64,000 nucleotides of DNA from Microbacterium sp. zg-Y818 (lineage in GTDB: Bacteria; Actinomycetota; Actinomycetes; Actinomycetales; Microbacteriaceae), in contig NZ_CP126741.1 of the NCBI RefSeq assembly GCF_030246905.1, forward strand, positions 3,170,985 to 3,234,984. The letters are read 5' to 3'. The notes beneath the pieces were generated by a model. It searched no databases. It was given only the letters and a program-made list of their open reading frames with translations, and was not told the DNA's origin. Positions 1 through 64,000 of this stretch are shown one piece after another. The translations under genes and the position numbers were made by a program. Each line of letters opens with the position of its first letter. The stretch's first letter is position 1.

Positions 1-272
1 AAACCGGCCATCGCCAGGCCGATCGCGGTGCCGATGATGCCGGACTCCGCCAGCGGGGTGTCGAGCACGCGCTGTTCGCCGAACTCGGCCTGCAGCCCTT
101 CGGTCACGCGGAAGACGCCGCCCAGGCGGCCGATGTCCTCGCCCATCAGCAGCACGTGGTCATCTGCGGCGAGCGCGGCGCGCATGCCCGCGTTGAGGGC
201 GCGCCCGAGCGGCATGGTCGTCAGCGTGCCGGTGACCTCTGCCGGACGGGTGGTCGTTGCAGCCTCGGTCAT
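1..272 (-). CDS. pdhB: 2-oxoacid dehydrogenase E1 beta subunit (partial, 3' end outside window)
   Basis: The gene runs off the left edge; only the first 90 codons are present. The visible N-terminus contains LLMGEDIG and, further on, [13 protein letters not shown], typical of the E1 beta (transketolase-like pyrimidine-binding) subunit of pyruvate or branched-chain 2-oxoacid dehydrogenase. With the alpha subunit it would carry out thiamine-diphosphate-dependent decarboxylation of the 2-oxoacid and acylation of the E2 lipoyl group. The ATG overlaps the alpha-subunit stop by 4 bases (ATGA), so the two are translationally coupled. Pyruvate versus branched-chain specificity cannot be settled from this fragment. 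Confidence 0.9.
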
Positions 273-1396
273 GACGCGCCCTCCTCGAAGGATGCCTCGT
301 AGTCGGCGAGCCAGGCCCGCTGCTCGGCCACGAGCGGGTGGGGGTCGCTGTAGACGTGCGCGAACATCGACTCGGCCGGAATGGTACCCAGGGCGTTCGT
401 GCGGGTTCGCACGTCGTCGGCGAGGGCCTGCGCCTCGGCGTCGACGTCGGCGAAGAAGGCGTCGCTGGCTCCCCGCGCCTGCAGGAACGCGCGCATGCGC
501 ACCAGCGGGTCGCGGAGCGTCCAGGACTGCTCCTCGTCGGAGGTGCGGTACTTGGTCGGGTCGTCGCTGGTCGTGTGCGCGCCCATCCGGTAGGTCATCG
601 CCTCGATCGCGCGCGGACCGTCGCCTGCGCGCGCCTCGTCCAGCGCCCGCTTGGTGACGGCGTAACTGGCCAGCACGTCGTTGCCGTCGACGAGGATCGA
701 CGGCATGTAGCCGGCCGCCCGCAGGTGCAGCGGTGTGCGGGACTGGGTCGCCACCGGGACCGAGATCGCCCACTGGTTGTTCTGCAGGAAGAAGACCTGC
801 GGAACGCGGTAGCTCGCGGCGAACACCATCGCCTCGTGCACGTCGCCCTGGCTCGACGCCCCGTCGCCGTAGTAGACGATCACGGCTTCGTCGCGCTCGG
901 GCTCACCGGTCGCGGTGCGCCCGTCGAACACCAGACCCATGCCGTACCCGGTCGCGTGCAGGGTGTGCGCACCGAGCACGAGCGTGTACGGACGGGTGTT
1001 GCCGTTCTTCGGGTCGGCCGCGTCCCACCCGCTGTGCGTGAGCCCCCGCATGAGGCGGATGATGTCGACCGGGTCGACCCCGCGGATCGTGCAGACGACG
1101 TGCTCGCGGTACGAGGGGAAGATGTGGTCCTGCGTGCGGGTGGCACGGGCCGACCCGACCTGGGCGGCCTCCTGGCCGAACGACGGCGGCCACAGGGCGA
1201 GCTGGCCCTGGCGCTGCAGGTGCGTGGCCTGCCTGTCGAACGCGCGGCTGTTGGCCATGTCGCGGTAGAACTGCTCGAGATCGGCGTCGGGCAGGGCGTC
1301 GACGATCTCGAGGTAGGGCTCTGCGGCGGGCGTCGGCGCGTACGACCCGTCGGCCGCGAGGATGCGCACGAGAGCGGGATCGTCGGGCGGGATCAT
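269..1396 (-). CDS. pdhA: 2-oxoacid (pyruvate-type) dehydrogenase E1 alpha subunit
   Basis: 375 residues, the usual length for the E1 alpha subunit of the alpha2-beta2 family. The thiamine-diphosphate/Mg motif is clear: GDG at residues 177-179 and the closing NN at 206-207 ([10 protein letters not shown]). The phosphorylation-loop-like segment [16 protein letters not shown] follows near residue 270. An AGGGGG Shine-Dalgarno sequence sits just before the ATG. It is the first gene of an operon with pdhB (4-base overlap), and an E2 gene would be expected further left. Actinobacteria use this type either for pyruvate or for branched-chain 2-oxoacids; the substrate is an inference. Confidence 0.93.
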
Positions 1397-1474
1397 CCCC
1401 CTACGCTAACGTGCGGCGCAAGGCCCGCCCTGCTGGACATCCCACAACGGATCGCCGGATCCGCAGTACGCGAC

Positions 1475-2599
1475 CTACAGACCCTGCGCGTGCGCCGCGC
1501 GCGCGGGGTGCCCCTCGGGCAGCAGCGACAGGGCGGATGCCGCGGCCTCGTGAATGGCCGCCATCGACTCCTCCTCGCCCACCGAGATGCGCACGCCGTC
1601 ACCCGCGAACGGACGCACGATGAGGCCCGCGTCGTCGAAGCGGGGCGCCACGTCGAGCGTGTACTCACCCGTCGGCAGCCACACGAAGTTCCCCTGCGCG
1701 TCGGGGACGTTCCACCCGTCCGCCCGCAGCGCGCTCGCGAGGCGATCGCGACGGTCGGTGATCACGGCGACCCTGGCGATGAGCTCGTCTTCGGCGTCGA
1801 GGCTGGCCAGCGCCGCCTCCTCGGCCTGCGCGGTGACCGACAGCGGAATGCCGGTGCTGCGGGCGGCGTCGAGGATGCGGGGGTGACCAACGCCGTAGCC
1901 GATGCGCAGGCCCGCGAGACCGTACGCCTTCGAGAAGGTGCGCAGCACCACGACGTTCTGGTGTCCGGTCGCCAGCACGCGCGCACCATCGACGGCCGCA
2001 GGGTCCGTGACGAATTCGGCGTAGGCCTCGTCGAGCACCACGAGCACGTCTGCCGGCACGCGGGCGAGGAAGGCCTCGAATTCGTCCTGTCGGACAATGG
2101 GCCCGGTGGGGTTGTTGGGACTGCAGACGAGGATCATCCGAGTGCGATCTGTGACGCGCCGGGCCATTTCCTCGAGGTCATGGGTGCCGTCTGCGGCCAG
2201 CGGCACCGCCACCGCGGTCGCGCCGGCGACGGCGGCCAGACCCGGGTAGGCCTCGAACGAGCGCCAGGCGTACATCAGCTCGTCGCCGGCGCCTGCCGTC
2301 GCGAGGGCCAGCTGCTGCAGGATCGACACGCTGCCGGCCGCCACGTGCACCGCGTCGCTGCTGACTCCGAACCGCGCCGCCAGCCGGGCGCGCAGCCGCG
2401 ACGCCGACGCGTCGGGATAGCGGTTGACGGCGATCGCCGAACGCAGGGCCTCGACGACACTCGGCAACGGCTCGAAGGGGTTCTCGTTGCTGGAGAGCTT
2501 GAATGCATCGGCGCCGGCCTGCTTCCCCTGCCGGTAGGGCGGGAGGGCGGCGATCTCGGGACGGATCCGCACGGGCGCGGGCGAGGGGGCCTCAGTCAC
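1475..2599 (-). CDS. pat: Aromatic amino acid / histidinol-phosphate-type aminotransferase
   Basis: Fold-type I PLP-dependent aminotransferase of the HisC family, 374 residues. Visible signatures are [13 protein letters not shown] near the N-terminus, PNNPTG at 161-166, DEAYAEF at 190-196 and the PLP lysine K224 in [16 protein letters not shown]. The segment AWRSFEAYP and the overall pattern match the actinobacterial Pat (phenylalanine aminotransferase) branch better than biosynthetic HisC, which normally sits in a his operon; no his genes are present here. Likely role: reversible transamination of phenylpyruvate or a related 2-oxoacid. It points the same way as pdhAB, 78 bases upstream, and may be cotranscribed. 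Histidinol-phosphate activity cannot be excluded. Confidence 0.9.
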
Positions 2600-2711
2600 A
2601 TTCCGAGCCTACAAGCGCGGCGCCGCCCCCAAAGCACGGCCGAGAACCCGCGCGCGGGCGGCACCGGCAATTCGCGACGGCGTCGCGCCGCGGCATGGGA
2701 CACTGCTGGGC

Positions 2712-3110
2712 ATGCGCTTCATCATCCGCGTCGTCGTCAACGCCTTCGCGATCTGGGTCGTGACCCTCATCCCCGCGCTGCAGGTCACGGTGATCGCCTT
2801 CCCACCCGGCGAGACCCTGCAGCTCGTGCTGACCCTGCTCGCAGTCGCCGCGATCTTCGCGCTGGTCAACACGATCATCGGCACGGTCATCAAGATCGTC
2901 GCGCTCCCCCTGTACATCCTCACCCTGGGGCTGATCTCGTTCATCATCAACGGGTTCCTGCTGTGGCTCACGGCGTGGATCACGGGGTTCTGGCACTGGG
3001 GACTGCGCCTGGACGACTTCTGGTGGGGCGTGGTCGCCGCGATCGTGATCTCGCTCATCAACTGGTTCTTCGGCATCATCCTGCGCCCGCAGCGCCGTCG
3101 CCGCGACTGA
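2712..3110 (+). CDS. Phage-holin-superfamily IV (four-TM) membrane protein
   Basis: 132 residues forming four hydrophobic segments (about 5-27, 38-60, 65-85 and 100-122) and a basic tail ending RRRRD. This matches the actinobacterial/mycobacterial 4-TMS holin-like family (PF04020), which is widespread as a single chromosomal gene and usually not linked to phage. Function is unknown; membrane location is clear. It reads divergently from the aminotransferase, and its 3' end overlaps the 3' end of the convergent hydrolase gene by 35 bases. Confidence 0.85.
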   Translation: MRFIIRVVVNAFAIWVVTLIPALQVTVIAFPPGETLQLVLTLLAVAAIFALVNTIIGTVIKIVALPLYILTLGLISFIINGFLLWLTAWITGFWHWGLRLDDFWWGVVAAIVISLINWFFGIILRPQRRRRD

Positions 3111-4416
3111 GCCGCTCGTCACGGCGCGCCGCTGCCCAGACCGTCGTCTCGACGGATGCCGCGGCGCCCAGTTCCCCGAGCACATCGCGCAGCGGCTGCA
3201 CGCGGGGATCGGTGCTCGCATCGAGCATCGCCGACGTCTCGGCGTAAGCGGTCATGTGGTGGCTGGGCAGCGTGAGGTCGCCGACGTGCGCCCGCGGGTG
3301 CGCGACGCGTTCGGCGACGAAGCTCCCCGGCGCACCGACGACGGCCGGAAGGCCCCCGTCGGCCAGCGCCGCGACGGGGTCGTCGGCGTGCCGCACGCTC
3401 ACGCTCAGGGTGCCCGCGCCCACATCCGCCGCCACCGGCGACCCGAAGGTCACGACCGTGCGGGTGTCGAAGCCGCCCTCGGTCGCCAGCCGCGAGGCGA
3501 TCATGCCGCCCTGTGAATGGCCGAAGGCGTGCACGGCGTCGCCTTCGCCTGCGCCGGCCGCGCGCAGCGCATCGACCACGACGGCGTACGACGCCGCGGT
3601 CTCCCCTCCATAGAGCTCCAGGTTGGACTGCATGTCGAAGGGGTCCTCACCGCCCGAAGCCGCCGTCTGCGTCCCGGCTATGTAGACCGCGAACTGCCGG
3701 GTGCCATCCGGCATGGTGTACTTCTCCACCCGCACGCGCGCGTCGCCCTCGCCCGGCATGCGGGCCGCTGCCTCGGCGAGCGAGGCGGGGGCCGCTCCCC
3801 GCGCCGATTGCCGCAGCGGCACGGCGGCCACCGGCGGCGGGTGTCCCGTCAGCCGCTCCCCGACGTCGACGGTGCCGCCACCGTGGGCGCGCACCGCCTG
3901 CCGGAACACCGGCAGGCCGACCGAGAGCGCGCCCAGCGTGAGCGGCCCCGCTTGCATCCCCAGCGCCAGCAGCTGGCCCCCGAACGCCGTCCCCATGTCT
4001 GCTCGCCACGCGCGCAGCGCCAGATCCGCCGCCCGCGCCGCCTCGGGGTCGGTGGCGCGCGCCAGCAGCAGCGCGACCCGCACGCGCATGATCTGCGCGC
4101 CGTCGCCCCCCGCTTCGGCCGCCACCAGCTGGGCCCGCAGCTCGACGATTTCGTACACCGCCGAGGCGTGACGCAGCCGCGCCGCGAGGGCCCGTGCCTC
4201 ATCGGCCGATGCCGCCACCTCCCGGCTGAGGGCGCGGGCGTCGCCGGTCTCCGGCTCCGCGAAGACCACGCCGGACAGGTCGGTCGCCACGGCCGCGAGC
4301 GCGTCGGCGTCATCGTCGAGTGCGGCGGCGACCAGTTCGAAGCCGCCGGCGGCGGCATCCAAAGACGCGGTGTCCACCGCGATCGGCCCCGAGCCGCGGA
4401 TCTCGAGGTCGCTCAC
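3076..4416 (-). CDS. Alpha/beta-hydrolase with N-terminal helical domain, partner of WXG100-like protein
   Basis: 446 residues. The first 150 are Ala/Asp/Glu-rich and predicted helical, resembling the helical heads of ESX/WXG100-linked proteins. The C-terminal half is an alpha/beta hydrolase: YIAGTQ strand near 245-250, nucleophile elbow GHSQGG with Ser301, then an Asp-containing HADDPVAAL and a late His in LPSHHMTAY. A lipase or esterase fold is well supported; the substrate is unknown. It starts with GTG and overlaps the stop of the small upstream WXG100-like gene by 4 bases (GTGA), so the two are coupled. No signal peptide or membrane segment is evident, which would fit type VII-like export or cytoplasmic action. 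Confidence 0.85.
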   Translation of the reverse strand: MSDLEIRGSGPIAVDTASLDAAAGGFELVAAALDDDADALAAVATDLSGVVFAEPETGDARALSREVAASADEARALAARLRHASAVYEIVELRAQLVAAEAGGDGAQIMRVRVALLLARATDPEAARAADLALRAWRADMGTAFGGQLLALGMQAGPLTLGALSVGLPVFRQAVRAHGGGTVDVGERLTGHPPPVAAVPLRQSARGAAPASLAEAAARMPGEGDARVRVEKYTMPDGTRQFAVYIAGTQTAASGGEDPFDMQSNLELYGGETAASYAVVVDALRAAGAGEGDAVHAFGHSQGGMIASRLATEGGFDTRTVVTFGSPVAADVGAGTLSVSVRHADDPVAALADGGLPAVVGAPGSFVAERVAHPRAHVGDLTLPSHHMTAYAETSAMLDASTDPRVQPLRDVLGELGAAASVETTVWAAARRDERLSRGDGAAGAG

Positions 4417-4685
4417 GGCTCCGGAGTCCAGCTGCTCTCGAGGCGGTCGCGGGTCTGCACGAGGCGCTCCCGCAGCTGCACCATCGGCCGGTCGATGCGC
4501 GCCACACCCTCGACCCAGGCGTCCACCGCGTCGCGGAACGCCCGCGCCGCGCTGGACTGCCAGTCCGTCTCGCGCGCCATCCCCATCGCACGCGCCCGCA
4601 CGTCGTCCAGACCCGCCTGGATCGCCGTGAGCCTGTGCAGGGCGGCATCGACGCCGGCGATGTCGTCGCGCAGATCCAGGGTCAT
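4413..4685 (-). CDS. WXG100-like small helical protein
   Basis: 90 residues, starting at ATG 4685; upstream codons in the same frame run antisense to purB and are not coding. The protein is all-helical by composition, with a central turn W-Q-S-S-A-A-R-A-F that resembles the W-x-G turn of WXG100/ESAT-6 proteins with Gly replaced. Length and the position of the turn near the middle (about residue 45) also fit. It sits directly upstream of, and overlapping, the alpha/beta-hydrolase gene. By analogy it could be a partner or chaperone for that protein. No ESX core component (EccC, EccB) is in the window. Confidence 0.75.
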   Translation of the reverse strand: MTLDLRDDIAGVDAALHRLTAIQAGLDDVRARAMGMARETDWQSSAARAFRDAVDAWVEGVARIDRPMVQLRERLVQTRDRLESSWTPEP

Positions 4686-4799
4686 GGGTTCGACTCTCGC
4701 CCCTGCCCGTGCCCCGGCGGCGCCTTCACGGCCGCGCCGGGGACAGCCGGCGGAAAACCGGCTCTGTGCAGAGCGCGTCGATATCGCCATGATGGGGGG

Positions 4800-5306
4800 A
4801 TGAGTGTCGCCGTGGACCCATTCCGCGTCGTCTTCGTCTGTACCGGAAACATCTGCCGCTCCCCCATGGCCGACATCGTGTTCCGCTCGTTGACCCGACG
4901 GGCAGGACTCGACCACCGCGTCTCGTCGTGGAGCGCAGGCACCGGTGACTGGCACGTGGGCGAGCGCGCCGATGCGCGCACCCTCGGCGCGCTCGCCCGC
5001 CAGGGCTATGACGGCGAGCTCCACCGGGCCCGCCAGTTCACCCAGGAGGACTTCGACCGCTCCGACCTCGTCGTGGCGCTGGACCGCAGCCACGAGCGCA
5101 TCCTGCTGGAGTGGGCCCCGAGCACCGCGGACGCCGACAAGGTGTCGCTGCTGCGAACGTTCGACTCCAGCGCGGGCGACCACCTCGACGTGCCCGACCC
5201 CTACTACGGCGGGCCGGAGATGTTCGATGAGGTGCTCGGTATGATCGAGAGCGCGTGCCGGGCCCTCTTCCGGCAACTCGAACCCGCGGTCCGTCAGCCC
5301 CGCTGA
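4800..5306 (+). CDS. Low-molecular-weight protein-tyrosine phosphatase
   Basis: 168 residues. The CX5R(S) P-loop reads VCTGNICRSPMAD, with nucleophile Cys14, Arg20 and Ser21. The general-acid Asp is in DPYYGG at residue 133. This is the complete LMW-PTP architecture at normal length. The enzyme hydrolyses phosphotyrosine (arsenate reductase belongs to the same fold, but the DPYYGG loop favours phosphatase). The ATG at 4800 was chosen because the frame upstream is antisense to the WXG100-like gene. purB follows 36 bases downstream on the same strand, so cotranscription is possible. Its physiological target is unknown. Confidence 0.93.
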   Translation: MSVAVDPFRVVFVCTGNICRSPMADIVFRSLTRRAGLDHRVSSWSAGTGDWHVGERADARTLGALARQGYDGELHRARQFTQEDFDRSDLVVALDRSHERILLEWAPSTADADKVSLLRTFDSSAGDHLDVPDPYYGGPEMFDEVLGMIESACRALFRQLEPAVRQPR

Positions 5307-5342
5307 GCGATCTGTTCCACCGCGCCGGCGATCGGAGTCCCC

Positions 5343-6734
5343 GTGCCCACGTCCCTGCCCCCCCAGCCGCTGAGCCCCCTCGACGGGCGCTACCGCGCCG
5401 CGGTGGCCGGCCTTGCCGACTACCTCTCCGAGGCAGGCCTCAACCGCGCCCGGGTCGAGGTCGAGGTCGAGTGGATCATCGCGCTGACCGACCGCTCGCT
5501 CTTCGGCACCACTCCCCTGCAGCCGGGCGACAAAGACGCCCTCCGTGCCCTGTACCGCGACTTCGGCCAGGCCGAGATCGACTGGCTGGCAGACAAAGAG
5601 GCCGTGACCCGGCACGATGTGAAAGCCGTCGAGTACCTCGTGCGCGACCGCCTGTCGACACTGGGCCTCGATGCCATCGCCGAGCTGGCGCACTTCGCCT
5701 GCACCAGCGAGGACATCAACTCCGCCTCGTACGCGCTCACCGTGCAGCGCGCCGTGGAGCGCGTGTGGCTGCCCAAGCTCCGCTCGGTCATCGACAAGCT
5801 CCGGGCGCTGGCGGTGGAGCACAAGGATGCCGCCATGCTCTCGCGCACCCACGGGCAGCCGGCGACTCCCTCCACGATGGGCAAAGAACTCGCCGTCTTC
5901 GTCTGGCGGCTGGAGCGGGTCGCCGCGCAGATCGCCGGCGGCGAGTACCTCGCCAAGTTCTCGGGAGCCACCGGCACCTGGTCGGCCCACCTCGCCGCCG
6001 ACCCCGACGTCGACTGGCCCGAGCTGTCGCGCACCTTCATCGAAGGGCTCGGCATCGGGTTCAACCCCATGACCACGCAGATCGAGTCGCATGACTGGCA
6101 GGTCGAGCTCTACGACCGCACCCGGCACGCCGGCGGCATCCTGCACAACCTCGCCACCGACGTGTGGACCTACATCTCGATGGGCTTCTTCGCCCAGATC
6201 CCCGTGGCCGGCGCCACCGGATCGTCGACGATGCCGCACAAGATCAACCCGATCCGGTTCGAGAACGCCGAGGCCAACCTCGAGATCGCCGGCGGCCTCT
6301 TCGGCACGCTCGCCCAGACCCTCGTGACCTCGCGCCAGCAGCGCGACCTCACCGACTCGACGACGCAGCGCAACATCGGGGTCGCCTTCGGCCACTCGCT
6401 GTTGGCGCTGGACAACCTCGAGCGGGGCCTGGGCGAGATCTCGCTGTCGCGCGATGTGCTGCTGGGCGACCTCGACGCCAACTGGGAGGTGCTCGCCGAG
6501 GCGATCCAGACCGTCGTGCGCGCCGAGATCGCTGCGGGCCGCTCGCAGATCACCGACCCGTACGCGCTGCTGAAGGACCTCACGCGCGGTCGCCGGGTGG
6601 GCGCGGCGGAGCTCGCCGAGTTCGTCGACGGCCTCGACATCGGCGACGCCGCCAAGGAGCGCCTGCGGGCGCTGACCCCGGCCGACTACACCGGGCTCGC
6701 CGAGCAGCTGGTCGATACCCTCATCGCCGAGTGA
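5343..6734 (+). CDS. purB: Adenylosuccinate lyase
   Basis: 463 residues, GTG start. The fumarase/aspartase superfamily signature SSTMPHKIN is at residues 294-302. Conserved regions TSEDIN (121-126) and RTHGQPATP (168-176) form the rest of the active site. The enzyme releases fumarate from SAICAR and from adenylosuccinate, in purine synthesis and in IMP-to-AMP conversion. No other pur gene is adjacent. The stop codon lies inside the first unit of a 20-bp tandem repeat (see 6725-6770), an unusual arrangement for a housekeeping gene. Confidence 0.97.
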   Translation: MPTSLPPQPLSPLDGRYRAAVAGLADYLSEAGLNRARVEVEVEWIIALTDRSLFGTTPLQPGDKDALRALYRDFGQAEIDWLADKEAVTRHDVKAVEYLVRDRLSTLGLDAIAELAHFACTSEDINSASYALTVQRAVERVWLPKLRSVIDKLRALAVEHKDAAMLSRTHGQPATPSTMGKELAVFVWRLERVAAQIAGGEYLAKFSGATGTWSAHLAADPDVDWPELSRTFIEGLGIGFNPMTTQIESHDWQVELYDRTRHAGGILHNLATDVWTYISMGFFAQIPVAGATGSSTMPHKINPIRFENAEANLEIAGGLFGTLAQTLVTSRQQRDLTDSTTQRNIGVAFGHSLLALDNLERGLGEISLSRDVLLGDLDANWEVLAEAIQTVVRAEIAAGRSQITDPYALLKDLTRGRRVGAAELAEFVDGLDIGDAAKERLRALTPADYTGLAEQLVDTLIAE

Positions 6735-6770
6735 GTATTCGCGGCGCCGAGTGAGTACTCGCGGCGCCGA
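6725..6770. repeat. 20-bp tandem repeat overlapping the purB stop codon
   Basis: Two adjacent 20-bp units of the form cgccgagtgagtaytcgcgg (6725-6744 and 6745-6764, differing at one base), plus a partial third beginning cgccga. The first unit contains the GAG-TGA end of purB. The same motif recurs in the opposite orientation with the same 20-bp period at 60226-60280. Confidence 0.85.
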
Positions 6771-6782
6771 GCGGGCGCGGTG

Positions 6783-7118
6783 TCAGCGCTTGTCGTCGGC
6801 CTCGGGCGCCGTCCCGGCGTCATCGCGATCGCTGCGGTCGGTGCGCATGACCGGTCCGTCGATCGGCTTGGCCACCTGCGCCGGGTCGACCACGAGGATC
6901 AGCAGCGCCAGCCCCACCAGGGTGACGATGAACGAGATGCCCGCGACGATCAGCGCCACGACGACGGCGCGCTGGGTGTCCTCCGGCGGTCCGGCCTGCA
7001 GCGCGCCCATCGACAGCAGCGTCACGATGCCGGCGAAAGCGGCGGCAGCGAAGGCGAGGCCCAGCAGCTGTACGGGCTTGAGCAGCTCGCGACGGGTGGG
7101 ACGGGTGGGTTCGGTCAC
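6783..7118 (-). CDS. Small two-TM membrane protein of unknown function
   Basis: 111 residues, GTG start. Two hydrophobic segments are visible (about 16-38 and 53-77), followed by a charged tail rich in Asp/Arg that ends EADDKR. The start is fixed by a 4-base GTGA overlap with the stop of the upstream membrane-protein gene, so the pair is an operon. The frame stays open further upstream, but that part runs through the neighbouring gene and lacks its codon pattern. The family is not recognised. Confidence 0.75.
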   Translation of the reverse strand: MTEPTRPTRRELLKPVQLLGLAFAAAAFAGIVTLLSMGALQAGPPEDTQRAVVVALIVAGISFIVTLVGLALLILVVDPAQVAKPIDGPVMRTDRSDRDDAGTAPEADDKR

Positions 7119-7771
7119 GACATGCCTCCGGAGTGGGTGACGACCGGGGGTGCGGTATCGGTCTCGGTGCGCCGCGGCGAGAAGCCGGCGATGCCGAGGT
7201 ACACCCCGATCACCGCCGCGTACGCGCCGAAGATGCCGACGCCGATGACGATGCCGGTGAGGGTGAACCATTGACCGGCTTCGTCGACGAAGTAGTCCAG
7301 CTGGTAGCCGGCGGGCACGACCAGCATGCCCAGCCCCAGAAGCAGCGTGACGGCGCCGACGACGATGGCGTCGCGGGCGTCCGAAGCCGCCGGCGACAGC
7401 GCGGCGGCGCGGCGGCGGGCGGCGATGCCCGCGGCGAGCTCGGCGGCCCCGGTGGCCAGCGCCCAGACGATGACGAGCACGAAGAACACCGTGGTGGTGC
7501 GCAGCCCCGGCGCGCCGCCGATCATGCCGGCGACGAGGGTGAGGATGCCGAGCAGCACCGAGGGCCAGCGCTGGCCGGACGGAAAGACCAGCCATACCGA
7601 CAGCAGCAGCACGAGGGCGGTCGCGACCGCGAACCCGCTGAAGACCGCCATCCCGACGACCGCGGAGTGGTCGGGCGAGAAGGTGATCATGATGCCCGCG
7701 GTCAGCGCGAACAGCGCGCGCGCCAACTGAAGGTGGCGCACGTCGAACGTGCGGGGGGTGGTGTCAGACAC
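7115..7771 (-). CDS. Multi-pass membrane protein (HdeD/DUF308-like topology)
   Basis: 218 residues with about six hydrophobic segments spread over the whole length and a soluble tail ending HSGGMS. The arrangement resembles HdeD/DUF308-type acid-resistance membrane proteins, but no diagnostic motif was seen, so the family is tentative. GTG start at 7771. It is the first gene of a two-gene operon with the small two-TM protein and is transcribed divergently from the sugar dehydrogenase lipoprotein gene. Confidence 0.75.
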   Translation of the reverse strand: MSDTTPRTFDVRHLQLARALFALTAGIMITFSPDHSAVVGMAVFSGFAVATALVLLLSVWLVFPSGQRWPSVLLGILTLVAGMIGGAPGLRTTTVFFVLVIVWALATGAAELAAGIAARRRAAALSPAASDARDAIVVGAVTLLLGLGMLVVPAGYQLDYFVDEAGQWFTLTGIVIGVGIFGAYAAVIGVYLGIAGFSPRRTETDTAPPVVTHSGGMS

Positions 7772-7904
7772 GGCGGAACTCGTCAGCTCAAGAGATGGGA
7801 TGCCTCCAGTCTAGGTCGTCGTCGGCTGGGAGACCCTCGGACGCAAGCCTGTCGCGCCGCGTCGTGGCGCGGGTAACCTGGCCTCCCGTCCTTGCAGAGG
7901 TCCC

Positions 7905-9035
7905 GTGAACATCACCGCCCGGAGGTCCCGACGCGCCGCGCTGGCCGTGCTCGCCGCGCTGGCCGTGCTCGCCGCCGCGGGGCTCGTGACCGCATGCGGT
8001 GCCGAACGCACGACGGTGCCGTCGGCAGCACCCGTTCAGACGCCCACCCCCTCGGCGTCGGCGACGGCGGCGCCGAGCCCGCCGTTCGACGTGGCGACCG
8101 GCCTCGACGCGCCGTGGTCGCTGGCTCCCGTGGGCTCGTCGGTGCTGGTCAGCGAGCGCGACACCGCCCGCGTGTTCGAGTGGACCGCCGCCGGCGAGCT
8201 GCGGGAGCTGGCGGTGATCGACGACGTGGCCCACGGTGGCGAAGGCGGGCTGCTGGGGCTGGCGGCCGCGGACGGCGCGCTCTACGTCTACGCCACGACG
8301 GCGGCGGGAAACCGCGTGCAGGCGTTCACCCTGTCGGGAGAGCCCGGCGCGCTCACGCTCGGCTCCCCCCGCACGGTCATCGAGGGCCTCCCGGCGTCGG
8401 GCACGCACAACGCCGGGCGCATCGCGTTCGGTCCCGACGGCATGCTGTACGTCCCCGTCGGCGATGCCGGTGACTCGCAGGCCGCGCAGGACGCGACCGC
8501 GCTGAACGGCAAGATCCTGCGGCTCACCCCCGACGGCGGCATCCCGCCCGACAACCCCACGCCGGAGTCGCCGGTGTACAGCCTCGGCCACCGCAACGTG
8601 CAGGGCCTGGCCTGGGCAGAGGACGGGCGCCTGTTCGCCAGCGAGTTCGGGCAGAACACGTGGGATGAGCTCAACGTCATCGAGCCCGGCGCCAACTACG
8701 GCTGGCCGGTCGTGGAAGGCGCGGCATCCGAGCCGGGTTTCGTCGACCCGGTGGCGCAGTGGCCGACGGCGCAGGCGAGCCCCAGCGGCATCGCGATCGT
8801 CGACGGCACGGTGCTCATCGCCAACCTGCGCGGAGAGACCCTGCGCGCCGTGCCGACCGATGACCCCGCGGCATCGGTCGATCACTTCGCCGGTGCGTAC
8901 GGGCGCCTGCGCGACGTGCTGCTCGCTCCCGACGGACGCATCTGGATCGTCACCAACAACACCGACGGGCGCGGCGTCGAACGTGCCGGCGACGATCGCA
9001 TCGTGTCGGTGGATGCCGGCGACGTCGTCCCCTGA
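7905..9035 (+). CDS. PQQ-dependent sugar (glucose/sorbosone) dehydrogenase family lipoprotein
   Basis: 376 residues. The N-terminus has an RRSRR charged patch, a hydrophobic core and a lipobox LVTAC with the modified Cys at 31, so it is a secreted lipoprotein. A Pro/Ala/Thr linker leads into a six-bladed beta-propeller of the soluble glucose-dehydrogenase (GSDH) type: GEGGLLGLA, ALNGKILRLTPDGGIPPDNP, SLGHRNVQGLAW and GANYGWPVVEG. Members oxidise aldose sugars using PQQ or are non-enzymatic propellers. No PQQ synthesis genes are nearby, so the electron acceptor and true activity are uncertain. Confidence 0.9.
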   Translation: MNITARRSRRAALAVLAALAVLAAAGLVTACGAERTTVPSAAPVQTPTPSASATAAPSPPFDVATGLDAPWSLAPVGSSVLVSERDTARVFEWTAAGELRELAVIDDVAHGGEGGLLGLAAADGALYVYATTAAGNRVQAFTLSGEPGALTLGSPRTVIEGLPASGTHNAGRIAFGPDGMLYVPVGDAGDSQAAQDATALNGKILRLTPDGGIPPDNPTPESPVYSLGHRNVQGLAWAEDGRLFASEFGQNTWDELNVIEPGANYGWPVVEGAASEPGFVDPVAQWPTAQASPSGIAIVDGTVLIANLRGETLRAVPTDDPAASVDHFAGAYGRLRDVLLAPDGRIWIVTNNTDGRGVERAGDDRIVSVDAGDVVP

Positions 9036-9039
9036 TGGC

Positions 9040-9942
9040 TCAGAAGTCGGCGATCACCAGCTTGTGCATGTCGAGCATGCGGGCGTAGGCGCCCGGCCGC
9101 CGCATCAGCTCTCCCATGTTCTCGGGCACGATCTGCCAGCTCAGACCGAAACGGTCGGCGAGCCACCCGCACTGCTCGGCCTCGGGCACCGCCGACAGCG
9201 CGCTCCAGAGCCTGTCGATCTCGGCCTGGTCGGGGCAGCTCACCTCGAGCGAGACGCCGCACGTGAAGGAGGAGTCCTGCGGCACGGCGGAGTCCATCGC
9301 CGTGAACCACTGCCCCTCCAGCTGGAAGTCGCAGAACATGATCGCCCCGGCGGGGGCGGGGCCGGCCTGCTCGGGGTACTCCGCGATCGTGCCGATGCGC
9401 GATCCCTCGAACAGCGACGTGTAGTACTCCACCGCTTCGCGGGCGCGATTCTGGGCGTCTCCGCCGAACATCAGGCTGGGCATGAGGAAGGGCCGGGGCT
9501 CGTCTCCGTCTTCGTCGAGGATGAGCTGCCAGCTGACGCCGTAGCGGTCCTGGACCCACCCGTAGCGAGGGCTGTACGGGTACGCGGCCAGCTCCATCAT
9601 CACCTCGCCCCCGTCGACGAGGCGCTCCCACAGCGCGTCGAGCCGCTCACGCGCGACATTCGCGTCGCCGCCGAAGAGCATGCGGTCGAAGTTGAGCATG
9701 AACGACACCGAGGGGTTCGGCCGAAACTCCGGCCCCGCGTTGATGAAGCTCAGCCGGTACCCGTCGATCTCGACGTCGACGGTCAGCTCCGCTCCGGCGA
9801 AGTCGCTCTGAAAGCCCGGCAGCCCCTCGTTCGGGTAGCGCGCGGTGACGGTCGACGTCGCGCCGGGGAACGCCGACGTGTAGAACTCCGCGGCCTCCGC
9901 GGCGTTGTGGTCGAACCAAAGATTCGGGACGATTCTCTGCAC
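9040..9942 (-). CDS. VOC/PhnB-like double-domain protein
   Basis: 300 residues made of two similar halves of about 150, each with the vicinal-oxygen-chelate (glyoxalase/PhnB, '3-demethylubiquinone methyltransferase-like') fold: IVPNLWFDHNAAEAAEFYT in the first, FGGDAQNRAREAVEYYTSL in the second. GTG 9942 is preferred over an upstream ATG because GGAGG lies about 7 bases before it. Catalytic function is unknown; such proteins are often annotated as metal-dependent isomerases or resistance proteins. Last gene of an AraC-VOC-DUF1801-VOC cluster. Confidence 0.87.
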   Translation of the reverse strand: MQRIVPNLWFDHNAAEAAEFYTSAFPGATSTVTARYPNEGLPGFQSDFAGAELTVDVEIDGYRLSFINAGPEFRPNPSVSFMLNFDRMLFGGDANVARERLDALWERLVDGGEVMMELAAYPYSPRYGWVQDRYGVSWQLILDEDGDEPRPFLMPSLMFGGDAQNRAREAVEYYTSLFEGSRIGTIAEYPEQAGPAPAGAIMFCDFQLEGQWFTAMDSAVPQDSSFTCGVSLEVSCPDQAEIDRLWSALSAVPEAEQCGWLADRFGLSWQIVPENMGELMRRPGAYARMLDMHKLVIADF

Positions 9943-10011
9943 GGAAGACCTCCTCGTCGGGTGCGTCACCGCCCAGCATCCACGCGAGGCCGTGCGCGCG
10001 CAAGAAGCCCT

Positions 10012-10461
10012 TCAGCCGGCCGCGTTCTTCAGCAGCGCGCGCATCTTCTCGTCCACCGCGTCGGTGTAGTCGAGCACGGCGAACGACGTGGCCCAGAACT
10101 CCCCGTCGTCGAGCGCGGCGTCCTCGTTGAACCCGATCGTGGCGTACCGGGTGTCGAACTTCGAAGCCGGTTGCAGGAACGTCACCACCTTGCCGTCCTT
10201 GGCGTACGAGGGGAAGCCGTACCAGGTCTTCGGATCCAGGTGCGGCGCGGTCTCGGTGACGGCGGTGTGGAATCGCTCGGCGATGGTGCGGTCGGGCTCG
10301 GGGAGCGCGGCGATGGCGTCGAGGCAGGCCTGCGCCTCTCTCTGCTTCTTCGCGCTGCCCTTGCCGTTCTTGGCCTGGGTCTTGAGTTCGGCGGCGCGCT
10401 GCTTCATCGCGGCGCGCTCGGCCGCGCTGAAGCCGGATTCACCGGTGCGGGTGTCGGTCAT
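10012..10461 (-). CDS. DUF1801 (YdhG-like) protein
   Basis: 149 residues. The C-terminal 90 show the DUF1801 pattern: P-x-x-KTWYGFPSYAKDGKVVTF followed by YATIGFNEDAALDDG. The N-terminal 50 residues are basic and Lys/Ala-rich. The family includes frataxin-like iron-binding proteins in Bacillus, but a role here is not established. It starts 2 bases after the stop of the upstream VOC gene and is very likely translated from the same mRNA. Confidence 0.88.
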   Translation of the reverse strand: MTDTRTGESGFSAAERAAMKQRAAELKTQAKNGKGSAKKQREAQACLDAIAALPEPDRTIAERFHTAVTETAPHLDPKTWYGFPSYAKDGKVVTFLQPASKFDTRYATIGFNEDAALDDGEFWATSFAVLDYTDAVDEKMRALLKNAAG

Positions 10462-10463
10462 GA

Positions 10464-10880
10464 TCAGCCTTTCTGGTTCTGCTGAATGCGGATGAGATTG
10501 CCGGCCGGATCGCGGAAGGCGGCGTCGCGCACGCCGTAGTCCTGGTCGACGGGTTCCTGCACGACGTCGGCGCCGGCCGCGGCGACCGCGGCGAAGGCGG
10601 TGTCGAGGTCGTCGGTGGCGAGGTTCACGCCGAAGTAGCTGCCCTTGGCGATGATCTCGAGCAGCACCTCGCGTTCGTCATCGGTCAGGTCGCTCCCCAC
10701 GCCGGGCGGATGCAGCACGATCGCGGTGTCGGGCTGGCCCACCGGGCCGACCGTGATCCACCGCATGTCCTCATACCCCACGTCGAGCCGCACCTCGAAC
10801 CCGAGCACGTCGCGGTAGAACGCGACGGATGCCTCGGCGTCGGTGTGCGGCAGGAAGCTCGATTGAATCGTGATGTCCAT
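10464..10880 (-). CDS. Glyoxalase/bleomycin-resistance (VOC) family protein
   Basis: 138 residues, a single VOC domain: HTDAEASVAFYRDVLGFEV at the N-terminus and a C-terminal FRDPAGNLIRIQQ strand with the usual Arg-Asp-Pro-x-Gly-Asn. ATG 10880 was chosen because it gives the normal family length; the Shine-Dalgarno is weak, consistent with coupling to the AraC-type gene that ends 5 bases upstream. Probable metal-dependent small-molecule enzyme or binding protein; substrate unknown. Confidence 0.9.
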   Translation of the reverse strand: MDITIQSSFLPHTDAEASVAFYRDVLGFEVRLDVGYEDMRWITVGPVGQPDTAIVLHPPGVGSDLTDDEREVLLEIIAKGSYFGVNLATDDLDTAFAAVAAAGADVVQEPVDQDYGVRDAAFRDPAGNLIRIQQNQKG

Positions 10881-10885
10881 GACCG

Positions 10886-11329
10886 TCACGGTACGAGTGC
10901 GGAGGCGTCCTGCGCTTCTTGATTCCTGACCGGTCTGGTGAGGCGCTTGGCGATGCACGGCAGCATGCCGGCGCGAAACGGTGCCCCCTGCTCTCGGTAG
11001 ACGCTGGGCGGCACTCCGACCAGCTCGGTGAACCGGGTGCTGAACGTGCCCAGCGAAGATGAGCCGACGGCGAAGCACACCTCGGTGACGCTGAGGTCGC
11101 CTCGGCGCAGCAGGGTCATGGCCCGCTCGATGCGCCGGGTCATGAGGTAGGCGTACGGCGACTCCCCGTAGGCGAGCTTGAACTGCCGGCTCAGATGGCC
11201 GGCCGACATATGCACGTCGCGGGCGAGGGATGCCACATCCAGCGGCTGCGCGTACTCGCGGTCCATGCGGTCACGCACGCGGCGCAGCAGCACAAGCGTC
11301 TGCAGATCCTGGGGCGTGCGTTCGGCCAC
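10886..11329 (-). CDS. AraC-family transcriptional regulator (HTH only)
   Basis: 147 residues. Almost the whole protein is the AraC double helix-turn-helix: first HTH in DVASLARDVHMSAGHLSRQF, second in VTEVCFAVGSSSLGTFSTRF followed by VGVPPSVYR. There is no separate effector domain, as in SoxS/MarA-type regulators. It heads a minus-strand cluster with VOC, DUF1801 and a double VOC gene and probably controls them. Effector and operator are unknown. Confidence 0.93.
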   Translation of the reverse strand: MAERTPQDLQTLVLLRRVRDRMDREYAQPLDVASLARDVHMSAGHLSRQFKLAYGESPYAYLMTRRIERAMTLLRRGDLSVTEVCFAVGSSSLGTFSTRFTELVGVPPSVYREQGAPFRAGMLPCIAKRLTRPVRNQEAQDASALVP

Positions 11330-11386
11330 GGTGAGATGGTCGCACAGCCGGCTGCGTCGTCGCCAGGGTCGCGAGCCGTGGTCGGC

Positions 11387-12901
11387 TCAGCTCGCGCGGT
11401 CGCGCCGGCGTCTCGGGCGCTGGGTCACGCGCCGACGCAGCCGCTGCGCGCGGGTGGCCGGCGCCACCACCGGCACCGGCTGGGTCACGACGGCGTCAAC
11501 GGCCATCGATCCGTCGACGGGGCCGATCACGGCGATCGGCGTCGTGGGGGTCACCGTGTCGGGCAGCACCGGCATGCCGGCCAGGCGCCGGTGCTCGCGG
11601 ATGTAGGCCGGCACGAGCAGCACGACCGCCCCGAACCAGGCCAGCGGGTTGCTCCAGGCGACGCCGGCGAAGCCGATGAGCCCGCCCAGCACGACGGCGG
11701 CGACGACGCGCATCACCAGCTCGATCACGCCGGTGACGGTGGGGATGAGGGCGTGCCCGAGGCCCTGCAGGGCGCCGCGGACGACGAAGAGCACGCCCAG
11801 CAGGCTGTAGCTGACGCCATTGATGACGAGCATGAGGGCGGCAAGGCCCACGACGGCATCCGCGCCTTCCCCGACGAACAGGCGCACCACGCCGCTGCCG
11901 AACACGACGAGCAGCGCACCGACGACGACCGAGGCCGCGATCGACATCCACACCGCCTGCACGACGCCGCGGCGGATGCGGTCGGGGCGCCGCGCGCCGA
12001 AGTTCTGCGCGACGTACATCGAGACCGCGAGCCCCAGCGACTGCAGCAGCGCCACGGCGAGGGAGTCCACGCGCGACGCGGTGGTGTACGCCGCGACCGC
12101 GTCGGCGCCGAGCTCGTTCAGGCGCACCTGCACCGCAAGGGCGCCGATGGCGATGATCGATGCCTGGAATCCCATGGGAAGGCCCAGCCGCAGGTGATCG
12201 GCGATGTCCTCCCACGACACGCGCCAGTCGCTGCGCCGCATCTGCAGGGCGGGGACGCGGCCGCGCACGAACTCCACGCACAGCACCACCGACAGGCCCT
12301 GGGCGACAACCGTCGCGAGCGCCGCACCGCCGACTCCCCAGGCGAGGGGTCCGACCATCAGCACGACGAGGCCGACGTTGAGCACGCAGGCGATGGTGAG
12401 GAAGATCAGCGGCGTGCGCGAGTCGCCGATGGCGCGGATGATCGCCGAGAGGTAGTTGAAGAAGAGCATGGCGCCGGATCCGAGGAAGCTCACCTGGGCG
12501 AAGACGGTCGCCTGCGGCATGAGCTCGGCCGGCGTGCGCAGCAGCAGCAGCATCGGCTCCGACAGCAGCGGACCGGCGATCGTCAGCAGCACGGTCGCGA
12601 TGCCGGTGAGCATGGTGCCGGCCGCGACGGAACGGCGCACGCCCGCCGCGTCGCGCGCCCCGAACGCCTGAGCGGTGGGAATGGCGAAACCGGTGGTGAG
12701 ACCCCACACGAACCCGAGGAGGAAGAAGAAGAGGCTTCCGGTCGCCCCTACGGCGGCGAGCGCCTCGACCCCCAGCCACCGGCCGACGACCACGGCGTCG
12801 GCGAACTGGTACATCTGCTGCACGATGTTGCCGAGCAGCAACGGCACGGAGAAGAGGAGGATGACGCGCCAAGGGCTGCCGGTGGTCAGGGACGTGGACA
12901 T
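11387..12901 (-). CDS. MATE-family multidrug/Na+ efflux transporter
   Basis: 504 residues with about 12 transmembrane segments in two halves. The N-terminus is typical of MATE (NorM/DinF) exporters: PLLLGNIVQQMYQFADAVVV and, a little later, GLTTGFAIPTAQAFGARD. The C-terminus is a short Arg-rich cytoplasmic tail (RRDRAS). ATG 12901 was chosen; further upstream the frame stays open but is antisense to the alcohol dehydrogenase promoter and has no MATE similarity. It would export cationic drugs or metabolites in exchange for Na+ or H+. A 20-bp perfect palindrome lies 70 bases upstream. Confidence 0.93.
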   Translation of the reverse strand: MSTSLTTGSPWRVILLFSVPLLLGNIVQQMYQFADAVVVGRWLGVEALAAVGATGSLFFFLLGFVWGLTTGFAIPTAQAFGARDAAGVRRSVAAGTMLTGIATVLLTIAGPLLSEPMLLLLRTPAELMPQATVFAQVSFLGSGAMLFFNYLSAIIRAIGDSRTPLIFLTIACVLNVGLVVLMVGPLAWGVGGAALATVVAQGLSVVLCVEFVRGRVPALQMRRSDWRVSWEDIADHLRLGLPMGFQASIIAIGALAVQVRLNELGADAVAAYTTASRVDSLAVALLQSLGLAVSMYVAQNFGARRPDRIRRGVVQAVWMSIAASVVVGALLVVFGSGVVRLFVGEGADAVVGLAALMLVINGVSYSLLGVLFVVRGALQGLGHALIPTVTGVIELVMRVVAAVVLGGLIGFAGVAWSNPLAWFGAVVLLVPAYIREHRRLAGMPVLPDTVTPTTPIAVIGPVDGSMAVDAVVTQPVPVVAPATRAQRLRRRVTQRPRRRRDRAS

Positions 12902-12971
12902 GCAGGACTTCCGGGGAATCGGGGGGCGGTGACGCCGGAGCGGGGGAAAGCAACGGGCCATCATATCGCCG

Positions 12972-12991
12972 GATTCGAATCGATTCGAATC
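12972..12991. promoter_or_regulatory. 20-bp perfect palindrome between MATE and alcohol dehydrogenase genes
   Basis: gattcgaatcgattcgaatc is its own reverse complement. It is 71 bases before the MATE start and 125 bases before the dehydrogenase start, in a divergent intergenic region and relatively AT-rich for this genome. A binding site for a dimeric regulator is likely; a regulator gene is not adjacent. Confidence 0.65.
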
Positions 12992-13115
12992 GCGGTCGGC
13001 GCGGCATCCCCTCGCCGCCATCCGTGCCACACCCCAGCCCCGGGGTCTATCGTGAGCGGCGCCGAGCACACAGCCCGGGCGACACCAAAGAACGAACGCA
13101 ACGAAGGAGACGCGC

Positions 13116-14135
13116 ATGCGCGCAGTGATCATGCAGGCCGCAGGAGACGTGCGCGTCGAGGACCGGGATGACCCCGTGATCGTCGAGCCCACGGACGCCA
13201 TCATCAAGCTCGCGGCCAGCTGCATCTGCGGCTCGGACCTCTGGCCGTACCGCGGGGCCGACAAGGTGAACCACACCCCCATGGGCCACGAGTACGTCGG
13301 CGTCGTGACCGAGATCGGCGACGACGTGCGCACCGTGAAAGTCGGCGACTTCGTCGTCGGATCGTTCTTCGCCTCGGACAACACCTGCGAGATCTGCCGT
13401 GCCGGCTATCAGTCGCGCTGCGTGCACGCCGTGCCGATGGGCCGCATCGGCACGCAGGCCCAATACGCGCGCATCCCGCTGGCCGACGGCACTCTCGTCG
13501 CGACTCCCGGCCAGCCCGATGCCGACCTGATCCCCTCGCTGCTGGCGGCATCCGATGTGCTCGGCACCGGCTGGTTCGCCGCCGTCGCGGCAGAAGCCAG
13601 TCCTGGAAAGACGGTGGCGGTCGTGGGCGACGGCGCCGTAGGGCTCATGGGGATCCTGGCCGCGCGCGAGCTCGGCGCCGAGCGCATCATCGCGATGAGC
13701 CGCCACGCCGACCGCCAGGCGCTCGCACGGGAGTTCGGCGCGACCGACATCGTCGAGGAACGCGGCGACGCGGGCGTCGCCCGCATCAAGGAGCTCACCG
13801 ACGGGCTGGGAGCGCACTCGGTGATCGAGGCGGTCGGCACCCACGAGTCCATGCTGCAGGCGCTGCGCTCCACGCGACCCGGCGGCCACATCGGGTTCGT
13901 CGGGGTATCGCACGACGTGGAGCTTCCCGGCCGGGAGCTCTTCTTCTCCCTTGTGCACCTGCACGGCGGACCGGCGCCGGTGCGGCGCTTCCTGCCCGAG
14001 CTGATCCAGCGCATCTGGGACCGCGAGATCGATCCGGGCAAGGTCTTCGACCTGGCGCTCCCCCTCGAGGATGCCGCAGCGGGCTACCGCGCCATGGACG
14101 AGCGCCGGGCCATCAAGGTGATGCTCACGGTGTGA
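13116..14135 (+). CDS. Zinc-dependent alcohol dehydrogenase (MDR family)
   Basis: 339 residues. Catalytic-zinc region CICGSDLWPYRG and GHEYVGVV; structural-zinc-like region around TCEICRAGYQSRC; Rossmann motif VVGDGAVGLMGILAA near residue 170. An AAGGAGA Shine-Dalgarno precedes the ATG. The enzyme should oxidise or reduce an alcohol/aldehyde with NAD(P); substrate is not predictable. It is divergent from the MATE exporter across a strong palindrome, so shared control by a drug- or aldehyde-responsive regulator is plausible but inferred. Confidence 0.93.
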   Translation: MRAVIMQAAGDVRVEDRDDPVIVEPTDAIIKLAASCICGSDLWPYRGADKVNHTPMGHEYVGVVTEIGDDVRTVKVGDFVVGSFFASDNTCEICRAGYQSRCVHAVPMGRIGTQAQYARIPLADGTLVATPGQPDADLIPSLLAASDVLGTGWFAAVAAEASPGKTVAVVGDGAVGLMGILAARELGAERIIAMSRHADRQALAREFGATDIVEERGDAGVARIKELTDGLGAHSVIEAVGTHESMLQALRSTRPGGHIGFVGVSHDVELPGRELFFSLVHLHGGPAPVRRFLPELIQRIWDREIDPGKVFDLALPLEDAAAGYRAMDERRAIKVMLTV

Positions 14136-14138
14136 CCG

Positions 14139-14939
14139 TCAGCTGATCTTCCGGCGGTAGATGCGCAGCGCCAGCACGACCGCCGCCAGCAGAATGCCGA
14201 GACACCACGCCAGCGCGATCCAGATCTCGGTGCCCACCGGCTGCCCCTGCAAGAGCGCACGCACGGTGTTCACGATCGAGGTGACCGGCTGGTTGTCCGC
14301 GAACCATCGGACCGGTGCGGGCATGGTGTCGGTGGGCACGAAGGCCGAGCTGATGAACGGCAGGAAGATCAGCGGATACGAGAACGCGCTGGCTCCGTCC
14401 ACGGTCTTCGCCGTCAGCCCGGCGATGACCGCGAGCCACGTCAGCGCCAGTGTGAACAACACGAGGATGCCGGCGACGGCCAGCCAGGCGAGCGCACTTG
14501 CGCTGCTGCGGAACCCGATGACCAGCGCGACCGCGATGACGATCGCCACCGCGGCCAGGTTGGCGACGAGCGACGTCAGCACGTGCGCCCACAGCACGCC
14601 CGAGCGGGCGATGAGCATCGACTGGAATCTCTCGAAGACGCCGCTCTGCATGTCGAGGAACAGCCGGTAGGCCGTGTACGCGACGCCCGAGGCGACCGTG
14701 ATCAGCAGGATCCCGGGCAGCATGTAGTCCACGTATGCCGCCGACCCGGTGTCGATCGCGCCGCCCAGCACGAACACGAAGAGCAGCATCAGCGCGATGG
14801 GCGTGACCGCTGTCGTGACGATGGTGTCGGGGCTGCGCAGGATGTGGCGCAGGGAGCGGCCCAGCAGCACGCCGGTGTCGCGGAAGAAGTGGGCGCCCGC
14901 GCCGGCTGTGCCGGCGGGGACGCGTGCGGTGATGGTCAC
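14139..14939 (-). CDS. ABC-2 type transporter permease (DrrB-like)
   Basis: 266 residues with six hydrophobic segments, matching the DrrB/ABC-2 permease family: N-terminal RDTGVLLGRSLRHILRSPDT, then YVDYMLPGILLITVASGVAYTAYRL and a central FERFQSMLIARSGVLWAH, the usual conserved loop of drug exporters. GTG start overlaps the ATPase stop by 4 bases (GTGA). It forms the membrane half of an exporter with the upstream ATP-binding protein. Substrate is unknown; relatives export anthracyclines or lipids. Confidence 0.93.
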   Translation of the reverse strand: MTITARVPAGTAGAGAHFFRDTGVLLGRSLRHILRSPDTIVTTAVTPIALMLLFVFVLGGAIDTGSAAYVDYMLPGILLITVASGVAYTAYRLFLDMQSGVFERFQSMLIARSGVLWAHVLTSLVANLAAVAIVIAVALVIGFRSSASALAWLAVAGILVLFTLALTWLAVIAGLTAKTVDGASAFSYPLIFLPFISSAFVPTDTMPAPVRWFADNQPVTSIVNTVRALLQGQPVGTEIWIALAWCLGILLAAVVLALRIYRRKIS

Positions 14940-15739
14940 GACGGCTTCTCCTCAGTGGACGGGGCGGTTCCGCCCCGGTCCGACGGGTCGCCGATGACGG
15001 CGAGGAAGATCTCCTCGAGGCTCGGCTGCTTCTCGATGTACTCGGCCTTCGCCGGCGGCAGCAGACGCTTGAGCTCAGCCAACGTCCCTGCGGCGATGAT
15101 GCGCCCCTCGTGCAGGATCGCGATGCGATCGGCGAGGTGCTCGGCCTCTTCGAGGTACTGCGTGGTCAGCAGCACCGTGGTGCCGGCGGCGGCGAGTTCC
15201 CGCACGGCATCCCAGACGGCCAGACGCGCCTGCGGGTCCAGGCCCGTGGTGGGCTCATCGAGGAAGATCACCGACGGCTGGCCGATGAGGCTCATCGCGA
15301 TGTCGAGGCGACGGCGCATGCCTCCCGAATACGTGGCCACTCGCCGATCGGCGGCTTCGGCGAGACCGAATCGGTGCAGCAGATCATCGGCGATCTCACC
15401 GGGGAGGTGCTGGTGACGCAGACGCGCCACCAGCACGAGATTCTCCCGCCCGGTGAGCACCTCGTCGACGGCGGCGAACTGGCCGGTGAGGCTGATCGAC
15501 TCGCGGACACGGGCGGGCGCGGCGGCGACGTCGAAGCCGTTCACCGTGACGCTGCCGGCATCCGCCCGCAGGAGCGTCGACAGGATGCGCACCGCCGTGG
15601 TCTTTCCGGCGCCATTGGCTCCGAGAAGGGCGAAGATGCTGCCGCGGTCGACGGCGAAGTCGACCCCGCGCAGCACGGGGAGGTCCCGGTAGGACTTCTC
15701 CAGACCGACCACCTCGATGGCCGGCGCAGATGTGATCAT
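14936..15739 (-). CDS. ABC transporter ATP-binding protein (DrrA-like)
   Basis: 267 residues from ATG 15739. Walker A is LLGANGAGKTTAVRIL, the signature is YSGGMRRRLDIAMSL, Walker B is VIFLDEPTTGLDPQ and the H-loop region is TTQYLEEAEHLADRI. The C-terminal extension PSLEEIFLAVIG is characteristic of the DrrA subfamily of drug-export ATPases. The start overlaps the stop of the DUF1048 gene by one base and its own stop overlaps the permease start, giving a tightly coupled PadR-DUF1048-ATPase-permease operon. Confidence 0.95.
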   Translation of the reverse strand: MITSAPAIEVVGLEKSYRDLPVLRGVDFAVDRGSIFALLGANGAGKTTAVRILSTLLRADAGSVTVNGFDVAAAPARVRESISLTGQFAAVDEVLTGRENLVLVARLRHQHLPGEIADDLLHRFGLAEAADRRVATYSGGMRRRLDIAMSLIGQPSVIFLDEPTTGLDPQARLAVWDAVRELAAAGTTVLLTTQYLEEAEHLADRIAILHEGRIIAAGTLAELKRLLPPAKAEYIEKQPSLEEIFLAVIGDPSDRGGTAPSTEEKPS

Positions 15740-16119
15740 CAGCCCGCCTCGTTCCCGTCCTGTCGACGCGCGGCATCGTCGATCGCCTGCGTGAGGCGAG
15801 CGCGTTCCTTGTCGACCCATCGCTCCCCGCCATAGGCCTGCACGAAGGTGTCGGCGAAGTCGACCGGGTCATCCCCGACGATCCCGCGCACGGAGGTGCC
15901 ATCGGCGACCGCCTGCTCCCAGAGGTCGGCGAGGTCGGCGAACATCCTCACCATCGTGTCGCCGTCGGTGATCCCCCCGCACGCCAAGAGGTACCGGTGC
16001 ACGGCCTGCGCAGCGGTGGCATAGGGCTCGGGAAGAGCTTTGGTGCGCGCCACGTCCTGGCGATACTGCTTCTTCTGCTCGAGCGGCCCCGTGAGGTACT
16101 CGATCCACTTGTGTGCCAC
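15739..16119 (-). CDS. DUF1048 family protein
   Basis: 126 residues, GTG start at 16119 preceded by GAGGAGAGG. The N-terminus KWIEYLTGPLEQKKQYRQ and the later FADTFVQAYGGERWVDKER match DUF1048, a small helical family nearly always encoded between a PadR regulator and an ABC exporter. Molecular role is unknown. Position and tight coupling suggest it assists or tunes the exporter. Confidence 0.85.
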   Translation of the reverse strand: MAHKWIEYLTGPLEQKKQYRQDVARTKALPEPYATAAQAVHRYLLACGGITDGDTMVRMFADLADLWEQAVADGTSVRGIVGDDPVDFADTFVQAYGGERWVDKERARLTQAIDDAARRQDGNEAG

Positions 16120-16120
16120 G

Positions 16121-16468
16121 TCAATCCTCTCCTCGGTCCTGCTCAGGGGTGGGGCGAAGCTGGTCCAGTCGACTCGACAGAAAGCTCCAGGTCCGCCAGA
16201 ACTCCGCGAGGTACTCGCGGCCTCGCGCGTTGAGCGTGTAGACCTTGCGCGGCGGACCCTTCTCGGAGGGCACCTTCGCCACGTCGACCAGCCCGCGCTG
16301 CTCGATGCGCACCAGCAGGGCGTACACCGTGCCCTCGGCGATGTCGCTGAACCCGCGATCACGCAGCGACGCGGTGATCTCGTATCCATAGGCGGGGCGC
16401 TCAGCCAGGATCGCCAGCACGATGCCCTCCAGGATGCCTTTGAGCATCTCGGTCGCCTGCTTGCCCAT
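16121..16468 (-). CDS. PadR-family transcriptional regulator
   Basis: 115 residues from ATG 16468, chosen for the GAGGAG sequence just upstream; a second in-frame ATG lies at 16483. It is a PadR winged helix: MLKGILEGIVLAILAE, then YGYEITASLRDRGF and EGTVYALLVRIEQRGLV, with the beta-wing GPPRKVYTLNARGREYL. It heads the operon with DUF1048 and the ABC exporter and most likely represses it until an exported compound is sensed. Confidence 0.93.
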   Translation of the reverse strand: MGKQATEMLKGILEGIVLAILAERPAYGYEITASLRDRGFSDIAEGTVYALLVRIEQRGLVDVAKVPSEKGPPRKVYTLNARGREYLAEFWRTWSFLSSRLDQLRPTPEQDRGED

Positions 16469-16574
16469 CGGACTCCTCATCACTACTCAATATTGCTGAC
16501 TACCGGTACATAGTAACGCTTGGTACTGACGGCGCAACCCCTGGCATCCAAGAAACCCGGAGACCCCTTGTTTA

Positions 16575-16585
16575 TGGTCAGACCA
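16575..16585. promoter_or_regulatory. GntR/FadR-type operator-like palindrome
   Basis: tggtcagacca is a palindrome around a central A and fits the TGGT-n3-ACCA pattern of FadR-subfamily GntR operators. It lies 45 bases upstream of the SDR start at 16630, where a repressor would block the promoter. No GntR gene is in the window, so the regulator would be encoded elsewhere. Confidence 0.5.
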
Positions 16586-16629
16586 CATGGAATGATTGTC
16601 ATAGGAAATCCCAAGGAAGGGCACAGACC

Positions 16630-17409
16630 ATGGAACGCACAGCCGTCATCACCGGTTCCGCCAGCGGAATCGGACGGGCCGCCGCCGAACTCCTCGCTGA
16701 GCGCGGCTACCGCGTGATCGGCGTGGACATCGCCGGGGCGGACATCAACGTCGACCTCACGACCCCCGAGGGTCGGGAGACTCTCGTGACCGAGGTCACC
16801 GAGCGCTCCGGCGGCACCGTCGACGTCGTCATCGCCAACGCCGGACTGTCGTCGCCGACCGTTGCCACCGCAGCGGTGAACTTCTTCGGCGCCGTGGCGA
16901 CCCTCGCCGGGCTCCGGCCGCTGCTGGCAGCCTCGCCCGCCCCGCGCGCGGTCGCGACCACCTCGATGGCGGCGCTGTTCCCGCCGGACGAGACGCTGCT
17001 GCAGGCGTTCCTCGCCGAGGACGAGCCGGCCGCCCTCGCGCGTGCCGCCGAGCTCGCCGATGACCCCGCCCAGGCCAACCTCATCTACGGCACCTCGAAG
17101 CAGGCGCTCGCCCGCTGGCTGCGGCGCGTCGCGCCCACTCCCGAATGGGCGGGCGCAGGCATCGCCCTCAACGCGGTGGCCCCCGGCGTCGTCGCGACAC
17201 CGATGACGTTCGACCTGACCGGTACCGAAGAGGCCAAGGCGGCGCTGCTGCAGCGCGTGCCGATGCCCCTCAACGGCATCTTCGATCCGGGCGACGTCGC
17301 CGCCCTCATGGCCTGGCTCGTCAGCGAGGAGAACGCGCACCTGTGCGGTCAGGTGATCTACATCGACGGCGGGTCGGATGCCGTGATCCGAGGCGACTCC
17401 ACCTGGTGA
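16630..17409 (+). CDS. SDR-family oxidoreductase
   Basis: 259 residues, classical short-chain dehydrogenase. Cofactor loop TGSASGIG at 8-15, IANAG strand in the middle, catalytic YGTSK (Tyr-x-x-x-Lys), and a C-terminal GQVIYIDGGSDAV. An AAGGAAGG Shine-Dalgarno lies upstream. The layout resembles 3-alpha-hydroxysteroid/carbonyl reductases, with an unusually short N-terminal Rossmann half. Substrate unknown. A FadR-type operator-like site upstream suggests control by acyl or carboxylate ligands. The second SDR follows 57 bases later and could be cotranscribed. Confidence 0.92.
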   Translation: MERTAVITGSASGIGRAAAELLAERGYRVIGVDIAGADINVDLTTPEGRETLVTEVTERSGGTVDVVIANAGLSSPTVATAAVNFFGAVATLAGLRPLLAASPAPRAVATTSMAALFPPDETLLQAFLAEDEPAALARAAELADDPAQANLIYGTSKQALARWLRRVAPTPEWAGAGIALNAVAPGVVATPMTFDLTGTEEAKAALLQRVPMPLNGIFDPGDVAALMAWLVSEENAHLCGQVIYIDGGSDAVIRGDSTW

Positions 17410-17466
17410 CCTGAGCGCCCATGCGGGGCCCGGATACGCTGTCGGAAGACGACAGAAGGGTCCCGC

Positions 17467-18318
17467 ATGACCGCTCCTTCCGACCCCACCGACCCTGTCC
17501 GCGGCGCGACCGTGCTGATCACGGGCGGGGCCCGCGGCATGGGCGAGCTCTTCGCGCGGCGCGCCGTCGCCGGAGGAGCGCGCGCCGTCGCCCTCTGGGA
17601 CGTCGATGAAGAGGCGGCGAGCGCTCTGGCCGTGCGCCTGCGCACCTCGGGCGTCGACGTGCGCGCCTACCGCGTGGATGTCTCCCAGCAGGAAGAGATC
17701 GTCGCGGGCCTCGCCCGCACGCGCGAAGAGCTCGGCGAGCCCGACATCCTCGTGAACAATGCCGGCATCGTGCGCGCCGGGGTGTTCTGGGACAACGACC
17801 CCCACCGCGACATCGAGCTCACCATGCGGGTGAACACCCACGCGGCGATGTGGCTGACCCGCGAGGTGCTGCCGGCGATGATCGGCGACACCGGCCGCCC
17901 CAAGCGCATCCTCAACATCGCCTCGGCCGCGGGCACCCTCTCGAACCCCAACATGGCCGTATACGCGGCATCCAAGTGGGCGATGATCGGCTGGAGCGAC
18001 TCGGTGCGCCTCGAGCTGCGCGCGCGAGGCCACCGCCACATCGGCGTGACGACCTTTTGCCCCAGCTACATCTCCACCGGCATGTTCGCCGGCGCACGCG
18101 GCCCCCTGCTGACGCCGATCATGACACCGCAGCAGGCCACCCGCGCCGCGTGGCGCGGCATGGTGCGCGGCACCCCGATGGTGCTGCGCCCGTGGACGGT
18201 CAAGCTCGCCATGGCGCTGCGCGGCGTGCTTCCGACCCCCGTCTGGGACGTCGTGGCCGACAAGGTCTTCAAGGTGTACTCCTCGATGGACCACTTCACC
18301 GGCCGCACCGACTCGTAG
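17467..18318 (+). CDS. SDR-family oxidoreductase
   Basis: 283 residues. TGGARGMG at 19-26 binds the dinucleotide, VNNAGIV follows, and the active-site Tyr/Lys are in YAASK. The C-terminal region (PTPVWDVVADKVFKVYSSMDHF) is longer than in minimal SDRs and resembles the membrane-associated retinol/acyl SDR group. Reaction: NAD(P)-dependent oxidoreduction of an unidentified alcohol or ketone. Located downstream of another SDR and 22 bases before the GyrI-like gene on the same strand. Confidence 0.92.
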   Translation: MTAPSDPTDPVRGATVLITGGARGMGELFARRAVAGGARAVALWDVDEEAASALAVRLRTSGVDVRAYRVDVSQQEEIVAGLARTREELGEPDILVNNAGIVRAGVFWDNDPHRDIELTMRVNTHAAMWLTREVLPAMIGDTGRPKRILNIASAAGTLSNPNMAVYAASKWAMIGWSDSVRLELRARGHRHIGVTTFCPSYISTGMFAGARGPLLTPIMTPQQATRAAWRGMVRGTPMVLRPWTVKLAMALRGVLPTPVWDVVADKVFKVYSSMDHFTGRTDS

Positions 18319-18340
18319 CAGCACCCCTCCAGGAGCAGCC

Positions 18341-18955
18341 GTGAAAGCCGACCTGAAGAAGCAGATCGAGACCTACACCGCGCCTGCAGGCAGGTTCGAG
18401 GTGGTCACCGTGCCGCCGCTGCAGTACCTCATGCTCGACGGGCACGGCGATCCGAACACGTCTCAGGCCTACGCCGACGCGCTGGCGACGCTGTATCCCG
18501 CCGCCTACAAGCTCAAGTTCTTCAGCAAGTCCACCCTCGACATGGACTACGTCGTCATGCCGCTGGAGGCGCTGTGGTGGGCGCAGGACATGGCGACGTT
18601 CACGAGCGCCCGGGACAAATCCCAGTGGGACTGGACCGTGATGAACCTCGTGCCGCACTGGATCACCGACGATCACGTTGCGGACGTCATCGCGATGCTC
18701 GAGCAGAAGGGCGATGCTCCGGCACTGGACCGCCTGCGGCTCGAGACCCTCGACGAGGGCCTGGCGGTGCAGACCCTGCACGTCGGCTCGTACGACGACG
18801 AGGCCCCGGTGCTCGCGCGCCTGCACGAGGAGTACCTGCCGGCGAACGGCCTGGTGCGCACCGGGAAGCACCACGAGATCTACCTCAACGACCCGCGGCG
18901 CACCGAGGCGGCGGCACTGCGGACGATTCTGCGTCAGCCTGTCGCGCGGGTGTGA
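18341..18955 (+). CDS. GyrI-like domain protein
   Basis: 204 residues, GTG start preceded by AGGAGCAGCC. The pattern RFEVVTVPPLQYLMLDGHGDPN followed by ALATLYPAAYKLKF and later GSYDDEAPVLARLHEEYLP matches the GyrI-like small-molecule-binding domain (SOUL/GyrI superfamily) in its actinobacterial stand-alone form. The fold binds amphipathic compounds; some members hydrolyse cyclopropanoids. No DNA-binding domain is attached, so direct regulation is unlikely. Confidence 0.9.
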   Translation: MKADLKKQIETYTAPAGRFEVVTVPPLQYLMLDGHGDPNTSQAYADALATLYPAAYKLKFFSKSTLDMDYVVMPLEALWWAQDMATFTSARDKSQWDWTVMNLVPHWITDDHVADVIAMLEQKGDAPALDRLRLETLDEGLAVQTLHVGSYDDEAPVLARLHEEYLPANGLVRTGKHHEIYLNDPRRTEAAALRTILRQPVARV

Positions 18956-19011
18956 GCGGAGGAGGCACACGGCGCCGAGCGCAGTGAGCACCCGCAACGG
19001 GCCGGCGCCCG

Positions 19012-19977
19012 CTACAACGCCCCGTGCTCGAGCAGCCGCGCCAGGATCGAGCCGTCGGGGACCGCGGCGGGGTCGTACTTGTAGCTGAGCTTCTGCACGA
19101 TCGACAGGCGCGCCATGATGTCGGCGACGCCGGGGAACCAGGGCTCCATCATGCTCAGCTGCAGCAGGTGACTGGCGGTGCTCGAGAGGGAGGGCACCCG
19201 CGACCACTGCCCGCGAAATTCCGGGATCAGGGAGTGGAGCGTCTCGAAGATGCGGTGATAGAGGAAGTAATCCGGCACGTCGTCACGGGCCTCCCACCAC
19301 ATCTCGAGCGCGACGCGCTGCAGCGTGATCACGAGAGAGCCCGGCACGGCGGCGATGAACCAGTTGCCGATCTCGCGATGCGTCCAGCGGGGGTAGACGA
19401 CCCCAGCGTCGAGGTAGGCGAGGATCGCATCGTCCAGCGGGCCGGGGAGCCAGCAGGTGGCATCCACCCAGATCCCGCCGTACTTCTCCAGCAGCGCCAC
19501 CCGCACGTAGTCGGCGAACTGCGCCGGATGGTCCTCGGCCAGCACCGAGGTGACGCGATCAGGGATGGCGATGAGTTCGCGGATGCCGGTGGCGTCGAGC
19601 ACACGGGCATCGGGATGCACCTCGCGCACCCTGTCGATGCAGGCACGCACGAGCGCGGGCGCCTGATCGACGCCCGCGTCCCAGTAGCAGTAGACGGGCA
19701 TGTCGTCGGTGCCGACGCGTCCGCCGTCGCGGGCGGCCAGGCGCTTGCCGTGGGCCACGCGCCCTCGCCCTGCGGGAAGCCCTGCGGCGGCGCGCAGCTC
19801 CGGCACGCGCGGGGTGAAGAACTCCGTCACGATGCGCCCGCCCCGACGGGCGGCAGCGGGGTCCACGGCGTCTTTGAACCTCTCCATCCGCGAGAACTGC
19901 GATTCCAGACCTGCCAGAAACGCAGCCACGGGGGCCGCGACGGCCGACGCGGGGCGCGAGGCGCTCTCGTCGCTCAT
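19012..19977 (-). CDS. Glycosyltransferase with capsular-polysaccharide/sugar-binding DxD-type region
   Basis: 321 residues. The central stretch ADYVRVALLEKYGGIWVDAT is the hallmark of the Caps_synth / Gly_transf_sug nucleotide-sugar transferase group. The motif following YGGIW reads D-A-T rather than the usual D-x-D. CYWDAGVDQAPALVRAC near residue 100 is the first conserved strand. It likely transfers a sugar in surface-polysaccharide synthesis. No wzx/wzy genes flank it, so it is an isolated gene whose acceptor is unknown. Confidence 0.82.
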   Translation of the reverse strand: MSDESASRPASAVAAPVAAFLAGLESQFSRMERFKDAVDPAAARRGGRIVTEFFTPRVPELRAAAGLPAGRGRVAHGKRLAARDGGRVGTDDMPVYCYWDAGVDQAPALVRACIDRVREVHPDARVLDATGIRELIAIPDRVTSVLAEDHPAQFADYVRVALLEKYGGIWVDATCWLPGPLDDAILAYLDAGVVYPRWTHREIGNWFIAAVPGSLVITLQRVALEMWWEARDDVPDYFLYHRIFETLHSLIPEFRGQWSRVPSLSSTASHLLQLSMMEPWFPGVADIMARLSIVQKLSYKYDPAAVPDGSILARLLEHGAL

Positions 19978-20141
19978 CGGGCCGATCCGCTGTCGCGACC
20001 ACGGGCGCCTGGCATCATGGGCCCATCATGGCGCGCCGACCGTCCGGCAACCACCCCTCCCCGCGCTGTCGACCTCGAGCGATAGCCTCGGCGCTGAAAG
20101 CACCGGCGCCTCCAGGTCGGTGCGCACACGAGCGGAGACGC

Positions 20142-21113
20142 ATGCGGGTAGTCATCATCGGAGGCAGCGGCCACATCGGAAGCCATCTCGTGCCGCGTCT
20201 GGTCAGGGCAGGTCACGACGTGGTGAGCATCAGCCGCGGAACGCAGACGCCGTACGTCGACGTTCCCGAGTGGGACGACGTGCAGCGCGTCACCCTCGAT
20301 CGCGAGCGGGCCGACGCGGACGGCTCCCTCGGTGACGCGGTGCTGGCACACCGGCCAGACGCGGTCGTCGACATGGTGTGCTTCACTCCCGCGTCGGCGA
20401 CGGCGCTCGTGGATGCCCTGCGCGGCCGCGTCGCGCACCTGGTGCACTGCGGGTCCATCTGGCGCTACGGGCCGTCGCGCAAGGTGCCCATCCGCGAGGA
20501 GGAGGGGAGCCCCGCCGAGGGCGAGTACGGCATCGGCAAGGCGGCCATCGCGCGGCTCCTGCAGCAGGAGACCGCGGCGGGCGGCCTCGTGACCACCTCG
20601 GTCGACCCTGGACACATCGTCGGGCCCGGGTGGAAGCCGATCGGCGCGCTGGGCAACCTCGACCCCGACGTGTGGCATCGCCTCTCCGCCGGCGCGCCTC
20701 TCGCCGTCCCCGACGGCGGCACCCAGCTGATGCACCACGTACACGCCGACGACGTCGCCCAGGTGTTCGAGCGCGCGCTGGAGCGACGGGATGCCGCAGC
20801 CGGCGAGGCCTTCTCCGCGGTCGCCCCGTCGGCCCTGAGCGCCCGCGGGCTCGCGCAGATCGCGGCAGGCTGGTTCGGAAAGGAGGCGTCGCTTCGCCCG
20901 GTCAGCTGGGAGGAGTTCCGCGCACTGACCCCGGCCGACCACGCCGACGCGAGCTGGGAGCATCTGCACCGCAACCATTGCTTCAGCATCGACAAAGCGC
21001 GGCGAGTCCTCGGTTATGAGCCGCGCTACGAACCGGAGGAGGCGGTTCTCGAGTCGGTTCGTCGACTCATCAGCGACGGCGACCTCGCGGTCGCGACACC
21101 GCTTCAGGTCTGA
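20142..21113 (+). CDS. NAD-dependent epimerase/dehydratase (atypical extended SDR)
   Basis: 323 residues from ATG 20142. The nucleotide motif is IIGGSGHIGSHL at the N-terminus. The usual Tyr-x-x-x-Lys appears as YGIGKAAI, and a downstream VDPGHIVGPGW matches nucleotide-sugar epimerases. The frame is open for another 38 codons upstream but without Rossmann sequence, so the ATG shown is preferred. Possible role: sugar-nucleotide or isoflavone-reductase-like chemistry. Divergent from the glycosyltransferase gene, which makes a sugar connection attractive but unproven. Confidence 0.88.
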   Translation: MRVVIIGGSGHIGSHLVPRLVRAGHDVVSISRGTQTPYVDVPEWDDVQRVTLDRERADADGSLGDAVLAHRPDAVVDMVCFTPASATALVDALRGRVAHLVHCGSIWRYGPSRKVPIREEEGSPAEGEYGIGKAAIARLLQQETAAGGLVTTSVDPGHIVGPGWKPIGALGNLDPDVWHRLSAGAPLAVPDGGTQLMHHVHADDVAQVFERALERRDAAAGEAFSAVAPSALSARGLAQIAAGWFGKEASLRPVSWEEFRALTPADHADASWEHLHRNHCFSIDKARRVLGYEPRYEPEEAVLESVRRLISDGDLAVATPLQV

Positions 21114-21150
21114 ATTCCGCAGCACGGCGCCGTAATCTGGTCCAGTGCTT

Positions 21151-22866
21151 ATGAACGAAACCCGGGCCTGGAACCGCTTCTACGCGGAAGGGACGCCCGT
21201 CGACATCGAGCTGCCGACGGGCTCGCTCGTCGACCTGCTCGACGAGCGGACCGCGCAGTACGCCGACCGCCCTGCCGTGACCTTCTTCGGCGCCTCGCAG
21301 ACCTACCGCGAACTCGCCGACCGCGTCTCCCGCGTGGCGGGCGGCCTGGCCGCGCTCGGCGTCAAGCCCGGCGACCGGGTCGCGCTCGTGCTGCCCAACG
21401 CGCCACAGCACCTCGCCGCGTTCTACGCCGTGCTGCGCCTGGGCGCGATCGTCGTGGAGCACAACCCGCTCTACACCCGCGACGAGATCGAGGTGCAGTT
21501 CCGCGATCACGGGGCGACCGTCGTCATCACCTGGGACAAGATGGCCCCGGTGATCCAGTCGCTGCCCGCCGATCTCGGCATCCGCACGATCGTCTCGGTC
21601 GACATCACCCGCGCGATGCCGCTGACGACCCGCCTTGCGCTGCGCCTGCCGATCGCGAAGGCGAAGGCCTCGCGCAACAAGCTCACCGCCCCCGCGCCGG
21701 GCACCATCCCGTTCTCGCAGCTCGAGAAGTCCGCTCCGCTGCCGGCATCCACCCCCCGCCCGTCGGTCACCGACGTCGCGTGCCTGCAGTACACCTCGGG
21801 CACGACCGGCACCCCCAAGGGCGCGATCATCACGCACGGCAACCTGTGGGCCAACGCCCGCCAGGGTGCGGCCTGGATGCCGCGCTTCACGCACGGTGAG
21901 GGCAGCATCTACGGCCTGCTGCCGATGTTCCACTCGTTCGGCGTGCTGCTGTCGGTGATCTATGCCGTCGAGACGGGCTCGAACGCGGTGCTGTTCCCCA
22001 CCTTCGACCCCGAGCTGGTGTCGCAGGCGGCGAAGAAGTACCCGCCGACGTTCATCCCTGCCGTGCCGCCGATGTTCGACCGGCTCGCCCGCGTCGCCCG
22101 CGAGGGCAAGCTCGACCTCTCGGGCGTCGTCTACGCCATCTCCGGTGCGATGACCCTCACCCCCGCGATCGTGAAGCGCTGGGAGGAGCAGGCGGGCTCC
22201 ATGCTCAACGAAGGCTACGGCCTCACCGAGACGAGCCCCGTGGCCCTTGCGAACCCGTTCAACTCCTCGCGCAAGATCGGCGCCATCGGCATCCCGTTCC
22301 CCTCCACCGACATCCGCGTCGTCGACCCCAACGAGCCCACGCGCGAGGTCGAGCAGGGCGAGGTCGGCGAGTTGCTGATCAAGGGCCCGCAGGTCTTCCA
22401 CGGCTACTGGAACCGCCCGGAGGAGACCGCGCAGGCGCTGCTCGAGGGCGGCTGGCTGCGCACCGGCGACCTCGTCGTCCAGGACGAGGACGGCTTCGTC
22501 ACGGTCGTGGACCGCAAGAAGGAGATCATCATCACCGGCGGCTTCAACGTCGCCCCGAGTGAGGTCGAGAAGGTCCTCAACGCCCTGCCGGGTGTGGCGG
22601 GCTCGGCTGTGGTCGGCATCCCCCGCGGCGGCGGCGCCGAGGTCGTGACGGCGGTCGTGGTGCCCGAGCCGGGTGCGACGTTCGACGAGGATGCCGCGCG
22701 CGCGGCGGCCCGCGAACAGCTCGCCGAGTACAAGCGCCCGAGCGCCTACCGCGTGTGGGAGGAGCTTCCCACCTCGCTCATCGGCAAGGTGCTTCGCCGG
22801 CGCGTGCGCGACACGCTCATCGCCGACCGCAACGCGGTGCGGGCCACCCCGGTCGACGAGGACTGA
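21151..22866 (+). CDS. Long-chain fatty acid-CoA ligase (AMP-forming)
   Basis: 571 residues from ATG 21151 (a GTG two codons upstream is the alternative). The P-loop YTSGTTGTPKGAIITHGN, the GYGLTETSPV core and the hinge DRKKEIIITGGFNVAPSEVE are complete, so it is an active ANL-superfamily acyl-CoA synthetase. It activates fatty acids through an acyl-AMP. It stands alone between an epimerase and a repeat-rich intergenic region. Chain-length specificity is not readable from sequence. Confidence 0.93.
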   Translation: MNETRAWNRFYAEGTPVDIELPTGSLVDLLDERTAQYADRPAVTFFGASQTYRELADRVSRVAGGLAALGVKPGDRVALVLPNAPQHLAAFYAVLRLGAIVVEHNPLYTRDEIEVQFRDHGATVVITWDKMAPVIQSLPADLGIRTIVSVDITRAMPLTTRLALRLPIAKAKASRNKLTAPAPGTIPFSQLEKSAPLPASTPRPSVTDVACLQYTSGTTGTPKGAIITHGNLWANARQGAAWMPRFTHGEGSIYGLLPMFHSFGVLLSVIYAVETGSNAVLFPTFDPELVSQAAKKYPPTFIPAVPPMFDRLARVAREGKLDLSGVVYAISGAMTLTPAIVKRWEEQAGSMLNEGYGLTETSPVALANPFNSSRKIGAIGIPFPSTDIRVVDPNEPTREVEQGEVGELLIKGPQVFHGYWNRPEETAQALLEGGWLRTGDLVVQDEDGFVTVVDRKKEIIITGGFNVAPSEVEKVLNALPGVAGSAVVGIPRGGGAEVVTAVVVPEPGATFDEDAARAAAREQLAEYKRPSAYRVWEELPTSLIGKVLRRRVRDTLIADRNAVRATPVDED

Positions 22867-22941
22867 CCGCCCTCCGCCATCTCACCCGGTCCGCGGGGGT
22901 TCGATGCCCCTCGGGCCCCGGTGGTCGCCGCGGCGCCCGTC

Positions 22942-23003
22942 CCCCTCTCCCCGGATGTCGCCCGCCCCTCTCCCCGGATGTCGCCCGCCCCTCTCCCCGG
23001 ATG
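22942..23003. repeat. 23-bp tandem repeat, 2.7 copies
   Basis: Units cccctctccccggatgtcgc(ccg) at 22942-22964 and 22965-22987 are identical; a third copy at 22988-23003 keeps 16 bases before diverging into the hairpin that follows. No spacers are present. It lies 75 bases after the acyl-CoA ligase stop. Confidence 0.85.
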
Positions 23004-23072
23004 CGGAGATCTGCCGGAATGCGGATGCCAGCGCGGGAAACGTCCGCATCCGGGCGGATCTCCGCATTCCGG
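22997..23072. repeat. Near-perfect 30-bp inverted repeat (hairpin)
   Basis: The arm at 22997-23029 pairs with 23041-23072 with only a few mismatches or bulges. Both arms contain atgcggagatc / gatctccgcat. The loop is about 12 bases. No T-run follows, so an intrinsic terminator is not proven. It sits between the convergent ligase and DUF2255 genes and could terminate both transcripts. The rest of 22867-23140 holds no gene. Confidence 0.75.
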
Positions 23073-23140
23073 CGCACCCCGGACCAGCCCGGTAGCCCCG
23101 CCTCACCCGGATCCGGCCCGGCAGACCCGCCGCCGCGCGC

Positions 23141-23521
23141 TCAGCGCGGGTCGATGCGCAGCGTCGTCTCGTGGGATGCCGTTCCCGTGACGGTGCCGAC
23201 GATCTGCGGCCCGTAGCGGTCGTACTTGGCGTGGTAGGCGGCATCCACCGCCTCCTGCGTCGCCGTGTCGGCGGCGTCAATCGCGGTGAACGTCACCGCA
23301 CGGTCCGCGCCGCCGGCGCGCACGCGTCCCACCCCGGCGTGCCGGGCACGCCGGTACCAAGGGTTGTCGGGGCCGTACGCCGACCGGATGTAGAGAGCGT
23401 CGCCTGAGCGCACCGTCCAGATGGTGACGAAGGGGCGATCGGTGCCGTCGCGGCGGGTCGAGGAGACCTGCAACTCCTCGGCGCCGCCGATCCGGGCGAG
23501 GTCATCGGCATCCCAGCTCAT
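23141..23521 (-). CDS. DUF2255 family protein
   Basis: 126 residues, ATG 23521 preceded by GGAGGGGGAG. The pattern MSWDADDLARIGGAEELQVSS, TIWTVRSGDALYIRSAYG and NPWYRRARHAGVGRV matches DUF2255, a split-barrel flavin-binding-like family related to F420/FMN nitroreductases. Function unknown. It is divergent from the TfoX-like gene and convergent with the acyl-CoA ligase. Confidence 0.87.
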   Translation of the reverse strand: MSWDADDLARIGGAEELQVSSTRRDGTDRPFVTIWTVRSGDALYIRSAYGPDNPWYRRARHAGVGRVRAGGADRAVTFTAIDAADTATQEAVDAAYHAKYDRYGPQIVGTVTGTASHETTLRIDPR

Positions 23522-23672
23522 CGGCTCCCCCTCCGCCTGCCCCGGCGCCGGAGGCCGGGCGGCTGGCTCCGACGGTACGGCGCCGCGGACGGCCGCACCA
23601 GGGTCCCCCTCGACGGCGGCGGCCCTGCGCTCTACGCTGACCGGCATCCGGACGACGCTGCGAGGTGATGAC

Positions 23673-24011
23673 ATGACCGTGATGGTGGATGCGGCGCGGC
23701 GCGATCTGCTCGACCGCGTGCTGCGGCGACTGCCGGCGGGGTTGGTGCGCGAAGTGCCGATGTTCGGCACGATCGCCGTCATGTTCGACGGATCGATGCT
23801 CGTCGCGGCCCGCAAGGACCTGGGGCTGCTCGTGCACGTCAGCGCCGACGAAGACGCCGATCTCGTGACGCGGCCCGAGGCCGTGCGCGCCGAGATGGGC
23901 CCCGGGCGTTCCATGGGCCCGGGGTGGATCCACATCCACCCCGATGCGGCGCAGGACGAGGGGACGCTGGACTTCTGGGTCGCACAGGCGCTGCGGCGTC
24001 AGGCCGGCTGA
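23673..24011 (+). CDS. TfoX N-terminal domain protein
   Basis: 112 residues. REVPMFGTIAVMFDGSMLVAARKDLGLLVHV followed by MGPGWIHIHPD is the TfoX/Sxy N-terminal pattern in its short stand-alone actinobacterial version. In Gammaproteobacteria the full-length protein activates competence; the isolated domain has no established role here. An AGGTGATG sequence precedes the ATG. It is followed 25 bases later by the DMT transporter gene. Confidence 0.87.
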   Translation: MTVMVDAARRDLLDRVLRRLPAGLVREVPMFGTIAVMFDGSMLVAARKDLGLLVHVSADEDADLVTRPEAVRAEMGPGRSMGPGWIHIHPDAAQDEGTLDFWVAQALRRQAG

Positions 24012-24036
24012 TCCGCCGCGTCGCAGGCTGGATGCC

Positions 24037-24882
24037 GTGAACCCGGGGATCCTGCTGGCGCTGCTGTCGGCCGTCGCATACGGAACATCGGACTTCATCG
24101 GCGGCGTCGGGGCGCGTCGGTCCTCGCCCTTGCAGATCCTGCTCATCGGGCAGATCGCGGGGACACTCGCCGTGCTGACGGCGGCACTGATGCTCGGGGG
24201 CACGCCGACGACGACCGACGTCGCGTGGGGCGTGGCCGCGGGCGTCGGGTCCGCGGCCGGTGGACTGTTCCTGTACCGGGGACTGGCACGCGGTCGCATG
24301 GGTCTGGTCGCGCCCCTGTCGGCCGTCGGGGCGGCGGCGCTGCCGGTGCTCGTGGGGGTGGTGCTCGGCGAGCGTCCCGGCCTGCTGGTCTGGGCCGGCA
24401 TCGTCATCGCCCTCCCGGGCATCTGGCTGGTTTCGCGCGAGGCCGGGCCCTCACGCCCGCAGCGATCGTGGGGCGCACTCACGGACGGCGCGCTGGCGGG
24501 AGTCGGCTTCGGCCTGCTGTTCATCTGCCTGGCGCAGATCGGTCCCGACGCCGGCCTGATGCCGCTCGCCGCCAACCAGGCCACCGGGGCGTTGCTGGCC
24601 GGCATCGTCGCGGTGGCCGCGCGACCGCGACCGCGCTGGCGCGGCCACCGCGCTGCGATCGGCTGGGGCGCCGCAGCGGGGCTGACCGGCGCGGTGGGCA
24701 CCCTCGCCTTCCTGCTGTCCAGCGGCCAGACCACCCTCGCCGTGGCCGCCGTGCTCAGCTCGCTCTACCCCGCCGTCACCGTCCTGCTGGCGGCCGGCGT
24801 GCTGCGGGAGAGGCTCAGCGGGCCGCAGGGTGCCGGCATCGGCATCTGCACACTCGCCATCGTCGCGCTCTCGCTCGGCTGA
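24037..24882 (+). CDS. DMT/EamA-family transporter
   Basis: 281 residues, GTG start at 24037. Ten hydrophobic segments arranged as two EamA repeats (about 1-135 and 140-281); LSAVAYGTSDFIGG opens repeat one and AAVLSSLYPAVTVLLAAGVL closes repeat two, the classical drug/metabolite-transporter signature. It probably exports a metabolite or amino acid. It lies immediately downstream of the TfoX-domain gene. Confidence 0.92.
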   Translation: MNPGILLALLSAVAYGTSDFIGGVGARRSSPLQILLIGQIAGTLAVLTAALMLGGTPTTTDVAWGVAAGVGSAAGGLFLYRGLARGRMGLVAPLSAVGAAALPVLVGVVLGERPGLLVWAGIVIALPGIWLVSREAGPSRPQRSWGALTDGALAGVGFGLLFICLAQIGPDAGLMPLAANQATGALLAGIVAVAARPRPRWRGHRAAIGWGAAAGLTGAVGTLAFLLSSGQTTLAVAAVLSSLYPAVTVLLAAGVLRERLSGPQGAGIGICTLAIVALSLG

Positions 24883-24910
24883 GGACCCCGATCACCTGAA
24901 GGAGCTGTCG

Positions 24911-24973
24911 ATGGCCATCATGACGACGCTGGGCGCGAGTCGCCCGCACGCCCCGGGGCGGCGATCATGCTGA
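24911..24973 (+). CDS. 20-codon upstream ORF overlapping the MBL-hydrolase start
   Basis: Reads MAIMTTLGASRPHAPGRRSC and stops in the sequence ATGCTGA, so its stop lies two codons inside the next gene. It has a strong Shine-Dalgarno (GAAGGAG, 7 bases before ATG), better than that of the next gene. It could be a leader peptide giving translational coupling, or simply a misplaced ribosome site. There is no homology to judge by. Confidence 0.35.
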   Translation: MAIMTTLGASRPHAPGRRSC

Positions 24974-25791
24974 CCCCCATCGCCGACGGGGTGTTCGTGC
25001 ATCAGAGCGATCTGCTGCGCAACAACACCGTGGTCGTGAGCGGGGATGCCGGTGCGCTGCTGGTCGATCCCGGCATCACCGACGCCGAGATGAGCTGTCT
25101 GGCCGACGACCTGCGGGCGCTCGGGATGCCGGTCGTCGCGGGCTTCGCGACGCACCCCGACTGGGACCATGCGCTGTGGCATCCGGCGCTCGGGGACGCC
25201 CCGCGCTACGGCACCGCCGAGGCCACGGCATTCCTGCGCGACCTGCGGACGCAGCCGGACTGGCAGCAGCGCTTCGCCGATGCCCTACCCCCCGAGATCG
25301 TCACGGACGTGCCGATCGACCTGTTCGGCCTCATCGAAGCGCTGCCGGACGGCGCGTCGCACCTGCCGTGGAAGGGCCCGGCGATCCGCGTGCTCGCGCA
25401 TCCCGCCCATGCGACCGGGCACGCCGCGCTTGTGGTGGAGGGATGCCGCGTGCTCATCGCCGGGGACATGCTCTCGGACGTCTTCGTGCCCATGCCCGAC
25501 CTCGAGGGCGTCGACGATCCACTGGGCGACTACCTCGCCGGACTGGACGCGCTGGCGGCCGTCGCCGACCGAGTGGACGCGTTCGTACCCGGACACGGCT
25601 CGGTCGGCGATGCCGCGCAGCTGCGGCGGCTGCTGGAGCTGGACCGCCGCTACATCCACACGTTGCGCGACGGCGGGCCGTTCGACGACCCCCGAATCGA
25701 TGCGCCGGAGCCCGGCTGGGAGTGGGTGGGCGACCTGCATGCCGGGCAGGTGGAGAGCGCCGCGCGGCGGGGCGGGGACAGCGCGCGGTGA
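24967..25791 (+). CDS. MBL-fold metallo-hydrolase
   Basis: 274 residues. Metal motif THPDWDH at 62-68: this is H-x-D-x-D-H, with Asp in place of the second His of the normal HxHxDH. Further ligands are the His in HATGHAALVVEG, Asp in IAGDMLSD and His in VPGHGSVGD. The fold and most ligands are intact, so a di- or mono-metal hydrolase is likely. Substrate unknown. The start overlaps the end of a 20-codon upstream reading frame. Confidence 0.9.
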   Translation: MLTPIADGVFVHQSDLLRNNTVVVSGDAGALLVDPGITDAEMSCLADDLRALGMPVVAGFATHPDWDHALWHPALGDAPRYGTAEATAFLRDLRTQPDWQQRFADALPPEIVTDVPIDLFGLIEALPDGASHLPWKGPAIRVLAHPAHATGHAALVVEGCRVLIAGDMLSDVFVPMPDLEGVDDPLGDYLAGLDALAAVADRVDAFVPGHGSVGDAAQLRRLLELDRRYIHTLRDGGPFDDPRIDAPEPGWEWVGDLHAGQVESAARRGGDSAR

Positions 25792-25833
25792 GGCGGCGAG
25801 CGCCAGGCCCCTCGCGCGTCGCACCCGACGGCG

Positions 25834-26706
25834 TCAGGCGAGCGGGGTGAACACCGGGTCGGCGCCGCGGGTGAAGACGCCGACCGTGGCGGTGGGGATC
25901 TCTTGCCAATGCCGGCGCGACCAGTGCAGCTCGAGCGGTTCCGAGACCACGAGCTGCGCCCCGTCGGGAAGGCGCTCGGTGCGCCCCTCGGCGATGTGGA
26001 GGGTCTCGCGTCCGACACTGTGGAAGAGCGACGGCGGGGGCAGTTCGCCGGCGTGCGGGCTCTGCCAGCGAGCCACGACCAGTCGCTCGCCGTCCGAGGC
26101 GCAGAACGTGCCGCGGAACGGCTCGGTGACGTCGTGCGCGGTGCGCGCGGCTTCGACGTGAGCGATCATCCGCCCCAGGGCACCCGCTGGATCGGTGGCG
26201 AGTCCGAACGTGAGCGCGAGGAAGAAGCACACCTCGCTGTCGGTCGTGCCACGGATGTGCGGGTACAGCTCGGGCGCGACGTCCATCGTCAGCTCGCGCT
26301 TGAGCGCGGCGAAGCCGCCGATCTCGCCGTTGTGCTGGAACATCCACCCGGCGTGCACGAAGGGGTGCGCGTTCTGCTCGGCGAGCGTGCCGCCGGGCGC
26401 CGCCCGCACGTGGGCGAGAAAACAGGGCGACTCGATCTGTGCCGCGAGGTGGCGCAGGTTGTCGCTGTCCCACGCCGGCGTGATCTGCCGGAATTGGCCC
26501 AGCGTGCCGCCGCGGCCCGACCACGCGAGGCCGAACCCGTCGCCGTTGGTGGGAAACGCGTGCTCCCGGAACTGCGAAGCCATCGTCGTGCCGGGCAGGT
26601 ACAGCCGGCGGGCGACCAGACTCTGGTCGATGAGCGAGTGGTCGGGACGCACCAGCACGTCTTCGACGGCAAGCGGGGAGCCGAGATAAGCGATCCACCG
26701 GCACAT
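25834..26706 (-). CDS. Class II glutamine amidotransferase (YafJ/EgtC-like)
   Basis: 290 residues beginning MCRWIAYLG; Cys2 becomes the N-terminal nucleophile after Met removal. NGDGFGLAW, FLAHVRAA and QHNGEIGGF are the conserved Ntn-hydrolase segments. The family includes EgtC, which hydrolyses gamma-glutamyl-hercynylcysteine sulfoxide in ergothioneine synthesis. No egtB/egtD genes are adjacent, so EgtC identity is not claimed. It lies 37 bases downstream of the Mn-catalase gene on the same strand and could share its transcript. Confidence 0.9.
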   Translation of the reverse strand: MCRWIAYLGSPLAVEDVLVRPDHSLIDQSLVARRLYLPGTTMASQFREHAFPTNGDGFGLAWSGRGGTLGQFRQITPAWDSDNLRHLAAQIESPCFLAHVRAAPGGTLAEQNAHPFVHAGWMFQHNGEIGGFAALKRELTMDVAPELYPHIRGTTDSEVCFFLALTFGLATDPAGALGRMIAHVEAARTAHDVTEPFRGTFCASDGERLVVARWQSPHAGELPPPSLFHSVGRETLHIAEGRTERLPDGAQLVVSEPLELHWSRRHWQEIPTATVGVFTRGADPVFTPLA

Positions 26707-26743
26707 CCCGACACCCCCTTGCGTCCCGCCCGAACCGAGACGG

Positions 26744-27694
26744 CTACTTCATCTCACCGAAGGTGCGATCGATGTCCTTCATCTCCATCGCGGCGGTCGC
26801 CTCGATGAGCTCCCGCAGGTCGGCGTCGGCGCCGGGGGAGAACTCTTCGGGGCGTTCGGGGGCGATCGTCATCGGCACGCCGGCCGGCGCCTGCTCGGTG
26901 GCATCCAGCTGGGTGCCGTCCTTCGAGGGCGACAGGCCCTGGAAGATCTTCCCCGCCTCGGACAGGTTGGTGAGGTCGAAGGAGTACTGCTTGCTCTGCA
27001 GTCCCATGTCGAGCAGCCGCGCGACCTCGGGGAACTTCTCCGCGTTGGTCTTCGGGATGGGCAGGGCGGTGCGCCAGTTGACGCCGAGGGTCTCCAGCGC
27101 CCGGGCGAACGCGTTCTCGTGCGCCTGGTCGCGGACGATCAGGTAAGAGATGGTGCTGCGGGCGGTCTTGTTGGAGGTCATCTCGTAGAGGCGGCACTTC
27201 TGCAGACGTCCGGTCGACTCCAGCATGAGGTTGTAGAGCAGGTCGAGCACGAGGTTGCCCGAGTTGTAGACGTAGCTGCCCAGCCACGGGTTGCCTGCGG
27301 CATCCACGGGCATGGCACCCTGCGCACCGACCAGGTAGTGGTGGATGTTGCTCTCGGACGTCGCGACCTGCAACGGGGTCGCGCCACCCGCACCGGGAGC
27401 GTCGACGGTGTCGGTGGGCTTGCCCTTGTACCCGGGCGATCCGTCGAGCAGGCGGGAGATGGTCGTGCCGATGAGCTCGACGTGGCTGATCTCCTCGGTG
27501 CCGATGCCCTGGATGAGGTCCTTGTAGGGCTTCGCCGACGGGCCGCGGAAGTTGATGCTCTGAAAGAGGTACTGCATCATCGTGCGCATCTCGCCGAACT
27601 GCCCGCCCAGGCCCTCCTGAAGCGCGTTCGCGGCGTCGGGATCGGGCTGATCCTGGTCGATCTCGTTGATCAGCTGCTGAACATGGAAGTACAT
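26744..27694 (-). CDS. Manganese catalase
   Basis: 316 residues from ATG 27694, preceded by GGAGGAAAC. Ferritin-like four-helix protein with Mn-catalase patterns: LGGQFGEMRTMMQYLFQS, GIGTEEISHVELIGTTISRL and, later, LIVRDQAHENAFARALETLG, which carry the Glu/His ligands of the di-manganese site. It disproportionates hydrogen peroxide without haem. The longer upstream frame has no family similarity. The neighbouring PTP, LAL and PRC-barrel genes make this a stress-oriented segment. Confidence 0.95.
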   Translation of the reverse strand: MYFHVQQLINEIDQDQPDPDAANALQEGLGGQFGEMRTMMQYLFQSINFRGPSAKPYKDLIQGIGTEEISHVELIGTTISRLLDGSPGYKGKPTDTVDAPGAGGATPLQVATSESNIHHYLVGAQGAMPVDAAGNPWLGSYVYNSGNLVLDLLYNLMLESTGRLQKCRLYEMTSNKTARSTISYLIVRDQAHENAFARALETLGVNWRTALPIPKTNAEKFPEVARLLDMGLQSKQYSFDLTNLSEAGKIFQGLSPSKDGTQLDATEQAPAGVPMTIAPERPEEFSPGADADLRELIEATAAMEMKDIDRTFGEMK

Positions 27695-27862
27695 GTTTCC
27701 TCCAAAGGGTTGGTGGGCACAGCCTGGCCGTCCGCGCAGACGTGCGAACCCCCCTCGCGCGAGGGCCGTAGGTCGCGTACCCTCCCTCCCGCGAGCGCGC
27801 CCGCTCAGGGGCATTGCGCAATTGAGGTTTCCGCCGATCATCCGATGCTCGGGGCGGCTAGG

Positions 27863-28582
27863 TCACATTGCCCGCCCGGCCGGATCTGCCCTCCAGGTGA
27901 CGATCGCGCGCTCCGTCTCTTCGTCGACCCCCGCATGGCGAAACCACTGGTCGACGTCGAGCTGTCGATACATCTCGCGGAACGCCGAATCCGCCGTATG
28001 CCCGAACCTCCCGAGCACCGCGTGGCGCTCTTCGACGTCGAAGGAGCGGCCGTGGAGCGCACGCATCGCCTGCGCGTTCGCGAACGATGCGAGGTAGTCG
28101 GCGGCGGCGGCATCCTCCGTGACGTCCAATGCCTTCAGCAGGAAAGCAGCAACGAGTCCGGTTCGGTCCCAGCCGGCACCACAGTGAAAGAGGACTGCCC
28201 CCGCGGGCGCGGTCGCGATCGCCTGGAGCACTTCAGCAAGGCGGTGCGGCAGCTCGTGAAGATGAGCGGCGTAGTACAGCGGGGTCCCCCACCGCCCGTC
28301 TTGTTCGAACGGAGCCCAGAAATCCCGTTCATCACCGTCAAGATCGACCTGCACGGCGAGCATGTCGTCGGGCACCCGGCCCGTGACCTCATCCGGCCGG
28401 CGGAGGTCGATGACGGTGCGCACACCATGGCCGCGGAGGGCTTGCCACCCCGAAGAACCCACACGATCCAGCGCCTCGGCGCGCACGAACGCGCCGGTCG
28501 GTGTCAGGGATCCGTCCGTCCGCTCGAGCCCGCCCAGGTCGCGGGCGTTGGCGAGTCCGCTGAGGGCGAGAGCGACCGGCAT
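27863..28582 (-). CDS. Tyrosine/dual-specificity protein phosphatase (Y_phosphatase3 type)
   Basis: 239 residues. P-loop HCGAGWDRTG with the catalytic Cys; the N-terminal GLANARDLGGLERTDG and VRTVIDLRRPDEV are typical of the PtpB/Y_phosphatase3 family. It should dephosphorylate phosphoproteins or phosphoinositides. Located between the Mn-catalase and the LAL regulator, all on the minus strand, with a 168-base gap to the catalase. Confidence 0.92.
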   Translation of the reverse strand: MPVALALSGLANARDLGGLERTDGSLTPTGAFVRAEALDRVGSSGWQALRGHGVRTVIDLRRPDEVTGRVPDDMLAVQVDLDGDERDFWAPFEQDGRWGTPLYYAAHLHELPHRLAEVLQAIATAPAGAVLFHCGAGWDRTGLVAAFLLKALDVTEDAAAADYLASFANAQAMRALHGRSFDVEERHAVLGRFGHTADSAFREMYRQLDVDQWFRHAGVDEETERAIVTWRADPAGRAM

Positions 28583-28648
28583 GCCGTCAGCTTCCCACGC
28601 AGGCGGCTCCTGCGAACGGACATCCTGCCCCGCAGCCGAGCACCGTCG

Positions 28649-31381
28649 TCACAGGTGAAGCTCCTTGAGCTGGCGTCGGGAGGTGATGCCGAGCTTTCGG
28701 AAGATCGTGCGCAGGTGAGCCTCGATCGTTCGCGGGCTCAGGAAGAGCATCGCGGCGACCTCCCGCGAAGTGGCGCCGGTCGCGACGGCACGCGCGATCT
28801 GCAGTTCATGCTCGGTGAGCGCGGTGCTGGGCGGAGCGTTGCGGGCACGGGGGTGCTCGCCCGTCGCGCGCAGTTCCCTGGCGGCACGCTCCGCGAAACC
28901 CACCGCTCCCATGTCAGTCAGCATGTCGTGCGCCGTGCGGAGCTGTTCTCGCGCCTCGCGGCGACGCCCTTCGCGCCGGAGCCACTCGCCGTACAGCAGG
29001 TGAGCTCGCGCAAGATGGCCGGTCACCCGGGAATCGGCCAGCCGCTCCATGGCCTCCCGGTAGTGGTTCTCGGCGGCATCCCCCGTGGTGATCAGAGCCT
29101 GCGAACGCGCCATCAGCCCGAGCGCCCACGGGGTTCCGCTCGCGTCGGCACGTGCGGCGAGCTGCGCATACGCTGCGCGGGCGGCCTGCGCGTGACCAGC
29201 GCGGGCGGCCGCTTCGACCAGCTCGGGGAGGGCGACGCTCTGCACGGAGAAATCATCGGATGCCACGGCGCGCTGAGCCGCGGTCATGGCTGTGGCGAAG
29301 CTGCCTGTTGCGTTGTGGAGCACCGCGGACGCGTAGTGCGCCACAGCGGCTTGGGCACCGGCGCCGTTTTCCGCAGCCTGGACGCTGCGTCGATGAAGGT
29401 CAGGGGCCTCTGATTCCCCGCCTCGCCATGCTGCGAGGAACAGCTCTCCGTGCGGCAGTGGCACAGCCCTCGTCGCGCGGGCGATTGCCGTGCTCTCGGC
29501 CAGCAGCTCCGCGGCACGACTCAACTCGCCGCGCAGCGCGTGTGCCGCCGAAAGAGCGATCAGCGCGACATACAAGGTCGCCACCGCCCCCGCCGTACGC
29601 GCGATGGTGACCTTGCGCGCCGCGAGGTCGTACATCAAGTCGTCCTCGAAGAGTGCGACGGCCGTGCGGCTGGCGAGCCAGAGCCAGCGGTCGCTGTCGG
29701 TGCCGCGGTAGACGTCTCGACTGCGCTCTTCATCACGTAACGAGGCGACCGCTCTTCGCAGCGTGTGCACGCCGGCGACGTATCCCTCCGTGTAGACCGT
29801 CACGAGCCCGTCGAGAAGGAGGTCCAGCGGCCGTGGCTGCTCGGGCGGTCGCGGCGCGGCCCGGGCTGCCTCGGCAACCCCTCGCACGTCGCCTCCCGCT
29901 ATCACCGCGGTGTTGAGAGCGAGCAGAAAAGCCTCGCGAGACACCGCGGGATCAAGCGGCGCCAGCGCGTGCGCCGCATCCAAGAACATCACCGGAACGT
30001 CGTCGCTGTGGACGAGATAGAAGGTGATGTGCGCCCTGTAGAGCGTGAGGCGCGCAGACTGCAGGGGACTCAGCGGCCCTTGCGCTGCGAGCGCGAGCAG
30101 CGTCAATGCCTCATCAGCAGCACCCGCCTCATGTTTCGCCTGCAGCGCGATCATTGCGCGCTGCGTGCGAAGAGCAGGGTCGGGAGTCAGTTGCGCCGCG
30201 CGCTGCAGCAGGGCAGCTGCGGCTGCCATGCCGCCGCGCGCGAGTGCTCGCTCCCCGACGCGTTCCAACTCGACGGCGACGTCTTCGTCTGGGCCCAGGA
30301 CGGCCTGCCCCCGATGCCACGCCCGACGGTCTGGATCGATGCGCGGGTCGGTCGCCGCAGCCAGCGCTTCATGTGCCTGGCGACGTTCCGATGGGACTGC
30401 GGCACGGTAGATCGCCGAACGCACCAGGGGATGCCGAAACCGCACCTTCGAGTCGATGGTGAACAACCCCACGGACTCGGCCGGGGCGGCCGCGGAAGGC
30501 TCGATCCCGAGCTGGGACAGTGCGCGCAACAGCAGTGGCACCTCGCCCGTCGGCTCGGCGGCTGCGAGGAGGAGAACACGTTGAGTCTCGGACGGCAGCG
30601 CTGTCGAGCGTTGCCGAAAGGCCTCTTCGAGGTGCTGCGGGACGTCGGGGCGGTCATGCACGCCGAACCCGCTTGCCAGAGTCGCCGGCCCCACGCTGCG
30701 CGGCAGCTCCAGCAGAGCCAGCGGGTTTCCGCGTGCTTCCGCGATGACGCGCTCGCGCACGGAGGCGTCGATCAGAGTAGGGGTCTCGGCATCGAGCAGC
30801 TCCCGCGCGTCGGCCTCACCGAGTGCGGGAACCGTGAGAACCGGCATCCCGGTGAAGGCGGCGGACGCGCTGTCGTCGGAATCGCGGCCCGCGACGACGA
30901 GCGCCAGACGTTCGGCAGACACTCGCCGAGCCGCAAAGGCGATGACCTCCGCCGAGGCCCGGTCCAACCACTGCGCGTCGTCGACGAGGCAGAGCAGAGG
31001 CTGTTCTTCGGCACCCTCAGCGAGCAGATTCAGCACGGCCAGGCCGACCAGGAATCGGTCCGGCGCGGGCCCCGTCTTCGCCCCGAAGGCGATGGCGAGT
31101 GCGTCGCGTTGGGGCGCGGCCAGCGCCGCGTCGTATTCCAGGAGCGGAGCGCACAGCTGATGCAGGGCGGCGTACGCGAACTGCGACTCCGATTCCATGC
31201 CGGTGGCGCTTTCCACCCGGAACCCCAGCGCATCGGCGGCGATCCGCGCGTAGTCGAGCAGAGACGTCTTCCCGATCCCCGCCTCACCACGTGCGTACAG
31301 CGCCCTGCTCCGCCCGGCGTGCGCATCGGCGAGGGTGCGATCGAGAGCCTCGCATTCTGCGTGCCGGCCGAGCAGGTGCAC
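28649..31381 (-). CDS. Large ATP-binding LuxR-family (LAL) transcriptional regulator
   Basis: 910 residues. The N-terminal AAA/STAND ATPase has Walker A GEAGIGKT at 32-39 and a Walker-B-like LCLVDDAQWLD. The middle 400-800 is Ala-rich and helical, TPR-like. The C-terminal 60 residues are a LuxR helix-turn-helix (LTEHELQIARAVATGATSREVA, then SPRTIEAHLRTIFRKLGI). Proteins of this type activate catabolic or secondary-metabolite genes in response to a ligand bound by the central region. GC content appears somewhat lower than in flanking core genes. The neighbouring hydrolase at 31560 is a candidate target. Confidence 0.95.
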   Translation of the reverse strand: MHLLGRHAECEALDRTLADAHAGRSRALYARGEAGIGKTSLLDYARIAADALGFRVESATGMESESQFAYAALHQLCAPLLEYDAALAAPQRDALAIAFGAKTGPAPDRFLVGLAVLNLLAEGAEEQPLLCLVDDAQWLDRASAEVIAFAARRVSAERLALVVAGRDSDDSASAAFTGMPVLTVPALGEADARELLDAETPTLIDASVRERVIAEARGNPLALLELPRSVGPATLASGFGVHDRPDVPQHLEEAFRQRSTALPSETQRVLLLAAAEPTGEVPLLLRALSQLGIEPSAAAPAESVGLFTIDSKVRFRHPLVRSAIYRAAVPSERRQAHEALAAATDPRIDPDRRAWHRGQAVLGPDEDVAVELERVGERALARGGMAAAAALLQRAAQLTPDPALRTQRAMIALQAKHEAGAADEALTLLALAAQGPLSPLQSARLTLYRAHITFYLVHSDDVPVMFLDAAHALAPLDPAVSREAFLLALNTAVIAGGDVRGVAEAARAAPRPPEQPRPLDLLLDGLVTVYTEGYVAGVHTLRRAVASLRDEERSRDVYRGTDSDRWLWLASRTAVALFEDDLMYDLAARKVTIARTAGAVATLYVALIALSAAHALRGELSRAAELLAESTAIARATRAVPLPHGELFLAAWRGGESEAPDLHRRSVQAAENGAGAQAAVAHYASAVLHNATGSFATAMTAAQRAVASDDFSVQSVALPELVEAAARAGHAQAARAAYAQLAARADASGTPWALGLMARSQALITTGDAAENHYREAMERLADSRVTGHLARAHLLYGEWLRREGRRREAREQLRTAHDMLTDMGAVGFAERAARELRATGEHPRARNAPPSTALTEHELQIARAVATGATSREVAAMLFLSPRTIEAHLRTIFRKLGITSRRQLKELHL

Positions 31382-31559
31382 CCGCGTTCCCCCATCGACG
31401 TGACTCGAGTTCGTGACGGCGTTGTCACGCCGGTAGGCGGGTCATCGCACCCTGTCCTTGCCACACAGTATCCAGGTCCGCTCCGCGGCGACCAGCGATG
31501 GACAGGCTCGTCGCTCGAAGAACTTTCAGGCCGGGTGAGCGCGTCAGCCGCCGGGCGAC

Positions 31560-32225
31560 TCAGCCTGCGGCGGCGGCCATCACCGCGTCCGCGACCATGG
31601 CTGGATCTTGCAGCATCCCGAGGTGTCCTAGTTCGAGCGTGCGCACGGGCCAGCCTGCACTCGCGGCGACGCCGATCTCGTCGGCGTAGGTGGTTCCGAA
31701 TGCCACGTAGCTGCAGGTGAGTTCAGCCGCCCAGTTCCTAGCCGCAGAGATGCGACACGACAGGTACGAGGCGGGAATTGAAGGTGTGCTGGCATCCACC
31801 CGCGCGAAGGTCGCGTCGTCCGGAAACAACGGGCGCACGCTCTCTTGTGGCCACCACCGCGTCCAAGGCGGCAGGATGCCGCGCCTCGCCGTTGCCAGCA
31901 GGGTGTCGCGCATACGCGCGGGCACGACGGGCCACGTGCCGCCGCTCAGTGGCGGCACGATCGCGTCGAGGAACACCACCCGCCTGACCGCGGAGCCCGC
32001 TGTGAGGACGGGAACGAAGTTGCCCGCGTTCGAGTGCGCGATCGCCGTCGTCGCTCCGAATCGGACCGCGGCCGTGGCGTATTCTTCGCCGGCCGCTTCC
32101 GCGGTCCCGACGGACGTTGGGGCGACCCACGTGGCCACCAGTCCTCGCTCACGCAACGCGGACACGAAGGGATCCATCACGAAACCCGGCAGGAAGACGC
32201 TCCCCAGGACGATCACGCGGTCCAC
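31560..32225 (-). CDS. Alpha/beta-hydrolase family protein
   Basis: 221 residues, GTG start. MDRVIVLGSVFLPGFVMDPF forms the first strand; the nucleophile elbow is AHSNAG with Ser65 (first Gly replaced by Ala); a late ELGHLGML gives the His. Probable small esterase or C-C hydrolase. It lies just upstream of the LAL regulator on the same strand. A short relic of a paralogue with the same first 17 residues (14 identical) is at 35761-35887. Confidence 0.85.
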   Translation of the reverse strand: MDRVIVLGSVFLPGFVMDPFVSALRERGLVATWVAPTSVGTAEAAGEEYATAAVRFGATTAIAHSNAGNFVPVLTAGSAVRRVVFLDAIVPPLSGGTWPVVPARMRDTLLATARRGILPPWTRWWPQESVRPLFPDDATFARVDASTPSIPASYLSCRISAARNWAAELTCSYVAFGTTYADEIGVAASAGWPVRTLELGHLGMLQDPAMVADAVMAAAAG

Positions 32226-32319
32226 GGCGACATCCTAGAAATGTCCCGCAGAATGTCCAGTCCCACGCACGCGCGCGGCTGCGCTGGCAGTCTTGGAGAA
32301 GACGCGACGAGGAGAAGCA

Positions 32320-33210
32320 ATGAAGCAGCGCACTCTGGCAGGACGACAGGTTTCGGCGATCGGACTGGGCGCCATGCCGCTGTCGATGAACAACGACAAG
32401 CAGTACCCGTCGTTCGAGGATGCCGTGGCGACCGTGCACGCCGCGCTCGACGCGGGCGTGACGCTCATCGACACGGCGGATATCTACGCCCCTGATGGCG
32501 AAGAGATGGGGCACAACGAGCGCATCGTCGCCGAGGCGCTCCGGACATGGGACGGGGATTCGTCGGACATCTTCGTCGCGACCAAGGGCGGCATCACGCT
32601 CGGGGAAGGGGGAGCCAAGGGCCGCGACGGGTCGGAGGCGTACCTGCGCTCGGCCGCGGAGAAGTCACTCGAGATCCTCGGCGTCGACCAGCTCGACCTC
32701 TACCAGTACCACCGTCCCGACCGCACACGTGTCTACGCCGACATCATGCGGGGACTGAAGTCGTTGCACGACGACGGCCTCGTCCGCGCGATCGGCATCT
32801 CGAACGCGAGTGTCGAAGAGATCCAGATCGCTCTCGACGTGCTCGGCGAAGGCAACCTCGCCAGCGTCCAGAACGAGTTCTCGCCGAAGCATCCGGGAAG
32901 CATCGACGAATTGCGCTTCTGCGCCGCTCACGACATCGCCTTCCTGCCGTGGAGTCCTCTCGGCGGTACCGGCGGCGGTGCCAGCAGCGTAGGCGACCGG
33001 TTCTCGGCCTTCCGCGAAGTCGGCGATGCACACGGCGTCAGCCCACAGCAGGTCGTGCTGGCGTGGGAGCTCGCTCTCGACCCGCACGTCATCCCGATCC
33101 CCGGTGCGCGGCGTGCGGCATCCATCACGGACTCCGCGAAAGCCGCCGACCTGGAACTCACCCCTGAGGAAGTGACTCGGCTGTCGGAATCGGTGGCGAT
33201 TTTCGACTGA
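32320..33210 (+). CDS. Aldo/keto reductase
   Basis: 296 residues, ATG 32320 with GAGGAGAAGC before it. AKR family barrel: SAIGLGAMPLS, DAGVTLIDTADIY with catalytic Asp/Tyr, VATKGGI with Lys, LYQYHRPD with His, and C-terminal PIPGARRAASI that binds the NADP phosphate. Tetrad complete, so active enzyme likely. Physiological substrate unknown; divergent from the alpha/beta-hydrolase gene across a 94-base gap. Confidence 0.95.
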   Translation: MKQRTLAGRQVSAIGLGAMPLSMNNDKQYPSFEDAVATVHAALDAGVTLIDTADIYAPDGEEMGHNERIVAEALRTWDGDSSDIFVATKGGITLGEGGAKGRDGSEAYLRSAAEKSLEILGVDQLDLYQYHRPDRTRVYADIMRGLKSLHDDGLVRAIGISNASVEEIQIALDVLGEGNLASVQNEFSPKHPGSIDELRFCAAHDIAFLPWSPLGGTGGGASSVGDRFSAFREVGDAHGVSPQQVVLAWELALDPHVIPIPGARRAASITDSAKAADLELTPEEVTRLSESVAIFD

Positions 33211-33330
33211 CGGGTCAGGAGCTCTGCAATCGGAAGGTCTCGATGCGCGTCGATCGTCGAACCTCGCTCGCGCGGCAATCTCGGTCGGCGTCGTGCAGAC
33301 GGGCCTCGTCGATCCGGCAGGGGTGGCTCG

Positions 33331-34047
33331 TTACTGGGTGAGCTCGCGGTTCAGCCGGTCCAGCAGTGCCTCGAGTGAGACTTCGAATTCCTCGTCGCTG
33401 CGGTCCTCGCTGAGCAGGGTGCGGAGGCGTTTCACTTCGGGTGCGGCCTCCAGACTGACCTGTCCGTCGCCTTCGGGGATGGTGGCGTCACCCTCGTCGA
33501 GGGGTTCTTCGACCGGGCCGGTTTCCGCGCCGCGCACGGCTGATTCCAGCAGCAGGTGGCCGAGCAGGAAGCTGCTGAAGGAGCGGTAGGCATCCACCGC
33601 CTGCTGGTCGGTGAAGCCGTGCCCGATGAGGGTGCCGAGGAACGTGTCGACCACTTCGACGCTGCGTAGCGGGGGGCGCAGCCAGGGGGCTGCCGGGTGC
33701 CGGGTGGCGACCAGCGGAAACGCGAGCGGATGATCAATCGCGATCTGGCGGACGTGGTGGGCGACGGTTTGCAGGAACCCCTGCCAGTGTTCGGCGAGCT
33801 CATCGTCAAGATCCGAGGTCAGGTTCTCCATCAGCAGAGCCACCACCCCCTCCAGCAGATCCTCTCGCCCGTGTACGTACCGGTACAGCGACATCGCCTC
33901 TACACCGAGCTCCTGCCCCAAGGAGCGCATCGACAACCCCTGCGCGCCACGCCGGTCGATCTGCGCGAGCGCGGTCTCGATGATCAGGCCGCGGCTCAGA
34001 CGACGAGACTGCGTACCCGTCGGCTTCTTCGTCACCCGGACGCTCAT
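33331..34047 (-). CDS. TetR/AcrR-family transcriptional regulator
   Basis: 238 residues from ATG 34047 with GGGAGG upstream. The HTH lies at about 20-65: GLIIETALAQIDRRGAQGLS, then LGQELGVEAMSLYRYVHGRE, followed by a TetR_C-type ligand domain (HWQGFLQTVAHHVRQIAIDHP). A GCTTAC-n3-GTAAGC palindrome lies in the divergent promoter region 73 bases upstream, the expected operator of this TetR branch. It probably represses itself and the membrane/PRC-barrel pair to its right. Confidence 0.95.
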   Translation of the reverse strand: MSVRVTKKPTGTQSRRLSRGLIIETALAQIDRRGAQGLSMRSLGQELGVEAMSLYRYVHGREDLLEGVVALLMENLTSDLDDELAEHWQGFLQTVAHHVRQIAIDHPLAFPLVATRHPAAPWLRPPLRSVEVVDTFLGTLIGHGFTDQQAVDAYRSFSSFLLGHLLLESAVRGAETGPVEEPLDEGDATIPEGDGQVSLEAAPEVKRLRTLLSEDRSDEEFEVSLEALLDRLNRELTQ

Positions 34048-34119
34048 AGCACATTCCCTCCCATCACGCGCAAGCCCCCTCGCCAAGTCATTTCGGGCGC
34101 TGTACTGTCACGCTAGTCG

Positions 34120-34134
34120 GCTTACGGTGTAAGC
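34120..34134. promoter_or_regulatory. TetR-type operator palindrome
   Basis: gcttacggtgtaagc, six-base arms around a GGT centre. It lies between the divergent TetR gene and the membrane-protein gene at 34203, 69 bases before the latter. The CTTAC-n3-GTAAG pattern is typical of this TetR subfamily. Confidence 0.75.
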
Positions 34135-34202
34135 GGGCTGGTAGCCGGTCCGCACGTTTCGACTCCTGCGGCTCCGACGCCCCAACCCAAGGGATCGAGA
34201 CA

Positions 34203-34892
34203 ATGGCAAACAATCGCACCGCCCACCCCGACAGCGCCGCAGCCCGCCCTGTCATCGCAGACCACGACGACGCCGCGAAGGAGTCGCTGATCGGCACCGC
34301 AAGGGGCGGCCGCACGGCGAACGTGTCGTGGGGGTCCATCATCGCCGGGGTGGTGACCTTTCTGGCTGTCACCATCCTGCTCTCGCTCGTCACCGCCGGC
34401 ATCGGCCTGGGCGGCTCGGGCATCGGGGCGACCATCTGGAGCGTCATCGCCCTGGTGATCGCTCTTGCCGCGGCCGGTTTCGTCGCCGGCGCGCTGGCCG
34501 TGCGCAGCGGACTGCTGCACGGATTCTTGACCTGGGCGACGTCCCTGGTGGTTGCTCTCGCCCTGACTGTGTGGCTCAGCGCCAGCCTGCTCGGCGGCGT
34601 CGTCAGCTCCGCCACCCAGGCACTGTCCGGGACCGACGTCACCCAGGTCGTCGAGGACGTGCAGAGCAACGTCGACGAAGAAGAAGCGCAGGAGCAGACC
34701 GATGAGGCGTTGCAGGACGCGCAGCAGACGGCGGAGGATGCCGCCGCGACTGCTCAAGCCGCCTCGTGGTGGGGCTTCGCCGGGCTGCTGCTCGGCGCGG
34801 TGATCGCGGCCCTCGGCGGGATGCTCGGCGTGCGGAGCGTCGTCAAGCGTGCCCCCGACACCACTGCCGTGCAGGTCACCACAACCCGGTGA
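34203..34892 (+). CDS. Membrane protein, probable TetR target
   Basis: 229 residues. Soluble N-terminus of about 40, two or three hydrophobic segments (45-70, 77-97, 102-130), an acidic Glu/Gln-rich helical stretch (150-190) that may be a coiled coil outside the bilayer, then a last TM (about 192-215). A Gly-rich third segment resembles TMs of YrzE-like stress membrane proteins. No catalytic motif. Located downstream of the TetR operator and 70 bases before the PRC-barrel gene, likely in the same operon. Confidence 0.85.
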   Translation: MANNRTAHPDSAAARPVIADHDDAAKESLIGTARGGRTANVSWGSIIAGVVTFLAVTILLSLVTAGIGLGGSGIGATIWSVIALVIALAAAGFVAGALAVRSGLLHGFLTWATSLVVALALTVWLSASLLGGVVSSATQALSGTDVTQVVEDVQSNVDEEEAQEQTDEALQDAQQTAEDAAATAQAASWWGFAGLLLGAVIAALGGMLGVRSVVKRAPDTTAVQVTTTR

Positions 34893-34962
34893 CACGGCTC
34901 CCGGTCGCGGGCCCCCGCGCCGGTCTCAACACGTACGAACAAACGAACGATAGGAAGCAGTC

Positions 34963-35754
34963 ATGATCAGCACAGAAAACATCGGCGGTCTCATGGGAGC
35001 AGCGGTGATCGACTCCGACGGGGAGAAGATCGGCACGCTCGAGCAGATCTACCTCGACACCGACACCGGAGCGCCCACCTGGGCGGCGGTGCGCACCGGT
35101 TTCTTCGGCACCTCGGAGTCCTTCGTGCCCATCGACGACGCCAACCAGGACGGCGAGAACCTCCGGGTGGGCTACGCGAAAGAGTTCGTGAAGAACGCAC
35201 CGCGCATCGACGCGGACGGGGCGCTGGAGCACGCGCAGGAAGATGAACTGTACGTCTACTACGGCAACGGTTCCCGCACCACCAGCGCCGCTGAAGGCAC
35301 CGGCACCGCCCGGGATGACAGTGACGAGGCGGTGGACACGAGCACCGGGTATGACACGTCCGGTCCGACCACCGACGATGCGATGACCCGCTCGGAGGAG
35401 CGCCTCCGCGTCGGTACCGAGAAGGTTCAAACCGGTCGCGCACGGCTGCGGAAGTACGTCGTCACGGAGGAGAAGACCGTCACCGTCCCCGTGAGCCATG
35501 AGGAAGTGCGCCTGGAACGCGAACCCATCACCGACGCCAACGTCGCGGATGCCATGGACGGGCCGGCCATCAGCGAGGAAGAGCACGAGGTCGTCCTCAC
35601 TGAGGAGCGGCCCGTCATCGCCAAGGAGACCGTTCCGGTCGAGCGTGTCCGCCTGGGAACGGAAACCGTGACCGAGGAGGAGACGGTCACCGAGCAGGTC
35701 CGCAAGGAACAGATCGACTACGACGACGGCACGGGCCGCGCCGACCGCGCCTGA
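34963..35754 (+). CDS. PRC-barrel and DUF2382 domain protein
   Basis: 263 residues. N-terminal PRC barrel (residues 5-95: GAAVIDSDGEKIGTLEQIYLD); an acidic Thr/Ser/Asp linker (105-140); C-terminal DUF2382 (150-255) with the repeated RLRKYVVTEEKTVTVPVSHE and EEHEVVLTEERPVIAKETVP strands. Such YsnF-like proteins are stress-induced in Actinobacteria and Bacillus and may bind nucleic acids or surfaces; function uncertain. An ATAGGAAG site precedes the ATG. Confidence 0.92.
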   Translation: MISTENIGGLMGAAVIDSDGEKIGTLEQIYLDTDTGAPTWAAVRTGFFGTSESFVPIDDANQDGENLRVGYAKEFVKNAPRIDADGALEHAQEDELYVYYGNGSRTTSAAEGTGTARDDSDEAVDTSTGYDTSGPTTDDAMTRSEERLRVGTEKVQTGRARLRKYVVTEEKTVTVPVSHEEVRLEREPITDANVADAMDGPAISEEEHEVVLTEERPVIAKETVPVERVRLGTETVTEEETVTEQVRKEQIDYDDGTGRADRA

Positions 35755-35760
35755 CCCCTC

Positions 35761-35887
35761 AGTCGCGGGCCGCGCGCGCAGGGACCGGACCGTCCGGGTA
35801 CGCCTCGGGTGGTCCGGTCCCTGCCGCTTTCCGGCTCATCACGAACCACGGAAGGATCACGCTACCCATCACGATGACGCGGTCCAT
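35761..35887 (-). pseudogene. N-terminal relic of an alpha/beta-hydrolase gene
   Basis: Starting at ATG 35887 the frame reads MDRVIVMGSVILPWFVM, matching 14 of the first 17 residues of the intact hydrolase at 31560-32225, then diverges into unrelated sequence and stops by about 35759. It is a remnant of a paralogue or of a partial duplication. It lies 20 bases after a GNAT relic on the same strand. Confidence 0.6.
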
Positions 35888-35906
35888 GGCGCTCTTCCCG
35901 GGGCTA

Positions 35907-36112
35907 TCACCCGGCGCTTTCCGCGACCCTGACGACCACATCGTCCCCCGGTGCCCGAGGACGTGCTTCCACATCCGATGCCGTCCCTCGATGTATCGCC
36001 GAGAAGTGGTCCTCTGGCAGCAGATGTGCGTAGGCTCCCGCCACGTCGAGACGTGGAGATCGGCGATCTCCACGGCATCCGACGGCACCGGCATCCGGGT
36101 CGTGAAGCTCAT
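35907..36112 (-). pseudogene. Decayed GNAT acetyltransferase fragment with frameshifts
   Basis: GNAT-like sequence can be followed only by changing frame three times: SDAVEIADLHVSTWRE, then AYAHLLPEDHFSA (-1/+1 shift near 36040), then RYIEGRHRMWKHVLGHRG (near 36000), then DDVVVRVAESAG and a stop at 35907. Each piece is a recognisable consecutive part of the acetyltransferase N-terminus (W-R-x-A-Y-x-x-L-L-P). The C-terminal acetyl-CoA-binding half is missing, so the gene is dead. Confidence 0.7.
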
Positions 36113-36161
36113 TCGCTCATGGTGGCAGGGACATCACCGCCGGCGTGCGGTGGGGACAGAA

Positions 36162-36563
36162 TCAGATGCGCGCGCGCCTGTAGGTGTCGCTGGAGTAGCT
36201 GATGACGAAATATCCGATCAGGGACAACAGCCAGAGGAGGAACACCGAGAAGACCGCGCCGTGCCCGAACGCGCGCCCGAGCCGCAGCGCCACGATGATG
36301 GCGAGGACGACGTTTGCGATGGGGACGAGATACAGCAGCGTCCACCATGCGGACAGTCCGGCGGCTCGCACGATGAAGAACGCCGCGACCACCGGGATCA
36401 GCGCCGTCCACCCGGGCTGACCTGCCTTGTTCAGGAAAGGCCACACCGCGGCGACGAACAGCACGTAGCCGACGAAACCCCCCACTCCACCGAAGACGAC
36501 CCCGGACTCATCGCGGGATGAGATCTCAGCGACGACCGGAAGAAGCTGCGACAGGATGTGCAT
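36162..36563 (-). CDS. DUF5684-like four-TM membrane protein
   Basis: 133 residues, four hydrophobic segments. GQPGWTALIPVVAAFFIVRAAGLSAWWTLLYLVP followed by IVALRLGRAFGHGAVFSVFLLWLL is the DUF5684 pattern seen near signal peptidases in Actinobacteria. No catalytic residues. It is isolated; the left side is pseudogene debris and the right side an unrelated gene. Confidence 0.8.
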   Translation of the reverse strand: MHILSQLLPVVAEISSRDESGVVFGGVGGFVGYVLFVAAVWPFLNKAGQPGWTALIPVVAAFFIVRAAGLSAWWTLLYLVPIANVVLAIIVALRLGRAFGHGAVFSVFLLWLLSLIGYFVISYSSDTYRRARI

Positions 36564-36638
36564 GGCGTGAGTCTAGGTTGCCGCCACACGGGATGCGGGC
36601 TCAATCTCCGTCGCAGCGCTTGGCCGCGGCTGTCCCGC

Positions 36639-37181
36639 TCAGAGACGCGGATGGTGCAATGCCGTCTGGATCACGCGGATGTGCGCGCCAAGGGCTCCAG
36701 ACGCGAGGAGCCCTGACCCGAGAGGCCCGGAGGGGTCCTCACCCAGTAACGGCAACGATCGGAGCGCAGCTCTGACCGGGTCACTCATCTGAGCGAGTTG
36801 CCAGGCGATCTCATCGGTGGCGGCAGTCGCGTTGCCCTGTTCCGCCAGCTGCCTGGCTTTCGCGGCGTACGCGGCCGCGCCGAGAGCGTGGGCGCCCATG
36901 TGTGCAACCCCCGCGGCCTGGCCGGCAGCCCAAGCCGCAGCCTTCGCGGCTGGTGAGGTCACGGCCTGTGACGCCCGACCTGCCACGAAGCGTCTGCGTA
37001 TCTCGCCCCCGGCATCGAGCGTGCCTGCCGCGAACGCACGCGCTCGAGTGATGCCGTCGCGAGGACGGTCGTCGCCTGGCGCTTCTGACTCGAAGAGGGA
37101 AAGAACTCGCTCGGCACAGTCTGCTGCCCACCCCGCGGTGACCCGGCGATCGGATACGCTCAACGACTGCGGAGAAGCCAT
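36639..37181 (-). CDS. Putative immunity protein of the Imm-5-like family
   Basis: 180 residues, ATG 37181 with AAAGG upstream. All-alpha and Ala-rich: RVTAGWAADCAERVLSLFE, RPRDGITRARAFAAGTLDAGG, then AAWAAGQAAGVAHMGAHALGAAAYAAKA. This is the pattern annotated as Imm-5 / 'putative immunity protein' in Actinobacteria. No toxin with a matching domain lies next to it; the nearest genes are dnaB and a DUF5684 protein. Function as an immunity factor is therefore unproven. Confidence 0.75.
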   Translation of the reverse strand: MASPQSLSVSDRRVTAGWAADCAERVLSLFESEAPGDDRPRDGITRARAFAAGTLDAGGEIRRRFVAGRASQAVTSPAAKAAAWAAGQAAGVAHMGAHALGAAAYAAKARQLAEQGNATAATDEIAWQLAQMSDPVRAALRSLPLLGEDPSGPLGSGLLASGALGAHIRVIQTALHHPRL

Positions 37182-37273
37182 ACCGGTACCTTTGCACGAT
37201 CTTGTCGCATACGGAGGGCTACGGCCGCACCGACGCAACGGACAACTCCGCGCGGAACCTGAAGCGGCCTCCG

Positions 37274-38635
37274 CTACACCGGCGCCATGTCGGTGAACCG
37301 CGAGAAATGACCCTGGAAAGCGATCTCGATGGTCGCGGTCGGGCCGTTACGGTGCTTCGCGACGATGAGGTCGGCCTCGCCGGGGCGGGTGTCCTTGTCG
37401 TACACCGAGTCGCGGTGCAGCAGCATGACCATGTCGGCATCCTGCTCGATCGAGCCGGACTCTCGCAGGTCGCTGACCTGCGGACGCTTGTCGGTGCGCT
37501 GCTCAGATCCACGGTTCAGCTGCGACAGTGCGATGACGGGCACCTGAAGCTCTTTCGCGAGCAGCTTCAGCGCACGCGAGAACTCGCTGACCTCCTGCTG
37601 ACGCGACTCGACCTTCTTGCCGCTGGTCATCAGCTGCAAGTAGTCGATGATCACCATGCGCAGCCCCACCCGCTGCTTGAGTCGACGGCACTTGGCGCGG
37701 ATCTCGACGAGCGTCATGTTGGGGCTGTCGTCGATGTAGAGCGGGGCGTCGTTGATGCGGCCGCGTGTCGCGGCGATGGTGGTCCAGTCGCGCGAATCCA
37801 ACGTGCCCTTGCGCATGTTCTGCAGCGGCACCGCGCCCTCGGCGCTCATGAGGCGCATGGCGATCTCGCTGCGTCCCATTTCCAGTGAGAAGAAGATCGT
37901 CGGCATGTTGTGCTTGATGGCCGCGGCGCGCGCGAAATCGAGCGCGAGCGTGGACTTTCCCATGGCGGGTCGGGCGGCCACGACGATCATCTGACCGCCG
38001 TGCAGGCCGTTGGTCAGCTCGTCGAGCTGGGCGAACCCGGTCGGGATGCCGGTCATCGAGCCGTCCCGACCGCGCGCTGCCTCGATCTCATCGATCGCGG
38101 AGGTGACGGCGATCTCGAGCGGAACGTAATCCTCCGCGGCCTCGGCACCGGTGACCGAGTAGATCTCGGCCTGCGCGTTGTTGACGAGTTCCACGGCCTC
38201 GCCCTGGCCGGAGTACCCCATCTGCACGATGCGGGTGCCGGCCTGCACGAGGCGGCGCAGCAGCGCCCGCTCGGAGACGATCGTGGCGTAGTAGCCGGCG
38301 TTGGCTGCGGTCGGCACGATCGAGGTGAGCGAGTGCAGGTAATCGGCACCGCCGGCGCGCTGCAGCTCGCCCGTCTTGATCAGCTCGTCGGTCACTGCAA
38401 CGACGTCTGTCGGCTCGCCGTGCGAATACAGGCTGAGGATCGCCTCGAAGATCAGCTCGTGCTTGGGCACATAAAAGTCGGCCCCGCGCAGCGTCTCGAT
38501 GACGTCGGCGACGGCGTCCTTCGACAACAGCATGCCGCCCAGCGCGCTCTGCTCCGCGAGGACGTCATGCGGCGGCGTGCGCTCGTGCTCACGGCGTCCG
38601 CCGAGCCGTTCGTCGGAGATGTCAGCGATGGACAC
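37274..38635 (-). CDS. dnaB: Replicative DNA helicase
   Basis: 453 residues, GTG start. N-terminal primase-interaction domain (PPHDVLAEQSALGGMLLSKDA) and C-terminal RecA-like domain with Walker A ARPAMGKST at 221-229, Walker B VIIDYLQLM, and the arginine-finger region SQLNRGSEQR. No intein interrupts the P-loop, unlike several actinobacterial dnaB genes. It unwinds DNA at the fork. The 439-base upstream gap contains a cluster of DnaA-box-like sites, which suggests coupling to initiation. Confidence 0.97.
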   Translation of the reverse strand: MSIADISDERLGGRREHERTPPHDVLAEQSALGGMLLSKDAVADVIETLRGADFYVPKHELIFEAILSLYSHGEPTDVVAVTDELIKTGELQRAGGADYLHSLTSIVPTAANAGYYATIVSERALLRRLVQAGTRIVQMGYSGQGEAVELVNNAQAEIYSVTGAEAAEDYVPLEIAVTSAIDEIEAARGRDGSMTGIPTGFAQLDELTNGLHGGQMIVVAARPAMGKSTLALDFARAAAIKHNMPTIFFSLEMGRSEIAMRLMSAEGAVPLQNMRKGTLDSRDWTTIAATRGRINDAPLYIDDSPNMTLVEIRAKCRRLKQRVGLRMVIIDYLQLMTSGKKVESRQQEVSEFSRALKLLAKELQVPVIALSQLNRGSEQRTDKRPQVSDLRESGSIEQDADMVMLLHRDSVYDKDTRPGEADLIVAKHRNGPTATIEIAFQGHFSRFTDMAPV

Positions 38636-39074
38636 GCAGCCGTACCTCCGTCATTTTCGGGTGTCGTCGGGGTGGGACACATTCACGCTATGCACGGCCA
38701 CCGACACTCGCAACCAAGCCTGTGGATAACTATGTGGAAAGTCTGCGTGAAACGCCGCCAACCCTGTGTACAACCCCTGTGGAAAACGCCCGGGATACAG
38801 GAATCGAGCAAACGTGATTTCTCGATTGACCTGGGATTTATTTGTTCACAACCTGTGGATGGGATTGTGGTTGAAGTACGCGTTGAAGGTTGGGGACGGC
38901 GTACCACGTTATACACAGCCGCACACCCTCGGCCCGCATCGGATGCCGCCTGTGGAAAGGCTCCCACGGGGGCGCGTCGGGCCCCCAGCGAGCCCGAAAA
39001 CGACGGATGCCGTGAACCCGGTGAGGGTCCACGGCATCCGTGTCGTTCTGTCGCCCCGAGGGACGACGCGCCGC
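38636..39074. other. dnaB-rplI intergenic region with DnaA-box-like cluster
   Basis: No gene. It holds eight 9-mers close to TT(A/G)TCCACA (on either strand): tgtggataa 38721, tgtggaaag 38733, tgtgtacaa 38765, tgtggaaaa 38778, ttgttcaca 38842, tgtggatgg 38854, ttatacaca 38909 and tgtggaaag 38951. The first is the perfect complement of the consensus TTATCCACA. The stretch 38800-38880 is AT-rich for this genome and carries an aatcgag/ctcgatt inverted repeat (38802-38827). The promoter of dnaB must lie here. Confidence 0.7.
38995..39041 (-). terminator. Intrinsic terminator after rplI
   Basis: A 12-bp perfect stem (acggatgccgtg at 39003-39014, cacggcatccgt at 39030-39041) with a 15-base loop. 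On the minus strand the stem is followed by a CGTTTTCG run. It closes the rpsF-ssb-rpsR-rplI operon. Confidence 0.75.
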
Positions 39075-39527
39075 TTACTTGGCGGCGACCACCTGCAGCG
39101 TGATCACGGCGGTGAGGTCGTCACGCAGGCGAACGGTCGCCTCGTGCTCGCCCACGGACTTGATCGCCGAGGTGATGTGGATCTTGCGCTTGTCGAGCTC
39201 GCCGAGCCCGGCAGCCTTGACCGCGTCAGCGACGTCACCGGTCTTGACCGAACCGAACAGACGACCCTCGTTGCCGGCCTTGACGGCCAGACGAACCTTG
39301 GTCGACTCGAGCGAGTTCTTCAGGGCCACGGCTTCTTCGTGGTCGTGGATCGCGCGCGACTCGCGGGCAGCGCGAATCGACGCCACCTGCTTCTCGCCAC
39401 CGCGCGACCACAGCACTGCGAAGCCCTGGGGGATGAGGTAGTTGCGGGCGAACCCGTTCTTGACCTCGATCACGTCGCCGGCGCTTCCGAGCCCGGCGAC
39501 CTCATTCGTGAGAATCAGCTTTGCCAT
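39075..39527 (-). CDS. rplI: 50S ribosomal protein L9
   Basis: 150 residues, the usual length. [37 protein letters not shown] is the L9 N-domain signature; the long connecting helix and the C-terminal RNA-binding domain ([16 protein letters not shown]) follow. Last gene of the rpsF-ssb-rpsR-rplI operon, 11 bases after rpsR, followed by a terminator. Confidence 0.98.
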
Positions 39528-39538
39528 GTCCGGACCCC

Positions 39539-39793
39539 TTAACGGCCAGCGCCGGCGTAGGGCAGGAGCGCCATTTCGCGGGCGTTCTTGATCGCCTTGG
39601 CGATCAGACGCTGCTCCTGCACCGAGACACCGGTGATACGACGGGCGCGGATCTTTCCACGCTCCGAGATGAACTTACGAAGAGTGGCGACGTCCTTGTA
39701 ATCAATGACGCCGACACGGATCGCCTTCGCGGGAGCGGCGTTCTTCGCGCCCTTCCGCGGCTTGCGGCGGTCGCCGCTCGACTTTCCAGCCAT
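39539..39793 (-). CDS. rpsR: 30S ribosomal protein S18
   Basis: 84 residues with a basic N-terminus ([10 protein letters not shown]) and the S18 core [20 protein letters not shown] followed by [30 protein letters not shown]. It lacks the CXXC zinc ribbon found in the zinc-binding S18 form, so this is the zinc-independent type. It forms a pair with S6 in the 30S subunit, encoded two genes upstream. Confidence 0.98.
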
Positions 39794-39830
39794 GGTTTTT
39801 CCTTAGAGAGAGTTGGTTTGATCCGAGGGA

Positions 39831-40352
39831 TCAGAACGGAGTGTCGTCGCCGTAGGCGCCGGGGGCGCTCCACGCGTCGGGAGCGGCCGAACCGGGAGTG
39901 GCCCACGGCTCGTCGGCGACCTGCGGGCGGGACTGCTGTCCGCCACCGCCGGCGCCGCCGGCGCCGTTTCCGCCGCCACCACCACTGCTGCTGGTACGCG
40001 TGACCTGTGCGGTTGCGTAACGCAGCGACGGGCCGATCTCATCGACCTCGAGCTCGATGGAGACGCGGTTCTGCCCCTCGCGGTCCTGGTAGGACCGCTG
40101 CTTCAGGCGACCACTGGCGATGACCCGCATGCCCTTGGTGAGCGAACCGGCCACGTGCTCGGCGAAGTCGCGCCACACGCTCGCGCGGAGGAACAGCGCT
40201 TCGCCGTCCTTCCACTCGTTCGCCTGACGGTCGAAACTGCGCGGCGTCGACGCGATCGTGAAGTTCGCGACGGGCAGTCCGCTCTGCGTGTAACGCAGCT
40301 CGGGGTCTGCCGTGAGGTTTCCCACAACGGTGATGACGGTCTCGCCAGCCAT
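39831..40352 (-). CDS. ssb: Single-stranded DNA-binding protein
   Basis: 173 residues. OB-fold (1-110): [56 protein letters not shown]. Gly/Gln/Pro-rich linker (120-160) and the conserved acidic tip DDTPF that docks partner proteins; the tip has T in place of the common I/L. It is placed between rpsF and rpsR as in most bacteria. Confidence 0.97.
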
Positions 40353-40357
40353 CGTCG

Positions 40358-40741
40358 TTACGCCTTCGCAGCCTTCGCGGGCGCGGCAGCCTTGCGGGCA
40401 GCCTTCGCCTCGGAACGCTCCTTCTCGGCGGCGACCATGGCCATCGCCTCTTCAGCGCGGAGGATCTTGGTGCGCATGATCTGCTCGTTCAGCTTCAGCT
40501 GACGGTCGAGCTCCTGCGCAGACTCGCTGCTCGCGGTGAAGTTGACGACGGCGTAGACGCCCTCGGTCTTCTTCTGGATCTCGTATGCGAGACGGCGGCG
40601 ACCCCAGATGTCGACGTTGTCGATCGTGCCACCATCATTGGTGATGACCTTGAGGAACTTCTCAAGGTTGGTGGCGACGAGGCGCTCGTCGATCTCGGGG
40701 TTGAGGATCACCATCAGTTCGTACTGGTGGATGTGCGTCAC
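40358..40741 (-). CDS. rpsF: 30S ribosomal protein S6
   Basis: 127 residues. [18 protein letters not shown] opens the S6 ferredoxin-like fold and [21 protein letters not shown] carries the S18-contact strand. A C-terminal extension of about 30 residues is Ala/Lys-rich, as in other Actinobacteria. First gene of the operon; the 285-base gap to the right (40742-41026) contains its promoter region and the promoter of the divergent membrane-protein pair, with no other gene visible. Confidence 0.98.
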
Positions 40742-41026
40742 TTACCCACCTCCTTCGGACTAGAACGGCTCCCGGGCATTTCCCGGAAGCAGGAGGGTGT
40801 GTGCACTGCCCGTTCGCACGCGCCGAGTGGCGCGGTGAACGGACAACCTCGACAGTCTAACGGATGCCACCCCACGCGTGCGACCGCGCGATGCGTGGGT
40901 GCTCCGCGCGGCATCCTCCCCCGGCATTCGATAGCGTGAGCGCGTGCAGGGGGACCAGTCGATGTCGACGCGCGCCGTCCGTGCGTCGTTGGACACCCGG
41001 CCGCACCACCTGGGGGAGATACTGCG

Positions 41027-42238
41027 ATGACGACACCTGCGGCATCCGTTCCGTTCGACACGCGCGCGCTGACCGAGCCGGTCGATCGCGCCGCGATCAA
41101 GGCCCACAAGCAGCATCTGGTGGCCTCGGGACGCGCACCGTACGACGTGGGACTGCCGATCACGGTGATCATCCTCATCGTGGTGGGCGTGATCATGATG
41201 ACCGGGTTCGGGAGCCTCGGCGCGGTCTTCTTCAGCATCGCCTCCTCGACGGGAGGGGGGTTCGGGCTGCTCGCTCTGCTCCCGCTGCTGCTCGTGGGAA
41301 CCGTCTTCACGATTGTGATCGTCGTCATCGTGCGGTCGTGGCGTGGAAGTGGGGAACGCCGGTATCGGCTCGACCGGTTCGCGGCATCCAACGGACTCAC
41401 GTTCTACCCCGAAGCGAAGGACCCGCCGCTGCCAGGTCTGATCTTCCATCAGGGGTCCGCCCGCACCGCGTCCGAGATCTTGCGGGGCGGGCAGCCGCGG
41501 TGGGTCGAGTTCGCCAACTACCGCTACACGACCGGGTCCGGCAAGAACAGAACCACGCACAAGTGGGGCTACATCGCGATCAGGCTGAACACACCGTTGC
41601 CGCACATCGTGCTGGATGCCGTGGGCAACAACGGCCTGCTGGGCTCGAACCTGCCGGCGGCGTTCGACAAGGAGCAGCGACTCAGCCTCGAGGGCGACTT
41701 CGACCGCTACTTCACGCTCTACTGCCCCGCCGGCTACGAGCGGGACGCTCTATACCTGTTCACGCCCGACATCATGGCCCGCTTCATCGACAACGCCGCG
41801 GCCCTCGACGTCGAGATCGTCGACGACTGGCTGTTCCTCTATGCCCGGCGCGACTTCTCCACCCTGGACCCGCGCATGTGGGCCTGGCTGTTCTCCGTGG
41901 TGGGGGCCATGCTCGACAAGCTCGCGCAGTGGGAGCGGTGGCGCGACGAGCGGCTGGTCCAGCCCGAGCAGCACGCGCACGCGCTCGCGCCCGCTCAGGC
42001 GGGGCACGCGGCCGCTCAGGCGGAGCACGCTCTCGCCGGGGGCGCCCAGACGCTTCCGTTCACCCCACCGACCGAGTCGCTGCGCCCGCCGCTCGGCGTC
42101 GCGCAGCAGGGACAGCGCCTGCGGCGGCGCGTGCCGTGGGCGACCATCATCGCCGTCGGGCTGTTCGGCTTGCTGTGGCTCGGGATGCAGCTGTTCATGC
42201 AGACCGGGATGTTCGGCATGCTCGGCGGGATGCGGTGA
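41027..42238 (+). CDS. Membrane protein with DUF3137-like soluble domain (copy 1)
   Basis: 403 residues, ATG with GGGGGAG upstream. Two TMs near 42-65 and 85-108, a soluble domain (115-300) and a third TM near 362-385 at the C-terminus. Characteristic stretches are WVEFANYRYTTGSGKNRTTHKWG and LSLEGDFDRYFTLYCPAGYE, then ALYLFTPDIMARFID, resembling DUF3137. A His/Ala/Glu-rich linker (HAHALAPAQAGHAAAQAEHA) precedes the last TM. Function unknown. The next gene is a paralogue, coupled by a GTGA overlap. Confidence 0.85.
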   Translation: MTTPAASVPFDTRALTEPVDRAAIKAHKQHLVASGRAPYDVGLPITVIILIVVGVIMMTGFGSLGAVFFSIASSTGGGFGLLALLPLLLVGTVFTIVIVVIVRSWRGSGERRYRLDRFAASNGLTFYPEAKDPPLPGLIFHQGSARTASEILRGGQPRWVEFANYRYTTGSGKNRTTHKWGYIAIRLNTPLPHIVLDAVGNNGLLGSNLPAAFDKEQRLSLEGDFDRYFTLYCPAGYERDALYLFTPDIMARFIDNAAALDVEIVDDWLFLYARRDFSTLDPRMWAWLFSVVGAMLDKLAQWERWRDERLVQPEQHAHALAPAQAGHAAAQAEHALAGGAQTLPFTPPTESLRPPLGVAQQGQRLRRRVPWATIIAVGLFGLLWLGMQLFMQTGMFGMLGGMR

Positions 42239-43371
42239 CGCACCCCACGACGGCGGCATCCGTGCCCTTGGACACCCGACCGCTGACGCAGCGCGTCGAT
42301 CGCGCGGACGCCCGTGCCTTCACCAAGGAACTGCGTGCGTCGGGGCGCATCGAGAACGAGGTGATGGCGAGCATCATCGGGTACGGGGTGGCCCTGCTGT
42401 TCTTCGTGGGCCTCGTGCTGCTCGATGTGCTGACGTCACGGTCACCCTTCCGTGTCGCGCTCTCCGGAGCAACGCCCCTGATCGTCGTGCTGCTGGTGTG
42501 CGCCCTGGTGGCGGTCGCCGTCACCTTCTTCTCGCAGGGGCGCGTGTCGACCCGGCGGTATCGGCTCGACCGCTTCGCACGCGCCAACGGGATGCGTTAC
42601 GTGCCGGAGAAGGGCAATCCGTCATTTCCGGGCATGATCTTCGGCTCCGGGTCGTACCGCCGCAGCTTCGACGTGGTGCAGGGCAAGGGGCCACGCCGCG
42701 TCGAATTCGCGAACTACGTCTACACCACCGGTTCCGGCAAGCATCGCCGTACCCACCGCTGGGGATACGTCGCGGTCAAGCTCGACATCCCGCTGCCGCA
42801 CATCGTGCTGGATGCCACCGGCAACAACAGCCTGTTCGGATCCAACCTGCCGACGCTGTACAAGAAGGAGCAGCGCCTCAGCCTCGAGGGCGACTTCGAC
42901 CGCCACTTCGCGCTCTACTGCCCTGAGGGGTACGAGCGCGACGCCCTGTACCTGTTCACCCCCGACGTCATGGCGAGGTTCATCGACAACGCGGCGGAAC
43001 TCGACGTCGAGATCGTCGACGACTGGCTGCTCATGTACACCAAGCGCAACGCGAGCACGACTGACCCGGCCACCTGGGAGTGGCTGTTCGGAGCCGTGGC
43101 GGCCGTGCTCGACAAACTCGACCAGTGGGAACGCTGGCGCGATGAGCGGCTGCTGCAGGCGGCATCCGGCGATTCCCGCGCGGCCCATGGGAGGGCGAGG
43201 GGTGGCACGCCGGCGGGGTCGCTGCCGTTCGCTGCGCCCGCCGGGCTGCTGCGCCCGCCCCCCGGCGTCGCGCCCCAGGGGCGCCGCCTGACCACGCGAT
43301 TCCCCTGGCTGCTGACCGGACTGTGCGTTGTCGCGGTGGTGGTGTACCTGCTGCTGGACCTTCCCGGGTAG
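42235..43371 (+). CDS. Membrane protein with DUF3137-like soluble domain (copy 2)
   Basis: 378 residues, GTG at 42235 overlapping the previous stop by 4 bases. Same architecture as copy 1: two N-terminal TMs, soluble domain with VEFANYVYTTGSGKHRRTHRWG and LSLEGDFDRHFALYCPEGYE, and a C-terminal TM. The soluble domains are far more similar to each other than the TMs and linkers, implying an old tandem duplication with selection on the domain. Function unknown; a hetero-oligomer is plausible. Confidence 0.85.
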   Translation: MTHPTTAASVPLDTRPLTQRVDRADARAFTKELRASGRIENEVMASIIGYGVALLFFVGLVLLDVLTSRSPFRVALSGATPLIVVLLVCALVAVAVTFFSQGRVSTRRYRLDRFARANGMRYVPEKGNPSFPGMIFGSGSYRRSFDVVQGKGPRRVEFANYVYTTGSGKHRRTHRWGYVAVKLDIPLPHIVLDATGNNSLFGSNLPTLYKKEQRLSLEGDFDRHFALYCPEGYERDALYLFTPDVMARFIDNAAELDVEIVDDWLLMYTKRNASTTDPATWEWLFGAVAAVLDKLDQWERWRDERLLQAASGDSRAAHGRARGGTPAGSLPFAAPAGLLRPPPGVAPQGRRLTTRFPWLLTGLCVVAVVVYLLLDLPG

Positions 43372-43431
43372 CCGGATGGGGTTCCGGCCCACCCCACCCC
43401 GTCGCTGAGGTCCGCGGGGGCGGGCGGGCGG

Positions 43432-43827
43432 CTACGGCGCCGCGGGTGCCAGGCCGAAGTGGGTCAGCTCACCCTCGGTGAGCATGCGGGAGCGCACGAT
43501 GAATCGCAGACCGGTGGGGGATTCGACCGAGAAGCCGGCGCCGCGGCCGGGCACGACGTCGATGGTGAGGTGGGTGTACTTCCAGTAGTCGAACTGCGCC
43601 TCGGAGATGAACACCTCGATCGGGTCATCCAGCCCGACGCCGAGCGAGGCGAGGTGCACATCGCTCGGGCCGGTGAGGAACATCCCGACCGGAAAGCACA
43701 TGGGCGCGCTGCCGTCGCAGCATCCGCCGGACTGATGGAACATCAGCGGCCCGTGCTGCGCCGTCAGATCGCGCAGCAGGGCGGCCGCGGCATCCGTCAC
43801 GGCCACCCTGCTGAACGTCGTCTCCAT
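43432..43827 (-). CDS. DUF779 family protein
   Basis: 131 residues. FHQSGGCCDGSAPMCFPVG, with three Cys, and HLASLGVGLDDPIEVFISEAQFDYWKYTHLTIDVVPGRG are the DUF779 signature. The gene is almost always next to an aldehyde dehydrogenase of the ExaC/AldA type; here it follows that gene by one base. The Cys-rich motif suggests metal or thiol chemistry supporting the dehydrogenase. Confidence 0.93.
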   Translation of the reverse strand: METTFSRVAVTDAAAALLRDLTAQHGPLMFHQSGGCCDGSAPMCFPVGMFLTGPSDVHLASLGVGLDDPIEVFISEAQFDYWKYTHLTIDVVPGRGAGFSVESPTGLRFIVRSRMLTEGELTHFGLAPAAP

Positions 43828-43828
43828 G

Positions 43829-45379
<1,551 letters not shown>

Positions 45380-45484
45380 GTCTGTCTCCTTCGACTGTCC
45401 ATGGATGGTGTGCTGCGCGGGTGCGGCGACCCCGCCGCTGCCGGGCACGCTACGCCCCGCGAGGTTGCATCGGGTTGCGCCGGC

Positions 45485-46798
45485 TCACGCCTCGAGTGCG
45501 GCCACGCGCGCGACGAGACCTGCGCGGCGGGGAGAGCGCGGCGGGAGCATCGCCAGGCACAGCCGCAGCACCTCGACGTCGTGCTCGCCGTCGGCGGTGT
45601 CGGCGTAGGCGAGCAGAACCTCGACGCCTGCCTCGCCCACCAGGGCCTCACGCAGAGTCGCGCGCACCGAGTCGCGCAGCACCTCGACCCCAGGGGCGAC
45701 CGAGTCCGGGAGCACCGGGCCGGGGTACGCCGACAGGGCGACGCGGTGCGCCCCGCGGTCGAGCAGCGACACCACGTGCTGCACGTCGGTCTCGAGCGGG
45801 GCGGGCAGCCGGTACGGGCGGGATGCCGGTACGAGGTGGGGCGCGGCACGCTCGAGGACGCGGCGCAGCCGCACCATCTCGGGGCGCAGCGTCTCGGTCG
45901 CCGCCGTCCCGTAGACCAACTCGCTGAGCCCCTCGGCGGTGAGACCCTCGCGGTGGCTGGCGAGCATGAGCAGGATCTCGGCGTGCCGGGCGCTCAGCTC
46001 GCGGACGGTCTGGGTGCCTTCGGCGCCCGCTTCCAGCAGCGCGCGGTCGCGACCCAGCACCCGCAAGGTGGCGTGCGTCGTCACCCGTGGCCGCGATGCC
46101 CGCCGCCGGGGCGCCTCGGCCCGTGCCCGCAGCCGGGTGACCATGAGCTCGCCCTCGATCGCGCGCGCGGTGGCATCCACGAGCAGCTGGGCCTGGGGGG
46201 TCGCCGCCTCGGCCCCGCCGGTGACATCGATCATGCCGAGGAGCCGCCGCGTCTCGGGGTCGTGCACGGGTGCCGCGGTGCACGACCAGGGCTGCACGAA
46301 CCGGTTGAAGTGCTCGGCCTCACGGATCTGCACGTGCGCGTCGAGGGCGAGCGCCGTTCCCGGGGCCGAGGTGCCGACGGCATCCTCCGCCCAGTTCGCG
46401 CCCGCGATGAAGCCCATGTCCCCGGTGAGGGTGCGCACGCGGCGGTCCCCTTCGACCCAGAGCAGGCGGCCGGCCGCGTCGCCGACGGCGACGACGACAC
46501 CGGCCTCATCGGGCGAGCCGGGGAGCAGGAGCGCGCGCACCATCTGCATGACGGCGGCCAGCGGATGCCCGCGTCGGTATATGTCCAGGTCCGCCTCGGA
46601 GAGATCGAGGCGCGGCAGTTGCTCGGCGCCGACCGCCGAGGCCAGCGAGCGCCGCCACGACTCCCGCACCAGCGGCCGGACGTCGGCGAGGCGAGGGTCG
46701 GCGAGGTTGCCGGCGAGCAGCTCCTCGTGGGCTCGTTCGACGAGGAGGCGGGAGGTCGCGGGCGAGACCTCGCGGCGCATGGACCACGACGACGGCAT
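45485..46798 (-). CDS. GAF-domain transcriptional regulator (acetoin/aldehyde-catabolism type)
   Basis: 437 residues from ATG 46798 with GGAG upstream; the frame remains open further upstream but without similarity. Residues 20-200 resemble the sensory part of AcoR-type regulators: VRPLVRESWRRSLA, FIAGANWAEDAVGTSAPGTAL, FNRFVQPWSCTAAPVHDPET. The central AAA+ domain is absent; instead the C-terminal half carries a winged-helix-like region (LSARHAEILLMLASHREGLT). These actinobacterial proteins flank exaC-DUF779 and probably activate them on aldehyde or alcohol. Confidence 0.85.
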   Translation of the reverse strand: MPSSWSMRREVSPATSRLLVERAHEELLAGNLADPRLADVRPLVRESWRRSLASAVGAEQLPRLDLSEADLDIYRRGHPLAAVMQMVRALLLPGSPDEAGVVVAVGDAAGRLLWVEGDRRVRTLTGDMGFIAGANWAEDAVGTSAPGTALALDAHVQIREAEHFNRFVQPWSCTAAPVHDPETRRLLGMIDVTGGAEAATPQAQLLVDATARAIEGELMVTRLRARAEAPRRRASRPRVTTHATLRVLGRDRALLEAGAEGTQTVRELSARHAEILLMLASHREGLTAEGLSELVYGTAATETLRPEMVRLRRVLERAAPHLVPASRPYRLPAPLETDVQHVVSLLDRGAHRVALSAYPGPVLPDSVAPGVEVLRDSVRATLREALVGEAGVEVLLAYADTADGEHDVEVLRLCLAMLPPRSPRRAGLVARVAALEA

Positions 46799-46890
46799 GC
46801 GGCTCCGATCATCGGTGAGGGAGCTGGTGCCGATCAGTGTAGGGGCGGCGTGACGGCCGGTCGAGGGCCGTGCCCGTGGGCTGCCCACCC

Positions 46891-46959
46891 GTGAGACGAA
46901 TGCTGACGGCCGAGACCGTGGGAAACGACCAGTGTCTCGGCCGTCAGGTGTCGTCTCAC
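46891..46959. repeat. Large hairpin between regulator and CCA-transferase genes
   Basis: gtgagacga-n3-ctgacggccgagac (46891-46915) pairs with gtctcggccgtcag-n3-tcgtctcac (46934-46959): 23 paired bases around one 3-base mismatch, loop about 18. It lies downstream of the CCA-transferase gene and upstream of the regulator. There is no T-run, so a terminator role is likely but unproven. Confidence 0.75.
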
Positions 46960-47016
46960 CGTGCGGACGCGGGCGCGGCGGGCGCGGCGGGCGACGCGAC
47001 GCGCCCCGGAACGCGG

Positions 47017-48444
47017 TCAGCCGCGGGCGGCCCACCAGGCGCGCAGGCGCTGCTCGGCCTCGGCCTCGTCGACGACGCCCTCGTCCAGGCGCACGTCGAG
47101 GAGGAACCGGTACGCCTCTCCGACGACCGGCCCGGGCGGGATGCCGAGGATCTCCTGGATCCGGTTGCCGTCGAGGGCCGGGCGCATCGACTGCAGCTGC
47201 TCCTGCTCGGCGAGCTCCGCGATGCGCCGCTCGATGTCGTCATAGGCCGAGCGCAGCCGCGCGGCCTTGCGCTTGTTGCGGGTGGTCACGTCGGCGCGGG
47301 TGAGGATGTGCAGGCGCTCGAGCTCGTCGCCGGCATCCCGCACGTACCGACGCACGGCCGAGTCGCTCCACGCGCCCTCGGCGTAGCCGAAGAACCGCAG
47401 GTGCAGCTCGATCAGCTTGGTCACGCTGGCGATCGTGTCGGAGTCGAAGCGCAGGGCCTGCAGCCGCTTGCGGGCCAGCCGCGCGCCCTTGACGTCGTGG
47501 TGGTGGAAGGTCACCCCGCCGCCGTCTTCGAGCCGCCGGGTGGCAGGCTTGCCGATGTCGTGCAACAGGGCCGCGAGCCGCAGCCGCACGTCGGGGGCGG
47601 CATCCGGATTGCGCTCCCGTTCGAGCTCGATCGCCTGCCGCACCACCGTCAACGAGTGCTCGTAGACATCCTTGTGGTGGTGGTGCTCGTCGACCTCGAG
47701 GCGCAGCGCCGGCACCTCGGGCAGGAACTTCGCCATCAGACCGGTGTCGACGAGCAGGCGGATGCCGCGCGCCGGGTCATCGGCCTGCAGCAGCTTCACG
47801 AGCTCGCCCTGGATGCGCTCGGGGCTCACGATCGAGAGCGTCTCGGCGCGCTCGGCCATCGCGGCGACGGTCGCGGGATCGACGTCGAAACCCAACTGGG
47901 CGCTGAAGCGGGCGGCGCGCAGCATGCGCAGCGGGTCATCGCCGAAGCTGACCGCCGGGTCGACAGGGGTGCGGAGGATGCCGGCGACGAGGTCCTCGAC
48001 GCCTCCGGTCGGGTCGACCAGGGCGGGGCCGGGAAGGCGCAGCGCCATCGCGTTGACGGTGAAGTCGCGCCGCGCGAGGTCGCCCTCGAGGTCGTCGCCG
48101 AACGCGACGACCGGCTTGCGCGTGGCGCCGTCGTACTCGTCGGCGCGGTAGGTGGTGATCTCCACCTGCTCGCCGCGGACGCGGGCGCCGATGGTGCCGA
48201 AGTCGCGGCCGATGTCCCACTGCGCGGAGGAGATCGGCTTCACGATCCGCAGGATGTCGTCGGGCCGCGCGTTGGTCGTGAAATCCAGGTCGTTCGTCGG
48301 CCGGCCCAGCAGCGCGTCGCGCACCGGGCCGCCGACGAGTGCGAGCTCGAAGCCGGCGTCGGCGAACGCGCGCGCGAGGGCGTCGACGACCGGCGACGCG
48401 GCAAGCGCGCCGATGCGGGCGAGGCCCTCGGCCATGTTGAGCAT
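47017..48444 (-). CDS. CCA tRNA nucleotidyltransferase (with HD domain)
   Basis: 475 residues from ATG 48444. Nucleotidyltransferase head GGPVRDALLGRPTNDLDF (catalytic Asp pair); the segment LARRDFTVNAMAL; helical tRNA-binding region; then an HD phosphohydrolase domain with LRLAALLHDIGKP and FHHHDVKGARLA. It adds or repairs the 3' CCA of tRNAs. In many Actinobacteria this gene lies next to murJ and the DUF6049 gene, as here. A second ATG at 48435 is an alternative start. Confidence 0.95.
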   Translation of the reverse strand: MLNMAEGLARIGALAASPVVDALARAFADAGFELALVGGPVRDALLGRPTNDLDFTTNARPDDILRIVKPISSAQWDIGRDFGTIGARVRGEQVEITTYRADEYDGATRKPVVAFGDDLEGDLARRDFTVNAMALRLPGPALVDPTGGVEDLVAGILRTPVDPAVSFGDDPLRMLRAARFSAQLGFDVDPATVAAMAERAETLSIVSPERIQGELVKLLQADDPARGIRLLVDTGLMAKFLPEVPALRLEVDEHHHHKDVYEHSLTVVRQAIELERERNPDAAPDVRLRLAALLHDIGKPATRRLEDGGGVTFHHHDVKGARLARKRLQALRFDSDTIASVTKLIELHLRFFGYAEGAWSDSAVRRYVRDAGDELERLHILTRADVTTRNKRKAARLRSAYDDIERRIAELAEQEQLQSMRPALDGNRIQEILGIPPGPVVGEAYRFLLDVRLDEGVVDEAEAEQRLRAWWAARG

Positions 48445-48487
48445 GGGTTCGAGCCTACCGAGCGCTCCTGCGCTCCCCTGTCGGCGA

Positions 48488-50008
48488 CTACCCAGCGAAC
48501 CGCAGGAACTGTGTGAACAGCAACTCACGCACGCGAGGGAGAAGGTCCGCGCGCAACGCGGCGGCATCCACCTCGAGCAGCTGTGCGATCGCGTCGATCA
48601 GGACCCCGACCGGCAGGTCGCCGTCGCACGCCCCGACCAGGCCGGCCAGTGCGGGGTCGACCTCGAGCGTGCGCGCGAAGCCTCCGCCCTGACGCAGTTC
48701 GATGACGCTGGGGTCCTCGGCGCCGGGCAGGTGGTGCCGCGCCTCGGTGACGTCGGGAGCCACCTCCAGCACGCTCGCCGCGAGCGCAGCGTCGTCCATG
48801 TCGGCAAGCCGCTGGTGCGCAGCCAGCGACGCCGCCAGGTGCGGGCCCAGGGCCCCGCCGACGGGCTGCGTCACCCGCTCGTAGCGGGCGAGCGTGGGCG
48901 CCGACCCCCGCGAGCGGTGCAGCAGCACGTATCCGAACCCGATGCCGGTGACCCCGCGCTCGGCGAAGTCGTCGAGCCAGGCCGCCAGCAGTCGCGTGGA
49001 CTCCGGCGAACCGGGCTCCGTGCCGCCGTCGCGGATCCACAGCTCGGCGTATGCGAGCGGGTCGAGAACCTCCCGCTCCACCACCCATGCGTCCAGAGGA
49101 ATATCGGATGCCGCCACCCACTGGCGCACCCGATCGAGCCCGTCCTCGCCGTCGCGGTACTCCCAGTTGCCCAACAGCTGCGCGACCCCGCCGGGGGCGA
49201 GGTGCACACCCACGCCGCTGACGACCTGCGCCACGAGCGCGTCGCCCACGAGCCCGCCGTCGCGGTACTCGTACGCCGGCACCCCCGCCGCGCGGGGTGT
49301 GATGACGAACGGTGGGTTCGACACGACCCGTTCGAACTGTTCGCCCGTGACCGGCTCGAACAGGCTCCCCCGCCGCACCTCGATGCCGTCGACGCCGTTC
49401 AGCAGGGCGTTGAGGCGGGTGAAGTGCAGGGCCCGCTCGGACACGTCCGTCGCGATCACGAGGTCGGCGTCGCGTCGCGCGCGCAGCGCCTGGATGCCAC
49501 ATCCGGTCCCGATGTCGAGCACGCGACCCACGCGGCCGGGCAGCTGCAGGCCGGCAAGCGTCAGCGATGCGCCGCCGACGCCCAGCACATGGTCTTCGGG
49601 CAGGGGCCCACCCAGCGCCGCCTCGTCGAGGTCGCTCGCGACCCACCACTGCACATCACCGGCGTCATCGGAGAACTCCTGCGGGCGGATGACCGCGCGC
49701 GGCACGATCGTGTCGCCCGAGGCCGTCGCCAGCTCCAGGGCGATCAGTCCCGCCGCACCGGTCAGCGGCAGGGCGGCGTCCACGACCGCTGCGGGCTGCC
49801 GCATGCCCAGCACGAGCAGCCGGGCCAGCACCGCGAGGGGGTCGGACCGGCCGGTCAGAGCTCGCTCGGCGGGCAGGCGCAGCCCCCGAGCGATCGCCCC
49901 GTCGGCCGCCTCGCCCCACGCGTCGCGCAGACCGTCGGCAGAAAAGGCGGCGGCCCGCAGGTCGTCCGCGAGGGCGCGGCAGAGAGCGGGATCGGGAGGT
50001 GTCGGCAT
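48488..50008 (-). CDS. SAM-dependent methyltransferase (PrmC-like, DUF7059-type)
   Basis: 506 residues. N-terminal helical part (1-150), then a class I methyltransferase domain: RVLDIGTGCGIQALRAR (SAM loop), LVIATDVSERALHF, and VVSNPPFVITP, the N-P-P-F active site of glutamine/adenine-N methyltransferases. A 200-residue C-terminal extension is specific to Actinobacteria. The substrate may be a protein Gln or RNA base; not established. An in-frame TTG 12 bases upstream is a possible start. Confidence 0.9.
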   Translation of the reverse strand: MPTPPDPALCRALADDLRAAAFSADGLRDAWGEAADGAIARGLRLPAERALTGRSDPLAVLARLLVLGMRQPAAVVDAALPLTGAAGLIALELATASGDTIVPRAVIRPQEFSDDAGDVQWWVASDLDEAALGGPLPEDHVLGVGGASLTLAGLQLPGRVGRVLDIGTGCGIQALRARRDADLVIATDVSERALHFTRLNALLNGVDGIEVRRGSLFEPVTGEQFERVVSNPPFVITPRAAGVPAYEYRDGGLVGDALVAQVVSGVGVHLAPGGVAQLLGNWEYRDGEDGLDRVRQWVAASDIPLDAWVVEREVLDPLAYAELWIRDGGTEPGSPESTRLLAAWLDDFAERGVTGIGFGYVLLHRSRGSAPTLARYERVTQPVGGALGPHLAASLAAHQRLADMDDAALAASVLEVAPDVTEARHHLPGAEDPSVIELRQGGGFARTLEVDPALAGLVGACDGDLPVGVLIDAIAQLLEVDAAALRADLLPRVRELLFTQFLRFAG

Positions 50009-50125
50009 CCTTCCATTCAACCCCGCTTCGGGCGGATCGCCCCGCCGTTCGGGAAGCTCAAAGGCCGCCCGGCCTAGAATCGGCTGATCGTGCGGTCATG
50101 AATCGCACCCGAGCCGAAACCCGCC

Positions 50126-52369
50126 ATGACCGACATCCCCGCCGCACCGCGCCGCCCCTGGCGCCTCGCGCTGCTGACCGCGCTGATGGTCGTGCTCATG
50201 CTCGCCCCGGCATGGTCCAGCGCCGCAGCCGCCGCAGCCGCAACCAGCGCCGCTGCAGCAGCCACGCCCGAAAGTGACGAGACCGACACCGACGCAGCGC
50301 TCGAGATGACCCTGTCGCCGGTGGGCAACGGAATCGTGCGGCCCGGAGACGCTCTCGCGGTGTCGGTGACACTGTCCAACGGCACGTCGCTGAACTCCCC
50401 CGCCGCCGAAGTGGTGCTGGAGCTGGGCGCGGCACCGCTGGGCGACCGCGCCGCGCTGAGCTCGTGGCTGGCAGGTGACGGCACCGCGGACGACCTCGCT
50501 GTGGTGGCCGTCGCCGTCGCCGACGCCGTGGATGCCGGCGAGCGTGGCGTGACCGGCCTGATGCTCCCCCCCGATGACCCGCAGCTGGCGGGCCGCGCGC
50601 CCGGGGTGTACCCGCTGCGCGCAACGGCCACGAACGCGTCGGGCACCCTCATGTCCACGAGCGTGATGACCGTGCCCGACGACGGCGCCGGCGGCGCCGG
50701 CGTGGGCGTCATCGTTCCCATCACCGCGCCGCCTGCGAGCGACGGCCTGCTCTCTTCGGATGAGCTCACCGCCCTCACCGCCCCGGACGGCGAGCTCACC
50801 GCGCAGCTCGCCGCCGTCGCCGGCACCACCGCGATCCTCGCCGTGGACCCCGCTGTCCTCGCGGCCGTCCGAGTGCTCGGCAGCGCCGCACCTCCTTCGG
50901 CCACCGCGTGGCTGGCGCAGCTGGAGGCTCTGCCCAACGACCGCTTCGCCCTGCAGTTCGGCGACGCCGACGTCGCAGCCCAGCTCGACGCGGGCCTGCC
51001 CGCGCCGCTGCCCCCCACCTCCCTGCAGCCGTACCTGAATGCGGCGGACTTCGTGCCCGACCCGGCGGCGACCCCGGTCCCGACGCCCACTCCGACGACG
51101 ACCCCCACGTCGACGCCGGCGCCTGCGACGGCGGACACCGACGAACCCGCACAACAGGTCAGCCCGACACCCACACCGACGCCCACCCCCACCACACCGC
51201 CGGGGCAACCGGTCTACCCGACGCTGGACGAGCTGGTCTCGGTCGAAGCGACGCGCGGGGCGGTGTACTGGCCGTTCACCGGCACCGCGGGACCGGCGAC
51301 GGTCGCCACCCTCGGCGGCTTGGGCAGCGGTGAGGATGCCGCGCTCACACTCATCCCCTCCGGCACGACCACCTCGGGCGCCGGCGACGCCACGGTCGCC
51401 GCCAGGGCCGTCGCGGGCGAGGCCTCGGTGCTCGTCTACGATTCGGCCGTCTCGGCGGCGCTCCGCGACGCCTCGGCGATCGACGAGAGCTCGCTGCGCG
51501 GCGCGCCACTGACCGAAGCCACGGCTCACCTCGCCTTCGCGGTGCGCGAGAGCGGCGGCCGCCCGATCGCGGTCACGGTCGACCGGCTCGACGGCCGTTC
51601 GAGCTTCGGCCTCACCACGGCGCTGTCGGCAGTGGCCAATGCGCCGGGCGCCACTCCGGTCGGCCTTGATGCACTCGTCGCCGCGGAGCCCGTCGCCGTC
51701 ACCGTCACCGAGAGCGAACCCGACGAAGCCCGCACGGCCGCGGTCACCGAGCTTCTGGAAGGCGAGGCTGCGCTCACCGACTTCGCCACCATCCTCGAGG
51801 ACCCGACCCTCATCACCGGCCCCGAGCGCGCGAGCATGCTGCAGCTGCTGGGCGGCGGGTGGCTTCCGGACCCCGAGACCTGGCAGACGGCCCTCGCCGA
51901 GCACCTGGAAGCGACCGCGGCGACTCTCAATGCGGTCAGCGTCCCGCAGCTCAGCGACATCAACCTGGTGGGCCAGAACGTGCCGCTGCGCATCTGGGTG
52001 CGCAACAACCTGCCCTGGCCGGTCGATGTGGTGCTCATCGCCCAGCCCAGCGCACCCCGGCTGCTGGTGCAGGAGCAGTCCACGGTGCGAGCCGAGCCCG
52101 ACAGCAACACCCGGGTGGAGATCCCCGTCGAGGCGCACGTCGGCAACGGCGAGGTCGACATCCGGTTCGAGCTGCTCTCCCCCACCGGCATCCCCGTGGG
52201 CTCTCCCCAGGTCGCGACCGTCATGGTGCGTGCCGACTGGGAGGTGATCGGGGTCGGAGCCCTCGTGACGGTCGTGGGCGGTCTTCTCGTCATCGGGCTT
52301 TTCCGCACGGTGCGCCGGCGCAGACGGGCCACCGCGGATGCCGCAGGCGCCGGGGACGGAGAGCGATGA
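50126..52369 (+). CDS. DUF6049 secreted/membrane-anchored protein
   Basis: 747 residues. Signal peptide (1-34, LALLTALMVVLMLAPAWSSA), a Pro/Thr-rich repeat linker near 315-362 (TPTPTTTPTSTPAPA and TPTPTPTPTTPPGQP), long extracytoplasmic beta-rich domains and a C-terminal TM (about 706-728) followed by RRRRR. This family sits immediately upstream of murJ throughout Actinobacteria, so a role in envelope assembly or lipid-II flipping is likely. The ATGA overlap with murJ couples translation. Confidence 0.9.
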   Translation: MTDIPAAPRRPWRLALLTALMVVLMLAPAWSSAAAAAAATSAAAAATPESDETDTDAALEMTLSPVGNGIVRPGDALAVSVTLSNGTSLNSPAAEVVLELGAAPLGDRAALSSWLAGDGTADDLAVVAVAVADAVDAGERGVTGLMLPPDDPQLAGRAPGVYPLRATATNASGTLMSTSVMTVPDDGAGGAGVGVIVPITAPPASDGLLSSDELTALTAPDGELTAQLAAVAGTTAILAVDPAVLAAVRVLGSAAPPSATAWLAQLEALPNDRFALQFGDADVAAQLDAGLPAPLPPTSLQPYLNAADFVPDPAATPVPTPTPTTTPTSTPAPATADTDEPAQQVSPTPTPTPTPTTPPGQPVYPTLDELVSVEATRGAVYWPFTGTAGPATVATLGGLGSGEDAALTLIPSGTTTSGAGDATVAARAVAGEASVLVYDSAVSAALRDASAIDESSLRGAPLTEATAHLAFAVRESGGRPIAVTVDRLDGRSSFGLTTALSAVANAPGATPVGLDALVAAEPVAVTVTESEPDEARTAAVTELLEGEAALTDFATILEDPTLITGPERASMLQLLGGGWLPDPETWQTALAEHLEATAATLNAVSVPQLSDINLVGQNVPLRIWVRNNLPWPVDVVLIAQPSAPRLLVQEQSTVRAEPDSNTRVEIPVEAHVGNGEVDIRFELLSPTGIPVGSPQVATVMVRADWEVIGVGALVTVVGGLLVIGLFRTVRRRRRATADAAGAGDGER

Positions 52370-53958
52370 GCATCGGCCGGGCAAGTGTCATGATCGGCGC
52401 GGGCACCCTCGTCTCGCGGCTGACAGGGCTGCTGCGGTCGATCGTGCTCGTCACGGCGATCGGCACGGCGATGGCGGGTGACGCATTCGTCGTGGCCAAT
52501 CAGCTCCCCAACGCGATCTTCCTCATCGTGTCGATGGGCATCCTCACCGGCGTCATCGTGCCGCAGATCGTCGCCGCCGGCCGCAGCGACGACGGCGGCG
52601 AGGCCTTCATCTCCAAGCTCATCACCCTGGGCGCGGTGGTGCTGCTGGCGATCACGGTCATCGCCGTCGCGTGCGCGCCGCTTCTGGTCTCGCTGTACGG
52701 TGGCGGGTTCTCCCCGCAGCAGCACGCCCTCGCGACCGTCTTCGCCTACTGGTGCCTGCCGCAGATCTTCTTCTACGGCCTCTACGCGCTGCTGGGCGAG
52801 ACGCTCAACGCGCGCCGCGTGTTCGGCCCGTACACGTGGACCCCGGTGGTCAACAACGTCGTCTCGATCATCGGCTTCGGCGCCTTCATCGTGATCTACG
52901 GCACGCACTCCTCCATCGAGGGCTGGGATGCCGGGATGGTCGCGCTGATCGCCGGCACCGCGACGCTCGGCATCGTGCTGCAGGCCGTGCTGCTGCTGGT
53001 CTTCTGGCGCCGCACGGGTCTGCACCTGCGCCCCGACTTCCACTGGCGCGGCATGGGGCTCGGCGTCATCGGACGCCTGGCGAGCTGGACGTTCCTCATG
53101 GTGCTCGTCGCCCAGCTGAGCGCGATCGTGCAGTCCAACGTGCTGTCGGATGCCTCGGATGCCGGGGCCGCGGCGAACATGGTCACCGGCAACGCGAACC
53201 TCATCTTCATGCTGCCGTACTCGATCATCGTGCTGTCGATAGGCATCCCCTACTTCACGCAGCTCAGCGAACACGCCGCCGACGGCCGCATCGACGATAT
53301 GCGGCGCGACATCGACACCAGCATCCGCTCGATCGGCGTGCTGATCGTCGGGGCCACCGCTGCGATCGCCGCCGCCGCCGTGCCCGTCTCCCGCATCTTC
53401 ACCAACGACGCACCCACCGCCGTCGAGGGCGCGCTCGTGCTCGGCGGCTATCTGGTGGGGCTCATCCCCATCGCCGTGCTGTTCACCATCCAGCGCTCGT
53501 TCTACGCGCTCGGCGACACCCGCACGCCCTTCGTGTTCTCGCTCGTGCAGGCCGTCATCGTCGCCGTCACGGCGCTGCTGGCATCCACACTTCCCGCGGG
53601 GCTCACGGCGGCGGGCGTCGCGCTCGGTCAGTCGATCGCTCTCACGGTCGCTCTCGTCATCGCGGCGGTCATGCTGCGGCGCAAGATCGGCCGGCTCGAA
53701 GCCGGCAGGTGGGTGCCCGCGCTCGGCCGGTTCATGCTGGCGGCCCTCCCCGCGGGAGCGGCCGGATGGCTGATCTTCTTCACCTTCGGCGCCCAGGACA
53801 GCTGGATGCTGGCCGACAAGCTGCAGGGGGCTCTCGGCACCATGCTCATCGGCGCCGTCGTCGCCCTGGTCTACGTCGGAATGCTGGCGCTGCTGCGTGC
53901 CCCCGAGCTGCAGGTCGCCCTGGGCCTCGTGCGTCGCGTGCTGCCCGGCCGGCGCTGA
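52366..53958 (+). CDS. murJ: Lipid II flippase MurJ
   Basis: 530 residues with 14 predicted TMs. ASVMIGAGTLVSRLTGLLRS and later GDAFVVANQLPNAIFLIVSMG, LPYSIIVLSIGIPYFTQLSE are MurJ/MviN signatures. It transports lipid II across the membrane for peptidoglycan synthesis. Unlike mycobacterial MurJ it lacks a kinase-like C-terminal domain. Start ATG 52366 overlaps the DUF6049 stop by 4 bases. Confidence 0.96.
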   Translation: MSIGRASVMIGAGTLVSRLTGLLRSIVLVTAIGTAMAGDAFVVANQLPNAIFLIVSMGILTGVIVPQIVAAGRSDDGGEAFISKLITLGAVVLLAITVIAVACAPLLVSLYGGGFSPQQHALATVFAYWCLPQIFFYGLYALLGETLNARRVFGPYTWTPVVNNVVSIIGFGAFIVIYGTHSSIEGWDAGMVALIAGTATLGIVLQAVLLLVFWRRTGLHLRPDFHWRGMGLGVIGRLASWTFLMVLVAQLSAIVQSNVLSDASDAGAAANMVTGNANLIFMLPYSIIVLSIGIPYFTQLSEHAADGRIDDMRRDIDTSIRSIGVLIVGATAAIAAAAVPVSRIFTNDAPTAVEGALVLGGYLVGLIPIAVLFTIQRSFYALGDTRTPFVFSLVQAVIVAVTALLASTLPAGLTAAGVALGQSIALTVALVIAAVMLRRKIGRLEAGRWVPALGRFMLAALPAGAAGWLIFFTFGAQDSWMLADKLQGALGTMLIGAVVALVYVGMLALLRAPELQVALGLVRRVLPGRR

Positions 53959-54062
53959 GTCGGCAGTGCGCGGTGCGCCGGGGGCGGCTGGAATGCCCCG
54001 CGGTTAGCATGTGTTGAAGACATGAGCGGGTAATCCTCCCCGCCGTCGAAGGAGCAGCACAC

Positions 54063-55055
54063 GTGCGTCAGGTCATCATCATCGGATCGGGTCCCGCCGG
54101 CTACACCGCCGCCATCTACGCGGCCCGTGCCAACCTCGAGCCACTGGTCATCGCGAGCTCCGTCGAAGTCGGCGGCGAGCTCATGAACACCACCGAGGTC
54201 GAGAACTTCCCCGGCTTCCCCGAGGCCATCATGGGTCCCGACCTCATGACGAGGATGCAGGAGCAGGCCGAGCGCTTCGGCGCCGAGGTGCTCTATCAGG
54301 ACGTCGTGTCACTCGACCTCGACGGCGACGTCAAGACCGTGACACTCGGCAACGGCGAGGTGCACCAGGCGTACTCCGTGATCTACGCGACCGGGTCGGC
54401 GTACCGCAAGCTGGGCGTCCCCGGCGAGGAGCGCCTGTCGGGCCGCGGCGTGTCGTGGTGCGCCACATGCGACGGCTTCTTCTTCCGTGAGCGCACGATC
54501 GCCGTCGTCGGCGGCGGCGACTCGGCCATGGAAGAGGCGACGTTCCTCACGAAGTTCGCCTCCAAGGTGTACATCATCCACCGCAAGGACACCCTGCGCG
54601 CATCGAAGATCATGCAGGAGCGCGCCTTCGCGAACGAGAAGATCGAGTTCATCTGGAACAGCGAAGTCGCCGACATCCTCGGCGACGAGGCCGTCAACGG
54701 CGTCGTGCTGCGCTCCACCACCGACGGCACCACCCGCGAGCTGCCGCTGGACGGCCTGTTCGTCGCCATCGGCAATGACCCGCGCACCCACCTCGTGCAC
54801 GACAAGCTCGAGCTCACCCCTGAGGGAACCATCTGGGTCGACGGTCGCACGTCGCGCACCTCGGTGCCGGGCGTGTTCGCCGCCGGCGACGTGATCGACC
54901 CCACCTACCGCCAGGCGGTCACCGCGGCCGCCAGCGGCACGGTCGCCGCCCTCGACGTCGAGCACTACCTCGCCGCGCGCGGCGAGGCGGCCCTGCCCGA
55001 GAGCGACGTCGCGCAGATCGACGGCCTGCCGGATGCCGCCACGGTCGGCGCCTGA
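54063..55055 (+). CDS. trxB: Thioredoxin-disulfide reductase
   Basis: 330 residues, GTG start with GAAGGAGC upstream. FAD motif IIIGSGPAGYTAAIYAAR, redox pair CATC at 133-136, and NADPH motif VVGGGDSAMEEA. C-terminal GVFAAGDVIDPTYRQAVTAA. It reduces TrxA with NADPH. trxA follows 59 bases later. Confidence 0.98.
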   Translation: MRQVIIIGSGPAGYTAAIYAARANLEPLVIASSVEVGGELMNTTEVENFPGFPEAIMGPDLMTRMQEQAERFGAEVLYQDVVSLDLDGDVKTVTLGNGEVHQAYSVIYATGSAYRKLGVPGEERLSGRGVSWCATCDGFFFRERTIAVVGGGDSAMEEATFLTKFASKVYIIHRKDTLRASKIMQERAFANEKIEFIWNSEVADILGDEAVNGVVLRSTTDGTTRELPLDGLFVAIGNDPRTHLVHDKLELTPEGTIWVDGRTSRTSVPGVFAAGDVIDPTYRQAVTAAASGTVAALDVEHYLAARGEAALPESDVAQIDGLPDAATVGA

Positions 55056-55114
55056 GGAACAATCCCCCACGCCTCGACGTTCCCCCTACTGACAGACTTC
55101 CCAAGGAGAGCATC

Positions 55115-55438
55115 ATGACAGCCAAGGCCACCACCTCGAGCAACTGGCAGCAGGACGTCCTCGACGCCGACGGCCCCGTGCTCGTCGACTTCTGGGCGGA
55201 ATGGTGCGGCCCGTGCCGCATGGTCTCGCCGATCCTCGACGAGATCCAGTCCGAGCACCCCGGCAAGATCACCATTCTCAAGCTCAACGTCGACGAGAAC
55301 CCGGATCTTGCGATGAAGTACCAGATCACGTCGATCCCGGCGATGAAGGTGTTCCGCAAGGGCGAGGTTGAGAAGACGATCATCGGCGCCAAGCCGAAGT
55401 TCGCCCTCGAGCAGGATCTCGCCGCCTATATCGGCTGA
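55115..55438 (+). CDS. trxA: Thioredoxin
   Basis: 107 residues, AAGGAG upstream. Active site WCGPC at 30-34 and the cis-Pro in SIPAMKVF. It reduces protein disulfides with electrons from TrxB, encoded upstream. An intrinsic terminator follows 15 bases after the stop. Confidence 0.98.
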   Translation: MTAKATTSSNWQQDVLDADGPVLVDFWAEWCGPCRMVSPILDEIQSEHPGKITILKLNVDENPDLAMKYQITSIPAMKVFRKGEVEKTIIGAKPKFALEQDLAAYIG

Positions 55439-55453
55439 GACGCCCTTACGCAC

Positions 55454-55486
55454 AAGGCCCGGTCCAGACACGTCTGGTCGGGCCTT
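55454..55486 (+). terminator. Intrinsic terminator after trxA
   Basis: aaggcccg pairs with cgggcctt, with an inner ccaga/tctgg stem; the hairpin is followed by TTTCG. It separates trxA from the convergent 114-residue gene and may work both ways. Confidence 0.8.
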
Positions 55487-55504
55487 TCGCGTGCCTGAGG
55501 CGCC

Positions 55505-55849
55505 TCAGGAGGCGTCTGCGCGCACCGCGGCATCCCACCGTCGGTGCGGCTCGGAGCCGAGAAGACGCCAGACCGCGCTGGTGAGCTCCGGGTAGTCGAG
55601 GGCGATCTGTCGCAGCACGCGGTAGTTGCGGGCCTCGGTGGGCCGCGCACCACCGTCGGCGGCGATGTTGTCGGCGCGCAGCAGCAGCACCACGAGTTCA
55701 TCGACGCTCGGCAGGTCCTCCATGAATTCCCAGGGATCCTCGCCCGCGCGCAGGCGCTCGTGCACCAGCACCGACAGCTCGTCGCCGGCCTCGGCGCGCA
55801 GCAGTTCGAGGCTCGCCCGGCGGGGGGCGTGGGACTCGTCGGCTGCCAT
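55505..55849 (-). CDS. Conserved hypothetical protein next to parB
   Basis: 114 residues, soluble and acidic, mostly helical (LELLRAEAGDELSVLVHERL, DLPSVDELVVLLLRADNIAA, NYRVLRQIALDYPELTSAVW). No family motif recognised. Codon use and position between trxA and parB support a real gene; it reads in the parB direction and starts 34 bases after parB ends. Confidence 0.75.
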   Translation of the reverse strand: MAADESHAPRRASLELLRAEAGDELSVLVHERLRAGEDPWEFMEDLPSVDELVVLLLRADNIAADGGARPTEARNYRVLRQIALDYPELTSAVWRLLGSEPHRRWDAAVRADAS

Positions 55850-55883
55850 TCATCCAGCCTACGTCGGGCCGCCGATACCCGGG

Positions 55884-56993
55884 TCAGCGGGCGCCGAACT
55901 CGGTCTCGCCGATCTCCTCGAGAATGCGGTTGAGGTCCTGGATCGTCGCGAAATCGATGATCACCTGGCCTTTTCTCGCGCCGATGTTGATCTTCACCTT
56001 GGTGTTCAGCCGATCGCCCAGCCGCTCGGCGACCTCATCGAGGTGTGCACGTCGCGCGCCCGCCTTCGGGAGGGCACGGCGCGACGCGCCGGCATCCGTC
56101 GCCTTCGCCGCAGCCTCGGCGGCGCGCACCGAAAGGTCCTCGTTGACGATCTTGTCGGCGAGCCGCTGCATCGCCTCGGGGTCCTCGAGTGACAGGACGG
56201 CGCGGGCGTGCCCGGCGCTCAAGACGCCCGCGGCGACCCGATGCTGCACCGGGATCGGCAGCTTCAGCAGGCGGATGGTGTTGCTGATCTGCGGCCGGGA
56301 CCGGCCGATGCGCGTGGCGAGCTCTTCTTGCGTGATGCCGAAGTCCTCGAGCAGCTGCTGGTAGGCGGATGCCTCTTCGAGCGGGTTCAGCTCCGAGCGG
56401 TGCAGGTTCTCGAGCAGCGCGTCACGCAACAGGTGCTCGTCCTCGGTGTCGCGCACGATCGCCGGGATCGAGGTGAGGCCAGCTTCACGCGACGCGCGCG
56501 TGCGCCGCTCCCCCATGATGAGCTCGTACTTGCCGTCGGCGTTGGTGCGCACGACGACGGGCTGCAGCACGCCGAACTCCCGCACGCTGTGCACGAGCTC
56601 CGCGAGATCGTCGGAGTCGAAGTGCGTGCGCGGCTGGCGCGGGTTCGGGACGATGTCGTTGGGGTCGACCTGGATCAGGCGGGTGCCCGGGATGGCGACG
56701 AGCTCGGGCGCGTCCGGGTCGGACGCCGGCGCGTCGGGGGCGTCGGCCTCGGGCGCGTCTGTCGCGTCCGTGCGCGAGGTGTCTTCGGACGTCGCGGGCT
56801 GCGCGGCGACGGCGGCATCCGTCGTGGAGGTCTCTTCGGTTGCCGCTGTGGACGCGGCGACGGCTGCAGCCTCAGCCTCGGCGGCCTTCCGCGACGCGCC
56901 GGGGAAGAACACGTCGACGGGACGCGCCTCCGACGGCTCCGACGTCGGGATGAGCGCCCCAATGCCTCGACCGAGACCAGTTCTCTTCGCCAT
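55884..56993 (-). CDS. parB: Chromosome-partitioning protein ParB
   Basis: 369 residues. N-terminal KRTGLGRGIGALIP (ParA-stimulating tip), a long acidic Thr/Ala/Asp linker (35-105), the CTPase/ParB box LIMGERRTRASREAGLTSIP, the LENLHRSELNPLEEASAYQ segment, the parS-binding helix-turn-helix (FGITQEELATRIGRSRPQIS) and a C-terminal dimer domain. It loads on the parS sites clustered to the right of parA. Its ATG shares one base with the parA stop. Confidence 0.97.
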   Translation of the reverse strand: MAKRTGLGRGIGALIPTSEPSEARPVDVFFPGASRKAAEAEAAAVAASTAATEETSTTDAAVAAQPATSEDTSRTDATDAPEADAPDAPASDPDAPELVAIPGTRLIQVDPNDIVPNPRQPRTHFDSDDLAELVHSVREFGVLQPVVVRTNADGKYELIMGERRTRASREAGLTSIPAIVRDTEDEHLLRDALLENLHRSELNPLEEASAYQQLLEDFGITQEELATRIGRSRPQISNTIRLLKLPIPVQHRVAAGVLSAGHARAVLSLEDPEAMQRLADKIVNEDLSVRAAEAAAKATDAGASRRALPKAGARRAHLDEVAERLGDRLNTKVKINIGARKGQVIIDFATIQDLNRILEEIGETEFGAR

Positions 56994-57934
56994 CAGGGTT
57001 TTCCTTCTTCTTTGTGTGTCGTGCCGCGCTGGATGATCTCCACCGCTGCTTCCTTGTAAGCCACTGCCCCGGCTGAGTGTCCGTCGTACGCGATGACGGT
57101 CTGTCCGAAGCTCGGAGCCTCGGACACTCGCACCGAGCGTGGGATGACCGTGCGCAGAACCTGCTCGGCGAAGTGCGAGCGCACCTCTTCGGCGACCTGT
57201 TGGGCGAGGCGGGTGCGGCCGTCGTACATGGTCAGCAGGATCGTCGAGACGTGCAGCTGGGGGTTGAGGTGCTTCTGGATCATCCGCACACTCCCGAGCA
57301 GCTGGCTGAGCCCCTCCAGCGCGTAGTACTCGCATTGGATCGGGATCATCACCTCGTCGGCCGCCGTGAACGCATTGATCGTCAGCAGCCCGAGCGAGGG
57401 CGGGCAGTCGATGATGACGAAGTCCAGGCGCGGCTGCAGATCGCGCAGGTAGTCCTCGAGGGCCGTCTTGAGCCGGTGCTCGCGTGCCACCTGGGACACC
57501 AGTTCGATTTCAGCGCCGGCGAGGTGGATCGTGCTGGGCGCACAGAAGAGATTGGGTGATTCCGGGCTCTGCTGCACGATATCGGCGAGCGGGAAGTCGT
57601 CGATCAGAACGTCGTAAACGCTCGGGATGTCGGCCGTGTGGGGGATCCCCAGCGCCGTGGAGGCGTTTCCCTGCGGGTCCAGGTCGATGACGAGCACACG
57701 TGCGCCGAGAGCGGCGAGAGCGGCGGCGACGTTCACTGCCGTCGTGGTCTTGCCCACCCCGCCCTTTTGGTTGGAAACGGTGAAAACGCGGGTTTCTCCG
57801 GTCAATCGCACGTCAACGACGTCGAGCGCGCGGCGGCGTGCGGTGAGGTCCGCCAATTCCCGCGCCAGCGGTGCGTCGTCGAGGCTGAAGGATGCCGGTC
57901 CGGCTCCATCCTCGGGTTGTTTCACGTGAAACAT
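56993..57934 (-). CDS. parA: Chromosome-partitioning ATPase ParA (Soj)
   Basis: 313 residues. Deviant Walker A QKGGVGKTT at 56-64, VLVIDLDPQGNASTALG, and FVIIDCPPSLGLL (Walker B). ATP-dependent DNA binding drives ParB-parS segregation. The first residues MFHVKQ are encoded by a parS site, so the site overlaps the start codon. The N-terminal 45 residues before the ATPase are an extension; a later start is possible but no better RBS is seen. Confidence 0.96.
   Translation of the reverse strand: MFHVKQPEDGAGPASFSLDDAPLARELADLTARRRALDVVDVRLTGETRVFTVSNQKGGVGKTTTAVNVAAALAALGARVLVIDLDPQGNASTALGIPHTADIPSVYDVLIDDFPLADIVQQSPESPNLFCAPSTIHLAGAEIELVSQVAREHRLKTALEDYLRDLQPRLDFVIIDCPPSLGLLTINAFTAADEVMIPIQCEYYALEGLSQLLGSVRMIQKHLNPQLHVSTILLTMYDGRTRLAQQVAEEVRSHFAEQVLRTVIPRSVRVSEAPSFGQTVIAYDGHSAGAVAYKEAAVEIIQRGTTHKEEGKP
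57918..57933. promoter_or_regulatory. parS site 1 (overlaps parA start)
   Basis: tgtttcacgtgaaaca, perfect 16-mer, inside codons 1-6 of parA. ParB binding here could autoregulate parAB. Confidence 0.95.
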
Positions 57935-58040
57935 CCTTCCGTTTTCGCTCGACGAGACACCTGCTCAACCCTACGCGACCCCGCCCCCACTCCCGTCCTC
58001 CGCACCGCCGGGCGCGGGCACAATCCCACTCCCGGGGCGG

Positions 58041-58056
58041 CGTTTCACGTGGAACA
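58041..58056. promoter_or_regulatory. parS-like site 2 (one core mismatch)
   Basis: cgtttcacgtggaaca differs from the core by a G for A in the right arm. Probably weaker. Confidence 0.75.
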
Positions 58057-58289
58057 CGTCCACATTCCGGCCCCACCGCGGGCTTTGGGCGGGTGCCGAA
58101 GGGCGCCGGTCACGCACGAGGTGGCATCCCTATGTACTGACGAGCGGCCAGGCCTCCCCTGCCGGTGGTTGTTGAACGCCCGGTTGCAGCGTGGACGGTC
58201 GGCCTAGCCAAGCCATCTTGGGGTGCGAGGACGACATCTCACGACGCCTACCGGCCCGCCGCGCCCACACAACCGGTGGGTGCGCTAGC

Positions 58290-58320
58290 GCAACGCCGCA
58301 CAAACAAAGAGCGGCGTTGC
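58290..58320. repeat. Perfect 10-bp inverted repeat in the parS region
   Basis: gcaacgccgc (58290-58299) and gcggcgttgc (58311-58320) with an 11-base A-rich loop. Possible terminator of an unseen transcript or structural element; no T-run follows. Confidence 0.55.
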
Positions 58321-58779
58321 ACCCGCTTTCGGCGCCTTCGGCCTAGCGGCACTTCGACGTCCCGCCGCCGCACCCATTCGGGGTCGGCGACGCGCCTCCC
58401 CTTTGCAGGTGCGCGCGGCGCGGAAACCTGGGCTCATCTTCCTTGGCCGACCGCCGGACTCAGCGCCTGAACCCTCGCTGGGCCGGGGCCGAGCGCCTGG
58501 AAATTGCGGAAATTTGCGCCCCTATCGGTTCATTTTGCGTACGCGCAGCGTCCGCGGCGGACGAATCCGCGGACCTGCTGGCGTCTTGGACATGCTGCTC
58601 GCGCACCACAGGGGCGCTGGTGCAATCGAAAAGACCCGCAGAAGAACCCCGAGCGCACACTGTTGCGGGCTCTGTCGTCCGCGGTGACCGAGCCGGACAC
58701 CGCAATAGCCACACTCTGCGGCTGGGAGCGGATACGCGGAGCACCTCGCCACAAGCTGGGCCCCATGCTCCTTCCTGCT

Positions 58780-58795
58780 TGTTTCACGTGAAACG
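58780..58795. promoter_or_regulatory. parS site 3
   Basis: tgtttcacgtgaaacg; the 14-base core gtttcacgtgaaac is intact. Confidence 0.93.
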
Positions 58796-58876
58796 GAGCA
58801 ATGCCCCGGAGCGCCCTGGTGCGTCACATTCACCCCGTCCCCCGCACCCCTCGGGTATTCTGCGCCGTAGGCGCGA

Positions 58877-58892
58877 TGTTTCACGTGAAACG
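58877..58892. promoter_or_regulatory. parS site 4
   Basis: tgtttcacgtgaaacg, intact core, 97 bases after site 3. Confidence 0.93.
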
Positions 58893-59032
58893 GCAGTTCG
58901 ATAGCGCGCGACATCTGACCGGGGTCGCCGGAGTCACACCGCTCGTGTGGCGTCCCTGCGGCGTCCCGTACCGAAAGGCGACCCGCCTGTCCCCGCAACC
59001 CGTGGCGGCAGTATTCACGAGTTGGAGAGGCG

Positions 59033-59048
59033 TGTTTCACGTGAAACG
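59033..59048. promoter_or_regulatory. parS site 5
   Basis: tgtttcacgtgaaacg, 156 bases after site 4; flanks extend the symmetry (gcgt...acgc). Confidence 0.93.
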
Positions 59049-59204
59049 CGCCGGTTTGAGCGGTTCGAGATTGTCGCTCGGCGCTCGTTGCCTGCTTCGC
59101 TTGTGTAGCGACCTTCGCGCAGTGAAGCGGCTACCGTGCATTGCACCGCCGCTTCCCGTCACGCGCATCACACTCCCGTCCTCGTTAGAGCTGTGCGAGC
59201 GCGC

Positions 59205-59220
59205 CGTTTCACGTGAAACA
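59205..59220. promoter_or_regulatory. parS site 6
   Basis: cgtttcacgtgaaaca, intact core, 172 bases after site 5. Confidence 0.93.
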
Positions 59221-59376
59221 TCTGGTGCGGGGGGAGACGCCCCAGAACGCCCTGCTCAGCCTGCGTCGATCCGGGCCCTGGAACGGTGCCGCTTCACTGA
59301 TCCATGCGGCACGCCAGAACGGGCGGCATGGGTACACGCCGGCCCGCGAGCGACTCACCGACGCCACTTGGTCGCT

Positions 59377-59392
59377 TGTTTCACGTGAAACA
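59377..59392. promoter_or_regulatory. parS site 7
   Basis: tgtttcacgtgaaaca, perfect 16-mer, 172 bases after site 6. Confidence 0.95.
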
Positions 59393-59799
59393 TAGCGAAA
59401 GGAGCGAATCTCGCGCTTGGGGCAGGCCGTCGCGCCCCGCACGCCGGGGTGCGAGGTGCCAGAACAGGGGCGCGCGGAGCGTAGAAGGTGGCGAGCCCGC
59501 GCCGCCGGCTAGCCCATCCGCCCCGGTGCGCGAAAGGCGTGCCCACAGGCATACCCTCCCCCGCTTCCGCACCATACGTGACCCCCGTGGGTCCTCTGCG
59601 ACCCATTAACCGACCAGTTGCGAACCGGGCGACAGGGCGCTCGACGGCGACGCGCGGCTCCCGCACACGGCGTGCGGCAGGCCTGTCGCCGACACGGACC
59701 TTGAGCTTCACCCCTTGGTGGGTGATGAGCGCCGCGTCCCCCGCCGTCGCGAACGAAGAACCGCGTGCGCGCGGCGCACATGCGTATCTGCGCGCAGAA

Positions 59800-59815
59800 T
59801 GTTTCACGTGAAACG
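59800..59815. promoter_or_regulatory. parS site 8
   Basis: tgtttcacgtgaaacg, intact core. Confidence 0.93.
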
Positions 59816-60225
59816 CGTCCTGTCATGCCCTCTCTCGTAGGCAGCCGGGCCTCCCCTTGTACCGGGTTATCTGACCACATGTCCACGGCAGCACTGGCCC
59901 GGGTAAGTGCGGCGCAGGGTGTCGGGCGCCCTTGGCGCGCGCCAACCACGTCCGTCTGGCCGGATCAGGATGGATCAAAGGGGAGACCAGAACCATGAGG
60001 ATCCCCCGCTCGGCCGCCCGTCGGTTGCAACACCGGCGTGGCGAGACCACCTGTCGACGTTCAGTCCACCTTGTCGCGACCGCCACAAGCCAGCCGGCAT
60101 CCGACCGTCGCCGAGGCTTTGCGTGCGACCGATGGTCGACAGAGAGAGCGGCCACATCACGGAGGCGTCAATGCCCGTCGTCCGGCTCCCCGAAGTCAGA
60201 GCGTCCGGATTACTCCTACGCGGCG

Positions 60226-60280
60226 GCGAATATTCACTCGATTCACCTAATACTCACTCGGCGCTGCGAATACTCAATCG
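60226..60280. repeat. 20-bp-period repeat beside the last parS, inverted copy of the purB repeat
   Basis: Three imperfect units whose cores tattcactcg, tactcactcg and tactcaatcg start at 60231, 60251 and 60271, exactly 20 bases apart. They are the reverse complement of the unit at 6725-6764. Confidence 0.8.
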
Positions 60281-60293
60281 GCAGCAGATCCCT

Positions 60294-60309
60294 TGTTTCA
60301 CGTGAAACA
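60294..60309. promoter_or_regulatory. parS site 9
   Basis: tgtttcacgtgaaaca, perfect 16-mer, last of the array, 170 bases from the rsmG stop. Confidence 0.95.
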
Positions 60310-60478
60310 GGTGCCGTTTCGGGGGGCGTCCGGCTCGAATCGGTGCCTCTCGGCGTCATTTCGGGGAGACCCCGGAGTGCGGAGCGGGGCGCAGAATGGC
60401 TCTCACACAACCGAAACCGGTCGTTCTCCCCATCGAGAACGGGTCGTGAGGCGGGGAGCGGTCGGCCAGCAGGCCGCG

Positions 60479-61105
60479 TCAGCGGACGGTGGCTCGGATG
60501 ACCCGCGTCGGCTCCGCGATCAGACCCTCGCCCACCGGCTCGACCCGCACGTTCGAAAGACGGAACTTGCGGATGATCTTCTCGGCAGCCGCGATCTCGT
60601 TCGCCGCGTTCGCGCCCTTGAGCAGGACGAGCTCGCCACCGTCGCGCACCAGCGGAGCCGTGAGTGGAACCAGCGTGCGCAGCGCGCTCACCGCCCGCGC
60701 AGTCACGGCGTCGAGGACGGGACCGCGTGACCAGTCCTCCGCCCGCGCGCGCAGCACCTCGACGTTGTCGAGTCCCAGCTCACGCACCTGTTCCTCGAGC
60801 CACATCACCCGGCGCTCCATCGGCTCGATGAGCACCCACCGCACGTCGGGACGCGCGATCGCCAGCACGACGCCAGGCAGACCTGCGCCGGACCCGACGT
60901 CGCCCACCGTGCCCTGGAACAACGGGGCGGCCACCGCGCTGTTGAGGATGTGCCGTGTCCACAGTCTCGGCAGCTCCAGCGGTCCGATGAGACCACGCTC
61001 TTCGCCGTGCGCAGCGAGTGCCGACGTGAACGCGCGCGCAACGTCGATGCGGTCGCCGAAAATTTCCGACGCGACCTGGGGTTCTTCTTCGAGAGCGTTC
61101 ATCAC
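60479..61105 (-). CDS. rsmG: 16S rRNA (guanine-N7) methyltransferase RsmG
   Basis: 208 residues; GTG 61105 directly followed by an ATG, either of which may be the start. LPRLWTRHILNSAVAAPLF, GDVGSGAGLPGVVLAIARP (SAM loop) and VTARAVSALRTLVPL are RsmG/GidB signatures. It methylates G527 of 16S rRNA, and loss gives low-level streptomycin resistance. It is downstream of jag in the conserved ori operon. Confidence 0.96.
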   Translation of the reverse strand: MMNALEEEPQVASEIFGDRIDVARAFTSALAAHGEERGLIGPLELPRLWTRHILNSAVAAPLFQGTVGDVGSGAGLPGVVLAIARPDVRWVLIEPMERRVMWLEEQVRELGLDNVEVLRARAEDWSRGPVLDAVTARAVSALRTLVPLTAPLVRDGGELVLLKGANAANEIAAAEKIIRKFRLSNVRVEPVGEGLIAEPTRVIRATVR

Positions 61106-61117
61106 GGAAGCGGAACG

Positions 61118-61609
61118 TCAGGCCCGGCTGATGACCGTGTGCCGGTCGGCGCCCTCACCGTAGGACTCCGAGACGAAGCCCCGCGCCGAGGCCACATCGT
61201 GCACGAGCTTGCGCTCGTAGCTCGACATGGGAGGCAGGGATGCCTGCGATGCGCCCTCGTCCAGACGCTCGATCGCGAGATCGACCAGGCGCTCCAGTTC
61301 GCGCTGGCGCTGCTCACGCGATCCCCCGACATCGAGGATCAGACGCGAGAAGCGTCCGGTGCGGTTCTGAACGGCAAGCCGTGTCAGCTCCTGCAGCGCC
61401 TGCACCGTGTCCGGGTGGCTCAGCAGGGACAGCGAGCCCGAGTCCTCGGCTTCGACCGAAACGTACGCGCGCCCGGCGCGCACGTCCAGGGCGAGGTCAC
61501 CGTCGATGTCGGCGATATCGAGCAGCTCTTCGAGGTAGTCGGCGGCGATGTCGCCTTCCTGCTCGAGCTGCTCGACCGTGGCGTCCGCGGATTCAGGCGT
61601 GAGAGTCAT
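61118..61609 (-). CDS. jag: Jag/KhpB-type KH-R3H RNA-binding protein
   Basis: 163 residues. KH-like region (DYLEELLDIADIDGDLALDV) and R3H motif near the end (SYERKLVHDVASARGFVSES), missing the long N-terminal Jag domain of Firmicutes. Members bind RNA and link to envelope growth and sporulation. It lies between yidC and rsmG, 20 bases after yidC ends. Confidence 0.95.
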   Translation of the reverse strand: MTLTPESADATVEQLEQEGDIAADYLEELLDIADIDGDLALDVRAGRAYVSVEAEDSGSLSLLSHPDTVQALQELTRLAVQNRTGRFSRLILDVGGSREQRQRELERLVDLAIERLDEGASQASLPPMSSYERKLVHDVASARGFVSESYGEGADRHTVISRA

Positions 61610-61629
61610 GTCCGTTTTCCTTTGTGCGA

Positions 61630-62949
61630 TCAGGACTTCTTGGGCGGCTTCGGCGGCGTCGTACTCGGCCGGCTGCCGTCAGTGCCGTCGGATGCGGAGC
61701 CTCCCGGCTTGCCCGAAGCGTCGGGCGAGGCCTTCTTGGCGGGACCACTCTTGGGCGGCGTAGAACGCGGTCGGCCGGCGGCGCTGCTGTCGGATGCGGA
61801 GCCTCCCGTGGCGTCGGAGCCCGCCGGCTTTCCCGAGCCGTCGGCCGAGGCCTTCTTCGCGGGAGCACCCTTGGGCGCCTGCTTCTTCTTCGCGCGCTGC
61901 TTGCCGACCGGCTGCTGGCGCTTGGGCGCGGCCGCACGTGCGCGCTCTGCCTCTTCAGCCAGACGCCGCTGCTCCTCCTGGTACTTCTCCATCGGGATGA
62001 CGCGGCCCTTGGAATCCAGCGCCTTACCCTTGCGTGCCAGGCGCTCCTCGCGCTGCTTCGCGGCGTCGGAGCCGGGGGTCGGCAGGTTGCGGATCACGAC
62101 GAACTGCTGCGCCATCGTCCACAGGTTCGACGTGAACCAGTACATGACCACACCGAGGGGGAAGAAGACACCCGAGAAGATGAATGCCAGCGGCAGCACG
62201 TACAGCATGATCTTCTGCATCTGGTACGCCTGGCCGGTCTTGGCCTCGGGCGACAGGTTCTTCGAGATGATCTGCAGCTGGGTGATGAACTGCGACGCGA
62301 TCATCAGCACCACGAGGATGATCAGGATGATGACGGTCGCGGTCTGCCCCTGGTTGATCGCGTCGATCATGTTGACGTGCAGCGGAGCGACATCGAAGAG
62401 CTGCGCGTCGTAGAACTGCTTCGTGAGCTCGGTGTTGAGCAAGCCCACACCGCCCACGCCCCACTCAGCGTGCTTCTTCACATCGCTGAGCGTGTAGAAC
62501 ATGCCCAGCAGAATCGGCATCTGCACCAGGAGCGGCAGACAGCTCGACACCGGTGTGGTGCCGTGCTTCTTGTACAGCGCCATCGTCTCGCGGCTCATGG
62601 CCTCGCGAGAAAGCTGGTCCTTCTTGCCGCGGTACTTCTCCTGGACTTTACGCAGCTCAGGAGCAATTTCCATCATCTTGCGCTGGCTCTTGATCTGCCG
62701 CACGAACAGCGGGATCAGCGCGGAGCGCACCACGATGACGAGGCCGATGATGGACAGCACCCAGGTGGCACCTGCCGTAGCAGGCATCCCCACAGCCGTG
62801 AACAGCCAGTGCCAGAACACCAGGATGAGCTCGACGAGCCACTTGAACGGCCACATCAGCGTGCTGAAGAGGTCGAAACCCTCCCCGGGAGGCGGTGTCG
62901 TCGGGGTGGGAACCACCGGGATCGGGGTGGCAGCGAAGAGATCCAGCAC
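61630..62949 (-). CDS. yidC: Membrane protein insertase YidC
   Basis: 439 residues, GTG start. Five-TM YidC/Oxa1 core: PFKWLVELILVFWHWLF, IIGLVIVVRSALIPLFVRQI, then a hairpin, TTPVSSCLPLLVQMPILLGMFY and VVMYWFTSNLWTMAQQFVV. The C-terminal 110 residues are a basic Ala/Lys/Pro/Ser tail with internal repeats (KKASADGSGKPAGS and KKASPDASGKPGGS), likely ribosome contact. It inserts and folds membrane proteins. Confidence 0.97.
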   Translation of the reverse strand: MLDLFAATPIPVVPTPTTPPPGEGFDLFSTLMWPFKWLVELILVFWHWLFTAVGMPATAGATWVLSIIGLVIVVRSALIPLFVRQIKSQRKMMEIAPELRKVQEKYRGKKDQLSREAMSRETMALYKKHGTTPVSSCLPLLVQMPILLGMFYTLSDVKKHAEWGVGGVGLLNTELTKQFYDAQLFDVAPLHVNMIDAINQGQTATVIILIILVVLMIASQFITQLQIISKNLSPEAKTGQAYQMQKIMLYVLPLAFIFSGVFFPLGVVMYWFTSNLWTMAQQFVVIRNLPTPGSDAAKQREERLARKGKALDSKGRVIPMEKYQEEQRRLAEEAERARAAAPKRQQPVGKQRAKKKQAPKGAPAKKASADGSGKPAGSDATGGSASDSSAAGRPRSTPPKSGPAKKASPDASGKPGGSASDGTDGSRPSTTPPKPPKKS

Positions 62950-62952
62950 GGA

Positions 62953-63309
62953 TCAGTCCTTTCCGGAGGGCACGACGAATCCGTGCCGAGTCAGCTCATG
63001 GCCAAAGCGTGGATTCGACGGTACGTCATCAATCCCGCCGGCAGCCCAGGGATGACAGCGGGCCAGGCGCATCGCGGCCATCGCGGTCCCTTTCGCAAGC
63101 CCGTACTGCTGGACGGAGCCGACGGCGTAGGCGGAACACGAGGGGTAGTACTTGCAGACGTCGCCATAGACGTGGGAGATCGTGGCGCGGTAGCCGTGCA
63201 GAAGGGCAAGCCCCAGGTTTCGAGGAACGAGGGGGATGCCGCGCACCAGCGCGTCGGCGTGGAGCGCGCCGTCACCGACGAAAGCCGTCGGCAAGGTCGA
63301 CACGCTCAT
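62953..63309 (-). CDS. yidD: Membrane protein insertion efficiency factor YidD
   Basis: 118 residues from ATG 63309. ATISHVYGDVCKYYPSCSAYAVGSVQQYG and then CHPWAAGGIDDVP are the YidD/Haemolytic family pattern, including the Cys pair. An N-terminal extension of about 28 residues precedes it. ATGA overlap with rnpA; it is followed 3 bases later by yidC, whose insertase it assists. Confidence 0.95.
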   Translation of the reverse strand: MSVSTLPTAFVGDGALHADALVRGIPLVPRNLGLALLHGYRATISHVYGDVCKYYPSCSAYAVGSVQQYGLAKGTAMAAMRLARCHPWAAGGIDDVPSNPRFGHELTRHGFVVPSGKD

Positions 63310-63644
63310 GCCGGCACCCGTTTGGCCAGACAGCGCCGGACCTCGCTGCGCAGTTCGGCATAGGGTGCGGTCGCGGCGCTGGGCAGAGCGCGGATCACGA
63401 CATCGGCGCCCGAGGGCACGTCGCTCAGCGCCTCGGCGCACACGGCCTTGAGCCGCCGCCGGACGGTGTTGCGCACGACGGCGCCGCCGACCTGCTTGCT
63501 CACGATGAAGCCGAACCGGGGGGTGCCGTCACCGGGGGATGCCGCAACGTAGGTGACGGTGTGGGATCCCCCACACCGCCTACCGCCGCGGACCACCGCT
63601 CGGTACTCGACGCCGCGAGTGAGGCGGTTCGGCCTCGAAAGCAC
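63306..63644 (-). CDS. rnpA: Ribonuclease P protein component
   Basis: 112 residues, GTG start. N-terminal RPNRLTRGVEYRAVVRGGRR and the RNR motif region VVRNTVRRRLKAVCAEAL. It is the protein subunit of RNase P, which removes tRNA 5' leaders. It is encoded directly after rpmH (8-base gap) as in nearly all bacteria and overlaps yidD by 4 bases. Confidence 0.97.
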   Translation of the reverse strand: MLSRPNRLTRGVEYRAVVRGGRRCGGSHTVTYVAASPGDGTPRFGFIVSKQVGGAVVRNTVRRRLKAVCAEALSDVPSGADVVIRALPSAATAPYAELRSEVRRCLAKRVPA

Positions 63645-63652
63645 AGCTTGCG

Positions 63653-63790
63653 TCAGGCAGAGAGCTCGGTGCGCCCCTTGGCGCGACGAGCGGCGAGGAT
63701 GCCACGGCCCGCGCGGGTACGCATGCGGGCGCGGAAGCCGTGCTTCTTGGCGCGACGACGGTTGTTGGGCTGGAAGGTGCGCTTGCTCAT
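63653..63790 (-). CDS. rpmH: 50S ribosomal protein L34
   Basis: 45 residues, [22 protein letters not shown] and [17 protein letters not shown], invariant L34. ATG 63790. First gene of the ori-proximal operon; the promoter lies about 92 bases upstream. dnaA is expected divergently on the other side. Confidence 0.98.
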
Positions 63791-63881
63791 GAGGATCACT
63801 CCGGATCGGCGGTCACCGGAACGCTGGGACCGGGGACGCGGGTACAGGGGACTGCCCGACTGGGCATACGTCAACCGATTA

Positions 63882-63910
63882 AGGGTACGTCGCGCCGCCC
63901 GATAACTCAA
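63882..63910 (-). promoter_or_regulatory. Probable rpmH promoter
   Basis: On the minus strand TTGAGT (63910-63905), 17-base spacer, TACCCT (63887-63882): a good housekeeping-sigma promoter, 92 bases before the rpmH ATG. Confidence 0.55.
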
Positions 63911-63934
63911 ACCGGGCGCAGGCAGCCGCTCACT

Positions 63935-63943
63935 TTATCCACC
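63935..63943. promoter_or_regulatory. DnaA-box-like sequence near the right edge
   Basis: ttatccacc, one base from TTATCCACA, in the rpmH-dnaA intergenic region. The rest of the origin, if here, lies outside the window. Confidence 0.45.
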
Positions 63944-64000
63944 GGCTGCGCCCACGCCTGGCAATGACACGCGGCGGCGGCCTACAGTGGATTTGGTGGA

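Follow-up and report, generated by a model that had tools for sequence, protein, structure and literature searches.

In Myxococcus xanthus, 22 parS sites are packed into 3 kb some 4 kb upstream of parA, and binding of ParB to this cluster has been demonstrated in vitro (PMC3899335, PMC3778016). Corynebacterium glutamicum carries ten parS sites spread across 35 kb at a distance of 73 kb from oriC, nine of the ten being intergenic, and a single parS gives near-normal growth and segregation there (PMC7083940). The parS sites of Bacillus subtilis are widely scattered, an arrangement that seems counterproductive for avoiding Smc collisions; the same paper describes clustering within 5–40 kb as usual (PMC8357415). 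The question at stake is why many parS sites are kept when one can suffice.

We analysed a 64-kb stretch of the chromosome of Microbacterium sp. zg-Y818 (64,000 nucleotides, the window). It contains eight perfect 14-bp parS cores and a ninth core with one mismatch, spanning positions 57,919–60,308 (about 2.4 kb). The core is the 14-mer GTTTCACGTGAAAC, and site starts are given as positions on the plus strand:

55884–56993, minus strand: parB, ParB/Spo0J; no other ParB_N protein was found in the genome
56993–57934, minus strand: parA, KGGVGKT ATPase; the listed ParA-family models match, all below their cut-offs
57914–57990, minus strand: parA start and leader, 91–92% identical over 77 bp with the two nearest relatives
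57919–57932, unstranded: parS 1, perfect core, overlapping the parA start codon
57935–60478, unstranded: non-coding rsmG–parA gap of 2.54 kb, holding parS 2–9 and abutted by parS 1
58042–58055, unstranded: parS 2, one mismatch, GTTTCACGTGGAAC, T4>C class
58781–58794, unstranded: parS 3, perfect core
58878–58891, unstranded: parS 4, perfect core
59034–59047, unstranded: parS 5, perfect core
59206–59219, unstranded: parS 6, perfect core
59378–59391, unstranded: parS 7, perfect core
59801–59814, unstranded: parS 8, perfect core
60295–60308, unstranded: parS 9, perfect core
60479–61105, minus strand: rsmG (gidB), origin-side neighbour of the gap
61118–61609, minus strand: jag/eloR, model match below its cut-off
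61630–62949, minus strand: yidC

Scanning the window for the core at up to three mismatches returned ten matches against 1.10 expected, and none of 100 shuffles reached a count of ten or more. The tenth match, at 62125, carries three mismatches and lies outside the rsmG–parA gap. The original prediction of an array of nine beside parA, with eight complete cores and one single-mismatch core, is thus borne out. The whole genome, a single contig of 3,234,984 bases, holds no parS beyond these nine at up to two mismatches; the reversed control pattern has two matches at this threshold. All nine sites lie in 2.4 kb, as a compact cluster of the M. xanthus type. The mismatch in parS 2 belongs to the commonest one-mismatch class in Microbacterium (T4>C, 55 of 110 such sites), and B. 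subtilis uses one-mismatch parS variants as well. A pyrimidine precedes and a purine follows the core in 9/9 sites of the window, which is also the preference of the genus (1348 flank bases of perfect Microbacterium sites: T 828, C 428, G 65, A 27).

The likeness to M. xanthus lies in a single dense cluster of many sites near the origin and upstream of parA. The consensus there is TGTTCCACGTGGAACG instead of GTTTCACGTGAAAC, and the Microbacterium array abuts parA within the rsmG–parA gap and varies about 150-fold in length within one genus. C. glutamicum shares an actinobacterial ParABS system with SMC and many sites near oriC, with ten sites in 35 kb against nine in 2.4 kb here, 4–6 kb from dnaA. 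B. subtilis has a ParB of the same family, as judged by alignment, with scattered sites in contrast to the one cluster here. The dense cluster in one gap that had been predicted is present, but its contrast with known genomes was overstated, since clustering within 5–40 kb is described as usual (PMC8357415) and M. xanthus holds 22 sites in 3 kb (PMC3899335).

ParB aligns with Spo0J (6sdk and others) over 184 residues, including GERR, ENLxR and SRPxI(S/A)N, which we take to be the CTPase motifs and the parS-reading helix-turn-helix; this assignment is made from the protein sequence. parA, encoding a ParA with KGGVGKT, adjoins parB, and ScpA and SMC are present in the genome. The array lies 4–6 kb from dnaA, provided that the contig is circular, because dnaA starts at base 101 of the same contig. 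DnaA boxes are located between dnaA and dnaN; a position of oriC within the array was rejected, as no DnaA box at up to one mismatch occurs between 57,900 and 60,500. ParB probably binds the array, and the nine sites very probably form the complete chromosomal ParABS centromere of a Microbacterium species. It is extremely improbable that they are the centromere of an integrated plasmid or phage: the dense, iteron-like look would fit such an origin, but the array has the chromosomal gene order beside dnaA, occurs at the same place across the genus and belongs to a genome with one ParB. Likewise, the locus does not have the make-up of a plasmid type Ia partition locus, and no plasmid equivalog reached its cut-off among the best 25 of 28 ParA models and all five ParB models. 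The plasmid-like character originally proposed for this centromere is therefore not upheld by gene order or ParB count. The other proposed likeness, to Streptomyces, is doubtful given that Streptomyces parS sites are spread over hundreds of kb.

By the standards of bacterial intergenic DNA a length of 2.5 kb is great, and some relatives carry genes in this gap. Both facts would suit a gap that also encodes RNA or small proteins and in which the parS sites are incidental, but we consider this highly unlikely. Positions 57935–60478 gave no Pfam match in ten frames and no Rfam match to E = 1, and GC-phase contrast above 0.35 occurs in 0% of the gap windows against 67% of the windows in the rsmG and parA genes. 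Beyond the parS sites and the parA leader there is also little conservation with the two nearest relatives, although at their distance neutral DNA would likewise not align. The parA leader including parS 1 is the only stretch conserved with these relatives beyond the immediate parS surroundings. Here, parS 1 overlaps the parA start (ATG, TTTCACGTGAAAC, Met-Phe-His-Val-Lys), which is preceded by a ribosome-binding-like GGAAGG. The leader DNA folds no better than shuffles (z = 0.52). A scan for promoters and terminators gave no promoter-like sites (0.2 expected) and four terminator-like sites (2.0 expected), counts that tell little either way. Of the 88 gaps that measure 600 bp or more, as many as 11 may hold gene-like frames, and a gene-free gap is thus not a feature of all species.

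Across 114 non-redundant Microbacterium loci the gap ranges from 76 bp to 11.4 kb, about 150-fold, and the array from 2 to 18 sites. Gap length and site number are closely correlated (Spearman 0.91), also in 113 phylogenetic contrasts (r = 0.63 for log gap, 0.73 for kb). An N-terminal extension of ParA at six loci made the initial gap lengths too long. This scaling, the site densities and the spacings of the 82 arrays given below use corrected gaps; uncorrected gaps underlie the GC-phase, tandem-array and unit-conservation results, the spacing test of the window array, the flank counts and the spacings of the 52 arrays without a tandem repeat, the nearest-relative comparison, the close-pair alignment and the 54-genome counts. 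Of 367 perfect cores in 54 Microbacterium genomes, 359 fall within the gap or immediately 5' of rsmG, without exception in 48 of the genomes, so that the sites of relatives within the genus are not spread evenly along the chromosome. In the family beyond the genus other layouts occur, dispersed sites included. Genome size was rejected as a driver of array size, since the contrasts are not significant (r = 0.19, p = 0.18 for log gap); the raw correlations are weak, with rho = 0.35 for perfect sites (58 genomes), 0.39 for the gap and 0.26 for gap sites (54 genomes).

The original prediction also held that near-regular spacing could favour bridging or CTP-clamp loading. The start-to-start distances of the nine sites are 123, 739, 97, 156, 172, 172, 423 and 494. 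Their coefficient of variation (0.73, with 0.81 under random placement; p = 0.40) gives no sign of evenness, they show no helical phasing at 10, 10.5 or 11 bp, and the two 172-bp spacers are not alike in sequence; regularity must be given up for this array. Evidence for selected spacing comes from the genus: of 82 arrays holding five sites or more, 23 have a more even layout than chance would give (p < 0.05) and one is clumped, and 33 of 593 spacings are shorter than 100 bp where 121 are expected. The 52 arrays in which no tandem repeat was detected behave similarly (16 more even and one clumped; of 348 spacings, 23 are shorter than 100 bp and 68 are expected to be). On the other hand, 20 loci with gaps of 76–187 bp retain two or three sites in that length, and the shortage of close pairs could stem from recombinational loss of closely spaced repeats. 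We regard selection on spacing for bridging or clamp loading as unlikely.

How the arrays change in size is visible in the relatives. Tandem arrays with a period of at least 40 occur in 35 of 94 gaps of at least 200 bp, and head-to-tail units bearing parS are found at loci such as L045, L177 and L191. The array in the window lacks such satellite-like units, and 0 of its 36 spacer pairs are alike at z > 4. This array carries no trace of duplication, and the evidence that arrays grow in this way comes solely from relatives. Whole tandem units containing a parS-like core were aligned, with only the consensus chosen by the core. In 26 such arrays, core identity is 0.948 against 0.876 elsewhere in the unit, and in 21 of them the core has kept its sequence better than the remainder of the unit (Wilcoxon p = 1.1e-4, an optimistic value because several of the 26 arrays come from the same locus). 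The remaining five show no better core conservation, and the mean rank of the core among 14-base windows is only 0.30. In several sister pairs spacers change fast and cores persist. Spacer turnover with persisting cores makes the centromere look like an evolvable array in which redundant sites are maintained.

We therefore put forward, tentatively, the possibility that the Microbacterium parS array resembles a eukaryotic satellite centromere in being fast-evolving, gene-poor and size-variable. It may expand by tandem duplication of parS-bearing units of mostly 100–300 bp, with spacers turning over faster than synonymous sites and selection keeping the redundant cores, so that centromere size would be a quantitative trait under selection. 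Array size could instead be selectively neutral, the gap passively taking up DNA through duplication and carrying sites along, of which one or two work. Neutrality would agree with the fall in density from 19.7 sites per kb where gaps are shorter than 200 bp to 1.8 per kb where they exceed 6.5 kb, with the absence of parS from 17 of 43 tandem arrays, with the close pair L187/L186, whose whole gap can be aligned like ordinary DNA, and with the near-normal growth that one parS allows in C. glutamicum (PMC7083940). However, the cores resist decay. The gap and the stretch 5' of rsmG together hold 750 perfect sites, 110 with one mismatch (T4>C in 55) and 23 with two. Where no tandem repeat was detected (52 arrays), 358 sites are perfect out of 398 and the other 40 carry one mismatch, perfect and one-mismatch sites alone having been counted. 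The better preservation of cores in 21 of 26 sets of duplicated units also speaks against neutral size, which we regard as rather unlikely.

As to how the centromere may work, known ParB biology suggests that ParB dimers would bind the nine palindromic cores, close into CTP-dependent clamps and slide into the adjacent DNA. One partition complex would be built 4–6 kb from dnaA, would be pulled by ParA and would serve as the loading site for SMC–ScpAB. With all loading sites in one gap there would be one loading zone, in which the parA start would be the sole recognisable protein-coding sequence. Any benefit of this compactness would likewise follow from what is known of ParB; that C. glutamicum grows and segregates almost normally with one parS counts against a benefit of nine sites. 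Over evolution, arrays would lengthen and shorten by tandem duplication of parS-bearing units in some species and by turnover of spacer DNA, while selection holds the cores.

No publication on Microbacterium parS arrays or on tandem duplication of parS was found among the matches listed. Within this single genus, natural arrays extend from 2 sites in less than 100 bp to 18 sites spread over 7.4 kb, and they share locus, core and neighbouring genes. Such a size series at one locus allows direct tests of how the number of sites, their density and the gene-free length affect clamp loading by ParB, pulling by ParA and the loading of SMC. As the relatives show, parS arrays can grow by tandem duplication, and a gap and a site number that grow and shrink together provide a natural test of seemingly redundant sites.

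A pattern scan of the window for GTTTCACGTGAAAC returned nine places between positions 57,919 and 60,308, of which eight are exact matches and the other differs at one base. At up to three mismatches the whole window holds ten matches against 1.1 expected by chance, a number that none of 100 shuffles reached. The 3,234,984-base genome is a single contig that ends with the window, its last 64 kb, and at up to two mismatches it contains these same nine sites and no others (as a control, the reversed pattern gave two matches at this threshold). The dense array beside parA that the original prediction described is therefore the chromosome's complete set of parS sites. A pyrimidine precedes and a purine follows each of the nine cores, matching the genus-wide preference. 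The mismatch in the second site (GTTCCACGTGAAAC on the other strand) belongs to the T4>C class, which accounts for 55 of the 110 one-mismatch sites across the genus; this site is therefore probably functional rather than decayed. The first site overlaps the parA start codon. The window lacks the parS site 5' of rsmG that 85 of 114 genus loci keep.

The surroundings of the array are as follows.

Minus strand, in order: rpmH, rnpA, yidD, yidC, jag, rsmG, the gap carrying the array, parA, parB (profile models from yidC onward, with the jag and ParA-family matches scoring below cut-offs; rpmH, rnpA and yidD assigned by eye from reading frames)
Window 57,914-57,990: parA start and leader, 91-92% identical to the two closest relatives
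Contig base 101: start of dnaA, recognised by eye
Contig base 2080: start of dnaN, recognised by eye

On a circular contig, roughly 3.8 to 6.2 kb would separate the array from dnaA. DnaA boxes were found between dnaA and dnaN, which makes this interval the likely oriC. Elsewhere, at window positions 38721-38917 and some 25 kb away from dnaA, five 9-mers resembling DnaA boxes lie close together (one perfect TTATCCACA, the others each with a single mismatch); this cluster could serve to titrate DnaA. The genome encodes one ParB_N protein by profile search, one ScpA and one SMC above cut-off. Among the best 80 of 339 loci, the named neighbours place the organism in Microbacterium, with a ParB 85% identical to that of M. 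pullorum. ParB aligns to Bacillus Spo0J through GERR, ENLxR and SRPxI(S/A)N, which we take to be the CTP-binding and DNA-reading motifs. By analogy, these shared motifs would support clamp loading. Judged by its sequence, the array is an ordinary chromosomal centromere.

Perfect parS sites number 3-14 in 58 of 59 Microbacterium genomes; the exception, a draft of 110 contigs, has none and gave no rsmG either. The relatives' sites are not spread along the chromosome: among the 54 genomes with a readable gap, the gap and the position just 5' of rsmG account for 359 of the 367 perfect sites counted genome-wide, and for every one of them in 48 of these genomes. Pooling named and unnamed loci gave 128 readable ones, or 114 once near-duplicates were removed. 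Over these 114, gap length has a median of 1,786 bp and extremes of 76 bp and 11,385 bp, and each gap contains 2-18 sites when one mismatch is allowed. Site number follows gap length, with a Spearman coefficient of 0.91; in contrasts, r is 0.63 when the gap is log-transformed and 0.73 when it is taken in kb. The stretches read contain 887 sites, of which 771 are in gaps, 89 just 5' of rsmG and 27 at other places. In the longest gap (locus L177, also L084) the first site lies 3.9 kb from rsmG, and the composition of part of this stretch may reflect decayed genes; the second-longest gap, L049, measures 7.8 kb. Two loci, L186 (in the 114-locus set) and L200 (not in it), come from records whose titles name Stenotrophomonas maltophilia and Planococcus sp., respectively. 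Their ParB proteins are Microbacterium-type (74% and 72% identical to that of the window), and the assemblies are probably contaminated or mislabelled.

Some arrays bear traces of growth by duplication. Of the 94 gaps that measure 200 bp or more, 35 contain arrays with a period of at least 40 according to Tandem Repeats Finder. Once overlapping arrays were dropped and the minimum period was raised to 60, 43 arrays in 32 loci were left, and the unit includes a parS-like core (up to two mismatches) in 26 and none in 17. Examples are a 293 bp unit in 5.5 copies (L045) and a 287 bp unit in 3.6 copies (L084/L177). Among 2,796 site pairs, flanks at least 60% identical occur in 65 same-strand versus 3 inverted pairs. 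Across the 26 core-bearing arrays, some of which share a locus, conservation is higher in the core (0.948) than in the remainder of the unit (0.876; p = 1.1e-4), with 21 arrays showing this order, yet among 14-base windows the core ranks at only 0.30 on average. Within the window's own array, no spacer homology was found.

The near-regular spacing proposed for the window does not hold, as its sites are not regularly placed (p = 0.40). Among 82 arrays with at least five sites, 23 have their sites spaced more evenly than random placement would give (p < 0.05) and a single array is clumped; the effect persists when only the 52 arrays in which no tandem repeat was detected are considered. Of 593 spacings, 33 fall below 100 bp versus 121 expected. 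This shortage of close pairs would be explained by a lower spacing limit for ParB loading, and equally recombinational loss of close repeats would explain it.

In several pairs of loci the spacers themselves are short-lived. Of 22 pairs compared, eight have a fourfold-site identity of at least 0.63; in seven of these, 2-51% of the gap could be aligned, and L043/L203 (fourfold identity 0.74, 78% alignable) looks closer to ordinary. Three pairs at 0.77-0.81, with 16, 30 and 51% alignable, are the clear cases of turnover, since in mutated copies 99-100% still aligns after up to 25% change, and 76-98% after 35% change with indels. With 40% change plus indels this falls to 29-38%, so pairs at 0.63-0.68 are nearer the limit of the method. 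The L187/L186 gap is 98% alignable at a fourfold identity of 0.44. Because constraint may act on the fourfold sites of these G+C-rich genes, turnover faster than synonymous change in several pairs is likely, not proven. Between the window and its nearest relative 5% of the gap aligns, the expectation for neutral DNA given a fourfold identity of already 0.50. Alignment with the two closest relatives is confined to the start and leader of parA and to short segments surrounding some of the parS sites.

The window's gap gave no Rfam match, no Pfam match in ten scanned frames and no coding periodicity (0% of windows above 0.35 vs 67% for rsmG and parA). Across the genus, 88 gaps measure 600 bp or more, and 11 of them together contain 12 frames whose composition resembles that of genes; this count is an upper bound that includes a few low-complexity frames and one ParA extension. 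Four of five scanned frames matched Pfam families (Mutator-type transposase, AAA kinase-like protein, GIY-YIG, GNAT acetyltransferase). Array gaps of L231, L203, L229 and L246 carry genes for Mutator-type transposase, GIY-YIG proteins and GNAT acetyltransferase, that of L229 assigned by likeness to L203 only. Six other loci (L223, L235, L250, L044, L045, L049) encode a ParA with an N-terminal extension of 185-308 residues, which in L235 contains low-complexity VPSENL repeats, and have parS inside the extended frame.

Outside the genus, one genome from each of 73 Microbacteriaceae genera was fetched and 72 were used, one having no parA in its fetched stretch. Of the 72 gaps, 45 are shorter than 200 bp, 11 measure 200-1000 bp and 16 reach 1 kb or more, so Microbacterium is not alone in having long arrays, and the family more often has short ones. 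Gap length and the number of gap sites are again correlated (Spearman 0.71). Within 2 kb after parB, 27 of the 72 genomes carry 58 sites; 39 sites lie elsewhere. One locus of another genus (L153) has a 6.8-kb gap with 13 sites, ten in the T4>C class, as if the ParB preference had shifted. The genera of loci L115, L119 and L120 carry GTTCCACGTGGAAC cores, as in the M. xanthus consensus, in place of most or all usual ones. Three genomes of one genus (G071, G144, G195) lack a perfect core and possibly use a different centromere sequence; in G071 (locus L105) rsmG and parA are present, and the best matches, with four mismatches, are over 5 kb away from rsmG. Three small genomes that share a genus (G062, G136, G188) show the opposite of a compact array, with nine perfect sites each (for G062, among the matches listed) over tens of kb and several contigs.

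Compact parS clustering has a precedent in M. xanthus (PMC3899335), and tight clustering was suggested to help avoid Smc collisions in B. subtilis (PMC8357415), which would fit a single loading zone. C. glutamicum is described as segregating near-normally with one parS site (PMC7083940), against which the upkeep of many perfect sites stands out. What is new is the evolutionary behaviour: an array of variable size that stays at a single locus, a site number that scales with its length, duplication-driven growth in some species and cores better conserved. Tentatively, and with somewhat less than even confidence, the Microbacterium parS array may be read as satellite-like, its size itself being selected.
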